Assembly: GCF_029212375.1 (NCBI RefSeq)
Contig: NZ_JARGNU010000021.1
Span: forward strand, 23,241-55,842
Reading direction: 5' to 3'
Source of the DNA: Zhongshania sp.
Lineage (GTDB): Bacteria > Pseudomonadota > Gammaproteobacteria > Pseudomonadales > Spongiibacteraceae
DNA length: 32,602 nucleotides
Each line of letters begins with the position of its first letter. The stretch's first letter is position 1. A model generated the notes under the pieces. It saw nothing but the letters and a program-made list of their open reading frames with translations, was not told the origin of the DNA and did not search any database. This document shows positions 1 to 32,602 of this stretch, piece by piece. The translations under genes and the position numbers were made by a program.

Positions 1-1
1 C

Positions 2-55
2 AAGGGCATGTTCAATAGCCGTATTCGCTTCGACAAGTTTGTGCAAAATAGCTAA
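2..55 (+). CDS. C-terminal end of an unidentified protein (partial)
   Basis: The window opens inside a plus-strand reading frame that ends at TAA 53-55. Only 17 residues are visible, ending RFDKFVQNS, too few to assign a family. That it is a real gene end is supported by the strong intrinsic terminator about 60 nt downstream, which has no other plus-strand gene to serve. Identity is unknown. Confidence 0.5.
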   Translation, partial: KGMFNSRIRFDKFVQNS

Positions 56-112
56 AGGCTCCTAAGCTTCACCTCTCGGTAGCGCTACCTCAATCGCGAC
101 CCGAGCCTCCTT

Positions 113-140
113 GGGGGTGGTTTTACCACCCCCCTTTTTT
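113..140 (+). terminator. Rho-independent terminator
   Basis: A perfect 8-bp GC-rich stem (GGGGGTGG paired with CCACCCCC) encloses a 5-nt loop, TTTTA, and is followed by one C and six T. It fits termination of the partial gene ending at 55 and separates it from the membrane-protein gene that starts at 214. Confidence 0.9.
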
Positions 141-213
141 AATACAGCACATGCAATAAAGCCCAGCGAATAATATATTCAAAACAACAATAATTACGAA
201 TAAGGATAAGGCA

Positions 214-1005
214 ATGATAAATAGCGTACCCACACCGCCCTTCGAACACAGCCTTAATATGACCATGCAAACGGTAATGACGGTTGGCACTTGGGGGCTC
301 ACATTATTTTTTATTATTAAAGCCGTAAAAATGGCTCAGCAGCAAAATTCACTGTTGCCGATATTTATTATTTTAGCAGGAGCGGCGGGCAGTATTGCCG
401 AGCCACTCTACGACATCGCCTTTCATTTAATTTGGTATATTCCCGGACAATGGAGTTTATTCACCGCGTTTGGTCTGCCGCAGCCCGTGTGGGTAATGAG
501 CGCCTATATCATCGTATTTTGCGGTCCGGCACTGTATATCACCGAAATGCTCCACCGCGGCATGAACCGCCAGCAATTTTATAAAACCTTTGCTATTGTT
601 CTCGCCACAACCGCAGTGTTTGAAGCCATAGCAATTAACGGCGGCACCTACGCGTATTACGGACCCCAGCCGTTGCGCTTGTTAAATTATCCGGTGTGGG
701 TTGCGATATTAGAAGCCGTCTTTATTATGAGCTTTAGTATCGCCGCCGCACTACTGCGCTGCCACACCACGAGTAAAAAGCAACACCTATTAATCTTTGC
801 GCTATTTCCCTGCACATTCTTCTTTGCTAACTTTGGCACCGGCTTTCCAACCTTAATTGCGTTGAACAGCGGTTCACAGCCGTCAATGGCGCTAATTTAC
901 GCCTGTTTTGCCGTCACTTTATTGCTGGTTGCACTGGCGCTAGAGTTACTGTGCATGTGCCTTCCCGCAACAAAAGCTAAAAATTTAACCTTAGGCTCAA
1001 GCTAA
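214..1005 (+). CDS. Polytopic membrane protein of unknown function
   Basis: This 263-residue protein is strongly hydrophobic, with about seven predicted membrane segments (roughly residues 18-37, 47-68, 90-110, 124-143, 158-181, 190-210 and 223-247). Loop features worth noting are AEPLYDI near residue 62, PQPVWVMSAY near 90 and a GGTYAYYGPQP stretch near 142. I do not recognise the family. The layout loosely recalls AveC-like/carotenoid-cyclase-like polytopic proteins, but that is only an impression. An AAGGATAAGG ribosome-binding site precedes the ATG, and the terminator at 113-140 insulates the gene from the one upstream. Its last 9 nt overlap the tail of the convergent small gene at 997-1281. 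Function, substrate and partners cannot be inferred. Confidence 0.8.
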   Translation: MINSVPTPPFEHSLNMTMQTVMTVGTWGLTLFFIIKAVKMAQQQNSLLPIFIILAGAAGSIAEPLYDIAFHLIWYIPGQWSLFTAFGLPQPVWVMSAYIIVFCGPALYITEMLHRGMNRQQFYKTFAIVLATTAVFEAIAINGGTYAYYGPQPLRLLNYPVWVAILEAVFIMSFSIAAALLRCHTTSKKQHLLIFALFPCTFFFANFGTGFPTLIALNSGSQPSMALIYACFAVTLLLVALALELLCMCLPATKAKNLTLGSS

Positions 1006-1281
1006 GCGCGAAACGCCTATCTTTTGAAGCACCGTTTTGGCCTCAGACCGCTCAATCATTTTGACTAGCGCAGACTGAATAGCCTCATCCTCACGAGCAT
1101 CGGTTTTACTTACAAATCGTTGCTCTTGAATTTCGGCGCCCTCCTCCACGATAAATTGCACCACAACCTCGTTCGCCTGCTCAGTTGTCCGACCAAAATA
1201 CTCAATCGCAATTTGCGGATAACCCTGAAAACCCATTTTTACTTTTTTGGCGATCCGCTTTTTCGACTTATCTAAATTCAT
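997..1281 (-). CDS. Small lysine/glutamate-rich hypothetical protein
   Basis: This predicted soluble protein has 94 residues. The first 16 are very basic (MNLDKSKKRIAKKVKM); the rest is acidic, with an alternating pattern (QIAIEYFGRT, EVVVQFIVEEGAEIQEQRF) suggestive of beta strands followed by a C-terminal helix. There is no signal peptide, membrane segment or Cys motif. The ATG at 1281 has only a weak upstream purine stretch. It runs convergently with the membrane-protein gene and overlaps its last codons by 9 nt, so the two transcripts share no space for a terminator. Codon use and residue composition look genuine, but I cannot name a family. Confidence 0.65.
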   Translation of the reverse strand: MNLDKSKKRIAKKVKMGFQGYPQIAIEYFGRTTEQANEVVVQFIVEEGAEIQEQRFVSKTDAREDEAIQSALVKMIERSEAKTVLQKIGVSRLA

Positions 1282-1477
1282 ATCGAGCTCTGTATCAGTT
1301 TCAGTTAAATTAAAATGACCATATCACAGATCGCTTAAACAGCTGGCAACATAATCAATGACAGCGCCGCAACAAAATGCCTATTGCAAGAGAATAAGCA
1401 CACCATGTTATTTCTAGGCTGAGTACAAATTCGTAATAGGTGACACCGGCGTCTCACATCCTACGGTAGAGCACCGT

Positions 1478-1866
1478 TTAATTGGCTAGCAAGGCTCGTG
1501 GACGCCAATTATAGGTGAAAAATATTTCGTCACGACGCCACCCCATAGACTCATACAGGGCCTGCGCGGATGCATTCACTTTGGCCGTAGTTAAATCCAT
1601 ACGGCCAACATTATTTAATACAGAATGCTTTTCAGCCGCCAATAATAGCTCTCGAGCAACGCCGCCTCGGCGATACTTTGGGACTACAAACAGGTCATAG
1701 AGTACGTAAATCGGAACTGCTTCTACCGAGCAAAACGAGGGATATAATTGACATAAACCCGCGCCTAATCCCGCATTATCTTTTAGTCATATGATGCGTC
1801 GAAATCTACGCGGCAGCGACACGGCGAATGGTATAAGCTAGGTTATCAACGCCGATAAATGAAACG
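1478..1866 (-). pseudogene. Decayed GNAT-family N-acetyltransferase
   Basis: Reading the minus strand, 1478-1786 is an open frame of 102 codons with no usable start that translates to a typical GNAT C-terminal half. It contains GLCQLYPSF, VLYDLFVVP, the acetyl-CoA loop segment KYRRGGVARELLLAAE, then LTTAKVNASAQALYESMGW and a final FFTYNW. An in-frame TGA (1787-1789) precedes it. About 20 nt further upstream, in another frame, LAYTIRRVAAA followed by TAG (1806-1808) resembles a GNAT N-terminus. The roughly 40-50 residues that normally lie between these two pieces are absent. I infer an internal deletion with a frame change, leaving a relic. The N-terminal boundary is approximate. The C-terminal identification is firm; the N-terminal piece is less so. 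Confidence 0.75.
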
Positions 1867-1893
1867 ATCAAACCGCAAAACACAGGAGTAAAA

Positions 1894-2535
1894 ATGGAAA
1901 CCTCTTTTTGGCTCAATAAATGGCAAACCCAAGAGATTGGCTTTCATGAACCCGCTGGCAACCAGCTACTCGTCCATTATTTTTCCGCCCTCAACCTAGC
2001 TCTTGCAAGCCGCGTGTTTATACCACTATGTGGCAAAACCCGTGACATTGCCTGGCTGCTGGAAAAGGGTTATCGAGTTGTGGGCGCTGAGTTAAGTGAA
2101 TTAGCAATTACCCAACTGTTTTCCGAACTCGGCGTCGAACCAAAAATACAATGTATTGGTGAGTTAAAACACTACAGCGCCGATAATATTGACATTTATG
2201 TGGGCGATATTTTCAACTTATCGCCAGACATACTTGGCCCAGTTGACGCCATCTACGACCGCGCCGCACTGGTCGCCCTGCCACCAAAAATCCGCCAGCA
2301 GTACACTGCGCATTTACGCGCCATTAGCGCTAACGCCAGCCAGTTACTCATATGCTTTGCGTATGACCAAAATCTATTGGATGGCCCACCGTTTTCCATT
2401 GATAGCAACGAAGTCAGCATCCATTACAGCACCAGCTATGACATACACTTGCTGGCCAGCACCGAGCTTGCCGGCGGATTGAAGGGTAAGATCGCCGCTA
2501 AAGAGCAAGCTTGGCTGCTTGAGAAAAAACGCTAA
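1894..2535 (+). CDS. tpm: Thiopurine S-methyltransferase
   Basis: This 213-residue class I SAM-dependent methyltransferase is of the bacterial TPMT type, a family that methylates thiopurines and in some bacteria confers tellurite or selenite resistance by methylation. The N-terminus FWLNKWQTQEIGFHEP matches the TPMT opening (W..RW..G.IGFH). The SAM-binding motif I is VFIPLCGKTRDIAWL near residue 40, followed by GYRVVGAELSELAITQLF, which supplies the ribose-binding acidic residue, and DAIYDRAALVALPP near residue 117, the motif IV region. Length matches the family. The ATG follows a CACAGGAG ribosome-binding site. It stands alone on the plus strand, between the GNAT relic and a convergent esterase. 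The natural substrate cannot be read from sequence. Confidence 0.93.
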   Translation: METSFWLNKWQTQEIGFHEPAGNQLLVHYFSALNLALASRVFIPLCGKTRDIAWLLEKGYRVVGAELSELAITQLFSELGVEPKIQCIGELKHYSADNIDIYVGDIFNLSPDILGPVDAIYDRAALVALPPKIRQQYTAHLRAISANASQLLICFAYDQNLLDGPPFSIDSNEVSIHYSTSYDIHLLASTELAGGLKGKIAAKEQAWLLEKKR

Positions 2536-2574
2536 ACAACTACTTAGGGCAATACCAATTCCGTCACCGTTTGG

Positions 2575-3498
2575 CTAGCGAGACGCAGTCCAGTGCTTAT
2601 TCATAAAGTCGCAGACTTTATTAAGCGCAATGCGGCTGTCTGGCAGAAACGACATTAACTGCACATCGTGGCAATGGCCCGGCCAAAGATCCATTTCAAC
2701 CTCAATCCCTGCCGCGCGGGCTTTAGCCGCGCCTTCGGTGGCAACATCGCGCAGCAGCTCGGTACTGCTAGCCGAGAAGTACATGGGGGGATAGCCCGCA
2801 AACGAGGATAGCAGTGGTGAAACTGCGGGATCGCTAGTTTGGTAATTACCAATATAAAGACTGCGAAAAAACAGAAAACTACAAAGGCGAAACAAGGGGT
2901 CGCGACCTTCATTTTCATAAAACGACGCGCCAGTTAGCCCCCAATCGCCTGCTGGCGACAATAAGCTAGCCGACGCCGGCAGTGGCAATCCCGCATCCCT
3001 GGCCATGGCCAGCACCGACATCACCAAGCCACCGCCCGCAGAGTCACCGCAAAAGGCGATATCTTTGGCTGCCACGCCCATCTCCAAAAGCATGCGGTAG
3101 GATTCGAAACAATCGTCAATCCCCGCTGGGTGGGGATGCTCTGGCGCCAGACGATAATCTGGCAAAATACCGACCGCGCCAACATTTACGCATAAGCCCG
3201 CCAGCATGGCGCGGTAGGTATGCGGAGAGCGCAAGCAGTAAGCGCCGCCATGGAAAAACAGAATATGGCGCCCCTGCCCCGCAGCCTCTACGTGGTCTAG
3301 CGGCTTGAGAACATCCACATCGCAGTGATTAATTGCTTTTACACTGATCAAGCACAGTTTTTCTGCTCGTCCCTCGGCCCGCTTGTCTAAGCCAGCTAAC
3401 CGCTTGCGCAAAGCATGCAGTTGCGCCTGATTCCAGATCGGCCGCCGAATCAACATCAGGAAAAAATTGAATAGCCGACTGCGGATGCTTTGTTTCAT
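2575..3498 (-). CDS. Alpha/beta-hydrolase esterase of the HSL (family IV) type
   Basis: This 307-residue carboxylic-ester hydrolase has the hormone-sensitive-lipase layout: an oxyanion-hole motif HGGAYC near residue 83, the nucleophile elbow GDSAGGG near residue 151, an acidic residue in STELLRD near residue 245, and a catalytic His in GHCHDVQ near residue 275. The acid position reads Glu where many relatives have Asp, a substitution that is common in this superfamily. No signal peptide is evident, so it is probably cytoplasmic. I chose the ATG at 3498 because AAGGGA lies 5 nt upstream. An ATG at 3516 would add six residues but has no ribosome-binding site. It converges on tpm with 39 nt between the stops. 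The substrate is unknown; short-chain acyl esters are likely from the family. Confidence 0.88.
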   Translation of the reverse strand: MKQSIRSRLFNFFLMLIRRPIWNQAQLHALRKRLAGLDKRAEGRAEKLCLISVKAINHCDVDVLKPLDHVEAAGQGRHILFFHGGAYCLRSPHTYRAMLAGLCVNVGAVGILPDYRLAPEHPHPAGIDDCFESYRMLLEMGVAAKDIAFCGDSAGGGLVMSVLAMARDAGLPLPASASLLSPAGDWGLTGASFYENEGRDPLFRLCSFLFFRSLYIGNYQTSDPAVSPLLSSFAGYPPMYFSASSTELLRDVATEGAAKARAAGIEVEMDLWPGHCHDVQLMSFLPDSRIALNKVCDFMNKHWTASR

Positions 3499-4357
3499 GA
3501 AAATCCCTTTTATCATTATCGTCTAGGCGCAAATATACTACCGTATTGGAAGCGCTGCACACTAGCGCCGCCATTGACGAGCAATTATTGATATGGCCTT
3601 AAGCTGAGAATTCTAGGCGAGCCAACCATAGGGGGTAAGCGGTTAGCCGCAGGATTAATGACTCTACTCGCTTAATGTTTACAACATCACCACTGCAGGC
3701 AGCAGATAACGACTACATATTAAGGGACAAGTACCGCTAGAATCATCTGCAAAGCTGGCACAGTAAGTAATATCGCTACCGGATACCACGACTGTAAAAA
3801 AGGACTCGGTGGCGCAAGCTTCTCCCTGCCTGCCAATGCCATATAACGACTAACAAAACTCAAAACTCATACCTCCGGCAAAACAGCAGTGCTGTTCAAC
3901 GAGAAAACTGTATAGGGCGTCACCAAGACGCCTAAGCATACTGGCAGCATTCATCTGTTAGGAGGTATCCGTAATCTACGTTTTTGCAGACTGAATCACA
4001 GCTTCTGCGCAGGTAATCGCAGTAATGAGCGTTCAACGGCATATTCGCGATTTACTTTCCAACAGATTTTGGCCAATCGAAGCAAATCTAACATCTGAAA
4101 TAGTCAAAAAATGACCCTGTTAAACCTTAAAATTAATGGGCATTCAAACTAATCGCTACCTTGGTCAAGCACCTTAAGGTGGTGTCTGACCAGCGGCTAT
4201 AACTAAGGTTCCAAGCGCAAAGGTAAAATACATGCAAAATCGAAATGAATAATCAACTATTGAAAAATCCGCGCAAATTCAGAAAAGACTGGGTTGGCCC
4301 ATTAGCCGCGAATATACTATCGGTCATTCGCAGAAGCAGAGCCAAGAACACCACGCC
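3499..4357. other. Gene-free region with inverted repeats
   Basis: No convincing gene was found on either strand. Perfect inverted repeats are present at 3882-3896 (AACAGCA-G-TGCTGTT), 3916-3932 (GGCGTC, five-base loop ACCAA, GACGCC) and 4162-4192. None is followed by a T-tract, so they are not obvious terminators. A minus-strand stretch around 3690-3870 is open for about 55 codons and contains paired cysteines (YCASF, GTCPLIC), but it has no start with a sensible ribosome-binding site and could be a decayed small gene. The promoters of the esterase (left end) and of glsA (right end) must lie here. Confidence 0.55.
4162..4192. repeat. Nested inverted repeat
   Basis: TGGTCA at 4162-4167 pairs with TGACCA at 4187-4192. 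Inside lies the perfect 12-bp palindrome CACCTTAAGGTG (4170-4181). The element lies about 165 nt upstream of glsA. It has no T-tract, so a protein-binding site or a transcript hairpin is more likely than a terminator. Function is unknown. Confidence 0.5.
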
Positions 4358-5278
4358 ATGCAAGCTATTTTAGACGACATCTACACCACCATGATGAGCC
4401 GCACCGATCGCGGCCAGGTTGCCAATTACATTCCGCAGCTGGCCTGCGTTAACCCCGATCAATTTGCTATCACGGTGGCGCTTCCCGACGGTCAGGTATT
4501 TAGCGCTGGTTGCGCTGAAACTTTGTTTTCAATTCAGAGCATCTCCAAGGTGTTCACCCTAACAATTGCCCTCGGCAAGCTTGGCGACGCGGTCTGGTCG
4601 CGGGTGGGCCGCGAGCCCTCTGGCGACCCCTTCAACTCAATCGTGCAGCTGGAACACGAGAACGGCAAACCCCGCAATCCCTTTATAAACGCGGGGGCGA
4701 TTGCGGTGGTAGACGCCATTATGATGGGCCACCAACCCAGAGAAACCCTAGGCGAGATCTTGCAGTTTGTGCGTTTTCTGGCCAATGATGAAAGCATTGG
4801 TATTGATGAAAAAGTGGCGCAATCGGAGCTAACTACAGGCGACCGCAATGCCGCCTTAGCGCATTTTATGGCCGCTTACGGGCGTATGAAGCATCCTGTT
4901 GACCAAGTATTGGGCACGTATTTTCACCAATGCGCTATTTCAATGAGCTGCCAGCAATTAGCTAAAGCCGGTATGTTCCTCGTCTCTGACGGGGTTAATA
5001 AGCACACAGGAGTAAGAGTGGTCTCTGCCCAGCGGGCACGCCGGATCAACTCGCTAATGCTGATGTGTGGCCACTACGACGGCTCAGGCGAGTTCGCGTT
5101 TAGAGTGGGCCTGCCAGGTAAAAGTGGCGTGGGCGGTGGTATTTTGGCAGTGGCGCCAGGCAAGGCATCAATTGCGGTGTGGTCGCCAGGCTTAGACCGC
5201 ATTGGCAATAGTAAGCTGGGCACCGAGGCACTAGAAATGCTGGTGCAACGCACCGGCTGGTCGATCTTTGGCCATTGA
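4358..5278 (+). CDS. glsA: Glutaminase A (L-glutamine amidohydrolase)
   Basis: This enzyme hydrolyses L-glutamine to L-glutamate and ammonia in the cytoplasm. At 306 residues it has the normal length for bacterial serine-dependent glutaminases, which have a beta-lactamase-like fold. The catalytic Ser-x-x-Lys motif is SISK (Ser61, Lys64) within [12 protein letters not shown]. Other family landmarks are VANYIPQLA near residue 21, [11 protein letters not shown] near residue 105 and [12 protein letters not shown] near residue 254. The start fits the family N-terminus. The gene is monocistronic: a gene-free region precedes it and a bidirectional hairpin terminator follows. It probably supports ammonia release or glutamate supply; no regulator binding site is recognisable with confidence. 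Confidence 0.96.
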
Positions 5279-5296
5279 ACCCAACGCCAAACCCAA

Positions 5297-5320
5297 AAAA
5301 ACCGGCTTTCGCCGGTTTTT
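5297..5320. terminator. Bidirectional rho-independent terminator
   Basis: A perfect 10-bp stem, AAAAACCGGC paired with GCCGGTTTTT, has a four-base loop TTTC. The A-rich left arm and T-rich right arm provide a U-tract in either direction, so it can end both glsA (plus strand, stop at 5278) and efp (minus strand, stop at 5372). Confidence 0.92.
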
Positions 5321-5371
5321 AAGCTAGTAGCCTCGGGTCAATCAAAGCTAAGGTCAATCTGCAAATCAAGC

Positions 5372-5944
5372 TTAAAATGGCGCTTTAGCGCGACTTTTGT
5401 ACTCGCCATTGCGGGTATCAATCTCAATCCAGTCGTCAATTTCACAGAAATCAGCGACTTTAACTTCGGTGCCATTGCTTAACTTAGCCGGTTTCATCAC
5501 CTTGCCAGAAGTGTCACCGCGCGCAGAACCTTCGGTGTATACAATCTGACGCACAATGGTAGTCGGCAAATCGACAGAAATAACCTTGCCTTCAAAGAAC
5601 ACGGCTTCACAAATATCGGTCATACCGTCGACGATATAAGGCAATACGCTCTCTATATCATCTTCGCTTAGCTCGTACTGATTAAATTCATCGTCCATAA
5701 ACACATAAACGGAATCGGCAACATAGGAGTAAGTCACCGCAACACGCTCAAGAATAACGGGTTCAACCTTGTCTTCAGACTTGAATACAGTCTCCGTGGT
5801 AGAACCGCTAAGCAGGTTCTTTAACTTCATTTTCACGATAGCGCTGTTACGACCAGATTTGGTAAATTCTGCTTTCTGGACCATCCACGGCTGGCCGTCG
5901 ATTAGCATCACGCTATTCGGTTTCATTTCTTGTGCGGTTTTCAT
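5372..5944 (-). CDS. efp: Translation elongation factor P, arginine-rhamnosylated type
   Basis: EF-P enters the ribosomal E site and relieves stalling at consecutive prolines. The 190-residue product has the three-domain layout: a KOW-like N-terminal domain, a central OB domain, and a C-terminal OB domain ending [14 protein letters not shown]. The tip of the domain I loop reads [10 protein letters not shown] with Arg at position 32. This is the residue that is rhamnosylated in the EarP-dependent subclass, where the enterobacterial subclass has a modified Lys. That assignment is supported by earP lying immediately upstream on the same strand, 50 nt away. Transcription is leftwards and probably stops at the shared hairpin at 5297-5320. 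Confidence 0.97.
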
Positions 5945-5994
5945 ACTTGCATCCGAGTAAGGATTAATGGGATGCCATCAATTGCGGCTGCGTA

Positions 5995-7128
5995 TCATAA
6001 CCAGTTTTGATGAAATTGCACTAGCGAATCTGCAAGATTTTCACCTTCGGCTAGCCGCGCACTCCAATCTGCTGCATGTCCCGCCAGCACTGGGCTGGCG
6101 GCATCATAGCGACGCCAAGATTGCGCCATATTTCGACCTTCATTCCAATCCAGACTAAGGGCACTCAGCACCTCGCTACACGCGCCGTCTAAACCGACAC
6201 TAAAACGGTCTAAAAATGCCTGCAATTTGTCGATGTGCACTTTATCTTGCTGGGGGTAAATATGCCAAATAAAGGGCCGCTCCGCCCACTGGGCACGAAT
6301 AAAAGAGTCCTCACCGCGCACAAAATTAAGATCACAAGACCACAGCAAATAGTCATAGTCTTGCTGGCTTAAAAATGGAATCAGCTGCACGGTTAATGCA
6401 CCGCGCTCATAACGGTGGTCTAGACTTACGTGTTCCACCCCAAAATAGCTCTTTAGCCCAGCGCTCACGCAGCCCTCAGGCACCAAGAGCAAGCTCGGCT
6501 GAACACTCTCTGCCAGCGCATCTAGGAGGCTGCTCAACGCTGAATTCTCATAGCAAAACAGCGAAATCAGGCGATGACCGGATGCTCTTGCAACGCCGAT
6601 ATCGTGCAGAAATGCCTGCTGCGCGGCAATATCACATTGAAAGGCGCGGCGCCGCGCAATAAGGCCTGCCTCTCGCAGCAGACCGCCACTACGGGTACTA
6701 AAGCCTGGAAAAAAGAAGTATTTCTGTAGCCCCTTACCCTGTGGCGATGGCAGACCATGACAGTCGTCGACCCACGCTTCGGCACTCAAATATTCTAAAT
6801 TTAGCCACAGTGATGGCCGTTCACGACCCTGCATGGCCGCGATATAGGCCGGAGGCAATTCGCAAGCAAACGCCTCGATAACCACATCGGCTGCCGCCAC
6901 TGGCGACCACGGAGCTGCCCAGTAATGAACAACCACTCCCTGTACCTCTTGAACCGCGAGGCTAGCATCCGCGCTCGGGCACAGCCTCACAAAGGCGCCG
7001 AGGTCATCCACCCAGAGCCGCACGTCTAAATCATGTTCGGCAGCCAATTGCCGCGCCAAACGCCAGGTCACGCCAATATCACCAAAGTTGTCGATAACGG
7101 TGCAAAAAATATCCCAGGTAAAACGCAT
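5995..7128 (-). CDS. earP: EF-P arginine rhamnosyltransferase EarP
   Basis: EarP transfers rhamnose from dTDP-beta-L-rhamnose to Arg32 of EF-P, activating it. The N-terminus MRFTWDIFCTVIDNFGDIG carries Asp13 and Asp17, which correspond to the catalytic or structural aspartates known in this family (formerly DUF2331). The C-terminal nucleotide-sugar site has NFVRGEDSFIRAQW near residue 270 and WHIYPQQD just after. I chose the ATG at 7128, giving 377 residues, because it produces the conserved family N-terminus. An in-frame ATG at 7191 would add 21 residues that do not resemble the family. No strong ribosome-binding site precedes either. It is adjacent to and co-oriented with its substrate gene efp, probably as an operon. 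The dTDP-rhamnose genes are not in this window. Confidence 0.95.
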   Translation of the reverse strand: MRFTWDIFCTVIDNFGDIGVTWRLARQLAAEHDLDVRLWVDDLGAFVRLCPSADASLAVQEVQGVVVHYWAAPWSPVAAADVVIEAFACELPPAYIAAMQGRERPSLWLNLEYLSAEAWVDDCHGLPSPQGKGLQKYFFFPGFSTRSGGLLREAGLIARRRAFQCDIAAQQAFLHDIGVARASGHRLISLFCYENSALSSLLDALAESVQPSLLLVPEGCVSAGLKSYFGVEHVSLDHRYERGALTVQLIPFLSQQDYDYLLWSCDLNFVRGEDSFIRAQWAERPFIWHIYPQQDKVHIDKLQAFLDRFSVGLDGACSEVLSALSLDWNEGRNMAQSWRRYDAASPVLAGHAADWSARLAEGENLADSLVQFHQNWL

Positions 7129-7274
7129 TCTATGCCCGTGTGGAGAGTAACCATTGCCACGAAGGGCCCCTAACTTAGGAGCACACTTCATGCAACGTGG
7201 AGGAAATGGCGGTGGCGCTCAATATACAGGCTATTTTCACTATCACGAAGTTGATTTATAGGTGATCGCAATTC

Positions 7275-7964
7275 TCAGCCCTGCCGTGCAAACCATTCAC
7301 GCAGGGCGATATAATCGCTAAACAAACTTTCGGGGTTATAGTGTTTACTGCCATCTCGCTCGCTGATTGGAGCTAGTGCTGCACGCAATCGGGCTTGATC
7401 ATCTAATAAGTACAATCGAAAACCGTGGGCCACGTCATACTCCGCAGCGCCTGTTCCATCAGCTTCATCTACAGTCGTCAGGAAGCTACTCATACCTAAA
7501 CTTCGCTCAAAAATGAGGGCCTCATCTGCAGACTCTGCCCGTAATCCAACAAAACGAGCATCAAACCATGGCACGTAATTCGCAAGTTTATCTACGGTAT
7601 CTCGACTGGGATCAATAGTGTAAAAAAGAACGCGTAAATCGCGGTACTCTCCGCTCCTATCAAGGCGTTTTTGAAACTGCGCCAAGCTCGACAACATGGT
7701 TGGGCAAATATCTGGGCATTGCGTATAACCATAGCTCACCAGCTGCCACTCCCCCTTTAGGTCAGCGGTATGGACAAGTTCGCCGCGGTGATTACGCAAT
7801 TCAAAGGCCGCTAGCGGTTGTGGCTCGGCTAAGATCGCGCCGTTTATTTCCGGCGCTTGCTTATGCTGCATATTGAGTACTATTGCCGCAAAGACCACGC
7901 TCAGAACAACAACAATAAGCTGTAAATACCGCAATTTTCGGTCAATCAAAGGCCCGGCACTCAT
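7275..7964 (-). CDS. SCO1/SenC/PrrC-family copper chaperone
   Basis: SCO proteins deliver copper to the CuA centre of cytochrome c oxidase subunit II and may act as thiol reductants. This 229-residue protein has an N-terminal membrane anchor (about residues 12-31), then a thioredoxin-like domain exposed to the periplasm. The copper site is visible as CPDIC (Cys83, Cys87) and the distal His180 in YDVAHGFRLYL. It is the last gene of the oxidase operon, and its ATG overlaps the stop of the subunit IV-like gene by 4 nt (ATGA), indicating translational coupling. That position supports a role in assembling the CuA site of the CoxB encoded upstream. No clear terminator follows. Confidence 0.93.
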   Translation of the reverse strand: MSAGPLIDRKLRYLQLIVVVLSVVFAAIVLNMQHKQAPEINGAILAEPQPLAAFELRNHRGELVHTADLKGEWQLVSYGYTQCPDICPTMLSSLAQFQKRLDRSGEYRDLRVLFYTIDPSRDTVDKLANYVPWFDARFVGLRAESADEALIFERSLGMSSFLTTVDEADGTGAAEYDVAHGFRLYLLDDQARLRAALAPISERDGSKHYNPESLFSDYIALREWFARQG

Positions 7965-8305
7965 GTCCCCCCCGACATAAAGGTAAGCCGGCTAAGAAAG
8001 GTGTAATCGGCCTCTATTGCCATGAAAGCAATAAACACAATTATGGCGATAACCGGCAAGCCTAAGGCCAACTTTAGGGTGCTCGGCTCCCAAGCAAAGT
8101 GCATAAACACCGATATAATCAGCCCAGCTTTTAAGAACATAAACACCAGTATCAACGTCCAGCGCAAATAGCCGTGAAAGTGAAAATAGTCTACGGCATA
8201 GGACATGGAGCTAAGTACAAACAGCAGTATCCACACTTTAAAATACAGGCCAATAGGATGTTGCTGACCCTCGCCATGGCTCGCTGTTTCAGGCTGACCG
8301 CTCAT
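7961..8305 (-). CDS. Cytochrome c oxidase subunit IV-like protein
   Basis: This small membrane protein of 114 residues has a polar N-terminus rich in His and Gly and three hydrophobic helices (about 25-45, 51-73 and 80-103). The layout matches the prokaryotic oxidase subunit IV family (CoxD/CyoD-like), which stabilises the oxidase complex. The start at 8305 was chosen because AAGGAGGT lies just upstream; a longer form from 8365 would overlap the preceding cox gene and lacks such a site. It lies 10 nt after the subunit III gene and overlaps the SCO gene by 4 nt. Confidence 0.85.
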   Translation of the reverse strand: MSGQPETASHGEGQQHPIGLYFKVWILLFVLSSMSYAVDYFHFHGYLRWTLILVFMFLKAGLIISVFMHFAWEPSTLKLALGLPVIAIIVFIAFMAIEADYTFLSRLTFMSGGT

Positions 8306-8315
8306 GCTGACCTCC

Positions 8316-8993
8316 TTACCACAAATAGAAGAACGCAAAGATAAAGACCCAAACCAGATCGACAAAATGCCAATATAGACCCGTTATCTCAACAATTTGA
8401 AACCCCTTCTCATCGTAGTGCCCTCTGAGTACTTTAATGGCGACTACCGTTAAATAGATCACCCCAATACTCACGTGCATGCCGTGAAAGCCGGTAATCA
8501 TAAAGAAGGCCGAACCAAACTGAGCCGCGCCCATGGGGTTGGCCCAGGGCCTGACGCCTTCGTCTAGAATCAGCTTACTCCACTCAAAGGCCTGCATGCC
8601 CACAAAGCTGGCACCAAGAATGGCAGTGGCAATCATTAACTTAAAAGTCGCGGCCTTATTGCGCTGGTAGGCGCAGTTCACTGCCATGGCCATGGTGCCG
8701 CTGCTGGTAATTAGAATAAAAGTCATTATCGCGATGAGTAACAATGGAATATCAGCACCGCCAACGTGCAGGGCAAACACCTCACTGGTCAGCGGCCAGC
8801 TGTCGGTCGCCGACATTCGCACATTCATATAGCCAATGAGAAAAACACTGAATATAAAAGTGTCGCTGAGCAGAAATATCCACATCATCAGTTTGCCCCA
8901 AGAAAGCTTAAACACTTCCCTGTCGGCGCCCCAATCAGTGACTAAACTCTGCCAGTAACTGCTTTTGGTATTTACTGCGGGAGTACTTGCCAT
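8316..8993 (-). CDS. coxC: Cytochrome c oxidase subunit III
   Basis: This 225-residue polytopic protein of the haem-copper oxidase subunit III family has five or six membrane helices. Family landmarks include FFMITGFHGMHVSIGV near residue 162 and the C-terminal GLYWHFVDLVWVFIF near residue 205. Subunit III contains no metal and stabilises the proton-uptake side of subunit I. It lacks the two N-terminal helices of long subunit III forms, as is common in short bacterial versions. It lies 4 nt downstream of a second subunit III-like gene, so the operon encodes two paralogues of this subunit. Of the two, this copy is the more canonical. Confidence 0.92.
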   Translation of the reverse strand: MASTPAVNTKSSYWQSLVTDWGADREVFKLSWGKLMMWIFLLSDTFIFSVFLIGYMNVRMSATDSWPLTSEVFALHVGGADIPLLLIAIMTFILITSSGTMAMAVNCAYQRNKAATFKLMIATAILGASFVGMQAFEWSKLILDEGVRPWANPMGAAQFGSAFFMITGFHGMHVSIGVIYLTVVAIKVLRGHYDEKGFQIVEITGLYWHFVDLVWVFIFAFFYLW

Positions 8994-8997
8994 AATG

Positions 8998-9678
8998 TCA
9001 TCCCAGGCCGCAGGCTGCGGCTATCAGTGCATAGGTTTCTGGTGTGCGGGTTAACATAAAAAATAACACCAGCCACAGGCCGAGTAAGTAATGCCAGTAC
9101 AAGGCGCAAGCCTCTATTGCCGCATGCCGGTTTTGTAGGTCGCCGTCCCGCCGCAAACTGTTCACAACCCGCCCCAGCGCAACGAGGCCGCCAAGAAGAT
9201 GCAAGGCGTGCAAGCCGGTTAAAATGTAAAAATAACTATTGGCAGGGTTAGCGGCTACGCCGTAACCCATAGCCTGTAAAAACTGCCACACCGAAATTTG
9301 CAGAATGATAAATAGCATCGCCAACAAAGCGCCCGCCGCCAGCGAACACAGTAAGCGTAGACTTTGGTCGCGACGCAGCGCATACACTGCATTCTGCATA
9401 GCCACACTCGCCAGCACTAGCACCCCAGAATTAATCCACAGCCGCCAAGAGTGAGTGAAGGGCTGCCAGGGTTCCCCCGCCAGGGCCAGAAAATCATCGT
9501 ATTGAGATCGGCTAATGAAGGTGACAAAAAACAGCATAAAAAACACGCTGATAATACCCAGCAAAAACCGCAGCGAAATTTTAACCGCCGGTGTATAAGC
9601 AGTGCGCCCCCACTGGGCGGCCGTGCCCTGGGCTTCGGGAAGCCAAGGCTTTTCAGACAATATGCCAAACCAGCTCAT
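8998..9678 (-). CDS. Second subunit III-like protein of cytochrome c oxidase
   Basis: This 226-residue membrane protein with about five helices retains subunit III signatures in altered form: YFYILTGLHALHLLGGL near residue 148 and CALYWHYLLGLWLVLFF near residue 192. The latter stands where the canonical family has YWHFVDLVW. Its ATG overlaps the coxA stop by one base (TAATG), so it is translationally coupled to subunit I. Tandem subunit III-type genes occur in alternative oxidase operons such as the CoxMNOP type described in rhizobia, and I infer that arrangement here. Whether both copies enter the same complex cannot be read from sequence. Confidence 0.87.
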   Translation of the reverse strand: MSWFGILSEKPWLPEAQGTAAQWGRTAYTPAVKISLRFLLGIISVFFMLFFVTFISRSQYDDFLALAGEPWQPFTHSWRLWINSGVLVLASVAMQNAVYALRRDQSLRLLCSLAAGALLAMLFIILQISVWQFLQAMGYGVAANPANSYFYILTGLHALHLLGGLVALGRVVNSLRRDGDLQNRHAAIEACALYWHYLLGLWLVLFFMLTRTPETYALIAAACGLG

Positions 9679-11444
9679 TACTCGCCCTCCCCGCTACGCC
9701 GACCGCCGGCTTCGTATTCCACATCCTCTTCTGCCACGTGCTGGGGAATAAAATCTTGCTTGGCCCCAGGCACACTGTAGTCGTAGGCCCAGCGGTGCAC
9801 CGTGGGCAATGCGTCACCCCAGTTGCCGTGTACCGGCGGCACATCTGGGGTATGCCATTCCAAGGAAGCAACGCCCCAAGGGTTGCGCACCGAGCGTGGC
9901 CCAGAGCGCAAGGTCCAAATCACATTCGCAACAAACACCAGTTGAAATAGAGCAACAATAATCGCCGCAATCGTAATATCTTCATTTAAAACATGGGCCG
10001 ACTCTGGAATAAACGAGGTGTCGCCCAGCGCGTAGTAGCGCCGCGGCACCCCGAGAAAACCCAAGTAATGCATAGGCAAATAAATAGCGTAGGTACCCAA
10101 AAAGGTGCCCCAGAAATGCAGCTTGCCAAGGCCGGTATGCAGTTGCTTGCCGCTAACGAGCGGGAACCAATGATACAAAGCGGCAAACAAGACCATGATG
10201 GGCGACACCCCCATCACCATATGGAAGTGGGCCACCACGAAGAAGGTGTCTGACAGGGGTAAATCCACCACCACATTCCCCAAAAACAGGCCACTTAAGC
10301 CGCCGTGGGTGAAGGTGAAAATAAAACCAATGGCAAACAGCATCGGCACCGTCAGATGAATATTGCCTTTCCACAGGGTGAGCACCCAGTTATACACTTT
10401 GATCGCGGTAGGCACCGCAATAATTAAGGTGGTGGTGGCAAAGAAAAAGCCAAAATAGGGATTCATACCACTTACATACATATGGTGCGCCCACACAATA
10501 AAGCTGAGGCCGCCAATGATCACAATTGCCCACACCATCATGCGGTAGCCGAAAATATTTTTGCGGGCGTGCACACTCAGTACATCACTCACCATGCCAA
10601 AAGCAGGCAAGGCCACGATATACACCTCTGGGTGACCAAAAAACCAAAACAAATGCTGAAAGAGGATTGGGCTGCCACCCTCGTGGTTAAGCGGCTCGCC
10701 CAAAGAAACGATGGCGGGCATAAAAAAACTCGTACCCAAAGTGGCGTCGAACAACATCATAATGGCGCTAACTAATAGCGCTGGAAACGCCAGCAAGCCG
10801 AGAATAGTCGCGGTAAGAATGCCCCAGATCGTTAAGGGCATACGCATCAGTGTCATACCGCGAGTACGAGCCTGAAAAATCGTCGTTACGTAATTCAAAC
10901 CGCCCATCGTGAAGGCCACAATAAATATCGCCAACGACAGCAGCATAAGCACAATACCGCTGCCAGCACCTGGCGTGCCGGCCAAAATAGATTGCGGCGG
11001 ATACAGGGTCCAACCTGCCCCCGTCGGCCCACCTGTCACAAAAAAGCTACTCATTAACACGATGACAGATACCAGATAAAACCAGTAACTGAGCATATTC
11101 AAATAGGGAAACACCATGTCGCGGGTGCCGACCATCAGCGGAATCAGGTAATTTCCAAATCCGCCGAGCAGTAAAGCGGTAAGCAGGTAAATCACCATAA
11201 TCATGCCGTGCATGGTGACAAACTGGAGATAGGCATCTGGCGTTATAAAATTAAACTGGCCGGGAAAGCCCAACTGCAAGCGCATAAGTACCGACAGTAG
11301 CAAGGCGATCAAACCGACAAATATCGCGGTAACCGAATACTGAATGGCAATTACCTTATGGTCTTGGCTCCAAATATACTTGCCAATAAATGTCTTGGGA
11401 TGATGTAAATGGGCTGTCTGATCAGCAATCGCAATATGTGTCAT
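9678..11444 (-). CDS. coxA: Cytochrome c oxidase subunit I (A1-type haem-copper oxidase)
   Basis: This is the catalytic subunit, reducing O2 to water and pumping protons across the inner membrane. It has 588 residues and about twelve helices. Visible residues include the low-spin haem His in VTMHGMIMVIY, the cross-linked His-Tyr motif in FFGHPEVYI, the CuB pair in WAHHMYVSG, and the distal haem ligands in VVAHFHMVMG. The D-channel Asp is in GTRDMVFPYLN, the Glu in HPEVYI, and the K-channel Lys in PTAIKVYNW. Together these mark the A1 (mitochondrial-like) class. It overlaps coxB by 4 nt and the following gene by one. The haem type (a or other) cannot be decided from sequence alone, and no haem A synthase gene is in the window. 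Confidence 0.97.
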   Translation of the reverse strand: MTHIAIADQTAHLHHPKTFIGKYIWSQDHKVIAIQYSVTAIFVGLIALLLSVLMRLQLGFPGQFNFITPDAYLQFVTMHGMIMVIYLLTALLLGGFGNYLIPLMVGTRDMVFPYLNMLSYWFYLVSVIVLMSSFFVTGGPTGAGWTLYPPQSILAGTPGAGSGIVLMLLSLAIFIVAFTMGGLNYVTTIFQARTRGMTLMRMPLTIWGILTATILGLLAFPALLVSAIMMLFDATLGTSFFMPAIVSLGEPLNHEGGSPILFQHLFWFFGHPEVYIVALPAFGMVSDVLSVHARKNIFGYRMMVWAIVIIGGLSFIVWAHHMYVSGMNPYFGFFFATTTLIIAVPTAIKVYNWVLTLWKGNIHLTVPMLFAIGFIFTFTHGGLSGLFLGNVVVDLPLSDTFFVVAHFHMVMGVSPIMVLFAALYHWFPLVSGKQLHTGLGKLHFWGTFLGTYAIYLPMHYLGFLGVPRRYYALGDTSFIPESAHVLNEDITIAAIIVALFQLVFVANVIWTLRSGPRSVRNPWGVASLEWHTPDVPPVHGNWGDALPTVHRWAYDYSVPGAKQDFIPQHVAEEDVEYEAGGRRSGEGE

Positions 11445-12859
11445 GGTTGTTGCGTCCCCTCAACAATTTGTGCCTCGGCAAGCGGTGTTTGGTAATGCCC
11501 AGGCACCGGCAAGCTGGCGATGTAAGCGATTAAATCTTGCAGGCGCTCGGGATTTTGAATGGTGCGAGTCATTAAGCGCATCTGCGAGCCATACTGATCT
11601 TGTGGGTGTTTGCCCCGCCAGCCCATGCTGAAATATTTGAGTTGTTTGTGTAAATACCAGTCGGCTTGCCCAGCTAACTGCGGCGCCTGTAAAGCGCGAG
11701 TACCTTGACCATTGGCGCCGTGACAAACCACGCAGGCCTGAAACACCTGCGCGCCACGTTCGGCATCGCCAGCCAAGGTCGGCGGCGCGGCAATTGCAGG
11801 TAGACTTTCGATGTAAGCTAAAAGATTGCGGAGATCACGGGGTTCAGCCACCGATCTCGCCATCGCCGCCATTTGTTGGCCACCGCCGTCTGCGGGGTGA
11901 GCGCCCCGTATTCCTTCGCGGTAATAACGCAACTGGCGCTCCATATACCACGATTCTAAACCACTTAAATTGGGTGCTTGCATGGCCGCTAAACCGCCAC
12001 CATCCGCGCCGTGACACGCCGAGCAGGTGGCGTATAAATTTTTGCCCGCCACTAAATCAATATCGTAATTGCGCTGGGTTTGGGCAAAGCTCGGCTGACG
12101 GCTTAACCACTGCTCATAAGCGGTCTCATCCTCAATAATCACCTGCGCGCGCATGGTGAAGTGGGCTACCCCACAAAGCTCTTCACAGAGAATATCGAAG
12201 CTCCCCGTGCGACTGGGTTCAAACCACTGATAGGTTACGGTACCAGGCACCAAATCCATTTTGATGCGAAATTGGGGCACCGCAAAATTGTGTAATACAT
12301 CGTTAGACCGCAACAGCAGCTTTACGGGCTTGCCCACCGGCAAATGCAATTGGTGGCTGTTTACGATTAGATCATCTTGGCTATTGGGGTCTTCAGGATC
12401 AATTCCATAGGGGTTTTGCGCGGTTACAAAACGTGCGTCTGCCCCGCCCAACTCACCATCAGGGCCTGGGAAGCGAAACGTCCACTGCCACTGCTGGCCA
12501 ATCGCCTCTACATTGGTGGCCTCACTCGGCACATTCACCACTTTGGCCCACGCAATTAACCCAGGAGTGAGCATGGCGATAACGCCGATGGCGGTGAGTA
12601 TCGTTAACCAACTCTCTAGTTTTTTACTTTCTGGCTCGTAATGTGCTTTGTGCTTACCGGTATGCTTATAGCGCCATACAACCCACGCCAAAAAACAGTT
12701 AACCGCAATAAAAACGAGGCCGGTAATCCAAAAGGAAATTTCAATGGTAGTGTCGATGGCGCCCCAATTCGAGGCTATGGGAGTCAGCCACCATGGGCTA
12801 TAGAGATGGAATACAACGGTGATAACCACCAGAGCTAAAATAACTAGAGCTATTACCAT
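11441..12859 (-). CDS. coxB: Cytochrome c oxidase subunit II fused to two cytochrome c domains
   Basis: Subunit II accepts electrons at its dinuclear CuA centre. The 472-residue product has two N-terminal transmembrane helices, then the CuA cupredoxin domain with ligands in DVLHNFAVP (His), CEELCGVAHFTM (two Cys, bridging Glu, His, Met). Two class I cytochrome c domains follow, with haem sites CSACH near residue 281 and CVVCH near residue 380. Each is followed by a candidate axial-Met segment (GQQMAAMAR, GSQMRLMTR). The two c domains resemble each other closely, pointing to internal duplication. The start at 12859 was chosen because AAGGGAT lies just upstream; a start at 12901 would prepend 14 residues. 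It is the first gene of the oxidase operon and overlaps coxA by 4 nt. Confidence 0.95.
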   Translation of the reverse strand: MVIALVILALVVITVVFHLYSPWWLTPIASNWGAIDTTIEISFWITGLVFIAVNCFLAWVVWRYKHTGKHKAHYEPESKKLESWLTILTAIGVIAMLTPGLIAWAKVVNVPSEATNVEAIGQQWQWTFRFPGPDGELGGADARFVTAQNPYGIDPEDPNSQDDLIVNSHQLHLPVGKPVKLLLRSNDVLHNFAVPQFRIKMDLVPGTVTYQWFEPSRTGSFDILCEELCGVAHFTMRAQVIIEDETAYEQWLSRQPSFAQTQRNYDIDLVAGKNLYATCSACHGADGGGLAAMQAPNLSGLESWYMERQLRYYREGIRGAHPADGGGQQMAAMARSVAEPRDLRNLLAYIESLPAIAAPPTLAGDAERGAQVFQACVVCHGANGQGTRALQAPQLAGQADWYLHKQLKYFSMGWRGKHPQDQYGSQMRLMTRTIQNPERLQDLIAYIASLPVPGHYQTPLAEAQIVEGTQQP

Positions 12860-13588
12860 GACGCATCCCTTATCGAGTTCATCAGGTATCAGTAAAACCA
12901 TGGCATTGCAGCCAGACTGCGTTTACCGCATCCCATTTCACCAAAGCAGCAGTCTCAGCACGACTACTTTATTTTTATATATGCAAACTCGCTGCTCTGG
13001 TAAAACGACAGGTAATATAATTACTCTACACAGGGGATAAGCAGCTTTGCCGCGCCCCGTCCTGCCCCACAAACATTTGATCAGCAACGATTTATCGCAC
13101 TGTAAGCATAGCGCTAAGTTTTTGATTTGCCACCGCACTAACACTGCTTTTATTTTTAATATAAATATACACACCAAATTATCTCACCATTCTGGCGAGG
13201 GCAAATCGCTAACTAAACTAAAGCAATTTCGGGTGTTTTAAAATTGAGAAAATACGACAAATATTATGATAGAGGTGAAATGTTAATTTCCAAGAAGTAT
13301 AAAAAAACCCACAAAATCAAAAAATAAACAATAAAAACAGAAGGTTAACATGAGCAGCAATACAGAGACACCTGCACTGAAAGGGTAAGATAAATAAGTA
13401 TTCGCTACTACAAAAATTATTTTAAGGTTAAATCGGTATAAACACAGCGACGTCTAGAGGGTGTTAGCCTCCGAACACTGGGGAAATCAGCGTTTATTTT
13501 TAAGCGAAGTTTGCCAAGGGAATAAACTATTAAGGGGCTAGGCCATAGCACGCGTCTAAATTATGTCGCGCAATAGCCCAATCATTAT
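12860..13588. other. Intergenic region, largely featureless
   Basis: About 730 nt separate the coxB start from the stop of the GGDEF-EAL gene. The right half is AT-rich. I see no convincing gene beyond the 12-codon ORF at 13350-13388, and no hairpin with a T-tract. The coxB promoter must lie in the left part, but no clear -35/-10 pair stands out. Confidence 0.5.
13350..13388 (+). CDS. Possible 12-residue peptide ORF or truncated gene start
   Basis: ATG at 13350 is preceded by AGAAGG at normal spacing and opens MSSNTETPALKG before TAA. It lies isolated in an AT-rich gap with no plus-strand gene behind it. It could be the relic of a gene start, a small peptide, or chance. The composition resembles an ordinary protein N-terminus, but nothing else supports it. 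Confidence 0.2.
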   Translation: MSSNTETPALKG

Positions 13589-15235
13589 TCAAGCGGGATC
13601 GGCTAAATCCTGTAAAGCTTGGGGTCGCCCATGCAAATGACCCTGGGCGTAGTCAACCCCTAGACTTTTCAGCTGATCCATAATCTCTTGCCGTTCAACA
13701 AATTCGGCAATGGTCTTTTTACCCAGCACATGGCTAATATCATTAATTGAGCGCACCATCGCTTTATGCACGGGGTTTTTATCCATATCGTGAACAAAAA
13801 GACCGTCAATTTTAACGTAATCTACAGGTAACTCCTGAAGGTAGCCAAAAGATGACATGCCCGTGCCAAAATCATCTAAAGCAAATTTCCCGCCCAACTC
13901 ATGAACCTGATGTATAAAGCGGGTAACCACCGAAAAATTTGTTATGGCAACAGTTTCGGTAATTTCAAAACAAATAATTTTAGGGTTAACATTGCTGCGC
14001 CGTAAATAACGGTAAACAAACTCAAGAAAAGATTCTTGGCAAAGCGATTGCCCAGAAATATTAATGGAGTACATCACGTCGCGATCATTCAATTCGGGAT
14101 TACGCTGCAAATAATTAAAGAAACTTTTAATCACCCAGCGATCTATTTGCGGCATTAAACCAAAACGCTCAGCTGCCGGCATAAATTGCCCAGGACTTAA
14201 AATATCGCCGTTATACCGCATTCTAACCAGCAGTTCATTATAGAGGGCGGTATTGTTATCCTCATCGACTAGCGGCAGAATCCGCTCAGTGACCAAGCAA
14301 AAATCATCCGCGGCAAGGGCCTTATTAATACGGTGCACCCAGTCCATATCGTCGTGTAGGCGACTGAGTTTTTTGTCTCGTGTGTCATACACATGAACCC
14401 GGCCACGGCCGTCTTCTTTAGCCGAGTACATGGCAACATCCGCTTGGCTCATGACACTAGCACGATCTTGACTGTATTCATCAATCAAAACCACACCAAT
14501 ACTAATGGATACTCGGTGAGCGATACCGCTCCACATAAACGTCAAGCGTTTAACCGCTTTAACCAATCGAGTCGCAACTGAGCGCGCCTCAAAGGTGTCG
14601 ACATTACTCAGCAATATTCCAAACTCATCGCCGCCAAGACGACACAAAATGTCGCCAATGAACAATTCCGTGCGCAAACAATCGGCTATCGTCTTAATTA
14701 AATTATCGCCCGACACATGACCACTGGTATCATTAATTAACTTAAACTGGTCTATATCGATATAAAGTAGCGAATGGGTGCGCGAACTCGTTGCCGCGTC
14801 ATTGACTAAATTTTCTAAGCGACGCTCAAACTCACGCCGCCCCATTAATTCAGTTAAGGGGTCTAAATCACTCTCACCGTCGCGGTAGAGTATTTCTTGT
14901 GTCGCCGCAGAAATTGCAACGCTGTAGCCAACCGGCGCTTTTTCGTCATCGAATACTGACGACACTAATACTAGGTAAAGCGCTTCATTTCTAGACTGGA
15001 CATGGGACAAAAATGCCTTTGCATTACGTGCACTTTCCGCCAACTGATCACTTAGTAGCCGCCCGCTATCTACACAAATAAAAGGCAGTGCAACTGCAAA
15101 ACGCTTACCCAGCAAATCATCGAGAGGAATATTAGTTAACTGCTGAGTTGCCGCGTTAGCATAAGTAATCTCGCCCTCAAAATTGACACAAATTAGACTG
15201 TGCACAAAACTATCAAGGATCCACTCTGCACGCAT
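13589..15235 (-). CDS. PAS-GGDEF-EAL c-di-GMP turnover protein
   Basis: This 548-residue cytoplasmic protein has a PAS domain (about 6-110), a GGDEF domain (about 125-285) and an EAL domain (about 300-540). The diguanylate cyclase site is intact (GGDEF 201-205, metal Asp in YIDID 159-162), but the RxxD inhibitory site is lost: FIGD occupies 192-195, with Phe for Arg. The phosphodiesterase side keeps the expected residues: Glu334 in ELLVR (ELL in place of EAL), Asn392 in NISGQSL, Glu424 in EITE, Asp454-Asp455 in DDFGTG, Lys475 in KIDG, Glu511 and Glu514, and Gln531. Both activities are therefore possible; which dominates is unclear. It is the last gene of the signalling operon, 9 nt after the REC/kinase-like gene, and is probably its output. 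Confidence 0.95.
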   Translation of the reverse strand: MRAEWILDSFVHSLICVNFEGEITYANAATQQLTNIPLDDLLGKRFAVALPFICVDSGRLLSDQLAESARNAKAFLSHVQSRNEALYLVLVSSVFDDEKAPVGYSVAISAATQEILYRDGESDLDPLTELMGRREFERRLENLVNDAATSSRTHSLLYIDIDQFKLINDTSGHVSGDNLIKTIADCLRTELFIGDILCRLGGDEFGILLSNVDTFEARSVATRLVKAVKRLTFMWSGIAHRVSISIGVVLIDEYSQDRASVMSQADVAMYSAKEDGRGRVHVYDTRDKKLSRLHDDMDWVHRINKALAADDFCLVTERILPLVDEDNNTALYNELLVRMRYNGDILSPGQFMPAAERFGLMPQIDRWVIKSFFNYLQRNPELNDRDVMYSINISGQSLCQESFLEFVYRYLRRSNVNPKIICFEITETVAITNFSVVTRFIHQVHELGGKFALDDFGTGMSSFGYLQELPVDYVKIDGLFVHDMDKNPVHKAMVRSINDISHVLGKKTIAEFVERQEIMDQLKSLGVDYAQGHLHGRPQALQDLADPA

Positions 15236-15244
15236 AATTTTCGC

Positions 15245-16474
15245 CTATTCCGCTAATGGGATAGTAAAATAAAACGTCGTGCCTTTTCCCAACTCAGATT
15301 CCAACCAGATTTTACCACCATGCCAGCGAACTATTTTTTCGCAAATAGCCAAGCCAACGCCAGTTTCTTTTGCACCACCTTGACTGCTGTCGCGGTGAAA
15401 CAAATTAAATAAGCCGCTATGATGTTCCGGCGCAATACCAATACCAGTATCACTGATCGAAAACACCCAATTGCGCTCGTGAGTTGTGGCATTAATATAA
15501 ATTTCTGGGGGCGACTCAGTAGAAAAGGAAATAGCGTTACTGATTAAGTTTTGGAAAATTTGCACTAACTGGCGGCGACAGGCAAATACTGTCGGCAGTG
15601 TTTCACAGTGCAAATTCGCGTGGCTAGACTGGAATTCGCTATCTAAATTTAGTAATACGTCGCTAACTACCGAGTTGCAGTCGACCAATTCACGGCTTTC
15701 ATTAAAGCGGCCTACCGATGTTAGTGCGACTAGTTTATTTAAAGCCGATTGCATTGCATAGACATTGTCGCGAATTTCTAAAAATTCTTCTGCCAAGCCG
15801 GGTGCTTCAAGATCTTTACTACGCGCGCCAATCTTACGCATTGCACCAACCACTTCATTTAAGGGCATTTGCAAATCGCGGGCCGCCAAATGGGAAAGCT
15901 GTTCAATTTCGTTTACTAGGCCGATCAATTGATGGCGACTACGCGCCAGCGCAATTAAATCTCGATACGACGACAAGGCAGTGTAGATAACCGAAAATAA
16001 GCGATCTTGGGTTAGCTCTGTTTTTGCACGATAATCATTAATATCATAGACTTTTAAAACTCGGCGCTCTGGCGCCAAACCTGGTTGACCGGTACGCAAA
16101 ATAATACGCACAAAATGATTGCCTAGCTCTTGCCGAATAAACCGAGCCACCTCCAATCCCGCGTCGTCGGTCTCCATTACCACATCTAGAAGAATGATGG
16201 CGGTGTCCGGATTCTCTTGTATTACTTGCCTAGCCTGCTCACCTGAATAAGCACTAACAAATTCCAAATGGCGACCGCCAAAGCTAAAATCGTGTAACGC
16301 CAATCGCGTTACCACATGAATTTCTTCCTCATCATCAACGATTAACACCTTCCATGCATTTTTTGTTATCGTTGCCGAATCCTGTGTCAGCATAGTGGTT
16401 TGCTCGCTTGCGAGTATAAGCTCATCGTTGCCCGCCATTTTATCTGGTATTTTTTTACTATTTGCACTAAACAT
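15245..16474 (-). CDS. REC domain fused to a histidine-kinase-like module lacking the phosphoacceptor His
   Basis: This 409-residue protein has no membrane segment. The receiver domain (about 42-160) is complete: acidic pair in VDDEE, phosphoacceptor Asp97 in LLDVVM, Thr128 in LRTGQPG and Lys151 in DYRAKTEL. A helical segment like the dimerisation domain of two-component kinases follows, but the usual H-D-L-Q-x-P-L reads ARDLQMPL, with Arg199 where the phosphorylated His belongs. His195 lies one helical turn earlier. The ATPase domain looks functional (N-box QIFQNLISNA, DTGIGIAP, GVGLAICEKIV). It therefore probably receives phosphate at Asp97 and cannot autophosphorylate canonically; a regulatory or adaptor role is inferred. 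It overlaps the upstream REC-DUF3369 gene by 8 nt. Its REC is a close paralogue of that neighbour's. Confidence 0.9.
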   Translation of the reverse strand: MFSANSKKIPDKMAGNDELILASEQTTMLTQDSATITKNAWKVLIVDDEEEIHVVTRLALHDFSFGGRHLEFVSAYSGEQARQVIQENPDTAIILLDVVMETDDAGLEVARFIRQELGNHFVRIILRTGQPGLAPERRVLKVYDINDYRAKTELTQDRLFSVIYTALSSYRDLIALARSRHQLIGLVNEIEQLSHLAARDLQMPLNEVVGAMRKIGARSKDLEAPGLAEEFLEIRDNVYAMQSALNKLVALTSVGRFNESRELVDCNSVVSDVLLNLDSEFQSSHANLHCETLPTVFACRRQLVQIFQNLISNAISFSTESPPEIYINATTHERNWVFSISDTGIGIAPEHHSGLFNLFHRDSSQGGAKETGVGLAICEKIVRWHGGKIWLESELGKGTTFYFTIPLAE

Positions 16475-17447
16475 GCTCTTTTAACTCCAGCAGGGCGATG
16501 GTTTCATGGGCTATCGCAACATTCTTAACAAATAGCTCAATCATTGCGATATCAGGCACTGAAAAAACATCTTTCGCAGATACGTATAAAAGCTGTTCTA
16601 CACCGGACTCCGTAACATAATAACTTACCCAGTAGTTTTCACCATAATTGCTACTGCGCGCATTCATTGCCTTTTTAATTCTATCGGCAACTGTCGTGTC
16701 AAAGCTTGAAATATTGACCGATCCCGCAAATGTGGAATAGCAGCCCGTTGCCGCTAATACATTGAGGCTACCGTGATCTGCACTAGCAAGCATGCCGCAG
16801 GGCTGGACTAACATAGCGTCTTTATTGAGATACAATAGCGCCGTTAGTTGCTGCAGTACACCCTCGGCAAATGCACTCATAGTGCGGCGCACAAAGATAT
16901 CCGCAGAGGCTTCAATGACCTTAAGCAGACCAACCCGATTATTTTCAAGTGCGATTAAGTCACGGTACGAACACAAGCTGGTATACACCGTAGAAAACAA
17001 CTTCTGCCGGGTTAACTCGGTTTTTTCTTTATAATCGTTGATATCATATTGGGTTATTACTTCCAACTCAGGCGCCTGGCCTGGCTGCCCAGTCCGCAGC
17101 ACTATACGAACAAACTTATTTTTTAAGTCTCGGCGAATATAGTGAACCAAATCCAAGCCAGCGTGGTCCGTTTCCATCACCACGTCGAGCAAAATTAAAG
17201 CGATATCATCATGCTTACTAAGGTGATTCCTCGCCTCTTCCGCTGAAAAAGCGTTGATAAATTGCAAGCCGCGTCCGGCGAGTTCAAAACCGTCTAAGGC
17301 CAGCCGAGTTACTGCGTGTACGACTTTTTCATCATCTACAACCAGCAGTTTCCATGGTTGCAAACCATTAACTACGCCCTGACTAGTTGGCTCTGCCGCC
17401 AGCTTTAGGCTGTCATTATCATTTTCGGGGAGTTCAGACTGACTCAT
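16467..17447 (-). CDS. Response regulator with C-terminal DUF3369 domain
   Basis: This 326-residue protein has a complete receiver domain at about 32-150: VDDEK, Asp88 in LLDVVM, Thr119 in LRTGQPG and Lys142 in DYKEKTEL. The remaining 165 residues or so match the DUF3369 type seen after REC domains and usually followed by HD-GYP or GGDEF outputs. No such output follows here: the protein ends after the domain, so output must pass through another protein, most plausibly the REC/kinase-like or GGDEF-EAL product of the same operon. It overlaps the histidine kinase gene by 14 nt and the next gene by 8 nt, indicating tight co-translation. DUF3369 is inferred from REC context and linker similarity, not from a profile search. 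Confidence 0.85.
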   Translation of the reverse strand: MSQSELPENDNDSLKLAAEPTSQGVVNGLQPWKLLVVDDEKVVHAVTRLALDGFELAGRGLQFINAFSAEEARNHLSKHDDIALILLDVVMETDHAGLDLVHYIRRDLKNKFVRIVLRTGQPGQAPELEVITQYDINDYKEKTELTRQKLFSTVYTSLCSYRDLIALENNRVGLLKVIEASADIFVRRTMSAFAEGVLQQLTALLYLNKDAMLVQPCGMLASADHGSLNVLAATGCYSTFAGSVNISSFDTTVADRIKKAMNARSSNYGENYWVSYYVTESGVEQLLYVSAKDVFSVPDIAMIELFVKNVAIAHETIALLELKEHV

Positions 17448-19014
17448 AAAACCCTACCTTAGCGACATCCGGGGGAAACAAAAGGGTGATTGACGTTCCC
17501 TTTCCTTCCTCACTGTCAATTTTTATTTTTCCACACAATTGTTGTGTAACTAAATTATACACAATATGCAAACCGAGCCCGCTGCCACCACGGCCGCGCC
17601 GAGTGGTAAAAAATGGATCGCACACCCGCGACAAATTCTCTGCAGGAATACCTCTACCATCGTCGGTAAACTGAAGCTTAATTTCGCCACTGGGTAAGCC
17701 TTGAATATTGAGACTTAAGCACCCAGACTCACCGTTTGGATAAGCATGATATATTGCATTCATTACCAAGTTTGTCACAATTTGCGATAGTGCACCCGGA
17801 TAAGAACAAATAACTAAGTCCTCTTCACACTCCAAGCAATACTCTAAACCCGCTTTGCGAATTTGAGGATTAACACTTCGCAGCACTTCTGCCATGTACT
17901 CTTTAATATTAAAGCGCCGTACTTCGCTGTTGCTTTGGTCAACGGCAACCAATTTAAAACTTTGAATTAGCCCCGCAGCGCGCTCCAAATTACCTAATAT
18001 CATCTGACTCGCCGCCGCGGTCTGCTCCCAATACAACTGCAAAGCTGATTGAGTCAGCTCACCATTTTGGTAGCGCTTTTGCACTGCATCAGTATTGGAC
18101 TTTAATGTTGATGCAGCCGTGACACCAACACCAACTGGAGTGTTGATTTCGTGGGCTACACCAGCCACTAGGGCCCCCAAAGAAGCCATTTTTTCATTAT
18201 TAATTAACTGCTGCTGAGTTTGCTTTAAACGTTGCAGCGTACCACTTAGCTCGCGATTGCTCACATCTACTTCACAAACGCGTAGTTCTAACTCGCGGCG
18301 AGCGCTGAGCACTTCGCGATCGCGACGCTCAATATCGGCAATCATGTCATTGAAATTATCGCAGAGTGCGCCAAATTCATCGTCAGCAAATTTTTCGGCA
18401 CGACTACAGTAATCTTGATTACGTCTAACTGAGCCAATTACTTCCAGCAAGCCATATATCGGTATTAAGAGCTGTTTACCAACCCAAGACGAAAACAAGA
18501 ATGCAAGTAATATACTTGCCACCACAATTAACCCCAACACCCACCAACTGGACTGTAGATAACGACTAAGACACAAATTCGACGTATGCAGCACAACATG
18601 CAATGGCACGTTCTTACTGAGCGTGCTGTAACTAAAATCGCCTTCTGTTAGCGCAGCGCCATTAGGTTGTGTTGGAGAGCAGTTAATTTTAGTGACTTTA
18701 AATTGGTGTTCGAATGTTAGCGCCGCGGCAGGGTCACTTGAATAGACGCAGACACGATCCAAATCCTTGTCTAAACTGAGGCCACGCAGTAGCGCTGTCA
18801 TTTCATTTTTGTCCGTTCTCGCCAATAACTGCCCAAGCAAGCCCGCTACCACGCCATATTTTTGCTGCCGACTACTTTGCGCAGCATTTATGGCCAATAA
18901 CGTGCACAAACTGATCGTAAGGATACCAATTAGCAAGCTACTCGCAATCATCGCAACGGCAAGCTTACGATCGAAAGGTATGGCGCTAAAGTAGCCGCGC
19001 AACTTAGCAGCCAT
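17434..19014 (-). CDS. Membrane-bound sensor histidine kinase
   Basis: The product has two transmembrane helices (about residues 22-44 and 155-176) flanking a periplasmic sensor domain of roughly 110 residues that I cannot assign. A HAMP-like segment follows, then a coiled coil (about 228-275), a dimerisation domain with the phosphoacceptor His288 in GVAHEINTPVGVG, and a complete ATPase domain (N-box TNLVMNAIYHAY, DDGRGIPAE, GSGLGLHIVYNLV). The AHEINTP type resembles NtrB-like kinases. It is first in the four-gene operon and the only member with an intact phosphoacceptor, so it probably feeds both downstream receivers. The start is uncertain: ATG at 19014 is used here; an in-frame GTG at 19068 is possible, and neither has a good ribosome-binding site. 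Confidence 0.92.
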   Translation of the reverse strand: MAAKLRGYFSAIPFDRKLAVAMIASSLLIGILTISLCTLLAINAAQSSRQQKYGVVAGLLGQLLARTDKNEMTALLRGLSLDKDLDRVCVYSSDPAAALTFEHQFKVTKINCSPTQPNGAALTEGDFSYSTLSKNVPLHVVLHTSNLCLSRYLQSSWWVLGLIVVASILLAFLFSSWVGKQLLIPIYGLLEVIGSVRRNQDYCSRAEKFADDEFGALCDNFNDMIADIERRDREVLSARRELELRVCEVDVSNRELSGTLQRLKQTQQQLINNEKMASLGALVAGVAHEINTPVGVGVTAASTLKSNTDAVQKRYQNGELTQSALQLYWEQTAAASQMILGNLERAAGLIQSFKLVAVDQSNSEVRRFNIKEYMAEVLRSVNPQIRKAGLEYCLECEEDLVICSYPGALSQIVTNLVMNAIYHAYPNGESGCLSLNIQGLPSGEIKLQFTDDGRGIPAENLSRVCDPFFTTRRGRGGSGLGLHIVYNLVTQQLCGKIKIDSEEGKGTSITLLFPPDVAKVGFYESV

Positions 19015-19249
19015 ACCCGTAAAATTCCATCTCAGCCCCCTCAAGCCCTCGCAATGCCTGCGAAGCACCCAAAATTATTACCCATTCAATACCAACTCAC
19101 TGCTTCACTGTACTGGTAAACCTCAACGGCTGATAATAGTGTCATCTACTTACAGCGAAGCCCTTGGTTTTTAAGCCGAAGTTATTGATTTTGCTGATGC
19201 TTACCAAACATTCGTACAGCGAACGACCACCCGCGGGTATTAAATGACA

Positions 19250-20617
19250 CTAACTTAAATAGAAATCCACTCTCTTGTCATGAAAGATATCAGCGCCAGG
19301 CGCCAATAATTCCATATAGCGATCAAAATACAGGAACTGCTTGAGCAGCATGGTAAAGGCGCGGGGAAAGCGAATACCATAATTTCTGGCAATATCGCCT
19401 AGCTCGCTCAATAGTGCATTAATGCCGTCGCCTTGGCGATTTTCGAGCACATGCTGGGGGTCTAAGGCATTTAAACCTTCGAATACTTTACGAATATCAG
19501 CCGTCAGCGCCGCCTCGTCCACCGCGTCGCGGGTAATCCCTACACTCACCATAGATTGCGCCATCAAGGTGTAGTTTTGCTCGCTTATCGCCATAAACAG
19601 GCTAAATATTGCCTGCCACGCCTCGGGCTGAATACGCCCGACCATGCCAAAATCAATAAACCCGACTCGGCCGTCTTTGAGCAATAGCAAATTACCGCTA
19701 TGTAAATCCGCATGAAAAAATGGGCACTGGGTCAAACTGGCAAACCAAGTATTTAAGGCGTTGAACAAGCTGCTTGCGGGGTCAAAAGCGCCGTCGCGCA
19801 TCGCCGTTTCATTAGTCAGAGCCGAGCCGTAGAGACGTTCCATGGTCAATACCCGCGAGCCAGAGGCTTGGGTATAGGGCTTTGGTGCAACAACATGGTC
19901 GTTGCCACTCTGGGTGAGAAAAGCCCGAAACTGGCGTAAATTTTCGGCTTCTTTGTGGAAATCGCACTCGTCGATCATCGACTGATACATTTCTTCCACC
20001 AAGCCGGCCACTGCGTCTTTATCGGTATTGGGTAGAATCATTTCAAATAGCCGAATGAACAGGTATACCGCGTTCATATCGGTGGTCAAAATCGCCTGCA
20101 CACCTGGCTTTTGTACCTTTACGACAACATCTTCGCCGGTAAGCAAGCGCGCAGCGTGAACCTGGGCAATAGATGCCGAGGCCAAGGCGTTTTCGTCAAT
20201 GTGAGCAAAAACCTCGCTCACTGCACAACCGAGGTCGGTCTCGATAATTTGCTTAATTTTGCTAAACGGCAAAGACGGGGTTTGATCTAAACAAAGCTGA
20301 AACTCATCAACGTAGGCCTTGGGGAAAATAGACGGCGAACTGGCAATAAACTGACCAAACTTAATATAGGTTGCACCCAAATCTTCAAACAGTTCTCGCA
20401 GCTCGCGCGGACTGGGCTTGCGCCGCTGCAAAAGGCACTTTAGTGCTCGCGGCGATATTGCCGTTGCCGTTTGCCAAACCCGCCACGAGCCCCTAAGACC
20501 GAACTCGGCCAAGCTAATGCGCCGCCCAGAGGTATCTGCTGCCGCGCTCAATATTCGAGCCTTTGAGGCTGCAAACATCACTTTATCTTTAACACTAGCA
20601 GACAATATCTTTGCCAT
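19250..20617 (-). CDS. AarF/UbiB (ABC1/ADCK) family atypical kinase
   Basis: This 455-residue protein belongs to the ABC1 atypical kinase family, whose best-known members support ubiquinone biosynthesis. Diagnostic motifs are KxGQ (YIKFGQFIASSP, near residue 86), the Ala-rich loop ASASIAQVHAA near residue 147, the catalytic Lys167 in VVVKVQKPGV, HADLHSGNLLL near residue 295, and the metal-binding GFIDFGMVGRI near residue 312. It is shorter than typical UbiB (about 530-550) and lacks the long hydrophobic C-terminus, so it is better called an ADCK-like paralogue than UbiB itself. AAGGGAT precedes the ATG. It appears monocistronic, with 180 nt or more on each side. The substrate is unknown. Confidence 0.92.
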   Translation of the reverse strand: MAKILSASVKDKVMFAASKARILSAAADTSGRRISLAEFGLRGSWRVWQTATAISPRALKCLLQRRKPSPRELRELFEDLGATYIKFGQFIASSPSIFPKAYVDEFQLCLDQTPSLPFSKIKQIIETDLGCAVSEVFAHIDENALASASIAQVHAARLLTGEDVVVKVQKPGVQAILTTDMNAVYLFIRLFEMILPNTDKDAVAGLVEEMYQSMIDECDFHKEAENLRQFRAFLTQSGNDHVVAPKPYTQASGSRVLTMERLYGSALTNETAMRDGAFDPASSLFNALNTWFASLTQCPFFHADLHSGNLLLLKDGRVGFIDFGMVGRIQPEAWQAIFSLFMAISEQNYTLMAQSMVSVGITRDAVDEAALTADIRKVFEGLNALDPQHVLENRQGDGINALLSELGDIARNYGIRFPRAFTMLLKQFLYFDRYMELLAPGADIFHDKRVDFYLS

Positions 20618-20933
20618 ATCCCTTATTCCCTCAGCGAGTTATTGCCATGATAAACATTATGTGAAGCTGCTACGTTGGCACAGCACTGAAACCGTAGCAA
20701 AGAATGATACTTTTTGCAGAATACCCGAATTGTAGGCCTGTAACCTCCAATCTCAAGCCAGAATAGATATATTAGCGAGCAACAGCAGTACTACTTATTG
20801 TGGTGATAATGGCATCCAAACCGATAGCGAATATTAATACCCACGGTTAAGGACTAACAGCAGCGGCGCCCAAGCCTTAAGCCAGATGGCAAAATAACCG
20901 CACTCAAGAAGAACAGGTTCGATTCGGCGAGGC
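20618..20933. other. Intergenic region, nothing recognised
   Basis: About 316 nt lie between the ADCK-like gene start and the marC stop. There is no coding signal, hairpin with a T-tract, or RNA gene that I can support. It must contain the promoter for the ADCK-like gene. Confidence 0.5.
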
Positions 20934-21599
20934 CTAATTGGCTGCGGCTATGCCCGCCAGCAAGCCACTCTGGGCAATGCCATCAAACAAGAATTGCATT
21001 GCCAAGGCGCATAGCAACACACCAAATACACGGCTAATCATATGCATACCAGTTACCCCCAACCAGTTTTGGAGGCGACTGGCCAGCAGCAGGCAACCTA
21101 AGGTTAGCGCCATAACCAATACCAAGGCAGCGACTACTGCCGTCTGCTCTAAAAAATTACCTTCGGCGTGAGCCATTAATAATATCACCGCACCAATGGC
21201 GCCAGGACCGGCTATTAGTGGCGTAGCCAGCGGAAATACCGCGATATCAGTTTTTTCCTCGGCCTCTAAATCTTCATCGGTGGTCGTCGTGGTCGCGCCA
21301 CTGCCCTTCACCGTCACCAGGTCAATACCGATCAACAGTAACAAAACCCCACCTGCAGCCCGCAGCGCCGCCAAGGATATGCCAAGAGCGTTAAGAATCA
21401 TCTCGCCCAATACCGCAAAGGCCAGCAAAATACCGCCGGCAATCAACACCCCGCGCATTGCAGTTTTAGCTCGTTTGCGCGCCGACAAGCTACCGGTAAG
21501 CGCGGCGAACATCGCCGCCACATCAATAGGTCCAATAGTGGCGAAAAAAGTGGTTAACGAAACGCTAAACGCTTCAATCACAGCGCTGCTTAAGGCCAT
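20934..21599 (-). CDS. MarC family integral membrane protein
   Basis: This 221-residue protein with six predicted membrane helices belongs to the MarC/UPF0056 family, recognised by the N-terminal FFATIGPIDVAAMFAALT, then FAVLGEMILNALGISLAALRAAGG and the central PLATPLIAGPGAIGAVI. Family function is not settled; the early link to multiple-antibiotic resistance was not upheld. A cytoplasmic loop near residues 100-116 is unusually Thr- and acid-rich (GATTTTTDEDLEAEEKTD). The ATG overlaps the pyrD stop (TGATG, sharing base 21599), so its translation is coupled to pyrD, although the two have no known functional link. Confidence 0.92.
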   Translation of the reverse strand: MALSSAVIEAFSVSLTTFFATIGPIDVAAMFAALTGSLSARKRAKTAMRGVLIAGGILLAFAVLGEMILNALGISLAALRAAGGVLLLLIGIDLVTVKGSGATTTTTDEDLEAEEKTDIAVFPLATPLIAGPGAIGAVILLMAHAEGNFLEQTAVVAALVLVMALTLGCLLLASRLQNWLGVTGMHMISRVFGVLLCALAMQFLFDGIAQSGLLAGIAAAN

Positions 21600-22624
21600 C
21601 AGCTTGCCTCGTATTGCGCTATTGCTGCCGCTGCCTCGGCAATTAAGGCCGGCCCCTGATAGATAAAGCCGGTGTAAACCTGCACCAGCGCCGCGCCAGC
21701 CGCCATTTTCTCGGCCGCTGAGGCGCCATCGCTAATACCGCCCACGCCAATAATAGGTAGGCGTCCTTGCAGGGCGTCAGCCAGTATTCGTATCACCCGT
21801 GTTGAGCTTTCACGTACCGGGCCACCACTCAAGCCACCCATTTCGTCGCCGTGCTTAAGACCGGTAACGGCATCGCGAGCAATAGTAGTATTGGTGGCAA
21901 TTACGCCATCAATACCCTGTTCAACAAATACCTCGGCTACATTGCGAATATCTTCTTCGGCCATGTCGGGGGCAATTTTTACCGCCATTGGCACGTATTT
22001 ACCATGGCTCTGCGCCAAACTCAGCTGCTCCTTTTTCAATGCCGCAAGGAGCGCGACCAAGGGTTCGCCAAATTGTAAATCACGCAGGCCTGGCGTATTC
22101 GGCGACGACAAGTTCACAGTAATATAACTGGCGTGAGGGTAAACACCGCGTAAACCCAGCAGATAATCATCCACTGCACGCTCGGCGGGAGTGTCTTTGT
22201 TTTTACCAATATTAATGCCCAGCACGCCATTAAAGCCGCTGCTCTTCACCTGTTCAATTAAATGCTCTAAGCCCAGATTATTAAAACCCATGCGGTTAAT
22301 AATGGCCTGAGCCTCTGGCAGACGAAACAAACGCGGCTGAGGATTGCCCGGTTGGGCAAGCGGCGTGACGGTGCCCACCTCAATAAACCCAAAACCCAGC
22401 GCCGCTAGGCCGTTAATATGCTTGGCGTCTTTGTCTAAACCCGCCGCCAAACCCACGGGATTTGGAAACTCGATCCCCATTACCGTGCGAGGCTTATCTG
22501 GAATTGAAGGCGCGATTAAAAAACTCAAACCCATTTTCTCAAGTAGCGAGATTAACGCCAATGAAACGTGGTGGGCGCGCTCAGGGGACAAACAAAACAA
22601 TAGCCGGCGGAGAACTGAATACAT
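21599..22624 (-). CDS. pyrD: Dihydroorotate dehydrogenase (quinone), class 2
   Basis: This enzyme catalyses the fourth step of de novo pyrimidine synthesis, oxidising dihydroorotate to orotate with FMN and passing electrons to quinone at the inner membrane. The 341 residues match class 2. The N-terminal amphipathic extension (about 1-40) is the membrane and quinone-binding segment. The FMN and substrate sites include [11 protein letters not shown] near residue 57, [10 protein letters not shown] near residue 109, and [11 protein letters not shown] with the catalytic base Ser174. The C-terminal phosphate-binding part has IGVGGISDG and [12 protein letters not shown]. It is likely co-transcribed with marC. 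An imperfect hairpin separates it from cysH upstream. Confidence 0.97.
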
Positions 22625-22688
22625 GGGTGCGGGACCTTTTTGCAGAAGGCGCAGAATACCGGAAACAGCGAAGCGGAGAAAGTCGGAA

Positions 22689-22716
22689 AGCGGCCTCTAA
22701 TCCTTGATTAGCCGCT
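22689..22716 (-). terminator. Hairpin after cysH, possible weak terminator
   Basis: AGCGGC (22689-22694) pairs with GCCGCT (22711-22716), and inside it TAATC pairs with GATTA, with a three-base bulge. The structure begins within the cysH stop codon. Read on the minus strand, the stem is followed by only two T, so termination would be weak. It may instead be an attenuating or stabilising hairpin between cysH and pyrD. Confidence 0.35.
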
Positions 22717-23344
22717 ACGCCGAAGTGTGTAAGCCGCACTCGCGGTTTTCAGCAACCTTGGTGGGGTCAAAGTAATGTTTGCAACTGGGCAGTTTGTGCT
22801 CGCTCATATAGCGTTCCACATCAGTTTCATTCCAGTAAAAAATTGGCGCAACTTTGAGAATACCGCGGCCATCCCAAGACAAAACATCTAGATTTTGACG
22901 AAAGGCGGTTTCTTCTTTGCGAATGCCGGTCACCCAAATTTTTGGCGCTAACTCCGCAAACGCGCGATTAAAAGGCTCAAGTTTCACTTGGCGGGTAAAC
23001 TCGCGATGTAACTCAAGGTTATCATCGGGGTGGGGAATCCCACCCATAATCGCATTGCGATGCTCCGCCGTCATCAAGGGCACATACGTCTTTAAATTGG
23101 GCTTTAGCAGCTTTATCAATTGCTCCGCCACGCGATAGGCGTCGGGCACATTGTAACCACTATCGGCCCAAACCACCGGCATCTCAGGAGCGACATCGGT
23201 CACCAGTTTTAGCATTACCGCCGCATTGAGCGAAAAACTGGTAGAGGCCATGATCGGCTCATTTAAAGACACCGCCCAGCGAATGATCTCCTCGGCAGAG
23301 GCATTGCGCAGTGTGGCATTTAAGGCGTCGAGATCAAGATCCAT
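22715..23344 (-). CDS. cysH: Phosphoadenosine phosphosulfate (PAPS) reductase
   Basis: This enzyme reduces activated sulfate to sulfite in assimilatory sulfate reduction, using thioredoxin. At 209 residues it is shorter than the E. coli enzyme (about 244). The PP-loop-like nucleotide site is STSFSLNAAVMLKLV near residue 34, followed by VVWADSGYNVPDAY near residue 57. The catalytic Cys203 lies in the C-terminal ECGLHTSA. The extra cysteine pairs that hold a [4Fe-4S] cluster in APS reductases are missing; the only nearby cysteine is in LPSCKHYF. This points to PAPS rather than APS as substrate. An AT-rich inverted repeat about 90 nt upstream may be an operator. No other cys genes are adjacent. 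Confidence 0.93.
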   Translation of the reverse strand: MDLDLDALNATLRNASAEEIIRWAVSLNEPIMASTSFSLNAAVMLKLVTDVAPEMPVVWADSGYNVPDAYRVAEQLIKLLKPNLKTYVPLMTAEHRNAIMGGIPHPDDNLELHREFTRQVKLEPFNRAFAELAPKIWVTGIRKEETAFRQNLDVLSWDGRGILKVAPIFYWNETDVERYMSEHKLPSCKHYFDPTKVAENRECGLHTSA

Positions 23345-23429
23345 AATTTTGTCTATAAAACGTTAACTGGGTGGCGACTTTAGCACATTCAGCACAACCA
23401 AATGAATAAAAATCTTTAAAATCATGCAC

Positions 23430-23456
23430 TTATAACATATACGAATATAGTTATAA
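23430..23456. promoter_or_regulatory. AT-rich inverted repeat upstream of cysH, candidate operator
   Basis: TTATAAC (23430-23436) and GTTATAA (23450-23456) form a perfect 7-bp inverted repeat. Between them ATAT and ATAT pair again around ACGA, with one unpaired base. It lies 86 nt upstream of the cysH ATG and just after the pepN stop. The ATAA/TTAT half-sites resemble those described for CysB-type LysR regulators of sulfur genes, so a cysH operator is plausible. It is too AT-rich and lacks the T-tract expected of a terminator. The regulator assignment is inference. Confidence 0.45.
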
Positions 23457-23468
23457 CAAAAGCGATGC

Positions 23469-26138
23469 TTATTCCATATCGTAATCTTGCAGACTCTTCG
23501 ACACCACCTCGTACACATCGCTGGACAAATCTGGCTCAGCGAGAATTCGCTGCAATTCCGCACACATTAACTGCTGGGCGGCAGGCAAATATTTGCGCCA
23601 CTTGGTTAGCGGCACCAGTAAGCGCGAGGCTATTTGGGGGTTGCTGCGATTCAGGATAATGACCTGATCGCCCAAGAACCGATAACCCGCACCATCCTCG
23701 CGATGGAAATTGACACCATTCTGACCACAAAATGCACCAATCAAAGCCCTTACTTTATTTGGATTGCGAATATCAAAGGCAGGATGGTTCATTAAGCCCT
23801 GCACGGTTTCCAAACTGCCAGGCAGACGACACATTGCCTGCACTTGAAACCACTGATTTATGACTAACGGCTCGTGCTGCCAGTTTTGATAAAAACTTTG
23901 TAGGGCTTTAGCCTTATACGGCGCTGCGCTATTAACCAGTGCATTGAGCGCGGCGAGGCGGTCCGTCATATTCTCACTATTTTCAAACTGAGCGGTTGCG
24001 AGCTCTCGTGCCGACTCATTATCCAAGAGCATCAAATACGCCAAAGCGGTATTTTTTAAGCTGCGCTGAGCGATTTGCTCGGCATCCGCGGCATAAGGTG
24101 CATCACTGCAGCAGCGGCTGTAGCAGTCTAGCAGTTCAATCTGTAAGGCTGTGGCGATGGCTAAACGCAGTGCCTCACGCGCGTGATGAATAGCCAAAAC
24201 ATCAACCGGATGGAAGATTTCAGCCAAATACGCCTCAGATGGCAGTTGCAACATCATTGCCACCATTGCTCCGTCGAGGCTCCCATCGCTGAGTAAATCG
24301 CGACAAGCTGCTAGGTAAGCGGCATCGGGCGCCACGTTTTGCCCAGCAGTCACATCGGCAAGCGCGCGCTTAATCTCTGCCAGACCAAGTTGCTGACTGG
24401 CATCCCAGCGGCAAAAGCCGTCGCTGTCACCGCGCATTAAGCGCAGCAATTGCTCACGACTGTAGTCAAAGTCCAGTTTTACCGGTGCAGAGAAGCCACG
24501 CAGCAAGCTCGGTACAGGTAGCTCATTAATGCCAGTAAAGGTAAAGCTCTGCGTTTGCTCCGTCACGTTTAATACCATTTCGGTATTATCGGCACTCTCG
24601 ACATCGGCCGACTCGCCCAGTAATTGCAAAGGCAGCTGCCCCGCCTCACCCAGTAAAGCAACCTTAAGCGGGATATGAAATGGCGCCTTACTGCTCTGAC
24701 CCGGCGTCGCAGGGCAGGACTGGCTAACATTCAGGGTATAGCTTTGTTGCTCGGCATCGTAATCACCGCTCACCGACAATTTGGGTGTACCGGCTTGCGA
24801 ATACCAGTTGCGGAATTGACTCAGGTCAACGCCACTCGCCGCTTCCATGGCCAACACAAAATCTTCGCAGGTAACGGCTTGACCATCGTGGCGTTCAAAA
24901 TACAGATCGCTGCCTTTACGAAAGGCATCGGGACCCAATAAGGTGTGGATCATCCGCACCACTTCGGCGCCCTTTTCATACACAGTTACCGTGTAGAAAT
25001 TGGAGATTTCAATAAAGGAATCTGGGCGAATTGGGTGGGCCATTGGGCCGGCGTCTTCGGCAAATTGCGCGGTGCGCAGCAGAGTAACGTCTTCTACCCG
25101 CTTCACTGTTGGCGAGCCCATATCGGCAGAAAACTCCGAGTCGCGAAATACCGTAAAGCCTTCTTTTAAGCTTAGCTGAAACCAATCGCGGCAGGTAACT
25201 CGGTTACCCGACCAATTGTGAAAATACTCGTGAGCAACCACGCCTTCTACCCGCTGAAAGCCGGCATCGGTAGTGGTTTCTGGCTTAGCCAAAACACAGG
25301 AGGTATTGAAAATATTAAGGCTCTTATTCTCCATTGCCCCCATATTAAAATCGTCAACCGCGACGATATTAAAAATATCGAGATCGTATTCTCGGCCGTA
25401 AACGTCTTCATCCCAACGCATGGCATTTTTAAGCGAGGCCATGGCGTGATCGCACTTATCGAGATCTTTGTCTTCTACATAGATTTTTAAATCTACATCG
25501 CGGCCATTCATGGTGCGGAAACGGTCGCTTACACACGACAACTTGCCTGCCACCAAAGCGAACAAATAAGCGGGTTTGGGAAAGGGATCTTGCCAAACGG
25601 TTTTATGGCGACCGTCAGTTAGGGTCTCAGTAGCCACTAAGTTGCCGTTAGACAGCAACACGGGGTAGCGCTGGGCATCGGCAGTTATCTCGACCGTAAA
25701 CACCGACATCACATCTGGGCGATCTAGATAGTAAGTGATTTTGCGAAAACCTTCGGCCTCGCATTGGGTACAAAACATGCCGCTGGATTTATACAAACCT
25801 TCTAAGGAGGTGTTTTCCTGCGGACGAATACGGGTCTCGCAACGCAGCACGAAAGCCTCAGGTACGTCGGCAATCACCAATTGCTCACCGCTTTGGTTCC
25901 ACTCGCTGGCGGCAAGCACACGGTCATCAATCGCCAGCGACAACAACTCTAGCTCAGTGCCGTGTAAAACCAAGGCTGCGCTCAGCTGATTCGCAGCGGG
26001 GTTGCGACGAATATGCAGCTGCGAGGTGACCAAGCTGCTGTCTTCACCTAATTCAAACGCCAGCTCCGTGGTATCAATCAAATACGCTGGCACTTGGTAA
26101 TCACTTAAATAAATCGTACTCGGCTGCGCGTCGCGCAT
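23469..26138 (-). CDS. pepN: Aminopeptidase N (M1 family zinc metallopeptidase)
   Basis: This cytoplasmic broad-specificity aminopeptidase completes peptide degradation. The 889 residues match the gammaproteobacterial PepN size. The substrate N-terminus-binding motif GAMEN is at 267-271, the zinc site HEYFH at 303-307, and the third zinc ligand Glu326 in LKEGFTV. The catalytic Tyr is probably in YEKGAEVVRM near residue 393. Beyond the catalytic domain come the beta domain and the long helical C-terminal domain (about 550-889) that caps the active site. AGGAG precedes the ATG. It is the last gene of a minus-strand block with DUF2797, yeaC-like, rhomboid and nadK genes; 18 nt separate it from the DUF2797 gene. 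Confidence 0.97.
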   Translation of the reverse strand: MRDAQPSTIYLSDYQVPAYLIDTTELAFELGEDSSLVTSQLHIRRNPAANQLSAALVLHGTELELLSLAIDDRVLAASEWNQSGEQLVIADVPEAFVLRCETRIRPQENTSLEGLYKSSGMFCTQCEAEGFRKITYYLDRPDVMSVFTVEITADAQRYPVLLSNGNLVATETLTDGRHKTVWQDPFPKPAYLFALVAGKLSCVSDRFRTMNGRDVDLKIYVEDKDLDKCDHAMASLKNAMRWDEDVYGREYDLDIFNIVAVDDFNMGAMENKSLNIFNTSCVLAKPETTTDAGFQRVEGVVAHEYFHNWSGNRVTCRDWFQLSLKEGFTVFRDSEFSADMGSPTVKRVEDVTLLRTAQFAEDAGPMAHPIRPDSFIEISNFYTVTVYEKGAEVVRMIHTLLGPDAFRKGSDLYFERHDGQAVTCEDFVLAMEAASGVDLSQFRNWYSQAGTPKLSVSGDYDAEQQSYTLNVSQSCPATPGQSSKAPFHIPLKVALLGEAGQLPLQLLGESADVESADNTEMVLNVTEQTQSFTFTGINELPVPSLLRGFSAPVKLDFDYSREQLLRLMRGDSDGFCRWDASQQLGLAEIKRALADVTAGQNVAPDAAYLAACRDLLSDGSLDGAMVAMMLQLPSEAYLAEIFHPVDVLAIHHAREALRLAIATALQIELLDCYSRCCSDAPYAADAEQIAQRSLKNTALAYLMLLDNESARELATAQFENSENMTDRLAALNALVNSAAPYKAKALQSFYQNWQHEPLVINQWFQVQAMCRLPGSLETVQGLMNHPAFDIRNPNKVRALIGAFCGQNGVNFHREDGAGYRFLGDQVIILNRSNPQIASRLLVPLTKWRKYLPAAQQLMCAELQRILAEPDLSSDVYEVVSKSLQDYDME

Positions 26139-26156
26139 GAAACAACTCCTGAGCCG

Positions 26157-26996
26157 CTAAGACTCGCTACTTAATTCAATATGGTAACCGGCGTATTTCC
26201 GGATATTTATTACCCCAGTATCAAAAATCAAGTACTGACCTTTGATACCCATCAAGGTGCCTTCTAACTCAGGTACCTTGTCTAAATTAAAGGATTTTAC
26301 TTTAAGCGGATATTCGCTAACGGGGTAGTCAATGTTCTGCACCACCGCCGTATTGAGGGGCTGAATAGCTTGCAAACCAAAACGCTGCTGTAGTTCTGCG
26401 ATTTCGTCGGCGCAAGCTTCGGCCAGCGCGTCGCGTCGCGCAAACAAATCCTGATCGTCCGGCGAACCCTTTAGCATGGCCTGCCAACTGGTTTTATCGG
26501 CAACATGATTTTTGTAAATGGTCTCAACCAAACCCGATTGCAAACGGGTACTAACGCGGTAAATTGGCAGCGCGCTCACTGCGCCCTGATCTATCCAGCG
26601 GGTGGGCACTTGGGTTCCGCGGGTGATTCCCACCTTCAAGCCTGAGGAATTTGCCAAGTACACCACATGATCGATCATGCAGTGACTTTCGCCCCACTCC
26701 GGTTCACGGCAAGTGCCCGCCGCATAATGGCATTTCTCGGGACTAACAATGCAAATATCGCACTGCGCCAAACGCTGAAAACAGGGGTAGCAGTGGCCCT
26801 GATTAAAGCTTTTTTTGGTCAGCCGCCCACAGTGTACGCAGTTAATTTGCTGCTTAAATACCATCTGCAAGCGTTTGCCAATCAGCTCGTTCATTGGCAG
26901 TAACTGCTCGCCAATCGGCATGGTGTAACAGGCTAAATTCCCATCTAAATGGGTCTTCATTTTAGCCACGGCACCCGCCATTACAAACTCAGTCAT
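26157..26996 (-). CDS. DUF2797 family cysteine-rich protein
   Basis: This 279-residue protein of unknown function carries a dense cysteine cluster at about 53-106: CVHC, then CYPC, CDIC, and further single Cys and His residues. The cluster probably binds one or two zinc ions. A segment near residue 111 reads HVVYLANSSGLKVGITRG, then TRWIDQGA. This pattern resembles the GIY-YIG nuclease fold (a hydrophobic Y..., then KVGIT, then R...QGA), as noted for this family, although catalysis is unproven. The C-terminal part forms beta strands (LEGTLMGIKGQYLIFD). It lies 4 nt after the yeaC-like gene and 18 nt before pepN. The same neighbours occur in pseudomonads as I recall. Function is unknown. Confidence 0.87.
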   Translation of the reverse strand: MTEFVMAGAVAKMKTHLDGNLACYTMPIGEQLLPMNELIGKRLQMVFKQQINCVHCGRLTKKSFNQGHCYPCFQRLAQCDICIVSPEKCHYAAGTCREPEWGESHCMIDHVVYLANSSGLKVGITRGTQVPTRWIDQGAVSALPIYRVSTRLQSGLVETIYKNHVADKTSWQAMLKGSPDDQDLFARRDALAEACADEIAELQQRFGLQAIQPLNTAVVQNIDYPVSEYPLKVKSFNLDKVPELEGTLMGIKGQYLIFDTGVINIRKYAGYHIELSSES

Positions 26997-27000
26997 GGGC

Positions 27001-27279
27001 CTATTCCGCCCACTTTAAAATTTGATCGGCATCATTGTCGCTGTGATCGTGGTCGTCACCGCAGACCTCGCCCTCGGCCTTTTTACCGCGATCAATATAG
27101 CCCACCCGCTCATTCTCAGCGCGGCTCTTTAAGTCGTAGGCAATCACCCCAGCCATACAGTGCTCGCGCTGTTCTTGCGTTAATACGCGACCGTCAGGCC
27201 ACTTACCAATTTCTATCGCACGCTTAAGCCCCTCATAAATTGCCGGGCTAATATTGTCAATCAACTGCTCAAAATCCAT
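27001..27279 (-). CDS. YeaC-like protein (DUF1315)
   Basis: This small soluble protein has 92 residues from the ATG at 27279; a GTG at 27291 would add four. The N-terminal two-thirds match the YeaC/DUF1315 type: FEQLIDNISPAIYEGLKRAI, then GKWPDGRVLTQEQREHCM, then VIAYDLKSR. The tail is acidic and His-rich (CGDDHDHSDNDADQIL) and could bind metal, although that is only a compositional impression. The family has no established function. It is closely spaced upstream of the DUF2797 gene (4 nt) and follows the rhomboid gene by 39 nt, so it probably shares their transcript. Confidence 0.87.
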   Translation of the reverse strand: MDFEQLIDNISPAIYEGLKRAIEIGKWPDGRVLTQEQREHCMAGVIAYDLKSRAENERVGYIDRGKKAEGEVCGDDHDHSDNDADQILKWAE

Positions 27280-27318
27280 CACTACACTCACTTAAATTAG
27301 TTTTTCACCAACCGCACA

Positions 27319-28167
27319 TTATACCGGCTTGCGATCTAGCAAGGCCGCCGCCAAGCCCAAGATCAAGCCTAAAACCAAGCCACTGAGGTGCGCCGTATTG
27401 GCCACCGCGCCGAGCCCAAGCAATTCGGTAAAACCAGCCATACACACCAGTAGCCAAACCACCATGACTACCGCCACGCCATTAACCAAAGGAAAAGGCG
27501 TTGCCGGCCGCAGGCGATTCCACACCACGATATAACCTAACAGGCCGTATATTACACCTGACATTCCCCCAAACAGTGACACCCCAGTCATTGCCTGAGC
27601 AATATTCGAGCCCGCGGCAATCAGCAGCACCAAGCCCAATATCCGCACCGCGCCTTGGCGCCGCTCGATCATGCCGCCCAGCTCCCAAAGCCATAGACTG
27701 TTAAAAACAATATGCATCAAGCCAAAGTGCAAAAACGCGGGGGTAATTAAACGCCACAATTGCCCCTTAGGCCAGTCGCCCTGCAGCTCGCCGCCTACGA
27801 CATGCAGCTGATAAAAACTAAACAGCGGTAAGATCTCAAACTGGCGATCGAGGTAAGGCAAAATACTGCCCGCCAAACTTAAGAGTAATAGCGCCACCAC
27901 CACCGGCACCGCCGCTAAATTGCGATACCAGCCCCCGGTTTTTTTAACGGCGATCGGCTGGGGCGCCTCGCTAAGTTGCAGCTCGCCAGACTCTAGGCGC
28001 TGATACAATTCTTTAACCTGCTCAACATGGGCGGTCGAGCCCACCCACAGCACCAGCATGCCCTTTTCTTCGGCAATGCGATGAGGGAGCGACAACTGCC
28101 ACAACAAAGCTGAAAATTTTTCTAAATTTGCCGTCAACGGCAAGCGCAAACCAATATACTCAGACAT
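27319..28167 (-). CDS. Rhomboid family intramembrane serine protease (GlpG-like)
   Basis: This protease cleaves substrate proteins within or near the membrane. The 282-residue product has an N-terminal cytoplasmic domain of about 80 residues, as in GlpG, then six membrane helices. The catalytic dyad is Ser203 in GGMSGVIYG and His260 in NTAHLSGLV; the oxyanion-side residues His152 and Asn156 are in LMHIVFNSLWLWELG. I start it at the ATG at 28167, which overlaps the nadK stop by 8 nt; an ATG two codons upstream (28173) is equally likely because AAAGAGG precedes it. It is not next to glp genes, but sits in a block with nadK and pepN. Substrates are unknown. Confidence 0.92.
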   Translation of the reverse strand: MSEYIGLRLPLTANLEKFSALLWQLSLPHRIAEEKGMLVLWVGSTAHVEQVKELYQRLESGELQLSEAPQPIAVKKTGGWYRNLAAVPVVVALLLLSLAGSILPYLDRQFEILPLFSFYQLHVVGGELQGDWPKGQLWRLITPAFLHFGLMHIVFNSLWLWELGGMIERRQGAVRILGLVLLIAAGSNIAQAMTGVSLFGGMSGVIYGLLGYIVVWNRLRPATPFPLVNGVAVVMVVWLLVCMAGFTELLGLGAVANTAHLSGLVLGLILGLAAALLDRKPV

Positions 28168-29053
28168 CCTCATCCTCTTTACCAATCTGCCCACCCCAGC
28201 CCAATTTATCCCGGCAACTGGCGTAAAAGCTGTGGTCTAGAGGGTGTACCAAACGCATTTTATGGGGTTTTTTACGCACGTAAATACTGTCGCCCGGCTG
28301 CGAGGTAATACGTAATTGGCCATCGCAGGTCACCGGCGGCTGCACAACATTGTTTTTGCCCACCACCATTTTAATTTCACTTTTGCCGTCAATCACAATG
28401 GGCCGGCTGCTTAAGGTATGGGGAAACATGGGCACGATAACGATGGCATCTAGGCGCGGATGCATTATTGGCCCGCCGGCCGATAAGGAATACGCTGTGG
28501 AACCCGTCGGCGTAGCAATAATTAAGCCGTCGGAGCGCTGGCGATAAACAAACTCGCCATCAACATAGAGTTCAAACTCCATCATATGGCCCGAGGTGCC
28601 CGAGTTAAGCACGACATCATTGAGTGCATCGCCCTTGCCCACAGACTGACCGTCGCGAATCACTTCAACATCAAGTAAGAAACGCTTTTCTAGACGGTAG
28701 TGTCCGTCCAATACCGCGCCGACTTGAAGTTCTATTTCGTCGGGAGAGATATCGGTCAAAAAGCCGAGCCGGCCACGGTTTACACCCAATACCGGCGCAT
28801 TGTGACGCGCCAGTGTACGGGCAGCCCCAAGTAAGCTGCCATCGCCGCCAACCACAATAATCAGGTCGCAAACTTCGCCGATCATACGCCGCGAGCTCAC
28901 CCGCAAATCATGCCCAGGCAATAATTCAGAAACCGCTTCATCGAGCACAACGCTGAGTTCTCGGAGCAACAGAAAGTCGAGTAAGCGACGCAGGGTATCC
29001 GCCACGCCATTGCCTTCCCGCCCTATCACACCTATATTGCGAAACTGTTCCAT
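28160..29053 (-). CDS. nadK: NAD kinase
   Basis: This cytoplasmic enzyme phosphorylates NAD to NADP and is essential for biosynthetic reducing power. The 297 residues match the family. Diagnostic motifs are GGDGSLLGAAR (69-79, with catalytic Asp71), NRGRLGFLTDI near residue 93, DALNDVVLNSG near residue 141, and the NAD-binding loop DGLIIATPTGSTAYSLSAGGP near residue 174. It is the first gene of the minus-strand block that runs through the rhomboid, yeaC-like and DUF2797 genes to pepN. It is divergent from the DUF1853 gene, with about 165 nt between them. AGTAGG precedes the ATG. Confidence 0.97.
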   Translation of the reverse strand: MEQFRNIGVIGREGNGVADTLRRLLDFLLLRELSVVLDEAVSELLPGHDLRVSSRRMIGEVCDLIIVVGGDGSLLGAARTLARHNAPVLGVNRGRLGFLTDISPDEIELQVGAVLDGHYRLEKRFLLDVEVIRDGQSVGKGDALNDVVLNSGTSGHMMEFELYVDGEFVYRQRSDGLIIATPTGSTAYSLSAGGPIMHPRLDAIVIVPMFPHTLSSRPIVIDGKSEIKMVVGKNNVVQPPVTCDGQLRITSQPGDSIYVRKKPHKMRLVHPLDHSFYASCRDKLGWGGQIGKEDEDV

Positions 29054-29206
29054 AATACCTACTGCTTATCTTGGGGCGCCTATTATACAGAAGCGCGCCA
29101 AATATGACCCCTGCAGTGGAGTTTGAGACACAACCGCGCCTAATCGCAAGTTAAACACTGCGTATTAACGCTAATGCCGCTATCAGCGCTCTTCGGCCTA
29201 TCCCAC

Positions 29207-29213
29207 AAGGAGG
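29207..29213 (+). promoter_or_regulatory. Strong Shine-Dalgarno site before an ATT start
   Basis: AAGGAGG, a full match to the anti-Shine-Dalgarno sequence, ends 6 nt before the ATT at 29220. No ATG, GTG or TTG lies at usable spacing in any frame relevant to the DUF1853 protein. The site therefore points to ATT as the initiation codon. Confidence 0.7.
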
Positions 29214-29219
29214 CACGCT

Positions 29220-30110
29220 ATTATTTTTTCCGATTGCAGCAGTTTTAAGTCACCACTCGTATCAGCCCTAGCGTGGAGCTGTTTCAGCCCACCGCTATTA
29301 AATTCAATACAGAGCGGCGGCCGCAACATCACCACGCCCCAACTCTCACTAAATACAGCGCGCCGCGACTGGCTCAACACCCTAGACCACGACGACCAAC
29401 CACTGCGCCGCTATTTACACGACCACTGCCACAGCAAGCGCCTCGGCCTCGTCTTTGAAAGCCTGTGGCATTTCTTTTTGCGCGAAGATCCCGCCACCGA
29501 GCTCATCGCCCACAACATTCCGGTACGCGACGGCAATACAACCCTGGGCGAGTTTGACGTGCTGTATTACTGCCACCACACTGGCCAAGCAATACACTTA
29601 GAGCTCGCTGTGAAGTTCTTTCTCAACCTCAACATAAATCAGCAAGCCGCCTCACTCAAACATTGGTTTGGCCCCAATCGCGCCGACCGCCTAGACCGCA
29701 AACTCGCGCGCTTAACCGAGCACCAGCTGCCCCTCGCCAATACCGACGCTGGCCGCGACACCCTGCGCCAATACAATATTGAAAAACCAGCACAACAACT
29801 GCAAATTAGCGGTATGCTTTTCTACCCCCGCGGTACCGGCGACCAGCAGCAAGCGCTGAACCCACACCTCAATCCACTGCACCAGCGCGGCTACTGGCAA
29901 ACCCTGAGCGAATTCATTGCAGCTAATCAGACCCAGCCCCAGCTATGGCGCTATCTTGCCAAACCAAGCTGGCTAGAAAACCACTTTTCCTCGGCCCATG
30001 AACTAAGCGAAGAGCAACTCAATAGCGCCCAAGAGCGACCAATTATGATTATTAATGCCGCCGAGCAGCGCTGTTTCTTGGTGCCCGACCACTGGCCTAC
30101 GACGCCTTGA
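29220..30110 (+). CDS. DUF1853 family protein with apparent ATT start codon
   Basis: The product has about 296 residues. The N-terminal third matches the family pattern (PLVSALAWSCFSPPLL, then LGLVFESLWHFFL); the centre has LIAHNIPVRDG, GEFDVLYY and HLELAVKFFLN. The GEFD...HLELAVK spacing resembles a PD-(D/E)XK nuclease core, an inference only. The frame is open from 29175, but it contains no ATG, GTG or TTG before a TTG at 29478, which would delete the whole conserved N-terminal third. An ATT at 29220 sits 6 nt after AAGGAGG, so I place the start there. Alternatives are a sequencing error or a gene damaged at its start. It is divergent from nadK, and its last 14 nt overlap the convergent PLP-enzyme gene. 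Confidence 0.82.
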   Translation: MIFSDCSSFKSPLVSALAWSCFSPPLLNSIQSGGRNITTPQLSLNTARRDWLNTLDHDDQPLRRYLHDHCHSKRLGLVFESLWHFFLREDPATELIAHNIPVRDGNTTLGEFDVLYYCHHTGQAIHLELAVKFFLNLNINQQAASLKHWFGPNRADRLDRKLARLTEHQLPLANTDAGRDTLRQYNIEKPAQQLQISGMLFYPRGTGDQQQALNPHLNPLHQRGYWQTLSEFIAANQTQPQLWRYLAKPSWLENHFSSAHELSEEQLNSAQERPIMIINAAEQRCFLVPDHWPTTP

Positions 30111-31002
30111 GCAAACTCGGAAAGCCGCGGCGCCCCTGCAAACCACCGCTGTGAATAGCCAAGACGCGGCTACCTTCTGCAAACTCACCCTGCTGGAGCA
30201 TATGCTCCAGCCCCCACATCATCTTGGCGGTATATACCGGATCGAGGACGACGCCGTGCTCGGCCTCAAAGCCCAGCATATAGTCGCGCAATTCATCCGA
30301 TAAACGCGCGTAGGCACCACCGTGAAAGCGAAAATCCAAGCGCCAATTTCGGCGCTCGCTGCCCATCGTCGTCAGCAATTTACTGATATCGCCAGCCATA
30401 TAAGCTTCCGCTTTTAGCACAGGAATACCGATTATCTGAACCGAATCGGCAACCTTCGCCGCCAAACCGGCCAAGGTTGTGCCAGTGCCGCAGGCAACAA
30501 CTATGGCGCCGTAATCGCGACCAAAATTTGGAATCAATTCGGCAATAGCAGCGCAGCCCTCAGCCCCCAAGGTATTGGCGCCACCTTCGGGTATCAGAAA
30601 AGGCTGTTCATACTGCGCCAGAATTTCAGCCACAAACTGCGGATCGTGGCGCCGCCGGTAGTCCGTGCGACTCAGGTAATGTAAGCGCATCCCCCATGCC
30701 TCGGCATCTTGTAAAGTTGGGCTTAACACAACACCTTCATCGGCGCGCACACAGCCTACGGTTGCCAGACCACAGGCCTTACCCACCGCTGCTAAAGCGT
30801 GAAGATGATTGGAATAAGCACCACCAAAACTCACTAAAGTCTCACAGCCCATTTGCTGCGCCGCCGCCAAGTTAGGCGCCAACTTAAACCATTTATTGCC
30901 CGGCGCAAGAGCATCGAATTTATCGAGACGCAATATATCCACCGCCACACCGCCGCGGCAGTATAGCGGCTCGATCAAACTACCCGATGTGAAATCGCTC
31001 AA
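30097..31002 (-). CDS. PLP-dependent ACC deaminase/D-cysteine desulfhydrase family enzyme
   Basis: This 301-residue fold-type II PLP enzyme has the probable Schiff-base lysine Lys37 in APGNKWFKL, the substrate-contact segment SFGGAYSNHLHALAA near residue 58, and the PLP-phosphate loop ACGTGTTLAGL near residue 170. Members deaminate 1-aminocyclopropane-1-carboxylate or desulfhydrate D-cysteine. This group more often acts on D-cysteine or related D-amino acids, but the residues visible here do not settle it. The start is TTG at 31002, overlapping the upstream coiled-coil gene's stop by 4 nt (TTGA), so initiation is probably coupled. Its 3' end overlaps the DUF1853 gene by 14 nt on the opposite strand. 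Confidence 0.9.
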   Translation of the reverse strand: MSDFTSGSLIEPLYCRGGVAVDILRLDKFDALAPGNKWFKLAPNLAAAQQMGCETLVSFGGAYSNHLHALAAVGKACGLATVGCVRADEGVVLSPTLQDAEAWGMRLHYLSRTDYRRRHDPQFVAEILAQYEQPFLIPEGGANTLGAEGCAAIAELIPNFGRDYGAIVVACGTGTTLAGLAAKVADSVQIIGIPVLKAEAYMAGDISKLLTTMGSERRNWRLDFRFHGGAYARLSDELRDYMLGFEAEHGVVLDPVYTAKMMWGLEHMLQQGEFAEGSRVLAIHSGGLQGRRGFPSLLKAS

Positions 31003-32363
31003 CGCAGCGAGGCGCTGTGTTCATGACAGCGATCGCTCTCACCAGGCCTAAACAACATTGGCCTCATAACCTTGGTGACTGGCTCGCCGCAATACTGACC
31101 GCTGTGATCACGCTGCCGGCAAATTGGCAAACGATAGTGAGCCAGCCATTCATGATACTGCCCATCGGGCACTTCGCAGCGCGAGGCAACGTAGGCCAGA
31201 GGGTTATTTAAGTACTCCGGCATATCATCTTGGCTAATCACCAAATGCTCAACACCGGGATGATAAGCCACAAAAACCACGCCTTTTTCCGACATGTTCT
31301 GCAACAGCTGATTATCACTACTCAACATAAGTCCGCGATTTTGCTCGCGCAACACACTAAGCTCACGACGTAAATCAACAATTTCCTTCGCCCGCAAATA
31401 CAACTCGCGTTCGCGGCGGTGCAGCGGTTCACCCAGCTTGATTGCCTGCTCTTTTAGTTGGCGCTCAAGGCTCTCGGCGTGCTCTGCACGGAGCACGGCA
31501 ATCTGCTGCTTGTGATCTTGACCGCCGCGCTCTAACAGGGCTTCTATCTCATCGGTTTTCTGGCTAATAAGACGGGTTTGCGTCTCGAGCAGACCCCGCA
31601 GCTCTTTATGCTGCTGATTCATTTCGGCAAGACGCTCTTTCTGCGCCTTAATCAGCGCCTCGCGCTCACGGAGCTGGCGAGTTAAATCCTCGGCCTGGCG
31701 ATCAATGGTACTTTGAAAAGTCTCCGCTTGCGTAAGAAGGTTCAGCTTTTCTGCACTGCGCAAAGCCACTAATTTAGCACGATAACGACGATTAAATACC
31801 GCGGCGGGCGGTGTGCTTGGCGATGGAGTGGGTTTCGCAGCGGCACGATCTACAGGCGCCGCGAGTGGCTCGCTGCCGGCTGCCGGCCTAAAAAAATCGG
31901 CGACATTACTCTGCGGCGCAGATCTGTCGCTGCGCTCACTGATAATGCCGAGGCGATTGCGCTCGGCGGCAATACTCATCCTTTGAAAGGTGCCGCCGCT
32001 ATTCATATCGGGATCCCACAACTGGCGGCGGTACCACGCAACTGGGCACGCACTGCGACAGGCCACCCGAATAGGCCCTGCACCGAGATCGGGGCCAAGG
32101 CTAGCATGATCTAATAAATGCCGTAGCGGGATATTCCAATTACCAGCGACTCGGCCTCTGGCATCGAAACTAATGGTAAAAAACACCGCGCCTAAAATTT
32201 TCAGACTACCATCTATTTGAACAAAGGCCGCCTGCACTTCATCGCCAGCAAAGTCGGGGACGCCAACAACATCATCCAATACCGCTTCAAACTCGGCAAA
32301 AAACATTTCCTTAACAACATTACCGTCGTTAAAGAAAACAATGGCTTCAGATAGCGCCCCCAA
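30999..32363 (-). CDS. Coiled-coil protein of unknown function with candidate zinc-binding C-terminus
   Basis: I do not recognise the family. From the TTG at 32363 the product has 454 residues: a globular N-terminal domain (about 1-110) with NIPLRHLLDHA, a cysteine pair in RVACRSACPVAWY and QLWDPD; a Pro/Ala-rich linker (about 150-195); a long coiled coil (about 200-350) rich in Glu, Gln and Arg; and a C-terminal domain with VFVAYHPGVEHLVI. The latter ends in spaced CR...YCGEP...RCHEH that may bind zinc. I chose TTG 32363 because GGGAGG lies 5 nt upstream; another TTG at 32387 lacks such a site. The frame stays open about 30 nt further upstream and reads FFSGHRGVLQF, which could be real protein. 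It is coupled to the PLP-enzyme gene downstream. Confidence 0.75.
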   Translation of the reverse strand: MGALSEAIVFFNDGNVVKEMFFAEFEAVLDDVVGVPDFAGDEVQAAFVQIDGSLKILGAVFFTISFDARGRVAGNWNIPLRHLLDHASLGPDLGAGPIRVACRSACPVAWYRRQLWDPDMNSGGTFQRMSIAAERNRLGIISERSDRSAPQSNVADFFRPAAGSEPLAAPVDRAAAKPTPSPSTPPAAVFNRRYRAKLVALRSAEKLNLLTQAETFQSTIDRQAEDLTRQLREREALIKAQKERLAEMNQQHKELRGLLETQTRLISQKTDEIEALLERGGQDHKQQIAVLRAEHAESLERQLKEQAIKLGEPLHRRERELYLRAKEIVDLRRELSVLREQNRGLMLSSDNQLLQNMSEKGVVFVAYHPGVEHLVISQDDMPEYLNNPLAYVASRCEVPDGQYHEWLAHYRLPICRQRDHSGQYCGEPVTKVMRPMLFRPGESDRCHEHSASLR

Positions 32364-32550
32364 TTGAACCTCCCAACCGAACTGCAATACACCGCGGTGA
32401 CCGCTAAAAAAGACGGTCTATAACAAATCATTATAGGAAGACTAAGGGTGGGCTGATAGTAAAACTGTATTTAAATGTGCGTGCAGAAAATAGGGTGTAA
32501 ATAAGAAGACTTTAACAGAGACAAACTAAGGAAGGCTTAAACTGAATAGT

Positions 32551-32602
32551 TGGCGGACCGGACGGGACTCGAACCCGCGACCTCCGGCGTGACAGGCCGG
32601 CA
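32551..32602 (-). tRNA. tRNA-Asp (GTC), 5' part beyond window
   Basis: Read on the minus strand, the final 52 nt end in an encoded CCA (32551-32553) and contain the T-loop GGTTCGAGTCC and the anticodon loop CTGTCAC with anticodon GTC (32591-32593). These match bacterial tRNA-Asp. The D arm and the 5' acceptor strand lie outside the window. About 160 nt without recognisable genes separate it from the coiled-coil protein gene downstream. Confidence 0.93.

Follow-up and report, generated by a model that had tools for sequence, protein, structure and literature searches.

Where does translation begin in a conserved gene whose reading frame opens without any canonical start codon? The question is raised by a DUF1853 gene within a 32,602-nt stretch of Zhongshania sp. 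DNA (hereafter the window), part of contig 20 of a 3.80-Mb genome whose nearest named relatives are Zhongshania, followed by Spongiibacter and Neomelitea. The frame (29175-30107, + strand) opens directly after an in-frame TAA at 29172-29174 (+) and is devoid of ATG, GTG or TTG before a TTG at 29478-29480 (+). Its product matches the Pfam profile PF08907 (DUF1853) with an E-value of 3.6e-63 and 214.2 bits against a cut-off of 25, which places it in the family, and the match begins at residue 31 of the open frame, i.e. upstream of that TTG. The original prediction proposed that the gene starts instead at an ATT (29220-29222, +) preceded by a Shine-Dalgarno (SD) sequence, and its coordinates hold throughout: AAGGAGG is present at 29207-29213 (+), a 6-nt spacer (29214-29219) leads to the ATT, and the 86 codons between ATT 29220 and TTG 29478 are conserved in sequence. 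Read from this ATT, the coding sequence (29220-30110, +; PF08907) encodes 296 amino acids plus the stop. It lies between a divergent nadK gene for NAD kinase (28160-29053, − strand; NF002306, 454 bits, cut-off 316), from whose start the intergenic region and 5' leader (29054-29219, +) extend to the ATT, and a convergent gene (30097-31002, −) for an enzyme resembling D-cysteine desulfhydrase and ACC deaminase, which scores below the curated cut-offs of those models. The intergenic region also carries a TATTATAC element (29081-29088), with a -10-like box on both strands, which recurs in loci L002-L004 and L007-L010 and possibly serves as a shared bidirectional promoter for nadK and DUF1853.

The strength and placement of the SD sequence point to the ATT. 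For the combined SD and ALTERNATIVES analysis, pairing with the anti-SD was scored at 28 in-frame positions (codons -30 to -3 from the conserved VRALAW motif), and the strongest pairing in the window, a duplex of -11.3 kcal/mol, serves ATT 29220 (rank 1 of 28). Across the window's genus (g1) the ATT or ATC codon at the corresponding place (hereafter the ATH codon) has the best or tied-best in-frame SD in 15 of 16 rows, L014 ranking third, with pairing that is very strong in the window and moderate (-4.0 to -8.1 kcal/mol) in the other rows, and a spacing of 5-9 nt from the SD core. When the whole stretch was scanned freely, a site of equal strength turned up elsewhere in L004, and in L014 one that pairs slightly better. 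A second ATT (29223) directly follows the first in the window, and the alignment favors the first, at codon -13 from the conserved V of VRALAW, as the probable start. We also considered that the SD might be buried in RNA structure and rejected this, as the stretch around the start folds no more stably than its shuffles (z 0.79).

Comparison within the family provides the main evidence for the proposed start. A DUF1853 homolog was found in 20 of 21 genomes of the family, 18 of them from g1 (own genome included) and two from the three genomes of the sister genus g2; the 70% complete genome G003 gave no DUF1853 match. In a gapless alignment anchored on the conserved V of VRALAW, with codons -30 to +5 counted, ATT or ATC stands at exactly codon -13 in 15 of the 18 g1 genomes, and L008 has ATC at -12, such that 16 of 18, the window included, carry ATT (4) or ATC (12) together with an SD. 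No g1 genome has ATG, GTG or TTG at -13, each of the other 35 codon positions holds an ATH codon in only 0-3 of the 18, and the flanking codons -14 and -12 vary, in a genus whose other homologs are 47-67% identical to the window protein; the g1 rows are, however, mutually related, and a binomial count over them yields no true probability. The two exceptions are L012, with ATG ATG at -17/-16, and L020 (genome G015), which has CGT at -13, keeps the SD at its usual place and offers an ATG at -24, 11 codons upstream. Both matched g2 genomes have ATG, at -11 and -12. In a protein tree of 27 rows the window groups with L002 and L003 inside a supported ten-row clade in which all rows have the ATH codon; since the deeper family forks are not separated in this tree, any count of gains and losses is uncertain. 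Both ATT and ATC encode isoleucine, and a switch between them at the third position does not by itself tell a start from an internal residue.

One rival reading takes the isoleucine at -13 for an internal residue and places the start at an earlier codon of the same frame. Several rows do have in-frame canonical codons further upstream (L002, L003, L007, L011, L013, L015 and L016), among them an ATG at -41 in L002 and L003 with another at -23 in L003, an ATG at -25 in L007 and a GTG at -23 in L015 and L016. In 6 of 16 g1 rows, the window included, the frame nonetheless holds no canonical start from its upstream stop down to the ATH codon, and in the remaining rows the nearest listed upstream canonical codons pair with the anti-SD at -2.7 kcal/mol or weaker. 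Closely related pairs add to this picture: in the sister pair L007/L009, an in-frame TAA interrupts L009 at a place that stays open in L007, and the upstream ATG of L007 corresponds to ACG in L009; between L002 and L003 substitutions at codon positions 1/2/3 number 7/4/3 upstream of the ATH codon and 1/0/5 downstream of it, so that the upstream stretch lacks the third-position bias; L007/L009 and L015/L016 have too few substitutions to place a coding boundary. An upstream start would moreover require a well-placed SD to precede an internal Ile codon by coincidence in so many lineages, and we consider it improbable. A start in another frame, joined to DUF1853 by programmed frameshifting or by a sequencing indel in the window, is less probable still. 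An ATG at 29174 does open a 24-codon frame that runs across a T-run near 29225, but it has no SD by eye, and the T-run is absent from homologs with ATC. None of 21 rows (16 from g1 and 5 from a second genus, g89, described below) has a canonical start, in whatever frame, 3-13 nt beyond the SD core, a result that speaks against the frameshift that the original prediction had named as a way to be proved wrong; the TTG or ATG found two codons before the ATH codon in L004, L005 and L008 lies 1 nt past the SD core and is judged too close to be served. The sequencing error that it had likewise allowed for is opposed by the recurrence of the pattern in many separate assemblies, three of them single-contig (G004, G014 and G018). 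Least credible of all is initiation at TTG 29478, the first canonical start in the frame and the choice of a gene caller limited to ATG, GTG and TTG: since the PF08907 match begins upstream of it, such a start would remove conserved sequence, dropping 86 codons that are conserved across the family and include the invariant L17, A18, W19, C21, F22, R74, L75 and G76, among others. Altogether, we hold with high confidence that ATT 29220 is the true DUF1853 start, as the comparison of homologs indicates.

Genes with established AUU starts offer a control. infC, which encodes IF3, is the classical AUU-start gene, and the arrangement works in E. coli. In the family loci the infC start was readable in 17 of 20 (unreadable by the pattern used in L171, L178 and L188) and reads GGAG-N8-ATT in 16 and ATC in one; the family thus carries the same arrangement at infC itself. 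The single ATC belongs to L189, from genome G002 of the sister genus. DUF1853 resembles infC in that the latter has an SD, GGAG, 8 nt before ATT in the same family and a conserved near-cognate start; it differs in not being a translation factor, so that any control by IF3 would be one-way and not autoregulatory. In E. coli, pcnB also has an AUU start, which limits its expression. The likeness to DUF1853 extends to the E. coli gene, whereas in the window's own genome pcnB offers an ATG in frame, 29 codons ahead of where its family match begins, and its candidacy as a second AUU gene there is unsupported. Within a 354-kb sample of that genome (194 coding-like ORFs, window included), DUF1853 ranks first among ORFs of more than 200 codons for coding signal upstream of the first canonical start; five ORFs that score higher have 117-160 codons and were taken as shadows of genes in other frames.

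To place the genus in a wider frame, we surveyed the order, in which DUF1853 is present in 273 of 391 genomes. Start regions were fetched for 90 order loci (80 anchored) and 80 named loci (78 anchored), with L053, L073, L074, L076, L082, L084, L086, L089, L221 and L222 unanchored and outside the counts; together with the family and g89 this gave 164 distinct rows, each distinct sequence entering once. Of the 140 distinct rows that belong to neither g1 nor g89, 138 have a canonical codon somewhere from -26 to -6; L065 and L132 lack one, although under another anchor L132 has ATG at -10. In g89, a genus of family f18, an SD followed by ATH is found in five of six genomes (ATT in L049 and L231; ATC in L228, L229 and L230), the start being taken as the ATH codon with the best SD, and L232 has ATG; two of these five rows contain no canonical start upstream before a stop, which weighs against an upstream start here as well. 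Because the 18 other f18 rows sampled have a canonical codon available, the state in g89 looks convergent with that in g1, and the SD with ATC or ATT apparently arose there a second time. The position of the codon, its SD, its conservation and its recurrence are all read from such comparison. Separately, L065 and L233, both from the single genome G098 of genus g63, carry a DUF1853 gene that lacks a canonical start but reads GGAGG-N7-CTG, and whose start may be that CTG.

Conserved starts of this kind are known from other genes. In Streptomyces, passages of a published report describe a GTC start of sigR that is conserved in 32 of 34 species and follows an extensive SD, and increased sigR expression in IF3 fidelity mutants (PMC5472188). 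As far as those passages go, DUF1853 shares with sigR the combination of a conserved non-canonical codon and an SD in a gene other than infC; the codons differ (GTC vs. ATT/ATC), and the IF3 dependence demonstrated for sigR is, for DUF1853, argued by analogy. Similarly, the sections consulted of a Staphylococcus study present ccpN (AUA) and cvfC1 (AUU) as having conserved codons with strong SDs, mapped by ribosome profiling (PMC13009471). From that account they resemble DUF1853 in pairing a conserved non-canonical codon with a strong SD, and differ in being other genes in another phylum with starts mapped by ribosome profiling, where that of DUF1853 is placed by sequence comparison. For ainS of Vibrio fischeri, candidate ATT starts are conserved in three strains and the furthest upstream has a conserved putative ribosome-binding site, according to excerpts of PMC5601948; by these, the likeness lies in the conserved candidate ATT starts and the differences in the three strains, in TTG being also possible and in the gene itself. 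In g1, as at genes of the infC, sigR and ccpN kind, there is no canonical start at the aligned site, the SD is well spaced and strong, though moderate outside the window, and the codon is conserved. On this comparative evidence, DUF1853 joins infC, sigR, ccpN and cvfC1 as a gene with a strongly conserved, recurrent, putatively non-canonical start, and it appears unusual in its predominance of AUC and in the recurrence of the state across two families. No report of a non-canonical DUF1853 start was found in the open-access literature searched, and the open-access literature on AUC starts, searched by title and abstract, yielded none on DUF1853; the parts consulted of one paper name DUF1853 in a list of taxonomic marker proteins (PMC10797017).

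We propose that the near-perfect SD would direct translation to AUU 29220, that selection in the genus may keep the weak codon as AUU or AUC, that 30S complexes on the DUF1853 mRNA would thereby be exposed to rejection by IF3, and that the protein would be made at a low level, rising when IF3 is limiting. Such low yield and IF3 sensitivity are what we infer from infC, pcnB and sigR: given the yield of about 10% of AUG reported for S. aureus reporters in poor medium and the rise of sigR in IF3 mutants, the AUU most likely keeps DUF1853 output low and IF3-sensitive. The alternative is that the ATT/ATC start is real and reflects neutral drift in a little-expressed gene that tolerates a poor start, with no regulatory part for IF3. 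It can draw on the canonical codon available in 138 of 140 distinct rows outside g1 and g89, so that the family can do without a weak start, and on the reporter data themselves, such starts yielding about 10% of AUG in poor medium as far as the consulted portion of that study goes (PMC13009471). Against it, ATH and SD are kept together in 16 of 18 genomes despite protein identities of 47-67% to the window, and ATG, GTG and TTG are all missing from that codon though ATG is one step from both ATT and ATC. The same state recurs in a second genus, and a switch from AUG to AUU was seen once among 61,358 reconstructed AUG starts, according to the part of PMC5622118 drawn on here. Drift retains a minority chance that deserves to be taken seriously, and that sensitivity to IF3 is the very property under selection is, by analogy, somewhat the likelier case. 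The explanation as a whole, an AUU start at 29220 served by its SD, a weak codon kept by selection and a low, IF3-sensitive output of DUF1853, we regard as probable, if less assured than the start codon itself.

The predicted protein offers a lead as to why its dosage might be kept low. An AF2 model built with 37 sequences reached a pLDDT of 92.2, the structure alignment omitting L105, L109 and L127. A Foldseek search against the PDB returned no match at an E-value of 0.001 or better, its first six ranks being MunI (twice), SduA (twice), HamAB and McrBC, which we take to be PD-(D/E)XK proteins, at E-values of 0.03-0.28 and TM-scores of 0.25 or lower, with later ranks mostly unrelated. In a library of viral models the best E-value was 0.0035 and several matches are annotated PD-(D/E)XK. 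Residues E111, D113, E128 and K132 are invariant, with a spacing of ExxxK vs. the (D/E)xK of PD-(D/E)XK. Searches for an anti-phage defence family and for a solved relative by sequence gave no match at an E-value of 1 or better, and none of the NCBIfam models supplied a name at 0.001. A nuclease-like role is a lead only; given the weak PD-(D/E)XK resemblance of the predicted fold, a low dosage of DUF1853 would make sense.

A different signature precedes DUF1853 elsewhere in the order. Of 50 distinct Pseudomonadaceae rows, 48 lack an SD and have a TATNCT-like -10 hexamer whose end lies 6-7 nt upstream of the DUF1853 ATG, and 15 of 18 f18 rows outside g89 show such a hexamer, likewise without an SD, at 6 nt (rows with this signature fall within the Pseudomonas and Stutzerimonas loci L134-L170 and the order loci L021-L050 and L208-L217). 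Such a box before a canonical start is found in 3 of 29 Halieaceae-like rows and in 5 of 41 rows of other families, and as a control just one of 128 neighboring ORFs in the same Pseudomonas and Stutzerimonas loci, each read from its first ATG, has the hexamer without an SD. The pattern suggests that the Pseudomonas DUF1853 mRNA is leaderless. According to the sections consulted of a review, model leaderless mRNAs are inhibited when IF3 is increased and enhanced in infC mutants, although in vitro results conflict (PMC9031893). Across Pseudomonadales, DUF1853 could then have been selected for IF3-antagonised initiation by two routes, a leaderless AUG in Pseudomonadaceae and f18 and an SD with AUC or AUU in g1 and, convergently, g89; as IF3 reportedly disfavours both kinds of start, DUF1853 would read out the level of IF3 or initiation of the 70S type. 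This remains a tentative idea that we think doubtful, and the ordinary SD with canonical start in 15 of 29 Halieaceae-like rows argues against it.

Conserved near-cognate starts have been documented for few bacterial genes, and gene callers that accept just ATG, GTG and TTG would overlook them, here at the cost of 86 codons. DUF1853 keeps AUU or AUC in 16 of 18 g1 genomes and shows the same state in a second family; it is a natural setting in which to ask, by comparison, whether weak starts have a regulatory role, and the ATG-bearing DUF1853 homologs of Pseudomonas would serve as a ready counterpart.
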